From: a virus
DNA: 35,178 nucleotides
IMG/VR virus record: IMGVR_UViG_3300047359_000144
Span: 1-35,178 of that record
Direction: 5' to 3' (one strand)
In this document: in pieces, positions 1-35,178 of the stretch
Layout of the letters: every line of letters starts with the position of its first letter
How positions within the stretch are numbered: the first letter of the stretch is position 1
Notes under the pieces: generated by a model
Told to the model about the DNA's origin: nothing
Databases searched by the model: none
The model's input: the letters and a program-made list of their open reading frames with translations, nothing else
Made by a program: the position numbers and the translations under genes

Positions 1-801
1 TATGACGCAGGCGGTTCTAACATCATACACCCTGCAACGACCGCAGGAGGAGACAAAGATGCGTCTGTTGATTTAGGTTACGCAGACTCTCGCTTCAAAG
101 ACCTTTACCTGTCAGGCACTCCTTACATTGGCGGCACATCAGCTGGTCAGTCGGTAATTCAAATGTTAGCTAATCCAACTAATGGCGCTAACACAATCCA
201 CTTTGGTGATGCGGCAAGTGGTGCGGCTTCGTATGTCGGCTACATTAACTACGCTCATGATTCAAACAGTATGCAGTTTGCGGCAGGCGGCAGTGAGGCC
301 GCTAGGTTTGATAGCTCTGGCAATTTGTTGGTTGGGACTACTTCTACTTCAGGCATGGGAACAACCAATAGAGGAGTATTACTCAGAACAGACGGTGGTA
401 GTGGCGCTTATATTCAGATCGCTGATTTAGGAACCGCAGCCAAAACACTAGTGTATTTCCAAAATGGTAATGGGACTGTTGGATCAATAGTTACATCCGG
501 ATCTGCTACTACCTACAACACCTCTTCAGACCAACGCCTCAAAGAAAACATCGCAGACGCACCTTCTGCTTCTGACGACATTGACGCTATCCAAGTACGT
601 TCGTTTGACTGGAAGGCTGACGGGTCACACCAGAAGTACGGCATGGTTGCTCAGGAGCTACAGACTGTTGCACCAGAGGCAGTGTCTGAGGGAACAACCG
701 AAGAAGACATGATGGGCGTAGACTACTCAAAGCTAGTACCTATGCTTGTAAAAGAAATTCAATCACTACGTGCCAGAGTGGCACAACTGGAGACTAACTA
801 A
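1..801 (+). CDS. Tail fibre C-terminal part with S74 chaperone domain (5' partial)
   Basis: The frame is open from base 1, so the gene enters from outside the window; the visible part is 266 residues. The last 91 residues are an intramolecular chaperone (peptidase S74 family) beginning SDQRLKENI, with the conserved GMVAQEL and MMGVDYSKLVPML segments and a final coiled coil. In this family the domain trimerises the fibre and cuts itself off just before the first Ser. Residues 1-38 and the chaperone match the C-terminal part of the fibre at 32850-35018. The stretch between differs, and its first 64 residues or so are unrelated. The gene is probably the same locus seen across the circular junction in another haplotype, not a separate second gene. 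The stop overlaps the next start (TAATG). Confidence 0.9.
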   Translation, partial: YDAGGSNIIHPATTAGGDKDASVDLGYADSRFKDLYLSGTPYIGGTSAGQSVIQMLANPTNGANTIHFGDAASGAASYVGYINYAHDSNSMQFAAGGSEAARFDSSGNLLVGTTSTSGMGTTNRGVLLRTDGGSGAYIQIADLGTAAKTLVYFQNGNGTVGSIVTSGSATTYNTSSDQRLKENIADAPSASDDIDAIQVRSFDWKADGSHQKYGMVAQELQTVAPEAVSEGTTEEDMMGVDYSKLVPMLVKEIQSLRARVAQLETN

Positions 802-961
802 TGGCTACATGGACTATCGCAAACCTTGAGCGTAACTTGGCAGACGGCGGTGTAACCGTTGCACACTGGCGTGTTACTGAATCTGAAACTGTTGGTGACG
901 ACACATTTACTGCATCCTCATACGGCACTGTAGGCTTTACACCTGACCCTGACGCTTCTGA
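1..961 (+). repeat. Left copy of the terminal redundancy, carrying fibre-tip variant A
   Basis: Bases 1-116 are identical by eye to 34275-34390, and 502-961 to 34719-35178. Bases 117-308 have no counterpart and 309-501 are homologous but diverged. The left copy is 57 bp (19 codons) longer, so the reading frame is kept. This is what a circular or terminally redundant genome gives when two strain variants are assembled into one contig. Confidence 0.9.
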
Positions 962-1106
962 CTTTGTTGCTTACGACAGTTTAACTGAGGCTGACGTGCT
1001 GGCATGGGTACACGCAGAGGTAGACCAAGACGCTACTGAAGCGGCACTGACGGCTAACATCGAAGCGCAGAAGAATCCTGTGTCTGGATCAGGAATGCCT
1101 TGGTAA
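801..1106 (+). CDS. Small fibre-linked protein of unknown function
   Basis: The product is a 101-residue acidic protein starting MATWTIANLERN. It has no membrane segment or enzyme motif that I can see. From memory, proteins with this start (TWxIANLERxxxDGGVTVAHWR) sit directly after tail-fibre genes in many marine phages, which suggests a fibre-assembly or accessory structural role; this is inference from position. Start and stop overlap both neighbours by one base (TAATG at each side), so translation is coupled to the fibre. The first 161 bases occur again at the right end of the window, because the ends overlap. Confidence 0.85.
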   Translation: MATWTIANLERNLADGGVTVAHWRVTESETVGDDTFTASSYGTVGFTPDPDASDFVAYDSLTEADVLAWVHAEVDQDATEAALTANIEAQKNPVSGSGMPW

Positions 1107-1468
1107 TGCCTGAGATTGATGACGACACCAGAGTAGCTATACCGCTAAGAAACTTAGTTGCTCTTGGTGCTGGCATCGTTATGGCTACTACTGCTTACGT
1201 AACGCTAGACACTCGTATCATCTCTATTGAACACGGTCAAGAAATACAGAACATGAACATACTGGAAAACTCTGCGTTTGTTCGTGAATGGCCTTTGGGT
1301 CTACGTGGTGCGTTACCAGACGATCTTATACAGAACGCTAAGATCATGGCTCTGGAAGAACGCAACGTAGAGATACACGAGTTACGCAGGCAGCTAAATA
1401 AGATAGAAGTAGAGATAGGTAAACTGAATGCACAGGTAACTGTGGATCATCAAAGTGGTAAGGAATAA
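1106..1468 (+). CDS. Membrane-anchored coiled-coil protein, lysis-region candidate
   Basis: The product is 120 residues, with the start placed at the ATG overlapping the previous stop (TAATG); a TTG two codons upstream is less likely. One hydrophobic segment lies at about residues 11-30 (NLVALGAGIVMATTAYV). It is followed by a soluble region and a charged helical C-terminus rich in Glu/Lys/Arg that looks like a coiled coil (MALEERNVEIHELRRQLNK). A single N-terminal anchor plus periplasmic coiled coil is the architecture of inner-membrane spanins, and two further membrane proteins follow. I see no lipoprotein partner, so spanin is only a candidate; a structural membrane protein is possible. 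Confidence 0.75.
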   Translation: MPEIDDDTRVAIPLRNLVALGAGIVMATTAYVTLDTRIISIEHGQEIQNMNILENSAFVREWPLGLRGALPDDLIQNAKIMALEERNVEIHELRRQLNKIEVEIGKLNAQVTVDHQSGKE

Positions 1469-1470
1469 TC

Positions 1471-1668
1471 ATGTCAAATCTAGAGCAGGCAATAAGTCGG
1501 TTAGAAGCTCATGAGCGTGAGTGTAGTATTCGTTATGAAATGATTCAGATGCAACTGGATGCACACAATCAACGCTTTGATAAGCTTGAGAAGATGATGA
1601 CAGGTGGTTTTGCTTCTATTTCTATTATCGTCACTATGGCTATTGCTATCTTGGAGTTTGCTAGATGA
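1471..1668 (+). CDS. XhlA-like small membrane protein
   Basis: The product has 65 residues. Residues 1-43 form an amphipathic charged helix (LEQAISRLEAHERE, then DKLEKMMTGG), and residues 46-63 a single hydrophobic segment (FASISIIVTMAIAILEF). This shape, a cytoplasmic coiled coil and one C-terminal membrane helix, matches XhlA/haemolysin-type holin accessory proteins. It starts 2 bases after the preceding stop and overlaps the next gene by 4 bases (ATGA). Its position before a holin-like gene supports a role in lysis. Function is inferred from topology only. Confidence 0.75.
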   Translation: MSNLEQAISRLEAHERECSIRYEMIQMQLDAHNQRFDKLEKMMTGGFASISIIVTMAIAILEFAR

Positions 1669-2009
1669 TACAGGCTTTGATTGGCCCTATTGTTAATCTT
1701 GTCGGTGGACACCTTCAGCGTAAGGCAGAAGAGAAGAAGGCTGTCCATGAGCGTAAGATGGTAGCTATACAGCAGGACGCTAACTGGGAAAACATACATG
1801 CAAACAACGCAAGTAGTTCATGGAAAGACGAATGGTTTACCGTCTTGTTCTCAGTCCCATGTGTGCTTGCGTTCTTTCCTAGTATGGTGCCTGTAGTGAT
1901 GAATGGGTTTGCTGCTTTAGACGCTATGCCTGAGTGGTACAAAGGTTTTCTAGGCGCTGCTGTTGCAGCATCGTTTGGCCTACGTGGTCTGGCTAACTGG
2001 AAGAAATAA
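1665..2009 (+). CDS. Putative holin (GTA-holin-like, 3 membrane segments)
   Basis: The product has 114 residues. A hydrophobic N-terminus (MIQALIGPIVNLVGGHL) is followed by a strongly charged stretch (RKAEEKKAVHERK). KDEWF introduces a second hydrophobic region (TVLFSVPCVLAFFPSMVPVVM), and a third lies near the end (GFLGAAVAASFGLRGLA). This order, with the KDEW motif before the middle helix, resembles the holin family of gene transfer agents and marine phages; the assignment is from memory of that family. It would permeabilise the inner membrane so that the M15 peptidase encoded at 24.0 kb, which has no signal peptide, can reach the wall. The start overlaps the upstream stop (ATGA). Confidence 0.72.
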   Translation: MIQALIGPIVNLVGGHLQRKAEEKKAVHERKMVAIQQDANWENIHANNASSSWKDEWFTVLFSVPCVLAFFPSMVPVVMNGFAALDAMPEWYKGFLGAAVAASFGLRGLANWKK

Positions 2010-3680
2010 ATGTCTGCCCTTACTGATTTTTTACAGTTTATAAATCGAACAAACCGTGATTTAGGAATGCTTCAAGAAGCACAACGAATGGCGGGCGATA
2101 AAGATTTATTAGACGAAAATACTGGTGACACTCCAATAGGAGAGCTTGACCCCGGCTTAGCAGAAGAAAGTGTTTGGGACATGCTTACTTCTATTATGGC
2201 AGGGACTCAAGGCACTATTGAAGGTCTTGACCCAGAAACTATAGATGCTCTTCAAACTGCTTTAGAAGGTGTTAATGACGAAGAATTACGTACTGTAGCT
2301 GCAGAAATACTTGAGGCAGGTGGTTATCAAGAATGGTTAGCACAACAACCTACAGGTGACCCCGGCCCAGTAAAAGGAGACCCTCCAAAACAAGCTCCTA
2401 TACCTCAACCTGAGCCTGAACCTGAGCCACCAGAACAAAGAACCATTAGCTTAGAAGACTTTCTAGATATTTATTCTGATAACCCAGATGATGATAATTA
2501 TCTTGACCCTGAAGAGTACATGGAAGGTGGAACATACACTGATCCTGAGACAGGTGTTATTTATGTTATAAACATTCCTCCTACATTAGAACCTGAGCCA
2601 GAGCCTGAGCCAGAAGGTGGTGGAGGCGGTGGTGAGCCAGAGCCACAACCTGAGCCAGAACCTGAGCCAGAACCTGAGCCAGAACCTGAGCCACAACCAG
2701 AGCCTCAACCTGAGCCAGAACCGGAACCAGAAGGTGGTGACGCTGGAACTACTGGGGTAGTTATAGGAGAAGACGACGACTGGGTATATCAAGGTAATGG
2801 TATATTTAGAAGAGAGTCTGACGGTGCTGTTATTGATGTAAACAACCCAAACAGTGATTATTACGATCCTGATTATGATTCTAACAACGACCCTTATGTT
2901 ATTGGCGACATTTATGGCGGTCCGGGTCAAGTTGCTGAACCAGAGCCTGAACCAGAGCCTGACCCTCTTATAACATGTCCTGAAGGTTTTGAATACAACG
3001 ATCTCTTTGGTGCTTGTATGCCAATAGAGTTTGAACCAGAGCCAGAACCAGAGCCACAACCAGAGCCTCAACCAGAGCCTCAACCAGAGCCACAACCAGA
3101 GCCACAACCAGAGCCTCAACCAGAGCCTCAACCAGAGCCACAACCAGAGCCTCAACCAGAGCCTCAACCAGAGCCTCAACCAGAGCCTCAACCAGAGCCA
3201 CAACCAGAGCCTCAACCAGAGCCTCAACCAGAGCCACAACCTGAGCCTCAACCAGAGCCACAACCAGAGCCTCAACCAGAGCCACAACCAGAGCCTCAAC
3301 CAGAGCCTCAACCAGAGCCACAACCAGAGCCAGCTCCTGCTCCAGCTCCTGAGCCACAACCTGAGCCACAACCTGAGCCGGGTACTGGAGGCGACGGAGA
3401 CGGAGAAGGTACTGGTACTGGAGATGGAACGGGTACTGGAACAGGGACGGGAACCGGAGATGGTAATGGAGATGGTGATGGTGATGGGACAGGAGACGGT
3501 AACGGTTTAGGAAGCGGTATGTTATCTGGTACTCCTTTTGAAACTGACGGTGTGTCTCAGTTTGGAATTGCGTACCAAACTCCTCAGATACGACAAATTG
3601 AAATGCCTTATACAGATTATAACCAAGAGCTTTTAGCAATGATTGAAAGACTTACAAATAATAGAGGGATGCTCACGTGA
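2010..3680 (+). CDS. Pro-Glu-Gln repeat protein, likely virion component
   Basis: This is a 556-residue protein of unknown function. Residues 1-130 are acidic and probably folded. From about 130 onward, folded-looking acidic blocks alternate with (EP)n and (PEPQ)n tracts. The longest tract covers about residues 347-440, followed by a PAPAPAP patch and a Gly/Asp/Thr-rich linker (GDGTGTGTG type). A short conserved-looking C-terminus then resembles ordinary protein. Strict Pro-X alternation favours an extended polyproline rod, as in TonB. It lies between the holin and the tail-tube gene, and its stop overlaps the GTG start of the next gene. A tail or ejection role is a guess from position. Confidence 0.85.
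3057..3331 (+). repeat. 12-bp tandem repeat encoding PEPQ
   Basis: About 23 copies of CAACCAGAGCC(T/A) run head to tail, nearly identical at the DNA level, each giving Gln-Pro-Glu-Pro. Near-perfect identity, including synonymous positions, implies recent expansion by slippage or recombination. Copy number may be collapsed in the assembly. Shorter, more degenerate versions occur at about 2587-2733 and 2937-2966. Confidence 0.95.
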
Positions 3681-4324
3681 CATACCTAAATGTAGTAAAC
3701 AATGTCCTGCGAAGGATGCGAGAAGAAGAAGTTTCTTCTGTACAGGACAACACCTATGCAAAAATGGTAGGGGACTTTGTTAACGACGCAAAACGTACCG
3801 TAGAAGATGCTTGGGACTGGTCTGCGCTACGGACTACCCTAACGATCACTACTACTGACGACATCTTCAATTACGTACTTACTGGTAGTCAAAACAGAAT
3901 CAAAGAGTTGAATGTTATTAACGACACTTCTAATATAATTATGGAGTATCGTCCTGCTAAGTACTTTGATGAACAATACTTAGTACAAAACCCAGTAAAA
4001 GGTTCTCCTAAATTTTTCACGTACAACGGTGTTGACAGCGACGGCGATACTCAGATTGATGTTTACCCAAAGCCTGACGGTGTTTATACGATTAGGTTTA
4101 ACTGTGTTTTACGTGGCGCTGACTTGTCTGCTGATAGTGATGAGATGTTAGTACCTAGTATGCCTATCATTCACTTAGCTATTGCTTTGTTGGCACGTGA
4201 ACGTGGTGAGACAGGCGGTACATCTGCTCCTGAATACTTTGCTATTGCTGATCGTTATCTATCTGACGCTATTGCATTGGACGCTCAAAAGCACCCAGAA
4301 GAAGTAATCTTCTATACGCCGTGA
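3677..4324 (+). CDS. Tail tubular protein A-like (gp11-type adaptor)
   Basis: The product has 215 residues with a GTG start overlapping the previous stop (GTGA). The N-terminus ([15 protein letters not shown]) and the [10 protein letters not shown] block followed by a beta-rich middle and a helical end ([16 protein letters not shown]) are typical of T7 gp11-like tail tube/adaptor proteins of podoviruses. These form the ring below the portal and the upper part of the short tail. Its length is close to T7 gp11 (196 residues). The next gene is the matching hub/stabilisation protein, which supports the call. Confidence 0.8.
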
Positions 4325-4331
4325 GGTAGCT

Positions 4332-5858
4332 ATGGCTCAACAATTACAAAGTATTAATCTTGTTGCACCGGCCTTCAAAGGAATCAATACAGAAGATTCT
4401 CCGCTGGCACAAGACCCTTCGTTTGCTGACATTGCTGACAACGCAGTGATTGACAAGCGTGGACGTATTGCGTCACGTAAAGGTTACAGCGTTATTACAA
4501 CGGACAAGACTGAGTTAGGCTCTGCAAAGATCAGAGCAATCAAAGAGTTTGAAGACAACGCTGGCAACACTAAAGTGTTTTCTGTAGGTAACAACAAGAT
4601 ACTTAGCGGTACTACAACACTTGTTGATGAAACACCTGTATCAGTTACGATTACTCAAGATAACTGGAAGATGGTTAACTTCAACGATAAGATTTATTTC
4701 TTCCAACGAAGTAACGAACCGTTAGTCTATGACGCTGTAGGAGGCTCTGTAGTGACCCTGAGCAGCGTTTCTGGTGCTGCTGGTGTTACTAGTGCTATGT
4801 ACGGCAATGAGGTTCTAGCGGCTTATGGAAGGCTTTGGACAGCAGACGTAAACAATGACAAGTCTACTGTCTATTGGTCTGACTTGTTGATAGGCCATGA
4901 TTGGTCTGGCGGTACTAGCGGTTCTATTAATTTAGCTAAGGTTTGGCCTGACGGGTACGACGAGATTGTAGCACTGGCTGCACACAACGGCCTTCTTATT
5001 ATCTTTGGTAAGCACAGTATTGTTGTGTACCAAGGAGCTGAAGCACCAGCAACAATGTCCCTTTCAGACACTGTAGCAGGAGTAGGATGTGTTGCTCGTG
5101 ACACTGTGCAGTACACTGGTACAGATGTGTTGTTCTTGTCACACACGGGACTCAAGAGTTTTGGACGCACGATTCAAGAAAAGTCAATGCCTATTACAAG
5201 CTTGTCAAGCACTATTTCTAAGGACATTATTGGCTTGTTGCAAAATGAAACTGAGTTTTACCGTTCTGTGTACAGCCCAGAAGAAGGTTTCTACTTGTTA
5301 ACTTTTACTGCTCAGGACACAACCTTCTGCTTCGACGTTAGAGGCACATTAGATAATGGTGCGTATCGTGTTACTCGTTGGCCCGGCACAGGATTTACAG
5401 CTTACGGTAGACAGAACGACGGCACACTGTTGATTGGTAACGGTGAAGGCATTGGTGAGTACAGCGGTTACAGAGATAACGGAAGTAAGTACCGATTTAA
5501 GTACTATAGCCCCGGTCTGACCTTTGGTGATCCTTCACGTCTAAAGATACTTAAGAAGCTACGTCCGACGATTGTTGGTGCTAACAGTGCCATTATGTTT
5601 CTTAAGTGGGCCTATGACTTTGGTACATTCTTTCAGACCGCAGAGTTTACAGTAGGTAATCAGGTAACAGGCTACTTTAACGAAAGTGAGTACAACGAGA
5701 CAGCAGAATTTACAGGTGGTGATCTTACGTCACGCCGTGGCATAAACACTACCGGAGGCGGTGGAGTTATAACAATTGGGTTGGAAGCAGACATAGACGG
5801 TTCAGGTTTGTCTCTCCAAGAGATTAACGTATTAGCACTAATGGGTAAAGTACTATGA
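4332..5858 (+). CDS. Tail hub/stabilisation protein (gp12 or P22 gp10 role)
   Basis: The product has 508 residues. It is beta-rich, with an N-terminal region (PAFKGINTEDSPLAQDPSFADIADNAVIDKRGRI) typical of podovirus tail nozzle or tail-stabilisation proteins, which start with a plug-like segment followed by a propeller. No membrane segment or catalytic motif is visible. It sits 7 bases after the tube A-like gene, the normal podovirus order A then B. It is shorter than T7 gp12 (794 residues) and close to P22 gp10 (472), so the P22-type head-closure or stabilisation role fits somewhat better. Its stop overlaps the next start by 4 bases (ATGA). Confidence 0.75.
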   Translation: MAQQLQSINLVAPAFKGINTEDSPLAQDPSFADIADNAVIDKRGRIASRKGYSVITTDKTELGSAKIRAIKEFEDNAGNTKVFSVGNNKILSGTTTLVDETPVSVTITQDNWKMVNFNDKIYFFQRSNEPLVYDAVGGSVVTLSSVSGAAGVTSAMYGNEVLAAYGRLWTADVNNDKSTVYWSDLLIGHDWSGGTSGSINLAKVWPDGYDEIVALAAHNGLLIIFGKHSIVVYQGAEAPATMSLSDTVAGVGCVARDTVQYTGTDVLFLSHTGLKSFGRTIQEKSMPITSLSSTISKDIIGLLQNETEFYRSVYSPEEGFYLLTFTAQDTTFCFDVRGTLDNGAYRVTRWPGTGFTAYGRQNDGTLLIGNGEGIGEYSGYRDNGSKYRFKYYSPGLTFGDPSRLKILKKLRPTIVGANSAIMFLKWAYDFGTFFQTAEFTVGNQVTGYFNESEYNETAEFTGGDLTSRRGINTTGGGGVITIGLEADIDGSGLSLQEINVLALMGKVL

Positions 5859-6088
5859 GTAACTATACTAAGACCACTGACTTTGCCGCTAAAGACAGTC
5901 TACCTTCTGGGGACAGCGGTAAAATCATTAAGGGCGCTGAGTTTGAGACAGAATTTGACGCTATATCTACAGCTATCGCTACTAAGGCAGACACTGCTTC
6001 GCCTACCTTTACAGGTACAGTGACGATTCCTGCATTGACTTTTACAGGTACGCTGTCTACAGGAACAATTGACGGAGGTACGTACTAA
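5855..6088 (+). CDS. Short fibre-like adaptor protein
   Basis: The product has 77 residues. The N-terminus (NYTKTTDFAAKDSLPSGD, then KIIKGAEFETEFDAI) resembles, from memory, the virion-attachment start of longer tail fibres in marine podoviruses. The remainder is a short Thr/Gly beta-type segment ending STGTIDGGTY. The same ending, STIDGGTY, closes the separate fibre at 31591-32850. The gene may therefore be an adaptor or a fibre reduced to its anchor plus tip. Both ends overlap neighbours: ATGA with the hub gene, and one base with the next start. Confidence 0.75.
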   Translation: MSNYTKTTDFAAKDSLPSGDSGKIIKGAEFETEFDAISTAIATKADTASPTFTGTVTIPALTFTGTLSTGTIDGGTY

Positions 6089-7932
6089 TGTCAGATGAAT
6101 TAGCAAGACTTTTGGGTATAGGAGGCATTGCTGCTGCAGGTGGTCTTCTTACAGGGGCAGCCTATCAGCGCCTTGGTGATATAGGTGAAAGAGCCCGTAC
6201 AGAAGCAGGTGACTTAGCTAGAACACAGCTTGAGCAAACACAGTTTAGGCCCTTTACTGTTACTACAGGTACTGGCGGTGTACTTCAGACAACTCCTGAA
6301 GGCGGCTTAGGTGTTACACTAGCGCCTCAAGAGCAAGCTATATCTCAACAGTTGATGGGTCAAGCTGGTCAAATGTTTGGTCAACCTGTTGCAGGACAGG
6401 CGCAGCTAACTCAGGCAGGTCTTGGTGCTCTTGGTGTAGGTCAACAACTTATGGGTCAGCCTACGTTTGGCATGGCTCCTACTCAAGCTGCTGCACAGCA
6501 AGCCTTTGGCCTTGGTGGTCAATTCATGGGCGCTGCTGGACAGCAACCTGCAGACATTAACCTCCTACGTGGACAGTTTGCAGGAGCAGTAGGCGGACTC
6601 ATGGGTCAACAACCCAGTGCTGGTATAGGTGCTCTGGGTCAACAAGCGTTGGGCTTAGGCGGCGCTGGTTTAGCCGGAGGTGCTCCTGACGTAACTCAAG
6701 CGTTTGCTGGTGTACAAGATCCCGGTGTTAGAACTGCTGCAGGAGACCTTGCTGCTAGAGGCTTAGGCTTAGGTATGGCTGGTCTTGATACTGCTGCTCC
6801 TTCTGACGTAGAAGCCTTACGTCAACAGTACGGTGGCCTTGCGGGTCAAGCAGCACAACAGGCGTTACAACCTACAGGCGCACGAGAAGCAGAAGTTTTT
6901 GAGCGCATACGTGCTACACAGCGTCCTGAAGAAGAACGTCAGCGTCTTGCTTTGGAAGAAAGGCTGGCGGCACAAGGACGCCTTGGTACTCGTTCAGCGG
7001 CTTTTGGTGGTGCTACACCAGAACAAATGGCATTAGCTACTGCTCAAGAAGAGGCCCAAGACAGAGCGTCTTTAGCTGCTATACAACAAGCGGGGACGGA
7101 ACGTCAGAGAGCCTTGGGTGAAGCTCAGGCCTTTGGTGGTATGTTTACACAACAGGCAGGTTTGTCAAGTCAGTTGCAGTCACAAGCACAACAACGGGCT
7201 TCACAGTTGTCACAACTTGGGTTGTCCGCAGAGCGTGTTCAGGCACAGCTTGAGTCCGAAGGTTTCGGAAGAGAAATGCAGTTGGCAGGAGCAGGTCTAC
7301 AGGCACAACAAGCGCAGTCTGCTTTGCAGTCTCAGGCACAACAGAGAGCTACACAGTTGGCACAGCTTGGACTGTCTGCAGAACAGATCCAATCACGGCT
7401 TCAAACAGAAGGACTTGGAAGAGCTACTACTGCTGCTGGTCAAGCTGCTCAGTTGGCACAACTTGCTGGAGGGCTTCAGGCTCAACAGGCGGGCCTTGGT
7501 GCACAGTTTGCAGGCTTAGGTGCAAACCTAGCAGGACAACAGCAGGTTGTGGACGCCGCAAGACAAGAACAAGCGTTACAAGCGTTAACTGCAGGACAAA
7601 GCTTATTAGGCGGTGGACTTGGTTTACAACAGTTGCAACAACAGCTTGGCACAGGTGCTCTTGGCGCTGCTTACGTGCCACAAGCTCAAGCACTCAATGT
7701 GCTACAAGCTGGTATGCCTGCAGCAGAGTTGGCTCAACGTGCTCAGTTACAGGGCGCTGGTTTGTTCGGTCAGGCAGAAATGGGCGGACTACAAGCACTA
7801 CTTGGTTCAGGTCTTGGACAGGCAGAACTATTTGGTCAACTTGGTACAGGACTGTTGTCTGGTCTAGCTACTCCAAATCAATCAGGCGGAAGCAGCATTG
7901 TAGACGCAATTGTAGACTACATAGGAAGTTGA
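6088..7932 (+). CDS. Large Gly/Ala/Gln-rich presumed internal virion protein
   Basis: The product has 614 residues of low-complexity Ala, Gly, Gln and Leu. A hydrophobic Gly/Ala patch at residues 9-26 (LGIGGIAAAGGLLTGAAY) could insert in a membrane. Helical repeats such as SQLQSQAQQRASQLSQLGLS and AQSALQSQAQQRATQLAQLGLS (about residues 360-450) form near-duplicate units of roughly 60 residues. No lysozyme or transglycosylase motif is visible. Size, composition and position between tail hub and further large helical proteins match the ejection (inner core) proteins of podoviruses, which leave the capsid to extend the tail across the envelope. The role is inferred from context. Confidence 0.75.
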   Translation: MSDELARLLGIGGIAAAGGLLTGAAYQRLGDIGERARTEAGDLARTQLEQTQFRPFTVTTGTGGVLQTTPEGGLGVTLAPQEQAISQQLMGQAGQMFGQPVAGQAQLTQAGLGALGVGQQLMGQPTFGMAPTQAAAQQAFGLGGQFMGAAGQQPADINLLRGQFAGAVGGLMGQQPSAGIGALGQQALGLGGAGLAGGAPDVTQAFAGVQDPGVRTAAGDLAARGLGLGMAGLDTAAPSDVEALRQQYGGLAGQAAQQALQPTGAREAEVFERIRATQRPEEERQRLALEERLAAQGRLGTRSAAFGGATPEQMALATAQEEAQDRASLAAIQQAGTERQRALGEAQAFGGMFTQQAGLSSQLQSQAQQRASQLSQLGLSAERVQAQLESEGFGREMQLAGAGLQAQQAQSALQSQAQQRATQLAQLGLSAEQIQSRLQTEGLGRATTAAGQAAQLAQLAGGLQAQQAGLGAQFAGLGANLAGQQQVVDAARQEQALQALTAGQSLLGGGLGLQQLQQQLGTGALGAAYVPQAQALNVLQAGMPAAELAQRAQLQGAGLFGQAEMGGLQALLGSGLGQAELFGQLGTGLLSGLATPNQSGGSSIVDAIVDYIGS

Positions 7933-7942
7933 GGATAACATA

Positions 7943-9247
7943 ATGGCTACTTATTCACAAAGTTTTTTAAGTGCTCTAACAAGGCCGGGCTTTGCTCAAA
8001 ACTTGGGAATGTTGGGAAGACAAATTGGTCAAATCCCCGGACAAGTACAGCAGCAACAAATGCTGGAAGAACAACGTAAAACACTGGCTGGCTTTGACCC
8101 TAACACTGTAGAAGGTCTTCAGGGTTTAGCTCAGTACTACCAGTCACAAGGCGACCTACAAAATGCAGCTAAACTTGCTACTGCTGCTAGAGACTTGGCA
8201 ACTAAAGAAGCAAACGCAAAAGCCTTAGCCAACAGAAAAGCTCAAATTAAAACTCAGGCTGAAAACTTGGGTCTTGACAACATAGCGTCTCAGATTGAAA
8301 ACGTGACTGATAACAAAGAACTTGGTGATCTTGTAGGCACCATGCTTGACTACCGTCTTAAAAATATGCCAACGCAAACGCCAGCCCAACGTAAGCAGTT
8401 AGCTAGACAGCGTGGTATCAGTGACAAACTGTTTAATGAACTAGGTTTAGCTCAGGCTCCTGACCAAGTTTTTAACGACGTACTCACAGGCCAGCGTGGT
8501 GGTGACATTGAGTTCTTCTTGAAGGACGGTAAAGTACTACCTTTCCGTACAGAAGGGGGACAGGTGTATGACAGAGAAAACAACACATGGGTCTCTGCTC
8601 AACAAATGGGTCTACGTAAACCGCCGCCTGAAGTACAAAAGATTGAAAACATTAGTGGTACTATGGCAGAAAAAATTATGGGCGAGGGTGTCAGTCGATT
8701 ATCAGACGGGCTTGACGCTGCAAATAAGGCTGTAACCAGTGTTGAGTCTATTGATACGTCCCTTGAAAACATTGACAACATGTACTCAGGATATGGCGCT
8801 ACGTTTAGAATGGACGTTGCTAGAGCAGCGCGTGTAGCAGGTATTGACATATCAGACGCAAACCAGATCGAAGACACGCAAGAATACGCTTCATTGGCAG
8901 GTGCTCGTGTTGCTGACTACATTACCAACTTAGGTGCTGGTACAGGTTTGTCAGACAAAGACAGAGAGTTTGCAGAAAAAGTAGTAGCAGGCGACATTGG
9001 AATGAGTACTGGAGCTATGCGTAGACTGTTGACTACTATTAGAAAGCAAAATGTACGTACAATTAACCAGTACAACACTTTAAGAGGGGCAGTAGATAAT
9101 GAACTAAAGGGAAGCGAAAAAGCAGCTATGGCTTTCTACCCTCTGGTTGACATGCCTCCAGAAATGGTTGAGACCGAAGTTGACGACACTGATTTGACTA
9201 CAGGGTCAACAGTAACAGTAAGTGGCACTCAATACATAGTGGACTAA
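7943..9247 (+). CDS. Presumed internal virion/ejection protein
   Basis: The product has 434 residues. The N-terminus (SFLSALTRPGFAQNLG) is followed by a long, predominantly helical, Gln/Ala/Lys-rich region with a TPR-like stretch (AQYYQSQGDLQNAAKLATAARDLA, residues about 63-86). A C-terminal part resembles structural proteins of marine podoviruses (GAGTGLSDKDREFAEKVVAGDIGMS). I see no enzyme signature. It follows the Ala/Gln-rich protein by 10 bases and precedes another large protein by 4 bases, all in one operon. An ejection or inner-core role is likely but not shown by a motif. Confidence 0.75.
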   Translation: MATYSQSFLSALTRPGFAQNLGMLGRQIGQIPGQVQQQQMLEEQRKTLAGFDPNTVEGLQGLAQYYQSQGDLQNAAKLATAARDLATKEANAKALANRKAQIKTQAENLGLDNIASQIENVTDNKELGDLVGTMLDYRLKNMPTQTPAQRKQLARQRGISDKLFNELGLAQAPDQVFNDVLTGQRGGDIEFFLKDGKVLPFRTEGGQVYDRENNTWVSAQQMGLRKPPPEVQKIENISGTMAEKIMGEGVSRLSDGLDAANKAVTSVESIDTSLENIDNMYSGYGATFRMDVARAARVAGIDISDANQIEDTQEYASLAGARVADYITNLGAGTGLSDKDREFAEKVVAGDIGMSTGAMRRLLTTIRKQNVRTINQYNTLRGAVDNELKGSEKAAMAFYPLVDMPPEMVETEVDDTDLTTGSTVTVSGTQYIVD

Positions 9248-9251
9248 TAAT

Positions 9252-10859
9252 ATGAAGACAGCAACTGATCCAACAACAGGTAAAAAAGTATACTGGGACG
9301 GACAACAGTGGTTGCCTCTTAAGACCGCCACTAATCCACAAACAGGAGCACAAGTAGGTATCGCAGGAGGACAGACGTTCCCTTTGAGTACTCCTACTGC
9401 TTCTCCTTCTGTTAGTGACATGTTTGGACCTGAGATGGCTGCACGAGAAACCCTCAGAGGCGAACTAGAGCAGTTTGGTCCTGAGGTGTCTCGTAGAGCA
9501 CAAAACGTCATGGGAGACGACCCAAGCCTTCTACGGCAACTTTATCAGGCACCGGAGTTAGCCCTCATTGGAGGCTCTCAAGCAGCTAGAGCAGGCGGTG
9601 CAACATTAGCTACTTACATTAGCTCTTGGATTCCTAATTCAGTCAAGGAAGGAGCAGAAGCAGCCTACGACAAGATTAAGGACACTGATGCCTTCCGACT
9701 AGCAGCCCAAGCAGCTTCTCTGGGTGACGCAGGTTACCAAGCCTTTAAACAACGTATGCCGGAGGCCGCAGAACGCTTTGAGTCTGCTGTAGACGTAGGT
9801 CTTTTGTTTAGTCCTAGGCCTGACATCCCAAGACTAGACATAGCCAAAAGAGGCGCACAAAAGAAAGCCACGCAGCTGGTAAGAGAAAACAAGAAAGGCG
9901 GTGTTACACTTCTGTTGGAACCTGTGACGCCAGAGATGCGAGACGTGTTTGAAGAAAAAGGTGTACTACGTACAAAAACGTGGGAACCTAGTGACTTTGA
10001 CAACTTGGTTATTGACACGGTCACCGACATGAAGGGCGTAAAGCCAAACCGCTCGTACACCTACAATTACCGTGAAGTGCAGAAAGAAGTAGCAGGAGCT
10101 AAGGAAGCTACTGACAAAATGATTGTAGCTCAAAACAAGGCTATTAACGCTGACAAGTTTCTAGAGGACATGCAAGGAGCTGTCGATGAAGTCCTCAAAG
10201 ACGACATCGTCCGCATAGCAACAGGAGACATTCAGAAGCAGCTTAATGAACTGTCAGAGATTGTCCTTGAGTCTGTACAGACCAGTGGTTCAGATCTTGT
10301 GGGTGTACTAGAGGTTCGACGAAAGTTTGATGACCTAATCAACAACTTTGACGGAACACCTAACGCTAAGTCTATTGCTGCTCGTAAGATCCGTGGTGTG
10401 CTCAACGACACACTGAAGGCCAACACCCGTGGAGACAAGCTTCACAACCTATTGACTAAGCAGTTTCACGGTATCACAGCTATGGAAGACATGTTACCTA
10501 AGCGCAACGCAGAGGCCAGAGACGTAGTTAGTCGCGCCGTGCGTAACTTACAGTCTGTAGACCTCCTTCCCAACACTGTCCTAGCTCTTAGTGCAACAGG
10601 TACTACAGCCTTGGGTCTTGCTGGTGGTGCCGTGCCTGCTACCATTGCTGGTGCTTTAGGTGCCACAACGTATGTTGGACTACAAACGCTTAAACCACGG
10701 AACGCCGCAAGAATCTATGCGTCTATGCTTTCTGCTATTGACAAAGCAATTCCTCTTACCAAAGGCACTGCTTTGAAAGAACTAGAGATGGACCGAATCC
10801 TTATAGTTGACCTCATTGACCAAACTCGTGAAGAGATTAAGGAAGAAGAGAGTGAGTGA
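9252..10859 (+). CDS. Presumed internal virion protein with N-terminal tandem repeat
   Basis: The product has 535 residues. Two imperfect 22-residue units open the protein: KTATDPTTGKKVYWDGQQWL and then KTATNPQTGAQVGIAGGQTF. The YWDGQQWL part resembles short surface-binding Trp motifs. The centre is helical and charged. A hydrophobic Gly/Ala/Thr region at about residues 436-477 (LLPNTVLALSATGTTALGLA, then VPATIAGALGATTYVGL) could span a membrane, as expected of an ejection protein forming a channel. The end is highly acidic (EEIKEEESE). The next gene starts inside its last codons. Function is inferred from size, membrane patch and position. Confidence 0.72.
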   Translation: MKTATDPTTGKKVYWDGQQWLPLKTATNPQTGAQVGIAGGQTFPLSTPTASPSVSDMFGPEMAARETLRGELEQFGPEVSRRAQNVMGDDPSLLRQLYQAPELALIGGSQAARAGGATLATYISSWIPNSVKEGAEAAYDKIKDTDAFRLAAQAASLGDAGYQAFKQRMPEAAERFESAVDVGLLFSPRPDIPRLDIAKRGAQKKATQLVRENKKGGVTLLLEPVTPEMRDVFEEKGVLRTKTWEPSDFDNLVIDTVTDMKGVKPNRSYTYNYREVQKEVAGAKEATDKMIVAQNKAINADKFLEDMQGAVDEVLKDDIVRIATGDIQKQLNELSEIVLESVQTSGSDLVGVLEVRRKFDDLINNFDGTPNAKSIAARKIRGVLNDTLKANTRGDKLHNLLTKQFHGITAMEDMLPKRNAEARDVVSRAVRNLQSVDLLPNTVLALSATGTTALGLAGGAVPATIAGALGATTYVGLQTLKPRNAARIYASMLSAIDKAIPLTKGTALKELEMDRILIVDLIDQTREEIKEEESE

Positions 10860-12495
10860 TTTTCAGAAGAAACGACAAGAGTACGCAGCAATACGTAGAG
10901 GGGCTTCTAGGGTAGGGTCTACGGCACAAACCTACAGGCAACAAGCTGCTTCTGCTTTTCTTAATCCTGCTATTGAAAACCCTTTTGGTTCTCTAGACCT
11001 GCCCGTATACGCTGGGTCAGAAGGGTTACCTATGTCAGCCCCTAGAAAAACCACAGTTGACGCTATGGCTCCTCTTAACTTTGTTGCTGAAGAAGCACTA
11101 ACTCCTGCTAACTACGTCCCCGTAGGCGGTCTTGGGATGATGCGTAGGGGCGCTCAAATTACACAAGAGGCTCTGCCTAATCTAAACAGGGCGCAGGAAA
11201 ACGCTGGTTTGTTCTTGAGTTCCCCTAGAAATTTAATTAAGAACTTCTACGGCCCTACTGACATACCCGCAGACGCTGTACCTAACGTGGTTGACAGATA
11301 TATAGCCAGAGACCCTCAAGGTTTTGCAAATACGGTAGGAAGAATACCTAAAGTCGGCCCTATGGTGGCAAACACGGTTAAAGACGCTAAAAGCGCTGAA
11401 GAAGTGATGCAAGGTAGAACTAGAGTACAAGACTTTTTAAGCTGGGCTGGAGAAGGCACACGGGAAGGTTTGTTTAATCTAATGAACCCTGATGCCCGTG
11501 CTATGTACTACAGCACAGGGGTCAACCCTATGACTGTAAGAGTAGCGCAGGAGTCAGCCGAAGGAACACAGAGAGATTTAGCAAAGGCTATCGCCCAAGG
11601 CCAACAAAATATTGTTACTAACACCCGCTTAGGCAGACAAGGGCCTGTTGATCCTACGCTTGACACAGTAGACAGAATTAGTTACATGTCTGATACTGTC
11701 CCCTTCCGCTCCGGTGTTTACTCTGACTTGGTGAATCAGGTCGGTGCTAGAAACAATACACCTCAGAGAGACCTTGACTTCTTTGAAGAACACATTGGTA
11801 ACGTCTGGCAGACAGGCAAGGGAGAAAAAGCAGAGAGATTTGTTGATGCAGCATCTCCAGTAATTAATGTAAAAACTCCTACTACTTTCCAAACAGGCAA
11901 TCATGCGTTTGACTTTGCGCACAAAGGGCCTGTACGGACGTTTGCTACTTTGTTTAAAAACAAGAAGAACGTAAGTAACGAAGAAATGCTTGAGAAGTTT
12001 AAGTCTAGTCCTAAACTTACGTTGCACCCTAAGATGGGCAAAACAGACGAAGAGATACTTGCTAACGCAAAAGCAAACGGTGGTTTCTACTTCACTGGAT
12101 CAATGGTTGGCACAGGTATTACAGAAGGCGGTGTAAACTACGTAGGCAAGATAACTCCTAGAGGAAGAATAACAGCGGTAGTGTCCGACGAAAACAACTT
12201 CCTTGAAAATGTACCTGTCGTGGGTAAAGCAGTAGAAACAGCACTGCCTAATCGCATTGTAAACGCTACGCCGCCTATGATCTTTGACGCTTCAAGTGAC
12301 AACGCAATGGCTTTAGCAAGGACAGTCAAGGTTCCAGCAAAGGACGAAATGACTGAGTCCTATACGGAGTTAGTAAAGGCAGTAGCAGGCATAAAAGCAG
12401 ACCCTCAGGTTGTCAAAGGTGAGCGCCTATGGTCTGCTGGTATGTTGACTACGGCTGGTGGTCTTGGGGTTAGAGGACAACAAGAGGAAGACTAG
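10852..12495 (+). CDS. Last late gene: presumed structural/internal virion protein
   Basis: The product has 547 residues. I chose the GTG at 10852 (VSDFQKKRQEY), which overlaps the upstream stop by 8 bases and has AGGAAG about 8 bases before it; a TTG 45 bases upstream would add 15 residues inside the previous gene. The protein is mixed helix/beta and soluble. The segment around residues 395-435 (GKTDEEILANAKANGGFYFT, then GVNYVGKITPRGRITAVVSD) looks like a folded domain I do not recognise. It is the last gene of the rightward operon and overlaps the end of a small leftward gene by 4 bases. A virion role is assumed from context only. Confidence 0.7.
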   Translation: MSDFQKKRQEYAAIRRGASRVGSTAQTYRQQAASAFLNPAIENPFGSLDLPVYAGSEGLPMSAPRKTTVDAMAPLNFVAEEALTPANYVPVGGLGMMRRGAQITQEALPNLNRAQENAGLFLSSPRNLIKNFYGPTDIPADAVPNVVDRYIARDPQGFANTVGRIPKVGPMVANTVKDAKSAEEVMQGRTRVQDFLSWAGEGTREGLFNLMNPDARAMYYSTGVNPMTVRVAQESAEGTQRDLAKAIAQGQQNIVTNTRLGRQGPVDPTLDTVDRISYMSDTVPFRSGVYSDLVNQVGARNNTPQRDLDFFEEHIGNVWQTGKGEKAERFVDAASPVINVKTPTTFQTGNHAFDFAHKGPVRTFATLFKNKKNVSNEEMLEKFKSSPKLTLHPKMGKTDEEILANAKANGGFYFTGSMVGTGITEGGVNYVGKITPRGRITAVVSDENNFLENVPVVGKAVETALPNRIVNATPPMIFDASSDNAMALARTVKVPAKDEMTESYTELVKAVAGIKADPQVVKGERLWSAGMLTTAGGLGVRGQQEED

Positions 12496-12626
12496 AGACG
12501 CTCTAGTACCCACTTTAGACCCATGATCTCACCTCTAATCTCGTTGTTGCGAGCAGCAGGTATAGACTTGGTTAGTTTGTTCTCAAGTACTCTTATGCGT
12601 ACTTCGATGTCACGTTTGATGTTCAT
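12492..12626 (-). CDS. Small 44-residue helical protein
   Basis: The start is ATG, with AGGTG upstream (TTAGGTGAAACC). The product is MNIKRDIEVRIRVLENKLTK followed by SIPAARNNEIRGEIMGLKWV and LERL. It is highly charged and helical, with heptad-like hydrophobics, so probably a small coiled coil. It is the last gene of the leftward operon, 44 bases beyond the end of the reductase, and its stop lies inside the last codons of the rightward late gene. The function is unknown. A clear ribosome site and good codon use support it as real. Confidence 0.65.
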   Translation of the reverse strand: MNIKRDIEVRIRVLENKLTKSIPAARNNEIRGEIMGLKWVLERL

Positions 12627-12646
12627 GGTTTCACCTAAGTAAATAC

Positions 12647-12672
12647 GGGGGCACTAAGGCCCCCTTTTGTTT
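12647..12672 (+). terminator. Rho-independent terminator of the rightward late operon
   Basis: A perfect 6-bp stem GGGGGC/GCCCCC with loop ACTAAG is followed on the + strand by TTTTGTTT. It lies between the convergent operons. On the - strand the hairpin is followed by GTATTTA, a weaker tract, so it mainly stops rightward transcription, about 150 bases after the last late gene and just before it would enter the reductase in antisense. Confidence 0.85.
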
Positions 12673-14542
12673 ACAACTCGCAGTTATTACCCGTGCAAGC
12701 CAACTGTTGTGACCCTTCGGTCATGTCAGAGTTCTCAGAGATGTTCCAGTCGATAGTCTCAGGGAACGCCTCCTTCAACTTCTCAAACGTCTCCAGATCA
12801 ATAGGTTCGTAAGGAGCCTGTTGGTACGTGTGTTCTGAGTAAGGCAGGAAGCTTACGCCACTGATCTTGTCGAACTTGTTGTACAACCACTGACCCACCT
12901 CAAGGAACTCGTCGTCACGATAGTAACACGTCATTGACGGCTTATGTTCACACCAGAAGTCCTGATAGATCTCCCATAGCTCTAACTGTTCCATAGCACC
13001 CATCTCAGAGGCCACCACAGCCCCGTCAGGGGACTTTATGGGGAAGGAGAATACCTTGGTAGTGGGTGACATTACGTCGTCCTCTACGGGGATTCCTGCT
13101 GCCTCAAGGACGGTACAGAGGGGGTCTCTTGCGTCCGCTCTAACTCGTCTAATGTATTGATCCGCATATCTAGGGTGGATGCCACTAGCAGAATCAACCA
13201 ACTGACTAACAGTACCGGAAGGTTTAACAGCAGTAATGGCAGCGCTAAGATTAATACCAAGCTTGCCAGCCCATTCCGCATTAGTACTAATTGATTCCTC
13301 TTTGAGAGCCACGAGCCAATCCTTAAGTTTTTCACGATCATCCCTCCCTGACAACACAGCGTGGTCCATGATGCCTGTTAGTGATACACCAAGAAGTGCT
13401 TCTTCTTCTGTATTCTTCTGCCACACCTTGCGGAGGTAGCGGAAGTCGGTTAGCGTAGCCTGAAGAGACCCAAGGATAGTTGCAACACGTACTTTTCGCT
13501 TGAGGTCTGACAACGTATCTCCTGCCCTGACAACAACTTCCGAAAGATTACAGAACTGGTAGGGCCGGAGGATGATCTCTGAGCATGGATTAGTTCCAAA
13601 ATCATAGGTAGCATCTCGTCGCTCGTTCTTTGCAGCTTGCTTTTGACTTGCGACTCTAGAGAACATACCTCGTTCTCCGGAGCGGGACTCGTATAAACTT
13701 TTCCACTCATTTAGGAATGCCTCAAAGTCTGGCTTCTCTGTATAACACGCACTGTTATTGGCTAGTCCCCGCTGAGGATTATCTTGCCACCACTGTCCTG
13801 ATTTGCATCGTCGTAGTCTATCGTCGGTAAGATTAGACAGACTGATGAGAGCGGACCTGCGGACACCCCCGACAACGACGATCTGTGCAATCTTACAGCA
13901 GAGATCGTGACACTCGATGGAGCTAAGTTTACGTCCAGCAGCTTCCCGAAAGACACTGACTGTGAAGTTGAACAGATCGACAAGAGGCTCTGGACCAGAT
14001 GCTCTACCCCCGAAAGTCTTAAGGGTTGCCCCTGCAAGTCGTACTCCAGACACGTCCCATTTTGGAACTTGGCCTGAATAGAGCAGGCTGATAAGTTCTC
14101 TGTAAGCTTTAGCCCATCCAATTTTGCTGTCAGCGACATGTATAACGGTATCTGTGGCATGAAAGTCCTCTGCTACTTCTGGTAATTTAGTTACGTACTG
14201 ACGCTCCACACTGAAGCCCACACCAGTGCCACACATCAAGACGTACATCATTTCGTCAAATGCTTTAGGGTGGTCGATAGGCATGTAGGAGCAGTTAAAC
14301 CCAGCTACATTGTCACGGTCTAAGGCCTCTCCAGCAGTCATAAGTGCTCGCATGGAGGGCATTACGTTCATGTCGTGAATGTCTGCAAAGATGCCGTTAG
14401 CTTCTTCAAGGCTCAACTTACCCTTCTCAATCCAGAAGTTTAAGTACCTGTCTATAGTTTCTTCCCAAGTCTCCCGTCGCTGTTCCTCTGGCAGGTAACG
14501 AGCGTAGCGGGACTTGTGTATGTACTGTTGATATGCGTCCAT
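12671..14542 (-). CDS. Adenosylcobalamin-dependent (class II) ribonucleotide reductase
   Basis: The product has 623 residues and is a monomeric ribonucleoside-triphosphate reductase of the RTPR type, which makes dNTPs from NTPs with coenzyme B12 and needs no oxygen or small subunit. Visible catalytic residues are Cys84 (GFNCSYM), then Asn318, Cys320, Glu322 and Cys331 in NPCSEIILRPYQFC. This is the same spacing as Asn406/Cys408/Glu410/Cys419 of the Lactobacillus enzyme. A C-terminal CTGNNC (616-621) is the redox-shuttle pair. It is shorter than the bacterial enzyme (about 739 residues), as is common in phages. It is the far end of the replication operon, and its start shares one base with the stop of the DUF3310-like gene. 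The host or environment must supply B12. Confidence 0.93.
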   Translation of the reverse strand: MDAYQQYIHKSRYARYLPEEQRRETWEETIDRYLNFWIEKGKLSLEEANGIFADIHDMNVMPSMRALMTAGEALDRDNVAGFNCSYMPIDHPKAFDEMMYVLMCGTGVGFSVERQYVTKLPEVAEDFHATDTVIHVADSKIGWAKAYRELISLLYSGQVPKWDVSGVRLAGATLKTFGGRASGPEPLVDLFNFTVSVFREAAGRKLSSIECHDLCCKIAQIVVVGGVRRSALISLSNLTDDRLRRCKSGQWWQDNPQRGLANNSACYTEKPDFEAFLNEWKSLYESRSGERGMFSRVASQKQAAKNERRDATYDFGTNPCSEIILRPYQFCNLSEVVVRAGDTLSDLKRKVRVATILGSLQATLTDFRYLRKVWQKNTEEEALLGVSLTGIMDHAVLSGRDDREKLKDWLVALKEESISTNAEWAGKLGINLSAAITAVKPSGTVSQLVDSASGIHPRYADQYIRRVRADARDPLCTVLEAAGIPVEDDVMSPTTKVFSFPIKSPDGAVVASEMGAMEQLELWEIYQDFWCEHKPSMTCYYRDDEFLEVGQWLYNKFDKISGVSFLPYSEHTYQQAPYEPIDLETFEKLKEAFPETIDWNISENSDMTEGSQQLACTGNNCEL

Positions 14543-14820
14543 TAATTTAGTTCCTTAATTAGTCGTTCGATGTACCACCGACACTTGCGTAAGTCTTCGA
14601 TGGGTTTACCTTTGTAGTCGTAGCGCCAGAGGTACTTCAGTGCGTTACCCTTGAGATAACCATTAAACTCATGTTCAGGCATGGACGCTTTGATTGCTTC
14701 GATGGCTTCGATTGCTCCTTTGTTGTAGTGGTCAGGCTGATCCACAGGGTCTACCTTCTTCGTCTTCTTCAGTATAGAAATCCCGTCCCACTCTGCAGGA
14801 GTCGCATCATCAATACTCAT
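14542..14820 (-). CDS. DUF3310-type small protein
   Basis: The product has 92 residues. The C-terminal two thirds carry the recognisable series DPVDQPDHYNKGAIEAIEAI, then GYLKGNALKYLWRY and DLRKCRWYIERLI, which define the phage family known as DUF3310 (SaV-like). Its function is unknown, although members usually lie in nucleotide-metabolism or replication regions, as here directly upstream of the reductase. The start lies 11 bases inside the previous gene and the stop overlaps the reductase start by one base, so all three are translationally linked. Confidence 0.85.
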   Translation of the reverse strand: MSIDDATPAEWDGISILKKTKKVDPVDQPDHYNKGAIEAIEAIKASMPEHEFNGYLKGNALKYLWRYDYKGKPIEDLRKCRWYIERLIKELN

Positions 14821-14986
14821 TTTCTTCCTCCTCTAGCTCTTGTTCAAACACGTCTAGTCTGTTGATTAACTTGTCCTCAAACCTGTCCAGCATCTCTTCT
14901 GAGGTTATCTGCAGGGCCTCCAGCAGGTCGTCTGGGTCAAAGGTTTTCAAGAGGCGTTCCTTAACTTCCTCTAGTGTTAGCGACAT
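14810..14986 (-). CDS. Small acidic helical protein
   Basis: The product has 58 residues, MSLTLEEVKERLLKTFDPDD onward, ending in a run of Glu (ELEEEENEY). I chose the ATG at 14986, which has AGGAG ten bases upstream; a TTG six bases further out is less likely. It resembles the other tiny acidic protein at 21830-21958 in style (an LEEV..L..DDLLEAL pattern), but I cannot name a family. It overlaps both neighbours, by 26 bases with the endonuclease and 11 with the DUF3310-like gene. A role in replication is possible from context only. Confidence 0.7.
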   Translation of the reverse strand: MSLTLEEVKERLLKTFDPDDLLEALQITSEEMLDRFEDKLINRLDVFEQELEEEENEY

Positions 14987-15350
14987 GGTCAATCAACTCC
15001 TGTAGTGTCTCTATAGTATACCATAAAATGTTCTCTTTGTCACACCATTCTGACATAGTCATCTTAGCCCCCTTCCGAATCTTTTTGTTCGGTTGCATAA
15101 GAACAAAGATTAACTCTTGTCCTTCTGGGAGTGAGTCCCTGATGCTCGTATATTTTTTCGTATCTCCGTCTCTGAAATATCCTTTGCATTCAACAAGAGA
15201 TAGACCGCTGCTATCGACAAAATCAGGACGATAAGACCTAGAAATAGTGTAGGGGACAGTGAAAGGCTCATAGTCAAACTCCTTTAGTACTTTGCTGACA
15301 TCGTCTTCGAACGTGCTACGAAATCGTGATTTCTTGGACTTTCGGCTCAT
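14961..15350 (-). CDS. T7 gp3-like endonuclease I (Holliday-junction resolvase)
   Basis: The product has 129 residues, compared with 149 in T7. The PD-(D/E)XK core is clear: Glu15 (FEDDV), Asp43 (YRPDFV), Glu54 and Lys56 (VECKGYF), with the following DTKKY and a C-terminal EWCDKENI..Y segment that lines up with T7 endonuclease I. The family acts as a dimer on branched DNA, resolving replication and recombination junctions and helping break host DNA. It overlaps the upstream exonuclease by 35 bases. An internal promoter lies within its coding sequence. Confidence 0.88.
   Translation of the reverse strand: MSRKSKKSRFRSTFEDDVSKVLKEFDYEPFTVPYTISRSYRPDFVDSSGLSLVECKGYFRDGDTKKYTSIRDSLPEGQELIFVLMQPNKKIRKGAKMTMSEWCDKENILWYTIETLQELIDHVANTRGS
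15015..15043 (-). promoter_or_regulatory. Internal sigma70-type promoter inside the endonuclease gene
   Basis: Read on the - strand: GTGACA, a 17-base spacer ending in TGG, then TATACT. That is five of six -35 matches, exact spacing and an extended -10 (TGn). The 13 bases around the -10 (TATGGTATACTAT) are identical to the late promoter at 23590-23618. It would give extra transcription of the two small genes and the ribonucleotide reductase. Confidence 0.65.
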
Positions 15351-16182
15351 TATGTACCTCTGTTAAATAACGGGGACCTGAAGAATAGGCGAAGGCGCGA
15401 ACGGTAGGCCAGCAAACCTTTTTGTAGGAGCAGTAGGAGCATCCGACGGCGAGTTTCTGGTTCCCACTCTTTCCATCGTCGATAGTGCCGTAGCACACGT
15501 CGGGCGGGGTTGGATGCTCCACTAGCTTTTTTACGTGTTCAATGCGCTCCTTGATGTCATAACTTATGAGGTCATAGACAGGAGCCTGAGTGTCCTCCTC
15601 GTCGTACATGAGGTACGTGAGGTGACCATTCTGCTTGTCCATTGCTAACCATCCAAATTTAGTAGCACCTTCTGAATACGCGTATCCTTTAATTTGAGCC
15701 ACGTATCCAAATGGGTCGTCATAAGCCAGTGTACCGTCTTTGAATTTCCTAAACCCATAAGTTGAAGTGCTTTTAACGTCAGTAACAATACCGTTGATTT
15801 TACAGTCCATCGAACCTGTAATACCGTTAACCTCACACTTCTTTTGTTCATCCGTTACCTCATGACCTGCGGCTCTAGTTAGAAACAGTAGCATCTCCTC
15901 AATGAGGTGACCGTAGAGGAACTTGATATAGGTATGGCCTTGGATCTCATCGGACTTTTCTACGTCGTTGTAGACGTTCCACAAGTAGCGGTCCTCGCGC
16001 CCGATGTTGGACATGCGTAGCTTACGTCCGTCACGCTTACGACCACCAAACTCGTTACGCATGAGGTCCTTGACGTTCTCTCCGAAGAGATCAATAGCAG
16101 ACTCTAGGTCCACGCCTTCTGCTACTTCTTTCGTCTCCATCAGTTTGTAGATGTCAGACACTAGTGTGTACACGCTCTTCAT
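15316..16182 (-). CDS. PD-(D/E)XK exonuclease with Cys cluster (Cas4/RecB-like)
   Basis: The product has 288 residues. The nuclease core shows Glu95/96 (GHLIEEM), Asp126 (GSMDCKI), Asp135 and Lys137 (TDVKST), and the QxxxY motif (Gln163-Tyr167). Four cysteines near the C-terminus, Cys230, Cys248, Cys251 and Cys257 (GCSYCSYKKVC), have the CX2CX5C pattern of the 4Fe-4S cluster in Cas4, AddB and related RecB-family nucleases. It likely replaces T7 gp6 as the 5'-3' exonuclease that degrades host DNA and makes recombination ends. It lies 9 bases after polymerase and overlaps the endonuclease. Confidence 0.85.
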   Translation of the reverse strand: MKSVYTLVSDIYKLMETKEVAEGVDLESAIDLFGENVKDLMRNEFGGRKRDGRKLRMSNIGREDRYLWNVYNDVEKSDEIQGHTYIKFLYGHLIEEMLLFLTRAAGHEVTDEQKKCEVNGITGSMDCKINGIVTDVKSTSTYGFRKFKDGTLAYDDPFGYVAQIKGYAYSEGATKFGWLAMDKQNGHLTYLMYDEEDTQAPVYDLISYDIKERIEHVKKLVEHPTPPDVCYGTIDDGKSGNQKLAVGCSYCSYKKVCWPTVRAFAYSSGPRYLTEVHNEPKVQEITIS

Positions 16183-16191
16183 ACGTTAGCC

Positions 16192-17823
16192 TCAGTGAGT
16201 TTCTGCCCACGTTGTTCCAATTTGGAATTCTCCGTCAAGGGGGCATCTGAGGTTAAAGTGAACCCCTGCCGCCTTGAGGCATTCAACTGCAAGCCAACCG
16301 TACTTCTCTGCTTGGTCTGCAACCACCTCCGATTGTACTTCATCATGTATGTTTCCTACAAAGTTGTAGTCTAGCTTCCACTGCGTTGCGTAGTCGTCCA
16401 GTATGACTAAGGCCTTCTTCATTACGATGGCTCCTGCCGCCTGTAACAGGGTGTTCAATGCAGCATGTTCAGATCTAACTCTAAGTCTTCGACCGTCAAG
16501 TCCTGTGAGATAGCCTCTCCCAGAAGCTCTAGCAACGCGTTCTCGTAGACTTTCAAGAGCAGGTGTATTTGATAGAAATCGTCGCTTAAGATGTGCGCCG
16601 TCTTTTGCGCTTCCGCCAACGATAGTTCCGATCTTTGCATCTCCTGCTCCGTAGAGGAAAGCGTAGATGAAAGTCTTAGCTTGAGGTCTTGTTTCAAGCC
16701 CTGCAGCCATTTGGTTTCTGGTGTGTATGTCTTCGGTGAGGAGGACATTGGTAAACTCCTTATCGTCCATGTAATGTGCCAACATTCGTAGCTCAAGGCC
16801 ACTAGCGTCGAAACCTACTAGCTTCTTCCCTTCAGGTACAGTCCAGCAGGAGCGACACTCGTGCCCATACGGGCTGTAGCTTGCTGGGACTTGGGCCATG
16901 TTGGGACTCTGGTGGGTCATACGTCCAGTGACTGCGCCGTTGCTAATGACACGACCATGAACTCTACCGTCGTCCTGCAAGTGTTCTAGCCATGAGTGTA
17001 CCTGTGCGTATCTCTTTTGTAGCATCAAGTATTCACTAACTGACTTAGCCTCTGGCAGGTCGATGGTGTCTAGTACAGCCTCATCAACGATGGGATTCCC
17101 TTTCTCCGTAACTTTGTCAAAGACCACACCAAGCGTCGATAGCCTACGCGCAATCTGTTGTCTAGATCCGACATTGAAGATCTCAACTTTGTCTTTGAGA
17201 CGCTTACCAGTTTTCTCAGACCACCTCTCATGTACAATCGGAGGAAACTTCTCTTGTAGTTCCTCTTCAATTTCATTCATTCTCTCCTTAAATGTTGCTA
17301 ATAATTCACGCGCCAGTTGCTGGTCCAAGACCCAACCGTTGCGCTCCTGTTGCTGGACTATGTACTGCACCTTGTGTTCCAGCTCAATACACTCAGGGTC
17401 AAACCCAGACATGTCTCTGGTCAGACTCTTGTGCACTGCTTCTGTGACTGCTACGTCCTGTATGCAGTAGTCGATCATCTCCTCAGACAACCTAGACCAA
17501 TCACTGTGGTCACCTTTTGGGAAGCCCAAGGTCTCACCCCATGACCGCAGAGAGTGTCCACCCTGTCTACTAGGGTCAAACAGGCGTGACAACACCAGTG
17601 TGTCCACTATGCGCTCAGGGGCCACAGAGATCCCCCAGAGACGTTTTAGTACTGGTAGGTCATAACCTATCAGGTTGTGCCCACAAACGCTCACAGAGCC
17701 TTCTAGGGTCTTTCTGAGCGACCTTTGGTCTAGGTGTACCTCAGTTTCTCCGTTTTCCCGTGTTACAACACACCAAATGGTGTCGGGAGTCAGGCCGTTG
17801 GCTTCCAAGTCAAGGTAGATCAA
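16192..17823 (-). CDS. Family A DNA polymerase with proofreading domain
   Basis: The product has 543 residues, short compared with T7 gp5 (704). The 3'-5' exonuclease is present: Asp5 and Glu7 (YLDLEANG), Asp55 (GYDLPVL), and Tyr119/Asp123 (YCIQDV). Polymerase motif A contains Asp339 (DASGLELRMLAHY). Motif B is RPQAKTFIYAFLYGAG with Lys383 and Tyr387. Motif C is His493-Asp494-Glu495. Tyr387 matches T7 Tyr526 and E. coli position 762, a state associated in the literature with lytic, fast-replicating phages. No long thioredoxin-binding insertion is apparent, which accounts for some of the missing length. The start overlaps the helicase stop by 4 bases (ATGA). Confidence 0.95.
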   Translation of the reverse strand: MIYLDLEANGLTPDTIWCVVTRENGETEVHLDQRSLRKTLEGSVSVCGHNLIGYDLPVLKRLWGISVAPERIVDTLVLSRLFDPSRQGGHSLRSWGETLGFPKGDHSDWSRLSEEMIDYCIQDVAVTEAVHKSLTRDMSGFDPECIELEHKVQYIVQQQERNGWVLDQQLARELLATFKERMNEIEEELQEKFPPIVHERWSEKTGKRLKDKVEIFNVGSRQQIARRLSTLGVVFDKVTEKGNPIVDEAVLDTIDLPEAKSVSEYLMLQKRYAQVHSWLEHLQDDGRVHGRVISNGAVTGRMTHQSPNMAQVPASYSPYGHECRSCWTVPEGKKLVGFDASGLELRMLAHYMDDKEFTNVLLTEDIHTRNQMAAGLETRPQAKTFIYAFLYGAGDAKIGTIVGGSAKDGAHLKRRFLSNTPALESLRERVARASGRGYLTGLDGRRLRVRSEHAALNTLLQAAGAIVMKKALVILDDYATQWKLDYNFVGNIHDEVQSEVVADQAEKYGWLAVECLKAAGVHFNLRCPLDGEFQIGTTWAETH

Positions 17824-19433
17824 AAGTCATCTCCTATGTGTGGATTAGCTACTTCAGACAGACGACCCGTGGTGCGGTCATAGGCCAACCAACAGGCAGG
17901 CCCAGTTTCTCCGGTGTACCGATTCTTGAGAACCCTAACCGTTGTTGTATTACGTACGTCCTCGTTCTCATTCTGTTGATCCCGTTCCATGCCGATGACA
18001 ATGTCGGACAACTGAGCGATTGCTTGAGAACCCCGAAGTTCACCCAAGCTGATCTGGGCACCGTCCTCGTGTGCCTTACCTTGGGATCGTCTTAGGTGTG
18101 ACACGAGGAACAGACAAATGCCTGTCTCTGCCACTAAGGTCCGTAGCTTGGTCATAATCTCGTCTATGGCTTTTCTTTCGTCTCCTGACTCTTGGGAAGA
18201 CACGACGATTGACAAGTGGTCCAATATGACGTACCGGCAGTCAAGCGCTTTTGCCATATAGCGAACACGGGCGAGGAGGTTATCTGCTGAAGTTGACCCC
18301 CAATGGTCGAATAGGTAGTAACGTCCTGTTCCCAGTGTGCTCTCCCAAAACGGTCGTAGTTGGTCCACAGGCGTGTCCTCTTCCAAGTGTAGAGGCCTGT
18401 TTGCCGCCACCGACATGATACCAAGCGTTGTTCGGGCCAGATCTTCCTCAAGCGCCAAGACTCCAATATTGCCTTCGCATCGGCGTAGAAGATCGTACTC
18501 AATTTCTCTGATAAATTGGGACTTTCCCATACCACTGCCGCTAGTGATCGTGACGAGTTCATAGGGTCTATGTCCTCTGGTTATGTGATTAAGGCCTTCC
18601 CAAGGGTACGGGATGGACTTCACGTTTCTCTTTTCTACTAGCTTGTCCCATGTGTCAGTGCCAGCTATGATGCCATCGGGCCTGTAGACCTTCGCATTCC
18701 ACCAGTGTTGCGTAAAGTCCTTGACCCTGTTCGCCATGAGCATGTCACCAGCGTCCTTCAGGGGTAGCTTGCAGATCTTAAGCTTGTCGGGACTGAAGAG
18801 GTCCTTGACCTGCTCTACTGCTTCTTCTCCTGCCTTGTCATTGTCAAAGCAGAGAACTACCGTGTCGTACCCTTCGAGCCACTCTAGCTGGGCCTTGATC
18901 TCCTTGGCGGCATTACCTGCGCCTGACCGTAGAGACACAACGTCCCACTGCTTACCTGACATCTCATAGATCGCCAAGGCGTCCAGTTCGCCCTCAGTAA
19001 TCGTTATGTAGGTATCTCTATTGCACTGTTGTTGTCCGAAGAAGCCGACGTTGCTTACGTCCCCCATTGACATGAAGCCTTTGGTCTTGACCTCGCGTAC
19101 CTTTGCCGCGCACAGGTCTCCCGTGGACATGTCGTAGTAGGGGTAGTAGTGTTTCTCTATTTCACCCGTGGAAGTGTACTCAACGGTGACCCCGTAGCGC
19201 CCACAGGTGTCCTGAGATAAGCGCCGTTGGGGTATGCTTGAGACCACTCCCCTGAAATTAAGGGGCTTGGCCTTGGGTAATTCTGAGGTCATGCCTTGGT
19301 CTCCACCGTGAACGTGATAGTCGCAACCAGCGCCAAAACAATGTTGGCCCCCGTCGTCGTAGATAGCGAGAGCGTCCGAAGAACCACACTCCGGACAACT
19401 CTCGTGTCTTAGGAACTTAGAAGTCTGCGGCAT
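17820..19433 (-). CDS. Bifunctional primase-helicase (T7 gp4-like)
   Basis: The product has 537 residues. The domains in order are: a zinc ribbon with Cys13/Cys16 and Cys32/Cys37 (CPECGSSDA and HCFGAGC); a TOPRIM primase with Glu148 (ITEGELDALAIYE) and Asp197/Asp199 (CFDNDKAG); and a RecA-type hexameric helicase with Walker A GSGMGKS (299-305), Walker B YVILDHLS (Asp405) and the sensor-like LVSHLRR. It unwinds the fork and lays primers for the polymerase encoded next. The second zinc pair is CX4C where T7 has CX2C. It overlaps the SSB gene by 17 bases. Confidence 0.95.
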   Translation of the reverse strand: MPQTSKFLRHESCPECGSSDALAIYDDGGQHCFGAGCDYHVHGGDQGMTSELPKAKPLNFRGVVSSIPQRRLSQDTCGRYGVTVEYTSTGEIEKHYYPYYDMSTGDLCAAKVREVKTKGFMSMGDVSNVGFFGQQQCNRDTYITITEGELDALAIYEMSGKQWDVVSLRSGAGNAAKEIKAQLEWLEGYDTVVLCFDNDKAGEEAVEQVKDLFSPDKLKICKLPLKDAGDMLMANRVKDFTQHWWNAKVYRPDGIIAGTDTWDKLVEKRNVKSIPYPWEGLNHITRGHRPYELVTITSGSGMGKSQFIREIEYDLLRRCEGNIGVLALEEDLARTTLGIMSVAANRPLHLEEDTPVDQLRPFWESTLGTGRYYLFDHWGSTSADNLLARVRYMAKALDCRYVILDHLSIVVSSQESGDERKAIDEIMTKLRTLVAETGICLFLVSHLRRSQGKAHEDGAQISLGELRGSQAIAQLSDIVIGMERDQQNENEDVRNTTTVRVLKNRYTGETGPACWLAYDRTTGRLSEVANPHIGDDF

Positions 19434-19794
19434 CGCCTACGGCAATCTCTGCTTCCTCTAGTACTTTGACCGCCTCAAGGTAGGTTGCTACGCCATGCAC
19501 TGGGTGAGGCTGACCCAGCTTGTACTTCAGGCGGACTGTGGAGTTGTATGGGACTTCTCCGGTATAGGGTGTACCCTCTGCGTCAAAGACCTTGATCTCG
19601 TACTTTGATTTAAACTTGCGTTGCTTGTTGCCTTGGTAGTCCTTGATCTTGACACCGTTGGCCGCAAGCTCTGCAGCATCGTCTTCTGACATTGTGATGG
19701 TCATGGAGTAGGCTCCAGTAGACTGACCGTTGAACACGTCATGTGCAGTCAGGTTGCTGAAGTTAACTACGCCTTCTACTGTTGTTGCTGTCAT
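19417..19794 (-). CDS. Single-stranded DNA-binding protein, gp2.5-like
   Basis: The product has 125 residues and is beta-rich, starting MTATTVEGVVNFSNLTAHDV. Its C-terminus is acidic and ends in Phe (AVGDAADF), as in T7 gp2.5, where the final Phe and acidic tail contact helicase and polymerase. It is much shorter than T7 gp2.5 (232 residues). The gene heads the replication operon and has its own promoter at 19851-19879, a leader of about 50 bases and a GGAG ribosome site. The assignment rests on composition, tail and position rather than a strong motif. Confidence 0.78.
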   Translation of the reverse strand: MTATTVEGVVNFSNLTAHDVFNGQSTGAYSMTITMSEDDAAELAANGVKIKDYQGNKQRKFKSKYEIKVFDAEGTPYTGEVPYNSTVRLKYKLGQPHPVHGVATYLEAVKVLEEAEIAVGDAADF

Positions 19795-19850
19795 GGAATA
19801 ATCTCCGTTGGTTTTGGTTTTAGCTCTGGTTTTCCCCAGAACATGCTAAT

Positions 19851-19879
19851 AGTATACACTAAATGAATTTACCTGTCAA
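19851..19879 (-). promoter_or_regulatory. Consensus sigma70 promoter of the replication operon
   Basis: On the - strand, TTGACA, an exact 17-base spacer, then TATACT. It lies just upstream of the SSB gene, and its -35 is inside the last codons of the small membrane-protein gene before it. Transcription should start near 19844. It separates the early small-gene operon from the replication genes while letting host polymerase read both. Confidence 0.85.
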
Positions 19880-20011
19880 AAAAGAATCTATGATTTGCAC
19901 ACAAGTGTACATAATGAACATCATAAACCCTATACCCCCAGCAGGACAGATCACATTGGCTTTCCACGGGTTGTCCCGTATCCACTGCTCTAACTGCTGT
20001 TCCGTCATCAT
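19859..20011 (-). CDS. Small membrane protein (50 residues)
   Basis: The product starts MMTEQQLEQWIRDNPWKANV and has a hydrophobic segment at about residues 20-44 (VICPAGGIGFMMFIMYTCVQ then IIDSFL), so it probably has one membrane helix. Its first ATG overlaps the upstream stop (ATGA), which decides the start; a second ATG follows at once. It is the last gene of the early operon. Small phage early membrane proteins often act in superinfection exclusion or host takeover, but nothing in this sequence proves that. Confidence 0.7.
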   Translation of the reverse strand: MMTEQQLEQWIRDNPWKANVICPAGGIGFMMFIMYTCVQIIDSFLTGKFI

Positions 20012-20286
20012 ACTATATTCACATACTCCTCGTTAATGATTGTCTGCACATGTACGTACCCTTCGGGCCAGTACGTGTAGGACTCTGCGAGTGCTTTGGC
20101 TGTCCTGCGTACTGAGGCCTCAAAGTGTTCGAACATCCCTAGTTCCTCTTTGTAGTACCAGAAGGGTATGCGTAGGACTGGCTCTGCAGGTCCACGTTCC
20201 TCATAGTACACAATGATCTCAGCGTCGTTACCAATGGGGCCGTCATTGCCAAAGTGCTTCGTGTGGTCGTTCTCTGGCTGTTTCAC
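20008..20286 (-). CDS. Unknown early protein, 92 residues
   Basis: The GTG start overlaps the upstream stop (GTGA) and is preceded by GGTGA. The protein is soluble, acidic and rich in aromatics (IPFWYYKEELGMFEHFEASV, then SYTYWPEGYVHVQTII). I see no known domain, no cysteine and no membrane segment. It belongs to a chain of coupled early genes, each overlapping the next by 4 bases. The function is unknown; a host-interaction role would fit its early position. Confidence 0.75.
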   Translation of the reverse strand: MKQPENDHTKHFGNDGPIGNDAEIIVYYEERGPAEPVLRIPFWYYKEELGMFEHFEASVRRTAKALAESYTYWPEGYVHVQTIINEEYVNIV

Positions 20287-20450
20287 TGGTCACCCTCTAG
20301 TTCTATGCTTTGGAACTCTTCGTCTATGTAGTTGTACTCTGAATCATGAATTTCTGTCTTCAGTAGTGCCAACGCTTCGTCCTCTGTTTCTGCAGAGATA
20401 CGGTAGACATGCTCTATTGTTTCGATAGTCTTAATACAATATGTACTCAT
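20283..20450 (-). CDS. Unknown early protein, 55 residues
   Basis: The translation is MSTYCIKTIETIEHVYRISA, followed by ETEDEALALLKTEIHDSEYN and YIDEEFQSIELEGDQ. It is strongly acidic with one cysteine, and probably alpha/beta. Both ends overlap neighbours by 4 bases (ATGA before it, GTGA after it), which is strong evidence that it is a translated gene. No family is recognised. Very acidic small early proteins include known DNA-mimic inhibitors, but this one is only a candidate by composition. Confidence 0.72.
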   Translation of the reverse strand: MSTYCIKTIETIEHVYRISAETEDEALALLKTEIHDSEYNYIDEEFQSIELEGDQ

Positions 20451-20698
20451 GATTCACCCTCCGGTAGTTCGTCACTGGCTAGGAACAAGATCTTGTCCAG
20501 TGTGTTCTTGGACATCACCACGTTGCCACGGTCGTCCAGAGACAGCTCTAGGTCCTTGCGTAGCACAAAGGGTATGCCACCCCAAGGGTCCCGCCTCATG
20601 ATGTCATTTGTCACTGTGCGGGCTTGTGTGTAGCCGAAGCAGTACACACTGTAGTCGCCACCGTCGACAACATAGATGCTCTTTTCGTCTATAAACAT
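20447..20698 (-). CDS. Unknown early protein, 83 residues
   Basis: The product starts MFIDEKSIYVVDGGDYSVYC and is beta-rich at the N-terminus, with an acidic end (ASDELPEGES). A middle segment, VVMSKNTLDKILFLA, could be a helix. A good AGGAG lies upstream of the start. In front of it is a 72-base spacer with palindromes (20711-20733), unusual in this tightly packed operon, so the gene may head a separately controlled subgroup. No domain is recognised. Confidence 0.75.
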   Translation of the reverse strand: MFIDEKSIYVVDGGDYSVYCFGYTQARTVTNDIMRRDPWGGIPFVLRKDLELSLDDRGNVVMSKNTLDKILFLASDELPEGES

Positions 20699-20710
20699 AA
20701 GTTTACTCCT

Positions 20711-20774
20711 GTAGTACTACTGTAGTTAACTACTACTGCTTCTACTTTAGTATATATACCTAAGTATACCTTAG
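20711..20774 (-). promoter_or_regulatory. Palindrome cluster, possible operator in the early operon
   Basis: Two adjacent perfect palindromes share half-sites: GTAGTACTAC (20711-20720) and GTAGTTAACTAC (20722-20733). A further inverted repeat, CTAAG-N5-CTTAG, lies at 20760-20774. Between them is an AT-rich stretch with TATACT-like -10 words, but no matching -35 was found. The cluster lies directly before the AGGAG of the 83-residue gene, so it could bind a dimeric regulator or fold in the RNA. Confidence 0.4.
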
Positions 20775-20962
20775 TAGAGGGTATCATAGTTTTCGTCTTC
20801 TGTAAATATCTCATATTGGTAATATTCCATAGTTTCTGAGTCTACTCCCGAAGAAGCAACAGCAGAAAGACAAATACCACATAAGTCCAAAAAATCACCA
20901 TGTGCGTCCTTTTTAGTCAATTCTGATTCCTCTAGTATTCGATTACATGCCTTACAACGCAT
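20771..20962 (-). CDS. Small zinc-finger-like early protein
   Basis: The product has 63 residues and starts MRCKACNRILEESELTKKDA. CKAC near the start and LCGIC in the middle give two CX2C pairs, the pattern of a treble-clef or zinc-ribbon fold. The rest is acidic and aromatic, ending EIFTEDENYDTLY. I chose the ATG at 20962, which has GGAGG nine bases upstream; the frame is open further but lacks a site. It overlaps the previous gene by 11 bases. A nucleic-acid or protein-binding role is plausible; the family is not recognised. Confidence 0.75.
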   Translation of the reverse strand: MRCKACNRILEESELTKKDAHGDFLDLCGICLSAVASSGVDSETMEYYQYEIFTEDENYDTLY

Positions 20963-21176
20963 CTCTCCAGTCCTCCCCATGTATCTCAATCATCATACGC
21001 TCTAGGTGTCTAGTGTTGAGCCTAGAGTATTTCCGTAGACAGTCCAAGCGAAACATCTCCGTTTCAAACTCGACTATGTGGTCTATCATGGCTTGCTCCT
21101 CTGGGTCTCTGGAAGGCTCTGGGATGTCCCCAGAGTCCTCCCCATAGTAACCCCTTTCGTATTCCTCAAACGTCAT
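20952..21176 (-). CDS. Unknown acidic early protein, 74 residues
   Basis: The product starts MTFEEYERGYYGEDSGDIPE. The first 30 residues are acidic and probably disordered; residues 31-74 are helical (MIDHIVEFETEMFRLDCLRK, then HLERMMIEIHGEDWRDAL). The open frame extends upstream, but this ATG fits the operon because it sits 11 bases inside the previous gene. The downstream zinc-finger gene starts inside its last codons. No family is recognised. Confidence 0.7.
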   Translation of the reverse strand: MTFEEYERGYYGEDSGDIPEPSRDPEEQAMIDHIVEFETEMFRLDCLRKYSRLNTRHLERMMIEIHGEDWRDAL

Positions 21177-21327
21177 TGTAGGCCCCTTGCATCCGTTGTA
21201 TAAGCTCGTCGATGATCTTCTGCTCCTCCTCCTTCCACTCCTCAATATCGTCAGGGTATACAGGAGTATCGTCTTCGTAGTACTCCTGATACTCGTCTGC
21301 CCACATTTCCCATGATTCTCTAGCCAT
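21166..21327 (-). CDS. Unknown acidic early protein, 53 residues
   Basis: The product is MARESWEMWADEYQEYYEDD, then TPVYPDDIEEWKEEEQKIID and ELIQRMQGAYNDV. It is extremely acidic and rich in Trp and Tyr, with a C-terminal helix. It overlaps its downstream neighbour by 11 bases and its upstream neighbour by 8. The high negative charge makes it one of the better DNA-mimic or inhibitor candidates of the block, although composition alone is weak evidence. Confidence 0.7.
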   Translation of the reverse strand: MARESWEMWADEYQEYYEDDTPVYPDDIEEWKEEEQKIIDELIQRMQGAYNDV

Positions 21328-21439
21328 CTTTTGTTTCTCCTAGTACGTGTACAGCTATCCAGAGGGAGAGCAGAGGGATACCCACTACCCACCCAAACAC
21401 TAGAGCATAGAAGCCCCAGAATAAAACATCGTTTATCAT
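21320..21439 (-). CDS. Small membrane protein (39 residues)
   Basis: The product starts MINDVLFWGFYALVFGWVVG and is one long hydrophobic segment (residues about 5-34) with a short charged tail (GETKDG). I chose the ATG at 21439 because it overlaps the previous stop (ATGA). The same frame is open further upstream, but that part is the coding region of the neighbour in another frame. The protein would lie in the inner membrane. It is adjacent to a second one-helix protein and the two may work together. Confidence 0.7.
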   Translation of the reverse strand: MINDVLFWGFYALVFGWVVGIPLLSLWIAVHVLGETKDG

Positions 21440-21537
21440 TCGTCTATGTCTCCTTTTATGTATAACCAGAGGGTGATTATACCGGACGCCGCTAGTAATA
21501 ACAACACGTCCCAAAATGGTTGCCAGCTCTCAAACAT
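21436..21537 (-). CDS. Small membrane protein (33 residues)
   Basis: The product starts MFESWQPFWDVLLLLAASGI and continues ITLWLYIKGDIDE. It has a single membrane helix at about residues 9-27 with a charged tail. Its stop overlaps the start of the next small membrane protein (ATGA). This paired arrangement and the tight spacing support it as a true gene despite its size. The function is unknown. Confidence 0.65.
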   Translation of the reverse strand: MFESWQPFWDVLLLLAASGIITLWLYIKGDIDE

Positions 21538-21539
21538 CT

Positions 21540-21698
21540 CTAGTCGTCCTCCTCAAACAGTCCCAAGTCCTCAGCACAGTAGATGCACACGTGCTGATCC
21601 ACGGCTGTAGGCTGTGCCTCCATCGTGTCTAGGTGTAGCACGTAGCTCTCGTTTCTGTACCACTCGCCACATTCTGTACACTCGTAAACCTCTCCCAT
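21540..21698 (-). CDS. Small zinc-ribbon-like early protein
   Basis: The product has 52 residues, starting MGEVYECTECGEWYRNESYV. Cys7/Cys10 and Cys38/Cys41 form two CX2C knuckles about 27 residues apart (CTEC and CIYC), the spacing of a zinc ribbon; the tail is acidic (LGLFEEDD). It lies two bases before the next small gene. It could bind nucleic acid or a host protein. It is the second CX2C/CX2C protein of the early block, unrelated in sequence to the one at 20771-20962 apart from the metal site. Confidence 0.7.
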   Translation of the reverse strand: MGEVYECTECGEWYRNESYVLHLDTMEAQPTAVDQHVCIYCAEDLGLFEEDD

Positions 21699-21719
21699 GT
21701 CTCTAGTCCTCCTCTAGTG

Positions 21720-21827
21720 TTATCTGGGCCATTCGTTTCTACCCCTCTCGTATCCCGTGGCATGTCCGACTATCCAGCCGAAGCCGAAGCAGGCTCCCAT
21801 TAGTGCCACGGTCATCAGTGTTTCCAT
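21720..21827 (-). CDS. Small membrane protein (35 residues)
   Basis: The product starts METLMTVALMGACFGFGWIV and ends GHATGYERGRNEWPR. It has one hydrophobic helix with a GxxxGxGxxxG-like face and a basic tail. A strong ribosome site (AGGAGGG) lies just before the ATG. It starts 2 bases after the preceding stop. The function is unknown; the glycine-rich helix could pack against another membrane helix. Confidence 0.65.
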   Translation of the reverse strand: METLMTVALMGACFGFGWIVGHATGYERGRNEWPR

Positions 21828-21829
21828 GT

Positions 21830-21958
21830 CTAACCCTCCTCTAAAAACGCCGTGAGACGCTCCACAGGAAGCTCCCTCAATAGTTCTTCAATCGCAGTAA
21901 GGTCTCCAAATTGTAGGTCCTCTTTTATCTGCTCAATTACCTCATCAATTATGTTCAT
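21830..21958 (-). CDS. Small acidic helical early protein
   Basis: The product is 42 residues: MNIIDEVIEQIKEDLQFGDL, then TAIEELLRELPVERLTAFLE and EG. It appears to be two amphipathic helices joined at FGDLTAIEELL. Proteins of this exact style occur, as I recall, in many marine phages and are always annotated hypothetical. The start overlaps the previous stop (ATGA). Confidence 0.7.
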   Translation of the reverse strand: MNIIDEVIEQIKEDLQFGDLTAIEELLRELPVERLTAFLEEG

Positions 21959-22170
21959 CGTCGTAATCTCCGTATAAATCTCATGACAGACCAAAATCTC
22001 CGGTGGTTCTTGTCAGTGTCTAGGAATCCCAAGCGGTCCCGTAGACCGCATAGGAGCCGTGAGTAGTTGTTGATGGTGTACTCTGGGTACATGAAGCCCT
22101 TGCGTGAGTCGTAGATGTCCCACACGTGGTCCTCGTGGTTGTACCAGATTGTCCAGTGTCCAAATGTCAT
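21955..22170 (-). CDS. Unknown early protein, 71 residues
   Basis: The product starts MTFGHWTIWYNHEDHVWDIY and ends in a basic cluster (RFIRRLRR). It is rich in aromatics and histidine at the N-terminus and becomes basic towards the C-terminus, so it may contact nucleic acid or membrane. It overlaps both neighbours by 4 bases (ATGA). I do not recognise a domain. Confidence 0.75.
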   Translation of the reverse strand: MTFGHWTIWYNHEDHVWDIYDSRKGFMYPEYTINNYSRLLCGLRDRLGFLDTDKNHRRFWSVMRFIRRLRR

Positions 22171-22406
22171 GCTGTAGCCCTCGCGTTGATGCTGTCCTGT
22201 GTCAGTGTGTCACAGTAGTCCGCACCTCTGGACTTCAGCCACTGGTTAATGTGCTTTGACGTGGTGACGCTCCAGAAGTCCTCTGTCTTGAAGTAGTGAC
22301 CCTCTGGCGTCTGCAGTGCTACCGGTGTCTCGTAGCTGAAAAACACTGTAGTGCCGTCGGTGAATTCTACCTCTGTCTTGTTACTGCCTAGTTGTCGTAG
22401 TTGCAT
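22167..22406 (-). CDS. Unknown early protein, 79 residues
   Basis: The product starts MQLRQLGSNKTEVEFTDGTT. The first half is beta-rich (VEFTDGTTVFFSYETPVALQ), and the second half holds TEDFWSVTTSKHINQWLKS, a pattern I have seen in small phage hypothetical proteins. There is no cysteine pair or membrane helix. It follows an 80-base spacer that contains a long hairpin (22434-22481), so its translation or mRNA end may be controlled there. Confidence 0.75.
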   Translation of the reverse strand: MQLRQLGSNKTEVEFTDGTTVFFSYETPVALQTPEGHYFKTEDFWSVTTSKHINQWLKSRGADYCDTLTQDSINARATA

Positions 22407-22433
22407 GGTCTTAAGCCCTCCAGTGGCTCGTGT

Positions 22434-22481
22434 GTTGACTCACTGCAGAGGACTCTAGCGAATCCCCTGCGATTAGTCAAC
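22434..22481 (-). promoter_or_regulatory. Long intergenic hairpin in the early transcript
   Basis: GTTGACT (22434-22440) pairs perfectly with AGTCAAC (22475-22481). Inside, GCAG-A-GG pairs with CCCCTGC across a small symmetric internal loop, leaving a loop of about 12 bases. No U-tract follows, so it is not a classic terminator. It may be an RNase III site, an mRNA stabiliser or a protein-binding structure. Confidence 0.5.
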
Positions 22482-22485
22482 CTCC

Positions 22486-22815
22486 TTATGCCGCGTATTC
22501 AAACTGGTCAAAGTATTCGTCTGGTCGTGAGTTTATGCACAAGTCCACGTCGATGCCAACCGATCTCAACTCCTTACCGATCTCTTGCATCTCTCGAATA
22601 ATGTAGTTGCGTCTCTTCATCAACTTAACGTGCTCTGGTAGGTCCTGACCGTAACCACTGTTCTGCCACTCGTCGCTGGCGTAGTACTGTGACAGCTCCT
22701 CTAGAATCTCTGACCAGTCGCTGTAGTAAATGGCGTACATCTCAACAGCGGATGACAATGTGCGGTGGCTGTTCTCAAGTGTCTCGTGGAGACCGTAGTT
22801 AACTTGCTTAGTCAT
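22486..22815 (-). CDS. Unknown early protein, 109 residues
   Basis: The product starts MTKQVNYGLHETLENSHRTL. It is helical and acidic, with a Tyr-rich middle (YAIYYSDWSEILEELSQYYA) and a helical second half (KLMKRRNYIIREMQEIGKEL). AGGAG precedes the ATG. It is the second gene of the early operon and the largest protein of the block. No domain is recognised. It is an early host-takeover candidate by position only. Confidence 0.78.
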   Translation of the reverse strand: MTKQVNYGLHETLENSHRTLSSAVEMYAIYYSDWSEILEELSQYYASDEWQNSGYGQDLPEHVKLMKRRNYIIREMQEIGKELRSVGIDVDLCINSRPDEYFDQFEYAA

Positions 22816-22829
22816 GGTTGTTGCTCCTG

Positions 22830-23012
22830 TTATGCGGTTTCTGTTAATGCGTCTCGTAGGACACGTATGTCCGAACGTATGCGGTCTGCTTCGTCTTCTA
22901 GCTCATGGTACCCCGTGACACTAGGCATGTCGTAGGCAAGCGCCACGTTCTCTATGTTCTCTAGTAATCGCTGTTTAAAGTCTAGCCAGCTCTGGATGTC
23001 TAGTTTACACAT
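22830..23012 (-). CDS. First early gene: small helical protein
   Basis: The product has 60 residues from the ATG at 23012 (MCKLDIQSWLDFKQRLLENI); an in-frame ATG at 23027 would add MRIII. Neither start has a strong ribosome site, so the exact start is unsure. The protein is a helical hairpin type, ending ADRIRSDIRVLRDALTETA. It is the first gene leftward of the control region and should be among the earliest made. Its function is unknown. Confidence 0.7.
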   Translation of the reverse strand: MCKLDIQSWLDFKQRLLENIENVALAYDMPSVTGYHELEDEADRIRSDIRVLRDALTETA

Positions 23013-23189
23013 GATAATGATTCTCATCTAGGGGTGGCTTGGGTCCCCGTCTCGCCATGTGTGTAGTAAGCCAGAAACCTAGTTGAGAAACAAGGGTAAA
23101 TATTTCACATAAATAGACTATTGACTGCCGGTATTGTTCCATCCTAATCGCGTGTGCGCGTGTAATAGATAGTGGCCTTGTGTGTAACC

Positions 23190-23255
23190 TGTGGATAATT
23201 AGCCATCCTGGATGTGGATACTTTTGTTAGTGACTACTAACCTATCTGTGGATAA
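23190..23255 (-). other. DnaA-box cluster
   Basis: TGTGGATAA, the complement of the perfect box TTATCCACA, occurs at 23190-23198 and 23247-23255. A one-mismatch copy, TGTGGATAC, lies at 23213-23221. All three have the same orientation within 66 bases. Three such words together are very unlikely by chance and point to recruitment of host DnaA, for replication or for control of the early promoter. Confidence 0.75.
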
Positions 23256-23281
23256 CTCTTGAGTTCAGGCGTAGCAACAAT

Positions 23282-23372
23282 CATGCCAACCTATGGGGTC
23301 CAACATAAGTCCACACACTTGTCCACCCATGCAAATCCCATGCCAAGTTACCCCATGCAAGACTCGTGCCAA
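23282..23372 (+). repeat. Iteron-like direct repeats CATGC(C)AA
   Basis: Five copies lie at 23282-23289, 23328-23334, 23339-23346, 23354-23360 and 23365-23372 (the last CGTGCCAA). Successive starts of the last four are 11, 15 and 11 bases apart, close to a helical turn, so a bound protein would occupy one face. They sit immediately right of the DnaA boxes. Confidence 0.5.
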
Positions 23373-23589
23373 CTCTGGTCGCTACCATAGGCCGCACCCT
23401 GTGTCAACTTTTGTTGAAACCCGCGTAAAAACTAGGGTCGGGGGAGGGGTTGACATCTGTTGTACTTTTGTAGTAGCCACCTAGACACAAAATAGGGTAA
23501 AATTAGGAAAATTACCCCTAAATTAAACACATGTAAGCTGTTGATTATACTCATGTTTGTACTTCTACTGCTTTTACCTCTAAAATAGC

Positions 23590-23618
23590 TTGACTTTTGT
23601 GTAAACTTATGGTATACT
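23590..23618 (+). promoter_or_regulatory. Sigma70 promoter of the rightward late operon
   Basis: TTGACT (23590-23595), a 17-base spacer ending in TGG, then TATACT (23613-23618). This gives an extended -10 and optimal spacing. The expected start is near 23625, leaving a leader of about 20 bases before the terminase small subunit gene. Its -10 surroundings are identical to the internal promoter at 15015-15043. Confidence 0.82.
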
Positions 23619-23646
23619 ATTGTTGTAATCAGGGATAATTTATGTT

Positions 23647-24033
23647 ATGACCGACGTTGTTAAAAAAAGAGGTCGTGGCAGACCCCGGAAGTCAGAAGTA
23701 GCCGCTGTAAAGCCCGGTAACAAGGGTGTAGTAGGCCGACCAAAGGGTGACGCAGCGATAATTAATGAGTACAAGGCTAGGATGTTGGCTAGTCCGAAGT
23801 CACGTAAGGTCCTAGAGACAATTTTTGATGCTGCTTTAGACAACGACCATAAAAATCAGGCCGCTGCTTGGAAACTAGTGATGGACCGTATACTACCAGT
23901 GGGTGCCTTTGAGAAGGACGTAGTAAAAGATGCTGGTCGTAACGCTATACAAATTAATATTTCTGGTGTTGGTGCTGTTGACGTGGGCACTCCTGAAATC
24001 ATCGAAGGAGAAGTAGTAGAAGATGACTCTTAA
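23647..24033 (+). CDS. Putative terminase small subunit with AT-hooks
   Basis: The product has 128 residues. The N-terminus has two AT-hook-like motifs, RGRPRK (residues 10-15) and GRPKG (30-34), which would grip the minor groove. A helical centre follows (KSRKVLETIFDAALDNDHKN), then an acidic end (EIIEGEVVEDDS) suited to contact with the large subunit. It is the first late gene and lies upstream of TerL, separated by two genes. Size, charge pattern and place fit a DNA-recognising small terminase. A transcription regulator is the alternative. Confidence 0.7.
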   Translation: MTDVVKKRGRGRPRKSEVAAVKPGNKGVVGRPKGDAAIINEYKARMLASPKSRKVLETIFDAALDNDHKNQAAAWKLVMDRILPVGAFEKDVVKDAGRNAIQINISGVGAVDVGTPEIIEGEVVEDDS

Positions 24034-24373
24034 GCACTTTACACGAGAAGAATTCGATTGTCAAGTCTCCGGTACTAACAACATGGAGCAAGAGTTTCTA
24101 GAGAAGTTAGACGAACTGCGGGGTGCATGTGGCTTCCCGTTTGCGGTGACAAGTGGTTACCGTCATCCAACCCTGCACCCTATAGAAAGAAAAAAGGACG
24201 TGCCGGGGACACATGCCCAAGGGATTGCGGCTGACATAAAAATAACTAATGCCGCCCACCGCTACACTATTGTGGCTAATGCTTTGAACCTTGGTTTTAC
24301 TGGTATAGGCATTGCTGATACGTTTGTACATGTAGACACTAGGGGCACTACTCCAGTGCTTTGGTTGTACTAA
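24023..24373 (+). CDS. Endolysin: M15A (VanY-like) peptidase
   Basis: The product has 116 residues and is a single-domain Zn peptidase cutting peptidoglycan stem peptides. Its zinc ligands are visible: His64 and Asp71 (THAQGIAADI) and His103 (FVHVDTR). SGYRHP (residues 44-49) is the family's substrate-binding loop. There is no signal peptide, so it needs the holin-like proteins encoded at 1.1-2.0 kb. It overlaps TerS by 11 bases and the next gene by one (TAATG). Its place between the terminase genes is unusual. A virion-associated role is possible but less likely without other domains. Confidence 0.9.
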   Translation: MTLKHFTREEFDCQVSGTNNMEQEFLEKLDELRGACGFPFAVTSGYRHPTLHPIERKKDVPGTHAQGIAADIKITNAAHRYTIVANALNLGFTGIGIADTFVHVDTRGTTPVLWLY

Positions 24374-24714
24374 TGAAGTTTTCTCATGGTGACGCACTGA
24401 CAGCGGGTTCTTCCAATACAATCCTAGACGTACCTGCTGGCTACGACGCTATAGTTACGTATTTGTTTATCTCTAATACTACAGGCAGTAGTAAAAGCCT
24501 CAGTGCTAAATGGGTACACAACAGTGTAGACATTGATTTCCTATCAGGAAAGAACGTTGGGTCAGGAGAGTTTCTAGAGTTCGGTGGACAGTTTGGTGAG
24601 TTTCTAGTAGCAAAAGAAGGAGACACCCTGAGTCTAACTCCAGAAGCTGGTTCTACGTTTGTCAGTATTATTTCTTTTGAGTTAGTACCAGCAACACCAA
24701 GGTTGAACTTTTGA
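24373..24714 (+). CDS. Small beta-rich protein, probable virion decoration or fibre protein
   Basis: The product has 113 residues from the ATG overlapping the endolysin stop (TAATG). It starts MKFSHGDALTAGSSNTILDV and is rich in beta-strands with Gly/Ser turns (GDTLSLTPEAGSTFVSIISF). This resembles small jelly-roll or immunoglobulin-like phage surface proteins. No catalytic residues or membrane segment are visible. Its stop overlaps the TTG start of TerL. A structural role is inferred from fold type and context. Confidence 0.7.
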   Translation: MKFSHGDALTAGSSNTILDVPAGYDAIVTYLFISNTTGSSKSLSAKWVHNSVDIDFLSGKNVGSGEFLEFGGQFGEFLVAKEGDTLSLTPEAGSTFVSIISFELVPATPRLNF

Positions 24715-25964
24715 CTGATCTAAACATTGAGTTACTGCCTTGGCAGCAAGATGTCTGGGCAGACGACACAAGATTTAAAATAGTAGCTGCTGGGCGACGT
24801 ACGGGTAAGTCTAGGTTAGCAGCGTGGATGTTAATAGTTAATGCACTTCAGGCGGACAGAGGCCATGTATTTTACGTCGCACCTACTCAGGGACAAGCCA
24901 GAGACATCATGTGGCAAACCCTTTTGGAACTGGGACATCCTGTTATTAGTGGTAGCCACATTAATAATTTGCAAATTAAGCTTGTCAACGGAGCCACAAT
25001 CAGCCTCAAAGGTGCGGATAGACCAGAGACCATGCGAGGTGTCAGCCTCAAGTTTCTAGTCATGGACGAGTACGCTGACATGAAACCAGAGGTGTTTGAG
25101 CAGATCTTGAGACCTGCCTTGGCGGATCAAAAGGGTTGTGCAATGTTCATAGGAACACCTATGGGCAGGAACCATTTTTATGAACTTTACAAATATGCGG
25201 ACTTAGATGATGACCCTACGTACAAAGCTTGGCACTTTACAAGCTATGATAACCCGTTGTTGGACCCCAGTGAAATCGACATTGCTAAACGCTCTATGTC
25301 TTCTTATGCGTTTCGTCAGGAGTTTATGGCGTCGTTTGAAGCCCGTGGTTCAGAAATGTTTAAGGAAGATTGGGTTAAGTTTAGTGAAGATGAGCCGGAA
25401 GTAGGAGATTACTACATTGCTGTTGACTTGGCAGGCTTTGAAGAAGTCAACAAGAAGAAGACTAAGAACTCCAAGCTTGACGACACAGCCATCGCAGTGG
25501 TTAAGGTCAATGAGCATGGTTGGTATGTTGACAATATCATATACGGTAGATGGTCACTTGACGAAACAGCAGCTAAGATATTTCAGGCCGTTAGAGATTA
25601 CCGTCCCGTGTCGGTTGGAATCGAAAGAGGTATTGCTAAACAAGCTGTAATGTCTCCTCTGATGGACATGCAAAAGCGCTACGGTATGTTTTTTAAAGTA
25701 GAAGAACTAACACACGGTAACAAAAAGAAAACCGACAGAGTAATGTGGGCGCTACAGGGGCGCTTTGAAAATGGGTACATTACTTTGAGCAAAGGAGAGT
25801 GGAACTCTAGATTTCTAGATCAGCTCTTTCAGTTTCCTGACCCTTTGACCCATGATGACTTGGTGGACGCTTTGGCGTACATCGACCAATTGGCTAATGT
25901 AGCGTACAACTACGACTACGAAATAGAAGACCATGAAATTTTAGACGTGGTAGCAGGATACTAA
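24711..25964 (+). CDS. terL: Terminase large subunit
   Basis: The product has 417 residues; the TTG start overlaps the previous stop (TTGA) and no better start lies nearby. The ATPase shows Walker A AAGRRTGKS (residues 26-34), Walker B FLVMDE (115-120) and the coupling motif IGTPMG. The RNase H-like nuclease has Asp239 (AVDLAGF), Glu305 (GIERG) and Asp387 (DDLVDALAYI). It packages DNA through the portal encoded next and cuts concatemers. It is compact, lacking the longer T7 gp19 C-terminus (586 residues). Confidence 0.93.
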   Translation: MTDLNIELLPWQQDVWADDTRFKIVAAGRRTGKSRLAAWMLIVNALQADRGHVFYVAPTQGQARDIMWQTLLELGHPVISGSHINNLQIKLVNGATISLKGADRPETMRGVSLKFLVMDEYADMKPEVFEQILRPALADQKGCAMFIGTPMGRNHFYELYKYADLDDDPTYKAWHFTSYDNPLLDPSEIDIAKRSMSSYAFRQEFMASFEARGSEMFKEDWVKFSEDEPEVGDYYIAVDLAGFEEVNKKKTKNSKLDDTAIAVVKVNEHGWYVDNIIYGRWSLDETAAKIFQAVRDYRPVSVGIERGIAKQAVMSPLMDMQKRYGMFFKVEELTHGNKKKTDRVMWALQGRFENGYITLSKGEWNSRFLDQLFQFPDPLTHDDLVDALAYIDQLANVAYNYDYEIEDHEILDVVAGY

Positions 25965-25965
25965 T

Positions 25966-28017
25966 ATGGACGAATTATACGAACAAGACCCACTTATGGT
26001 TGAAGAAACAATTGAAGACTGGGTTATGACCAAGTGTGAAGACTGGAGGGACTACTACGAAAGTAATTATGAAGCGAGATTTGAAGAATATTATAGACTG
26101 TGGCGTGGCATCTGGGATCCTTCTGACAGCGAGCGTCGGTCTGAGCGTTCCCGTATTATTTCTCCTGCACTTCAGCAAGCAGTTGAGTCTAATGTAGCGG
26201 AACTAGAAGAGGCTACGTTTGGACGTGGCAAGTGGTTTGACGTTAGTGACAACTTTGGTGATACCCAAAAAGAAGACGTGTTGTTCTTACGTAACAAGCT
26301 AACTGAAGACTTTGAAAACTGTATGGTACGTAAAGCAGTAGCAGAGTGTCTAATTAACTCAGCAGTCTTTGGTACAGGCATCGGTGAAATAGTCATTGAA
26401 GAAATGAAAGAAATGGCTCCTGCTACTCAGCCTATCATGAACGGGGATTTACAAGCCGTAGGCGTAAGTGTCACTGAACGTGTTAAAGTAAAGTTAAAGC
26501 CCGTACTACCCCAGAACTTTTTGATTGACCCTGTAGCAACGTCTGTTGACGACGCTATGGGTGTAGCTATTGACGAGTTTGTCAGTATGCACCAAGTAGA
26601 GCAACTCCAAGAACAAGGAGTGTACCGTGAAGTATATGTTGGTCCTGCTGCTCCCGACACTGATTTAGAACCTGACCAAGACATTACTATTTACAACGAC
26701 GACAAGGTACGACTGACTAAGTACTATGGTCTTGTCCCACGAGAGCTTCTAGATTCCGCTACAAGCGACGATGACGAAGAAGAAGTAGTAGAGGAAGACT
26801 CAGGCTCACGTTACGTAGAAGCCGTTGTAGTGGTTGCTAACGGCGGTATACTTTTAAAAGCAGAAGCTAACCCTTACATGATGGAAGACCGTCCTGTTGT
26901 TGCGTTCCCTTGGGACGTAGTACCGGGTCGCTTCTGGGGACGTGGAGTCTGCGAAAAAGGTTACAACAGTCAAAAGGCACTTGACACAGAGTTGAGAGCT
27001 AGAATTGACGCTTTGAGCCTTACTATCCACCCAATGATGGCTATTGACGCCACTCGTCTACCACGTGGTGCAAAGCCAGAAGTACGTCCCGGTAAGATGA
27101 TCCTAACTAACGGAGATCCACGTGAAGTACTTCAACCGTTCAACTTTGGTCAAGTTAGTCAAATCACTTTTGCTCAAGCCGGAGCACTGCAGCAGATGGT
27201 ACAGCAAGCAACAGGAGCAGTGGACTCAGCAGGAATTGCAGGTCAAGTTAATGGCGAGAGTACTGCCGCTGGCATTAGTATGTCTCTTGGCGCTATTATT
27301 AAACGCCATAAGCGTACACTGATTAACTTCCAGCAGTCCTTCTTGTTACCTTTTGTTAAAAAAGCAGCACACCGTTACATGCAGTTTGACCCTGAGTCTT
27401 ACCCTGTTGCTGACTACAAGTTCAACGCTAGTAGCACTTTGGGTATCATTGCTCGTGAGTACGAAGTTACTCAGCTTGTACAGTTGTTACAAACAATGGA
27501 TCGACAGTCACCTTTGTACAACACATTGATTCAAAGCATCATTGACAACATGAACTTGTCTAACCGTGAAGAGCTTATTGCGTCTATGCAGCAAGCAATG
27601 CAGCCTAATCCTCAAGCACAACAAATGCAACAACAAGCACAGCAGTTGCAAATGCAGTTCCAGCAGTCACAAACTGCAGCACTGTCTGCTCAGGCTCAAG
27701 AGTCGCAAGCACGTGCTGCTAAGCTGACAGCAGAAGCTCAAGCAGTGCCTCAGGAACTTGAAATTGATAAGATTAACGCTATCACTCGAAATCTTAAAGA
27801 AGGTGACGCTGAAGACAAAGAGTTTGAGCGACGTATGAAAGTTGCTGAGACTCTCCTTAAAGAACGACAGATAGAAGGCAAAACTAATGCTAACGGACCA
27901 CGAACTACGCCTGCTCCTGCAGAGAGTCAACCAAGAGTTCCAAGGAACATTCCAACACCTAGCGGACCTACAAATCAAGGTGGACCAGTTGGAAACCAAG
28001 GTGGAGGAGTTATCTAA
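25966..28017 (+). CDS. Portal (head-tail connector) protein
   Basis: The product has 683 residues. The N-terminal helical region (DWRDYYESNYEARFEEYYRL), the ISPALQQAVESNVAELEEAT segment and the GRFWGRGVCEKGYNSQKALD block are typical of large podovirus portals (P22-like size, 725 residues). The last 130 residues are Gln/Ala-rich helix (QQAQQLQMQFQQSQ), as in the portal barrel, and then a Pro/Gly tail. It forms the dodecameric ring for DNA entry. It starts one base after TerL and overlaps the next start (TAATG). Confidence 0.9.
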   Translation: MDELYEQDPLMVEETIEDWVMTKCEDWRDYYESNYEARFEEYYRLWRGIWDPSDSERRSERSRIISPALQQAVESNVAELEEATFGRGKWFDVSDNFGDTQKEDVLFLRNKLTEDFENCMVRKAVAECLINSAVFGTGIGEIVIEEMKEMAPATQPIMNGDLQAVGVSVTERVKVKLKPVLPQNFLIDPVATSVDDAMGVAIDEFVSMHQVEQLQEQGVYREVYVGPAAPDTDLEPDQDITIYNDDKVRLTKYYGLVPRELLDSATSDDDEEEVVEEDSGSRYVEAVVVVANGGILLKAEANPYMMEDRPVVAFPWDVVPGRFWGRGVCEKGYNSQKALDTELRARIDALSLTIHPMMAIDATRLPRGAKPEVRPGKMILTNGDPREVLQPFNFGQVSQITFAQAGALQQMVQQATGAVDSAGIAGQVNGESTAAGISMSLGAIIKRHKRTLINFQQSFLLPFVKKAAHRYMQFDPESYPVADYKFNASSTLGIIAREYEVTQLVQLLQTMDRQSPLYNTLIQSIIDNMNLSNREELIASMQQAMQPNPQAQQMQQQAQQLQMQFQQSQTAALSAQAQESQARAAKLTAEAQAVPQELEIDKINAITRNLKEGDAEDKEFERRMKVAETLLKERQIEGKTNANGPRTTPAPAESQPRVPRNIPTPSGPTNQGGPVGNQGGGVI

Positions 28018-28283
28018 TGCCAAAGTCCAAGGACCCAAAACTAGCACGAGCGGGCGTAAGCGGGTACAACAAACCAAAGCGAACGCCTAGTCACCCGACT
28101 AAGAAGTTTGTAGTAGTAGCCAAGGAAGGTGACAAGACTAAGACTATACGTTTTGGCGATGCCAAGATGACTATTAAGAAAGACCAGCCTGCAAGACGTA
28201 AGTCTTTTAGAGCACGTCACAAGTGTGACACAAACCCACCCAGCAAACTCACGGCGAGGTACTGGTCTTGTAAAAAGTGGTAA
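28017..28283 (+). CDS. Small basic protein next to the portal
   Basis: The product has 88 residues, starting MPKSKDPKLARAGVSGYNKP. It is very rich in Lys and Arg, with the conserved-looking block KDQPARRKSFRARHKCDTNP followed by PSKLTARYWSCKKW. I recall near-identical endings in many marine phage proteins that follow portal genes, always hypothetical. Two cysteines (KCDTNP, WSCKKW) could be a metal or disulfide pair. Binding to DNA or to the portal is likely from charge and position; the role is unproven. Confidence 0.8.
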   Translation: MPKSKDPKLARAGVSGYNKPKRTPSHPTKKFVVVAKEGDKTKTIRFGDAKMTIKKDQPARRKSFRARHKCDTNPPSKLTARYWSCKKW

Positions 28284-28286
28284 AAC

Positions 28287-28318
28287 AGCCGTGAGGCTAT
28301 TGCACGTCGAGATGACGT
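28287..28318 (+). other. Two small tandem hairpins in a late-operon leader
   Basis: AGCC-GTGA-GGCT (28287-28298) and ACGTC-GAGAT-GACGT (28304-28318) lie back to back between the basic gene and the AGGAG of the exported-protein gene. No U-tract follows. They may tune mRNA stability or translation; they could also be chance. Confidence 0.3.
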
Positions 28319-28330
28319 TAGGAGAACACA

Positions 28331-28564
28331 ATGCGAAAGTTATTAGTAGCGGTAATGCTGCTGTCGTTACAGGCATCAGCTAACACCAAGATTCTCGTTG
28401 AGAAAGCAGATCAGCAGTACGTAGTAGTCCCGGACTGTGAAGTATCTGAAGACGTAACTCAAGTATCACTACGGTGGCTTAGAGTAGGCGCACCAATATA
28501 CATGAATCACCAAGGGCGACAAGTCCGATGTACAATTGAAGACTACTATCAAGTAAGGAGTTAA
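28331..28564 (+). CDS. Exported small protein with signal peptide
   Basis: The product has 77 residues. A standard Sec signal peptide, MRKLLVAVMLLSLQASANTK, should be cut after ASA (residues 15-17), leaving about 60 residues in the periplasm. Cys36 and Cys67 could form one disulfide. There is no lipobox, so it is not a lipoprotein. It has a strong AGGAG site. An exported protein inside the head gene cluster is unusual; superinfection exclusion or a lysis accessory role is possible. No family is recognised. Confidence 0.75.
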   Translation: MRKLLVAVMLLSLQASANTKILVEKADQQYVVVPDCEVSEDVTQVSLRWLRVGAPIYMNHQGRQVRCTIEDYYQVRS

Positions 28565-28566
28565 CT

Positions 28567-28713
28567 GTGAAGGTTAATGCGCCTAAAGGCCACCACTGGA
28601 TGAAAAGCGGCAAAGGTTATAAACTAATGAAAGACCCTACAGACGGCTACAAGCCACACAAGGGTGCGTCTAAGTCAGCAAACTTTGAAGTTCAGAAAGT
28701 CCACAAAAAATAA
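28567..28713 (+). CDS. Small basic protein, 48 residues
   Basis: The GTG start follows the previous stop by 2 bases, in the context GGAGTTAACT. The product is VKVNAPKGHHWMKSGKGYKL, then MKDPTDGYKPHKGASKSANF and EVQKVHKK. It is Lys/His/Gly-rich with no hydrophobic core, so probably extended and nucleic-acid or capsid binding. HHWMKSGKGYKLM is a pattern I recall from small marine phage proteins in the same place. The function is unknown. Confidence 0.65.
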   Translation: MKVNAPKGHHWMKSGKGYKLMKDPTDGYKPHKGASKSANFEVQKVHKK

Positions 28714-28723
28714 GGAGGCTGCC

Positions 28724-28783
28724 ATGCCAAACTGTTCAGGTAAACGCAAGAAGAAAGGCAAGAGCAAACCCAAGGGGTATTAA
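28724..28783 (+). CDS. Micro-protein, 19 residues, Lys-rich
   Basis: The product is MPNCSGKRKKKGKSKPKGY, with a very strong ribosome site (AAGGAGG) six bases before the ATG. The stop is one base before the next start. Eight of 19 residues are Lys or Arg. The strong site and spacing suggest translation, but such a short frame could also serve only to couple the next gene. Confidence 0.5.
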   Translation: MPNCSGKRKKKGKSKPKGY

Positions 28784-28784
28784 G

Positions 28785-28952
28785 ATGCCTAAAGCTAAAG
28801 CTAAAACTAAGAAAGCTAACGACGCTTGTGCAAAAAAGGTCAAGTCCAGATATAAGGTCTGGCCTTCTGCATACGCCTCTGGTGCTGTAGCTAAGTGCCG
28901 CAAAGTAGGCGCTAAGAACTGGGGTAACAAAAGTGGCCGTAAGAAAAAGTAA
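28785..28952 (+). CDS. Small basic protein with PSAYASG motif
   Basis: The product has 55 residues, starting MPKAKAKTKKANDACAKKVK. The core SRYKVWPSAYASGAVAKCRK and the end VGAKNWGNKSGRKKK form a motif (WPSAYASG..VxKCRxxG) that I remember from marine phage and some giant-virus proteins. Cysteines at residues 15 and 38 are regularly conserved in that motif. It is highly basic and may bind packaged DNA. It overlaps the next gene by 20 bases. Confidence 0.72.
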   Translation: MPKAKAKTKKANDACAKKVKSRYKVWPSAYASGAVAKCRKVGAKNWGNKSGRKKK

Positions 28953-29205
28953 GAAAGGTGCTGCCCTTAAGAAGTGGTTTAAGGAGGAGTGGGTAGACGT
29001 TAAGACAGGTAAACCCTGTGGACGTAAGTCTGCAAAGAAGGGTGAGTCTAAACGTCCGTATCCCTCTTGTCGTCCTAAATCCGTAGCAGCTAAGATGACT
29101 AAAGCTGAAAAGGCTTCTTCTGCACGGCGTAAGACAGGGCCAGCTAAAATTAAACATGCAGTTACTGCTTCAGGCAAACGTAGGAAATCTACAAGAAATG
29201 CTTGA
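28933..29205 (+). CDS. Basic protein with WFKEEWVDVKTGKPCGR motif
   Basis: The product has 90 residues from a GTG start lying 20 bases inside the previous gene. The segment LKKWFKEEWVDVKTGKPCGR, followed by PYPSCRPKSVAAKMTKAEK, is a distinctive motif shared by marine phages and, as I recall, large DNA viruses (often given as DUF5872; unverified). About a third of the residues are Lys or Arg. DNA condensation or a head role is inferred. Its stop codon overlaps the -35 of the next promoter. Confidence 0.75.
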   Translation: MAVRKSKKGAALKKWFKEEWVDVKTGKPCGRKSAKKGESKRPYPSCRPKSVAAKMTKAEKASSARRKTGPAKIKHAVTASGKRRKSTRNA

Positions 29206-29230
29206 CAACTGCTAAAAAGTATGATATAAT
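29202..29230 (+). promoter_or_regulatory. Perfect-consensus sigma70 promoter for the capsid block
   Basis: TTGACA (29202-29207), 17 bases ending in TGA (extended -10), then TATAAT (29225-29230). Every position matches the consensus, which makes it the strongest promoter in the window. It drives the 84-residue gene, zinc ribbon, scaffold and major capsid protein, up to the terminator at 31545. This explains how capsid can be overproduced relative to the upstream head genes. Confidence 0.9.
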
Positions 29231-29261
29231 AAAACTATAGTTAACAACATTAGAGGAAACT

Positions 29262-29516
29262 ATGAACACTGAGCTTGAAACCTACTTCGACAACTACTTC
29301 GAACTCTTCAATTCTGAAGGTTTCAAACAACTCTTGCAAGAGCTTTCCACAAACGCAACCCAATTAGCAGATGTACAGACTGTAAAAGACGCAGAAGATC
29401 TCTTCTTTCGTAAAGGTCAGGTAGCTGCTCTAGCAACAGTAATTAATCTACAGGCCACTATTGAAGCTGCCAGAGAGCAAGCAGAAGTAGAAGAAGAAGG
29501 TCCTGTTGATGTTTAA
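29262..29516 (+). CDS. Small acidic helical protein before the scaffold
   Basis: The product has 84 residues, starting MNTELETYFDNYFELFNSEG. It is predominantly helical and acidic, ending EVEEEGPVDV. It has a GAGG ribosome site. Proteins of this type sit between portal and scaffold genes in other marine podoviruses in my recollection, without assigned function. It is the first gene after the consensus promoter and overlaps the zinc-ribbon gene by 8 bases. A head-assembly role is inferred from position. Confidence 0.75.
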   Translation: MNTELETYFDNYFELFNSEGFKQLLQELSTNATQLADVQTVKDAEDLFFRKGQVAALATVINLQATIEAAREQAEVEEEGPVDV

Positions 29517-29730
29517 AATTTATGACTTCCGTTGTACTAACGGACATGTCTTTGAAGAAATGGTAGAGTCCGGTGTTACAACCAGTAGGTGCGGTTGTGG
29601 CGCTAACGCTACTAAAATGGTATCTGCCCCGTCTTTTCACCTTGATGGTTCTACTGGGGACTTCCCCGGTCAGCACATGAAGTGGGTACGAGAACACGAA
29701 AAAGCAGGTAGAAAAAAGTCTCCACAATGA
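29509..29730 (+). CDS. FmdB-like zinc-ribbon protein
   Basis: The product has 73 residues from the ATG at 29509, inside the end of the previous gene. The pattern KIYDFRCTNGHVFEEMV, then SRCGCGANATKMVSAPSFHL, matches the FmdB/regulatory zinc-ribbon family, which usually has two CX2C knuckles. Here the first knuckle is CTNGH, with one Cys and a His, and the second is CGC. The FPGQHMKWVREHEKAGR tail is common in phage members. Its role in phage heads is unknown. Confidence 0.8.
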   Translation: MFKIYDFRCTNGHVFEEMVESGVTTSRCGCGANATKMVSAPSFHLDGSTGDFPGQHMKWVREHEKAGRKKSPQ

Positions 29731-29751
29731 TTATAATCACGGAGTTTAATT

Positions 29752-30546
29752 ATGTCACGAGCGCAAATGCTTGATCCACAACCTGAAGAGGAAAATGTGG
29801 ATGCTATTGAAAACGAAGTAGACGAGATTCAACAAGAAGAAGAAGTTGAGCAACCTCGAGAAGAACCAAGCTTACCAGATAAGTACCAAGGTAAGTCTTT
29901 AGAAGAAGTAGTACAGATGCACCAAGAAGCTGAAAAGCTACTAGGGCGTCAATCTTCTGAAGTAGGTGAACTTCGTAAAGTCGTTGATGACTACATTAGT
30001 CACAGTGTAACGACACCAGCACCTCAACAATACGTTGAGCCTGAAGACGATATAGATTATTTTACGGACCCTCAAGGCGCTGTTAATCGTGCTATTGAGA
30101 ACCACCCTAAGATTAGAGAAGCAGAGCAGTATACGGCACAGTACAAAAAACAGTCGTCACTAGCAACCCTTCAGAACCAACACCCAGACATGCAAGATAT
30201 TCTTGGTGACCCCAAGTTTGCAGAATGGATTAAGTTATCTAAGATTAGGACTCAGTTGTTTGTACAAGCTGACCAGCAGTATGATGCTGAAGCTGCAGAC
30301 GAACTCTTCTCACTCTGGAAAGAACGGAAGACAGTAGCGCAGCAGACTGCCAATGTTGAAAAACAGGCACGTAAGCAGACACTTAAGGCAGCAAATACAG
30401 GCAACGCACGAGGTAGTGGTGAGGGTTCACGTAAGAAAGTATATCGCAGGGCCGACATTATTAAACTAATGAAGAATGACCCTGACCGTTACCAAGCTTT
30501 GTCCGATGAAATTATGGCAGCTTATGCGGAGGGTCGAGTCAAATAA
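29752..30546 (+). CDS. Capsid scaffolding protein
   Basis: The product has 264 residues. The first 45 residues are highly acidic (PEEENVDAIENEVDEIQQEE). A conserved segment, LPDKYQGKSLEEVVQMHQEA, is shared by scaffold proteins of marine podoviruses. The middle is helical, and the C-terminus is basic (RKKVYRRADIIKLMKNDPDR), the part that normally binds coat protein. It is encoded directly before the major capsid gene, as usual. It would direct procapsid assembly and leave before or during packaging. Confidence 0.88.
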   Translation: MSRAQMLDPQPEEENVDAIENEVDEIQQEEEVEQPREEPSLPDKYQGKSLEEVVQMHQEAEKLLGRQSSEVGELRKVVDDYISHSVTTPAPQQYVEPEDDIDYFTDPQGAVNRAIENHPKIREAEQYTAQYKKQSSLATLQNQHPDMQDILGDPKFAEWIKLSKIRTQLFVQADQQYDAEAADELFSLWKERKTVAQQTANVEKQARKQTLKAANTGNARGSGEGSRKKVYRRADIIKLMKNDPDRYQALSDEIMAAYAEGRVK

Positions 30547-30560
30547 TCTAGGAGATTGAC

Positions 30561-31535
30561 ATGGCTACTGCAACTTATCCGGGCGCAGCCGGTTTTACTG
30601 CGAAGACTGAAGCTGGAACATTTATTCCAGAAATCTGGAGTGATGAGATCATCGCTGCTTACCAGAAGAACCTTAAGATGGCTCCTCTTGTAAAGCGTAT
30701 TGCGATGAACGGCAAGAAGGGCGATAAGCTCCACATTCCAAAGCCAACTCGTGGCGATGCGAATGCTAAGGCTGCTGACACTGCGGTTACTATCATTGCA
30801 AACACTGAGAGCGAACTGACTGTTGACATCGACCGTCACTTCGAGTACTCACGTCTTATCGAAGACATCGTAGAAGTACAGGCGCTTTCTAGCCTCCGTC
30901 AGTTCTACACTGAAGATGCTGGTTACGCTCTTGCTACTAAGATCGACACTGACCTGCACTCTTGTGGTACTGGTTTTGGTGACGGCGGTGCTGTTGTATT
31001 TGGCGCTGCTGCTACTGACTACCAGCACTCTGGTTGTTTCTTCAATGACGGCGGTACTACTACTCAGTACACAGACGACACTATTGTTGCTGGCGACGTG
31101 TTTACCGATGCGTTCTTCCGTGACATGATTCAGAAGCTTGACGACAACAACGTACCTATGGAAAGCCGTGTACTTGTTATCCCACCTTCTGTTCGTAACA
31201 CTATCATGGGTGTTGACCGATACGTGTCTTCTGACTTTGTAACTGGTCAAGCAGTAAGCTCTGGTCTTATCGGCAACTTGTACGGTGTAGACATTTATGT
31301 CTCAAACAACTGTGCTACTATCGAAGCTGCAGCAGACAACACTGCCTCTTCTGTTGATACACGTGCTGCACTTTTGTTCCACCGTGACGCAATTGTCATG
31401 GCAGAGCAGCAGGCTGTACGTTCACAGACCCAGTACAAGCAGGAATACCTCTCAACTCTCTACACGGCTGATTGCCTGTACGGTGTTGAAGTATACCGTC
31501 CTGAAGCTGGTTTCGTTCTCGCAGTCGCAGAGTAA
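30561..31535 (+). CDS. Major capsid protein
   Basis: The product has 324 residues, starting MATATYPGAAGFTAKTEAGT. The block IPEIWSDEIIAAYQKNLKMA and the KLHIPKPTRGDANAK strand are typical of HK97-fold coat proteins of T7-like and marine podoviruses. The C-terminal half holds the VPMESRVLVIPPSVRN segment common to them. GGAGAT precedes the ATG. Codon choice is visibly more uniform and C-ending than in its neighbours, as expected of a highly expressed gene. It is driven by the consensus promoter at 29202 and closed by the terminator at 31545. Confidence 0.92.
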   Translation: MATATYPGAAGFTAKTEAGTFIPEIWSDEIIAAYQKNLKMAPLVKRIAMNGKKGDKLHIPKPTRGDANAKAADTAVTIIANTESELTVDIDRHFEYSRLIEDIVEVQALSSLRQFYTEDAGYALATKIDTDLHSCGTGFGDGGAVVFGAAATDYQHSGCFFNDGGTTTQYTDDTIVAGDVFTDAFFRDMIQKLDDNNVPMESRVLVIPPSVRNTIMGVDRYVSSDFVTGQAVSSGLIGNLYGVDIYVSNNCATIEAAADNTASSVDTRAALLFHRDAIVMAEQQAVRSQTQYKQEYLSTLYTADCLYGVEVYRPEAGFVLAVAE

Positions 31536-31544
31536 CGATCTTAG

Positions 31545-31570
31545 GGGGTCAGCAATGGCCCCTTTTCCTT
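31545..31570 (+). terminator. Terminator after the major capsid gene
   Basis: GGGGTC (31545-31550), loop AGCAAT, GGCCCC (31557-31562): a 6-bp stem with one G-T pair, followed by TTTTCCTTTTCTTT. Ten bases separate it from the capsid stop. It should let coat protein be made in excess over the fibre and tail genes that follow, which depend on read-through or on a promoter I did not find. Confidence 0.8.
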
Positions 31571-31590
31571 TTCTTTAGTAGGAGTAGTTA

Positions 31591-32850
31591 ATGCCTATAT
31601 TCCGTGGAACAGGCGGTTCTGGTGATGCAAGCACAGATGCTTACGCCTCAGAAGTAGCCACCAGCGCACAGACTGCCACTACTAAAGCAAACGAAGCAAG
31701 TGCTTCTGCAGCAGCGGCAGCAACTTCAGCAAGTAACGCAGCAGGCTCTGAAGCGTCTGTAGCGGCTGATGCGTCTACTGCATCGACTGCAGCGTCTAAT
31801 GCACAAACTGCACAAACAGCTTCAGAGACAGCTAAGACAGCGTCACAAGCAGCGCAGACTGCAGCAGAGACTGCTCAAGCAGCCGCAGAACTAGCAGAGA
31901 CTAATGCTGAAACTGCAGAGACTAATGCAGAGACTGCGGAGTCAAACGCTTCTGCTTCTGCTACTGCAGCGGCTTCTAGTGCTACGTCTGCAGCGTCTTC
32001 GGCTACTACGGCTACAACTCAAGCCACTACAGCTACGACTCAGGCTAGTGCAGCATCAACGTCAGCAACCAATGCAGCAACGTCAGAGTCTAATGCTTCA
32101 ACGTCAGCAACCAATGCAGCAACGTCAGAGACTAACGCAGCGACTAGCGCAACCAATGCAGCAACCAGCGCTACTAACGCAGCAACTAGTGAAACTAATG
32201 CGTCTACCTCTGCTACCTCTGCAGCTACCTCTGCAACCTCTGCTGTTGGATCTGCTACGACTGCTACTACTCAAGCAACTGCTGCGTCCACTAGTGCAAC
32301 CAATGCTTCTACTAGTGAAACTAACGCTGCTTCTAGCGCCTCCTCAGCGTCCACCTCAGCGACAAACGCAGCTACCAGTGCTACTGCAGCACAAACTGCA
32401 CAAACGGCTGCAGAGGCTGCTCAGACGGCTGCTGAGGCTGCACAGGAAGCTATTGATGGTTTGTACTTAGGTGCATTGTCTTCTAACCCTACTGTTGATC
32501 TAAACGGTGACCCCGTAACAGTAGGTGATTGGTATTTTAATACTACTGACAACAGCACTAGGATTTATGACGGTACTAACTGGGACTCAATTAATCCTAA
32601 CCTTGTTAACGACTCTACGCCACAACTAGGTGGAACACTGGACGCTAATGGCAACACCATTGACATGGGCACTAATGTCATCACTGACACTAAGGTAGGA
32701 CAGTGGGACACTGCTTATGGCTGGGGTGACCACGGTGCTGCTGGCTACATAACTGGTAACGAAACCATTACTCTAACCGGAGCTATCACTGGCTCTGGCA
32801 CAACATCCATTGCAACTACACTGTCAACGATTGACGGGGGAACTTATTAA
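31591..32850 (+). CDS. Tail fibre with long Ala/Ser/Thr/Asn repeat shaft
   Basis: The product has 419 residues. A short N-terminus (MPIFRGTGGSGDASTDAYAS) is followed by about 260 residues of Ala/Ser/Thr/Asn repeats (ATSETNAATSATNA type, roughly 7-residue period), like the shaft of lambda Stf-type fibres. A C-terminal domain follows (TVGDWYFNTTDNSTRIYDGT, then GQWDTAYGWGDHGAAGYITG) and ends in STIDGGTY. Such shafts form trimeric rods. The next gene starts at its stop (TAATG) and carries the S74 tip, so the two products may form one fibre in sequence. AGGAG precedes the ATG. Confidence 0.85.
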   Translation: MPIFRGTGGSGDASTDAYASEVATSAQTATTKANEASASAAAAATSASNAAGSEASVAADASTASTAASNAQTAQTASETAKTASQAAQTAAETAQAAAELAETNAETAETNAETAESNASASATAAASSATSAASSATTATTQATTATTQASAASTSATNAATSESNASTSATNAATSETNAATSATNAATSATNAATSETNASTSATSAATSATSAVGSATTATTQATAASTSATNASTSETNAASSASSASTSATNAATSATAAQTAQTAAEAAQTAAEAAQEAIDGLYLGALSSNPTVDLNGDPVTVGDWYFNTTDNSTRIYDGTNWDSINPNLVNDSTPQLGGTLDANGNTIDMGTNVITDTKVGQWDTAYGWGDHGAAGYITGNETITLTGAITGSGTTSIATTLSTIDGGTY

Positions 32851-35018
32851 TGACCACGATTAAACTTAAGAATGGTTCTGGCGCACCAACGGCTGGGGAT
32901 CTTGCTCAAGGTGAACCCGCATTAGACTTGACCAACAAGCGCCTGTACACAGAAGACTCAGGCGGTACTGTTATTGAGGTAGGTACTAATCCCGGTACTG
33001 ACGTAACTTTTGCTGATAACCGTAAAGCAGTCTTTGGTGCTGGCTCTGACCTACAGATTTACCATGATGGTACGCATAGCAACATCAAAGAAAGTGGAGC
33101 AGGCGACCTTCAAATTTTTGGTGACAATGTAAATATTTATAATGCCGCAGGCTCACAAAATCTAATTAATTTGACTTCTGGTGGTGCTAATACACTATTT
33201 CATAGTGGTTCACCCAAACTAGCCACCACCTCCACAGGTGTTGACGTAACTGGTACTGTGACGGCTGATGGTTTGACTGTTGATGGTTCTGCTGTAGTTA
33301 GGTCTGGCAACACATTAACTCTAAACCGTACAGATAATGCTATTGGCGGTGCAATGTCTTACGTTGCGGGAACGGGTTTTATTTTTAATGATGCCAACGG
33401 TGATGGCACAAGTTTCAATGTAGGTGCGGCAAATAGGATGCGCATCGACTCCAGTGGGAATGTCGGTATTGGCACTAGCAGTCCAAGCACTAAGTTGCAC
33501 TTAGGGGGTACTGCACCCGGCGATAGTATTATTCGTCAAGACTCTACAGCTTCAGGAACAAATTGGGAAATTGGAGAAAGAGAAGCAGGCAAGTGGCAAA
33601 TCTTTGAAGACGATTCAGATTCTATTGTTGCTACGTTTATGTCGTCGGGCAACGTCGGTATTGGTACTAGTAGTCCGTCTTATCCTCTTGATGTAAAAGG
33701 TGTAAATAGCCTTGGTAGGTTTGCAAGTGACGGCACTGCATCAGAATTACAAATTATAACACCAACAGTTAATGTAATTGGATTTGATACAGGTACAAGT
33801 GATTCATTATATTTTGGTACTACTGGCACAGAACGCATGCGCATCGACTCTAGCGGCAACGTCAAAATAGGGACAAACACAGACCGCTTTAGCTACTTAA
33901 CAGCTACCACTGCTAACTTACAGATTGACGGCGGTGTTGTATTTGAACCCGGATCTGGAAACAACGTAGAGTTATTTAACTATCGCTCTACAGCTATGCT
34001 CTTTGGTAATGGCGGCGCTGAAGCCATGCGCATCGACTCAAGCGGCAACTTGTTGGTTGGTAAGACTACTACCGCAGTAACAACTGGTTGCGACATGCGT
34101 CCGACAGGAAACATTGTTGCTTCAGCAAGTGCAGATAATCCGTTGTATTTAAATAGAAGCACAAGCGATGGAGATATAGCAGTCTTTGCCAAAGACGGCA
34201 CAACAGTCGGTAGTATTGGGTTCGGCGGCGGCGCTATTATGTATAATGCCGCAAGTAACTACGGTTTAAAATTTTATGACGCAGGCGGTTCTAACATCAT
34301 ACACCCTGCAACGACCGCAGGAGGAGACAAAGATGCGTCTGTTGATTTAGGTTACGCAGACTCTCGCTTCAAAGACCTTTACCTGTCAGGAAATGCACAA
34401 ATTGGAGACGGTGCAAATTTAACTTGGGGCGGTACCTATGGCGACGGCAACCCAACAATAGCGGCTAGTTCTAACTTTATAGCTTTCTATCCCGAAGGTA
34501 ATGTTTCTGGCGAAGCATTTCGTGCCGATGCTTCTGGCAACTTGTTGGTTGGGACTACTTCTCTTTCAGGTATGGGAACAACCAATAGAGGAGTATTACT
34601 CAGAACAGATAGTGGCACGGCGGGTTATATACAAATCGCTGATTTAGGAACCGCCTCAAAGACACTAGCATATTTTCAAAATGGAAATGGGACTGTCGGA
34701 ACGATAGTTACATCCGGGTCTGCTACTACCTACAACACCTCTTCAGACCAACGCCTCAAAGAAAACATCGCAGACGCACCTTCTGCTTCTGACGACATTG
34801 ACGCTATCCAAGTACGTTCGTTTGACTGGAAGGCTGACGGGTCACACCAGAAGTACGGCATGGTTGCTCAGGAGCTACAGACTGTTGCACCAGAGGCAGT
34901 GTCTGAGGGAACAACCGAAGAAGACATGATGGGCGTAGACTACTCAAAGCTAGTACCTATGCTTGTAAAAGAAATTCAATCACTACGTGCCAGAGTGGCA
35001 CAACTGGAGACTAACTAA
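32850..35018 (+). CDS. Large tail fibre with S74 chaperone, tip variant B
   Basis: The product has 722 residues. The N-terminus, TTIKLKNGSGAPTAGDLAQG onward, is a fibre head common in marine phages. The middle holds repeated beta modules, each ending in a MRIDSSGN-type box. From Ser632 the C-terminal 91 residues are an S74 intramolecular chaperone (SDQRLKENI, GMVAQEL), which cuts itself off before that Ser after helping the trimer fold. It likely binds the host receptor. The segment coded by 34391-34525 is replaced by an unrelated one in the left-end copy. The stop overlaps the next start (TAATG). Confidence 0.92.
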   Translation: MTTIKLKNGSGAPTAGDLAQGEPALDLTNKRLYTEDSGGTVIEVGTNPGTDVTFADNRKAVFGAGSDLQIYHDGTHSNIKESGAGDLQIFGDNVNIYNAAGSQNLINLTSGGANTLFHSGSPKLATTSTGVDVTGTVTADGLTVDGSAVVRSGNTLTLNRTDNAIGGAMSYVAGTGFIFNDANGDGTSFNVGAANRMRIDSSGNVGIGTSSPSTKLHLGGTAPGDSIIRQDSTASGTNWEIGEREAGKWQIFEDDSDSIVATFMSSGNVGIGTSSPSYPLDVKGVNSLGRFASDGTASELQIITPTVNVIGFDTGTSDSLYFGTTGTERMRIDSSGNVKIGTNTDRFSYLTATTANLQIDGGVVFEPGSGNNVELFNYRSTAMLFGNGGAEAMRIDSSGNLLVGKTTTAVTTGCDMRPTGNIVASASADNPLYLNRSTSDGDIAVFAKDGTTVGSIGFGGGAIMYNAASNYGLKFYDAGGSNIIHPATTAGGDKDASVDLGYADSRFKDLYLSGNAQIGDGANLTWGGTYGDGNPTIAASSNFIAFYPEGNVSGEAFRADASGNLLVGTTSLSGMGTTNRGVLLRTDSGTAGYIQIADLGTASKTLAYFQNGNGTVGTIVTSGSATTYNTSSDQRLKENIADAPSASDDIDAIQVRSFDWKADGSHQKYGMVAQELQTVAPEAVSEGTTEEDMMGVDYSKLVPMLVKEIQSLRARVAQLETN
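33438..34039 (+). repeat. Three perfect 14-bp direct repeats in the fibre gene
   Basis: ATGCGCATCGACTC occurs at 33438-33451, 33837-33850 and 34026-34039, always in frame and coding MRIDS at the end of a beta module. The sequence between copies differs. Identical DNA at module ends gives sites for homologous exchange or deletion of modules. Confidence 0.85.
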
Positions 35019-35178
35019 TGGCTACATGGACTATCGCAAACCTTGAGCGTAACTTGGCAGACGGCGGTGTAACCGTTGCACACTGGCGTGTTACTGAATC
35101 TGAAACTGTTGGTGACGACACATTTACTGCATCCTCATACGGCACTGTAGGCTTTACACCTGACCCTGACGCTTCTGA
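34275..35178 (+). repeat. Right copy of the terminal redundancy, carrying fibre-tip variant B
   Basis: This is the counterpart of bases 1-961. The first 116 and last 460 bases are identical by eye to the left end, with a non-homologous stretch (34391-34525) and a diverged one (34526-34718) between. Joining the window on the right-hand identical block gives a circle of 34217 bp, and on the left-hand block 34274 bp. Confidence 0.9.
35018..35178 (+). CDS. Small fibre-linked protein (3' partial, copy of 801-1106)
   Basis: The first 53 codons are identical to the gene at 801-1106 and are cut by the window end. This is the same gene seen twice because of the end overlap, not a second gene. It again starts on the last base of the fibre stop (TAATG). 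Confidence 0.85.
   Translation, partial: MATWTIANLERNLADGGVTVAHWRVTESETVGDDTFTASSYGTVGFTPDPDAS

Follow-up and report, generated by a model that had tools for sequence, protein, structure and literature searches.

A hypervariable row of small genes upstream of a T7-like replication operon in an uncultured marine phage, a probable host-interaction module

The window analysed here, i.e. the whole stretch of 35,178 nucleotides (positions 1 to 35,178 of IMG/VR record IMGVR_UViG_3300047359_000144), carries a block of sixteen minus-strand frames. The block is probably an early operon of hypervariable content, which would serve as a host-interaction module; the phage is marine and uncultured, has a T7-like replisome and appears to lack an RNA polymerase. 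The block is called early from its position alone. It fills positions 23012 to 19859, and is located upstream of the genes for a Gp2.5-like ssDNA-binding protein (SSB), a primase-helicase, a family-A polymerase and an exonuclease. The frames, of 33 to 109 amino acids each, and the start of the replication operon are as follows.

22830..23012, minus strand: g01, 60 aa, first gene, orphan
22486..22815, minus strand: g02, 109 aa, 9/51 loci
22167..22406, minus strand: g03, 79 aa, phrog_5643 (unknown function), E 1e-27
21955..22170, minus strand: g04, 71 aa, basic, 32/51 loci
21830..21958, minus strand: g05, 42 aa, acidic, orphan, putative gene
21720..21827, minus strand: g06, 35 aa, one-helix hydrophobic, 25/51 loci
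21540..21698, minus strand: g07, 52 aa, acidic, CX2C...CX2C, 9/51 loci
21436..21537, minus strand: g08, 33 aa, one-helix hydrophobic, core
21320..21439, minus strand: g09, 39 aa, hydrophobic
21166..21327, minus strand: g10, 53 aa, net charge -14, very acidic, core
20952..21176, minus strand: g11, 74 aa, acidic, core
20771..20962, minus strand: g12, 63 aa, CX2C...CX2C, 51/51 loci
20447..20698, minus strand: g13, 83 aa, core
20283..20450, minus strand: g14, 55 aa, acidic, weakly DpnD/PcfM-like, with weak and local T7 Gp2 similarity
20008..20286, minus strand: g15, 92 aa, GTG start, highly conserved, 34/51 loci
19859..20011, minus strand: g16, 49-50 aa, one-helix hydrophobic
19851..19879, minus strand: sigma70-type promoter of the SSB/replication operon, TTGACA-17-TATACT
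19417..19794, minus strand: Gp2.5-like SSB, first replication gene

The block holds up as a series of genuine small genes, most of them coupled, as the first-pass annotation had described it. ORFs of at least 33 codons tile 96.9% of the minus strand over 19859-23012, compared to a mean of 39% and a maximum of 69% in 500 dinucleotide shuffles, and a Shine-Dalgarno-like site was found at 13 of the 16 starts, compared to 10% of all same-strand ATG/GTG codons. With the ATG at 20011 taken as the start of g16, neighbouring frames overlap by 4-11 bases at nine of the 15 junctions; at four others they are 2-21 bases apart, and wider spacers are located at g02/g03 (79 bp) and g12/g13 (72 bp). Relatives were found for 14 of the 16 frames, and comparison of the relatives' copies indicated purifying selection in 14 of the 16 families (median dN/dS 0.085-0.28). 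For g01 and g05 no relative was present in any locus fetched, the search for g01 having also covered the whole collection; their coding status thus rests on position and, for g05, on its Shine-Dalgarno site, and these two may not be genes. In relatives, other first genes stand behind the same conserved leader that precedes g01. A 45-aa frame in this upstream region (23005-23142) was rejected as conserved leader DNA rather than a gene (pN/pS 0.69). Similarly, a candidate seventeenth gene, located between g12 and g13 (20689-20814, 'MIPSTKV...'), was discarded, as the frame is 8-38 aa long in most relatives, starts with ATG, GTG or CTG and has a pN/pS of 0.66. A duplication giving rise to g10 and g11 was also considered and rejected, their profiles being without similarity.

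The protein types listed by the first-pass annotation were recovered as well: four one-helix hydrophobic proteins (g06, g08, g09 and g16), which it had called membrane proteins, two CX2C...CX2C proteins (g07 and g12) and several very acidic ones (g05, g07, g10 and g14, with net charges of -21 to -26 per 100 residues). Net negative charge is a feature of 14 of the 16 proteins.

Comparison of 51 related loci showed that gene order is conserved, with insertions and deletions, and that only g08 and g10-g13 are near-universal; this core is kept under purifying selection. The remaining content is open and unsaturated, at about 120 families that occupy fixed slots; five families reach at least 80% of the loci. 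At the variable positions, close relatives have exchanged one slot occupant for another. The relative L003, whose SSB gene is 99.2% identical, shares 9 of the 14 early families called in the window, and among pairs with at least 97% SSB DNA identity the mean Jaccard index is 0.69 for the early genes versus 0.87 for the replication genes. Over 31 loci, 68 families were counted in the early 2.9 kb versus 12 in the 2.9 kb of replication genes next to it, although the raw count exaggerates the difference, the early genes being smaller and present in larger number. The slot between g08 and g10, held here by g09, is often occupied in relatives by unrelated hydrophobic proteins, and the N-terminal half of g10 exists in two versions. 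Homologues of g03 were found in phages of Prochlorococcus and Pectobacterium. Slots can hold metabolic genes too, as shown by a relative with an alternative oxidase at the end of the block, which counts against the host-interaction reading given below.

This pattern of content suits an exchangeable early host-interaction module, within which the roles of single genes are proposals. The block would be transcribed first, by the host RNA polymerase, and each small protein might bind a different host component, readying the cell or blocking its defences. The hydrophobic g06, g08, g09 and g16 may act on membrane targets, the zinc-ribbon-like g12 on nucleic acids or the replication machinery, and the acidic proteins on soluble host enzymes; the fast gene turnover would then mirror variation in hosts and their defences. 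The earlier suggestion of host-takeover and anti-defence factors is in keeping with the anatomy (location upstream of the replication genes, exchangeable content, purifying selection) and is not backed by family assignment: the search for anti-restriction, anti-CRISPR and RNA-polymerase-inhibitor families that it had called for gave no match at threshold for any block gene in Pfam, PHROGs, NCBIfam or the PDB. The AF2 model of g13 (bba-bbb-a, pLDDT 75) likewise gave no meaningful match to solved structures (best Foldseek E 1.2, best VIA Z 4.7). If the module acts as proposed, the 51 loci, with some 120 small families in fixed slots, would be a source of proteins acting on marine bacteria.

Downstream, the last codons of g16 hold the -35 element of the SSB promoter, where TATACTATTA is found in 46 of 62 distinct relatives. 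No single-subunit RNA polymerase was detectable in the phage, T7 serving as positive control. Two further elements are associated with the block, neither of which had been recorded in the first-pass annotation.

20700..20787, minus strand: cis-element, nucleotide-invariant g12 end (GATACCCTCTACTAA) followed by a degenerate repeat array
23190..23255, minus strand: DnaA-box cluster upstream of the block, two TTATCCACA and one GTATCCACA

Both are candidate origins, predicted from the DNA. In several relatives, 3-9 DnaA boxes lie at the same place, and no phage DnaA gene was found in the 12 records examined. The g12 element was also considered as an RNA structure and rejected (mean z -0.5), and an Rfam scan gave just two sub-threshold isrG matches inside a tail gene. 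Searches of bacterial genomes with g12 and with a 26-mer of the DnaA array, made for host identity, gave no match.

It is possible, if somewhat unlikely, that g12 and its array mainly serve replication control (as initiator and iteron, or as operator) and that the small genes around them belong in part to replication, as accessory factors, rather than to host takeover. Indeed, g12 alone among the block genes occurs in each of the 51 loci, its stop codon lies in a nucleotide-invariant region, and it is kept together with the array where g13-g16 are missing. The array, with a 13-bp period in relatives (periodicity z 13.9), is locked to the g12 stop codon in 114 of 123 contexts by a strict motif and, through a divergent g12 end, in a further 8, and a g12 homologue adjoins the primase in MEP401/402. 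However, the window's own array is short, and the upstream DnaA boxes provide a competing origin candidate in some relatives. The more specific proposal that g12 acts as initiator, or regulates the origin, for a T7-like replisome without phage RNA polymerase, by way of its own 3' array and possibly with host DnaA at the upstream boxes, appears unlikely; if true, replication would begin without transcription by a phage RNA polymerase. The two elements nevertheless offer testable origin candidates in phages that have a T7-like replisome and apparently no phage RNA polymerase for priming.

The two acidic proteins singled out earlier as candidate DNA mimics, g10 and g14, keep their strong acidity in relatives, and g10 is predicted to be helical. 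An Ocr-type mimic has a B-DNA-like shape and charge layout and is usually a dimer. The g10 monomer model shows two helices at low confidence (pTM 0.36), and no relative of known function was found for g10 in Pfam, PHROGs, NCBIfam or the PDB. Neither protein showed a relation to the known mimics in Pfam, NCBIfam and the PDB, negative charge is commonplace in the block, and g14 appears to be of another fold type. That they block restriction or other DNA-binding enzymes as mimics is therefore highly improbable. By profile, g14 weakly resembles the beta-beta-alpha type of DpnD/PcfM and T7 Gp2. Ten of 11 members of its family match DpnD/PcfM (PF14207; best E 3.5e-4), although the window's g14 (15.4 bits) and its L067 counterpart (18.8 bits) are both below the gathering cut-off of 25 bits. 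In the PDB profile search it matched T7 Gp2 best (E 0.36 and 0.64), and the similarity to the beta-beta-alpha N-terminal part of Gp2 (P 0.0012, between sequence profiles only) is local and below significance for a database search. In hhalign comparisons to Gp2, g14 and two unrelated families from other slots, c13 and c36, reached P ~0.001, ahead of 14 other families and 60 column shuffles; four of the seven residues of the Gp2 acidic strip align with acidic residues of g14, and T7 gene 2 likewise sits directly upstream of gene 2.5. On the other hand, Arg56 and Arg58 in strand 3, which are invariant in the Gp2 alignment and required for binding to the beta-prime jaw (PMC3778932, PMC3541766), are missing from the g14 of the window, which has no arginine past residue 17, and g14 was not reported by the Gp2 profile PF16857, which detects T7 Gp2 itself at 4e-28. 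Nor was an RNA polymerase detected in this phage that could take over. It is very unlikely that g14, c13 and c36 are Gp2-type RNA polymerase modulators. On the host-interaction reading, too, the apparent reliance on the host enzyme throughout makes a complete shut-off in the manner of Gp2 unlikely, and any RNA polymerase effector here would have to be selective.

The host-interaction reading that we prefer was compared to known systems. Among marine phages, the polymerase is about 50% identical to that of HTVC103P, the portal is distantly similar to those of HMO-2011 types, and the weak g12 homologue of the Zobellviridae/Methylophilales phages MEP401/402 lies just upstream of the primase. The block differs from these HMO-2011-like, HTVC103P-like and Zobellviridae phages in that its DNA and its g13 and g15 proteins had no match in the phage collection. 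In T7, genes 0.3-2 are likewise small genes ahead of a Gp2.5-type SSB, a primase-helicase and a family-A polymerase, but T7 has a phage RNA polymerase, whereas none was detected here and a sigma70-type promoter precedes the SSB gene; no homologue of T7 Ocr, kinase or Gp2 was found at threshold in the block. The host takeover module of SPO1 comprises 26 small early genes (PMC6873191). It is a precedent for the proposed module, although the replisome types differ and no homologous gene was shown. What the two have in common is a compact cluster of small, mostly unique genes that come early in infection, for the block presumably so.

The first-pass annotation had described the block at 19859-23012 as sixteen small minus-strand frames of 33 to 109 residues (g01 to g16, g16 lying next to the gene of the ssDNA-binding protein, SSB), and this observation is confirmed. 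Tiling reaches 97%, against a shuffle maximum of 69%, Shine-Dalgarno sites are found at 13 of the 16 starts compared to a background of 10%, and the overlaps of 4 to 11 bases are seen at nine junctions (g16 being counted from the start at 20011). The numbers given for membrane-type and CX2C proteins were both correct. Eighty related loci were retrieved via SSB for comparison, and across them purifying selection acts on 14 of the 16 genes (median dN/dS 0.085-0.28; SSB, 0.12); no relatives were found for g01 and g05. The main features of the region and its setting are the following.

23590-23618, oriented toward the late genes: site similar to the SSB promoter, TTGACT-17-TATACT
23190-23255, upstream of the early block: DnaA-box cluster (TTATCCACA), two perfect boxes and one near-match
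23005-23143, minus: conserved non-coding leader (GGCGAGACGGGGACCCAAGCCACCCC...ATGAGAATCATTATCATG)
20700-20787, minus: nucleotide-invariant 3' end of g12 and degenerate repeat array
19879-19851, minus: sigma70-type promoter of the SSB/replication operon, TTGACA-17-TATACT
19417-19794, minus: Gp2.5-like SSB
17820-19433, minus: primase-helicase
16192-17823, minus: family-A polymerase
minus: Cas4-type exonuclease, endonuclease and class II-like ribonucleotide reductase, the other members of the replication gene group
plus: packaging, portal, major head and tail genes

The IMG/VR virus record is 35,178 bases long. A 35.8-kb relative carries an identical DnaA-box array at both its ends, which suggests a genome size of about 35.6 kb. 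The closest cultured polymerases (~50% identity) are those of the Pelagibacter phages HTVC103P, HTVC104P and HTVC115P; HMO-2011-type phages have a distantly related portal. A 556-residue, very acidic protein (net charge -117) with only weak PHROG matches is encoded amid the late genes (2010-3680, plus strand).

The gene order of the block is a conserved scaffold modified by insertions and losses. The g12 gene is present in all 51 loci that extend 2.9 kb or more upstream of SSB, followed by g10 and g11 (44 each), g13 (43), g08 (42), g15 (34) and g04 (32); g02, g07, g09, g14 and g16 are patchy, g01 and g05 are unique to the window, and the families total about 120 with no saturation. The 31 loci covering both sides contain 68 families in the early 2.9 kb versus 12 in the adjacent replication 2.9 kb. 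Since early genes are shorter and there are more of them, and since genes were called by a simple method, the mean Jaccard index at ≥97% SSB DNA identity (early 0.69, replication 0.87) is a safer contrast than these counts. The slots between g08 and g10 and between g10 and g11 are mostly occupied by g09 or by one of five other families (c11, c22, c41, c60, c111), all mutually unrelated and hydrophobic or partly hydrophobic; slots thus tend to preserve protein type. The g10 gene occurs with two N-terminal halves unrelated to each other, and the first gene after the conserved leader encodes a different protein from relative to relative. Hypervariable early regions are already known as a kind, of which this block is a well-populated new example.

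The region offers two interesting regulatory leads, the array after g12 and the DnaA boxes. The last codons of g12 (GAT-ACC-CTC-TAC-TAA) are near nucleotide-invariant in 63 distinct relatives, while the C-terminus just before them varies. A 20-mer at this end is present in at least 119 viral stretches and is the end of a g12 homologue in 122 of 123 distinct contexts (114 have the strict motif, and in 8 the g12 end has diverged but can still be recognised). The repeats that follow have a period of 13 bp (z 13.9; 26 bp, z 7.5), as measured on 16 longer arrays, that of the window being short and degenerate. Neither a coding signal nor RNA structure was found in the array. Gene and array remain paired in a clade without g13-g16, where g12 immediately precedes SSB, and in phages MEP401 and MEP402 a g12 relative adjoins the gene of the primase (E 0.008 and 0.03). 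We infer that g12 may bind the array as a control site for replication or transcription. In five relatives (L042, L091, L151, L164 and L168) a lipoprotein-like frame lies directly after the array; its hydrophobic stretch has a lipobox-like cysteine at the end.

Two perfect DnaA boxes were reached in 0 of 2000 shuffles. Between 3 and 8 perfect boxes occur at the equivalent place in several relatives, some of them spaced 11, 12 or 22 bp, and in L065, L076, L054, L064 and L022 they lie at -3.4 to -4.1 kb from SSB. Since other relatives lack them and more than 100 other viral contigs have similar tandem boxes, the cluster is neither universal in the group nor peculiar to it. It is a possible origin dependent on host DnaA. 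The SSB promoter element TATACTATTA is retained in 46 of 62 distinct relatives; no promoter was identified for the block itself.

A host-interaction role of the block is plausible and somewhat favoured. Structure prediction and family search, proposed as a check, yielded models for g10 and g13, and no at-threshold match to anti-restriction, anti-CRISPR or RNA-polymerase inhibitor families in NCBIfam, Pfam and PDB. The g13 model (bba-bbb-a) is of moderate confidence, and no solved relative was found. The acidic g10 and g14 had been put forward as DNA mimics, which is very improbable: g14 weakly resembles the small-fold type of T7 Gp2, and the AlphaFold2 model of g10 (helices 5-18 and 28-51, pLDDT 75, pTM 0.36) is too weak for judging mimicry. 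The g03 product belongs to phrog_5643 (E 1e-27), which has no assigned function and has homologues in Prochlorococcus phages. A Kyanoviridae Gp96 family protein in a slot of one relative and the insertion between g15 and SSB, in another (L035), of a gene for an alternative oxidase (PF01786, E 1.6e-48) hint loosely at phages sharing genes with cyanophages.

T7 Gp2 is an inhibitor of host RNA polymerase. In the PDB search, the only matches of g14 at E < 0.9 were to this protein (0.36 and 0.64), the alignment covering 'TIETIEHVYRISAETEDEALALL' plus a 25-residue segment. Pfam DpnD-PcfM is matched by 10 of 11 g14 members (best E 3.5e-4), the window's own being under the curated cut-off. With eight Gp2 sequences as target, hhalign gave P of about 0.001 for g14 and for the families c13 and c36, the next best of 14 other families reaching 0.0073; in the control of 60 column shuffles the highest probability was 5%, against 19%. 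In T7, gene 2 is directly upstream of gene 2.5, and likewise g14, Gp2-like by a weak profile match, lies in the block upstream of the Gp2.5-like SSB. However, the window's g14 is without arginines equivalent to R56 and R58 of Gp2, and Gp2 no longer binds RNA polymerase when these are substituted (PMC3778932, PMC3541766). Shut-off of the host RNA polymerase would harm a phage that encodes none itself, and a PF00940 search (T7 positive control, 1e-110) found no single-subunit enzyme in the window, nor in eleven long relatives, all these records being possibly incomplete. The g14 protein is thus best read as being of the same small-fold type as Gp2, with a target that would be different or selective.
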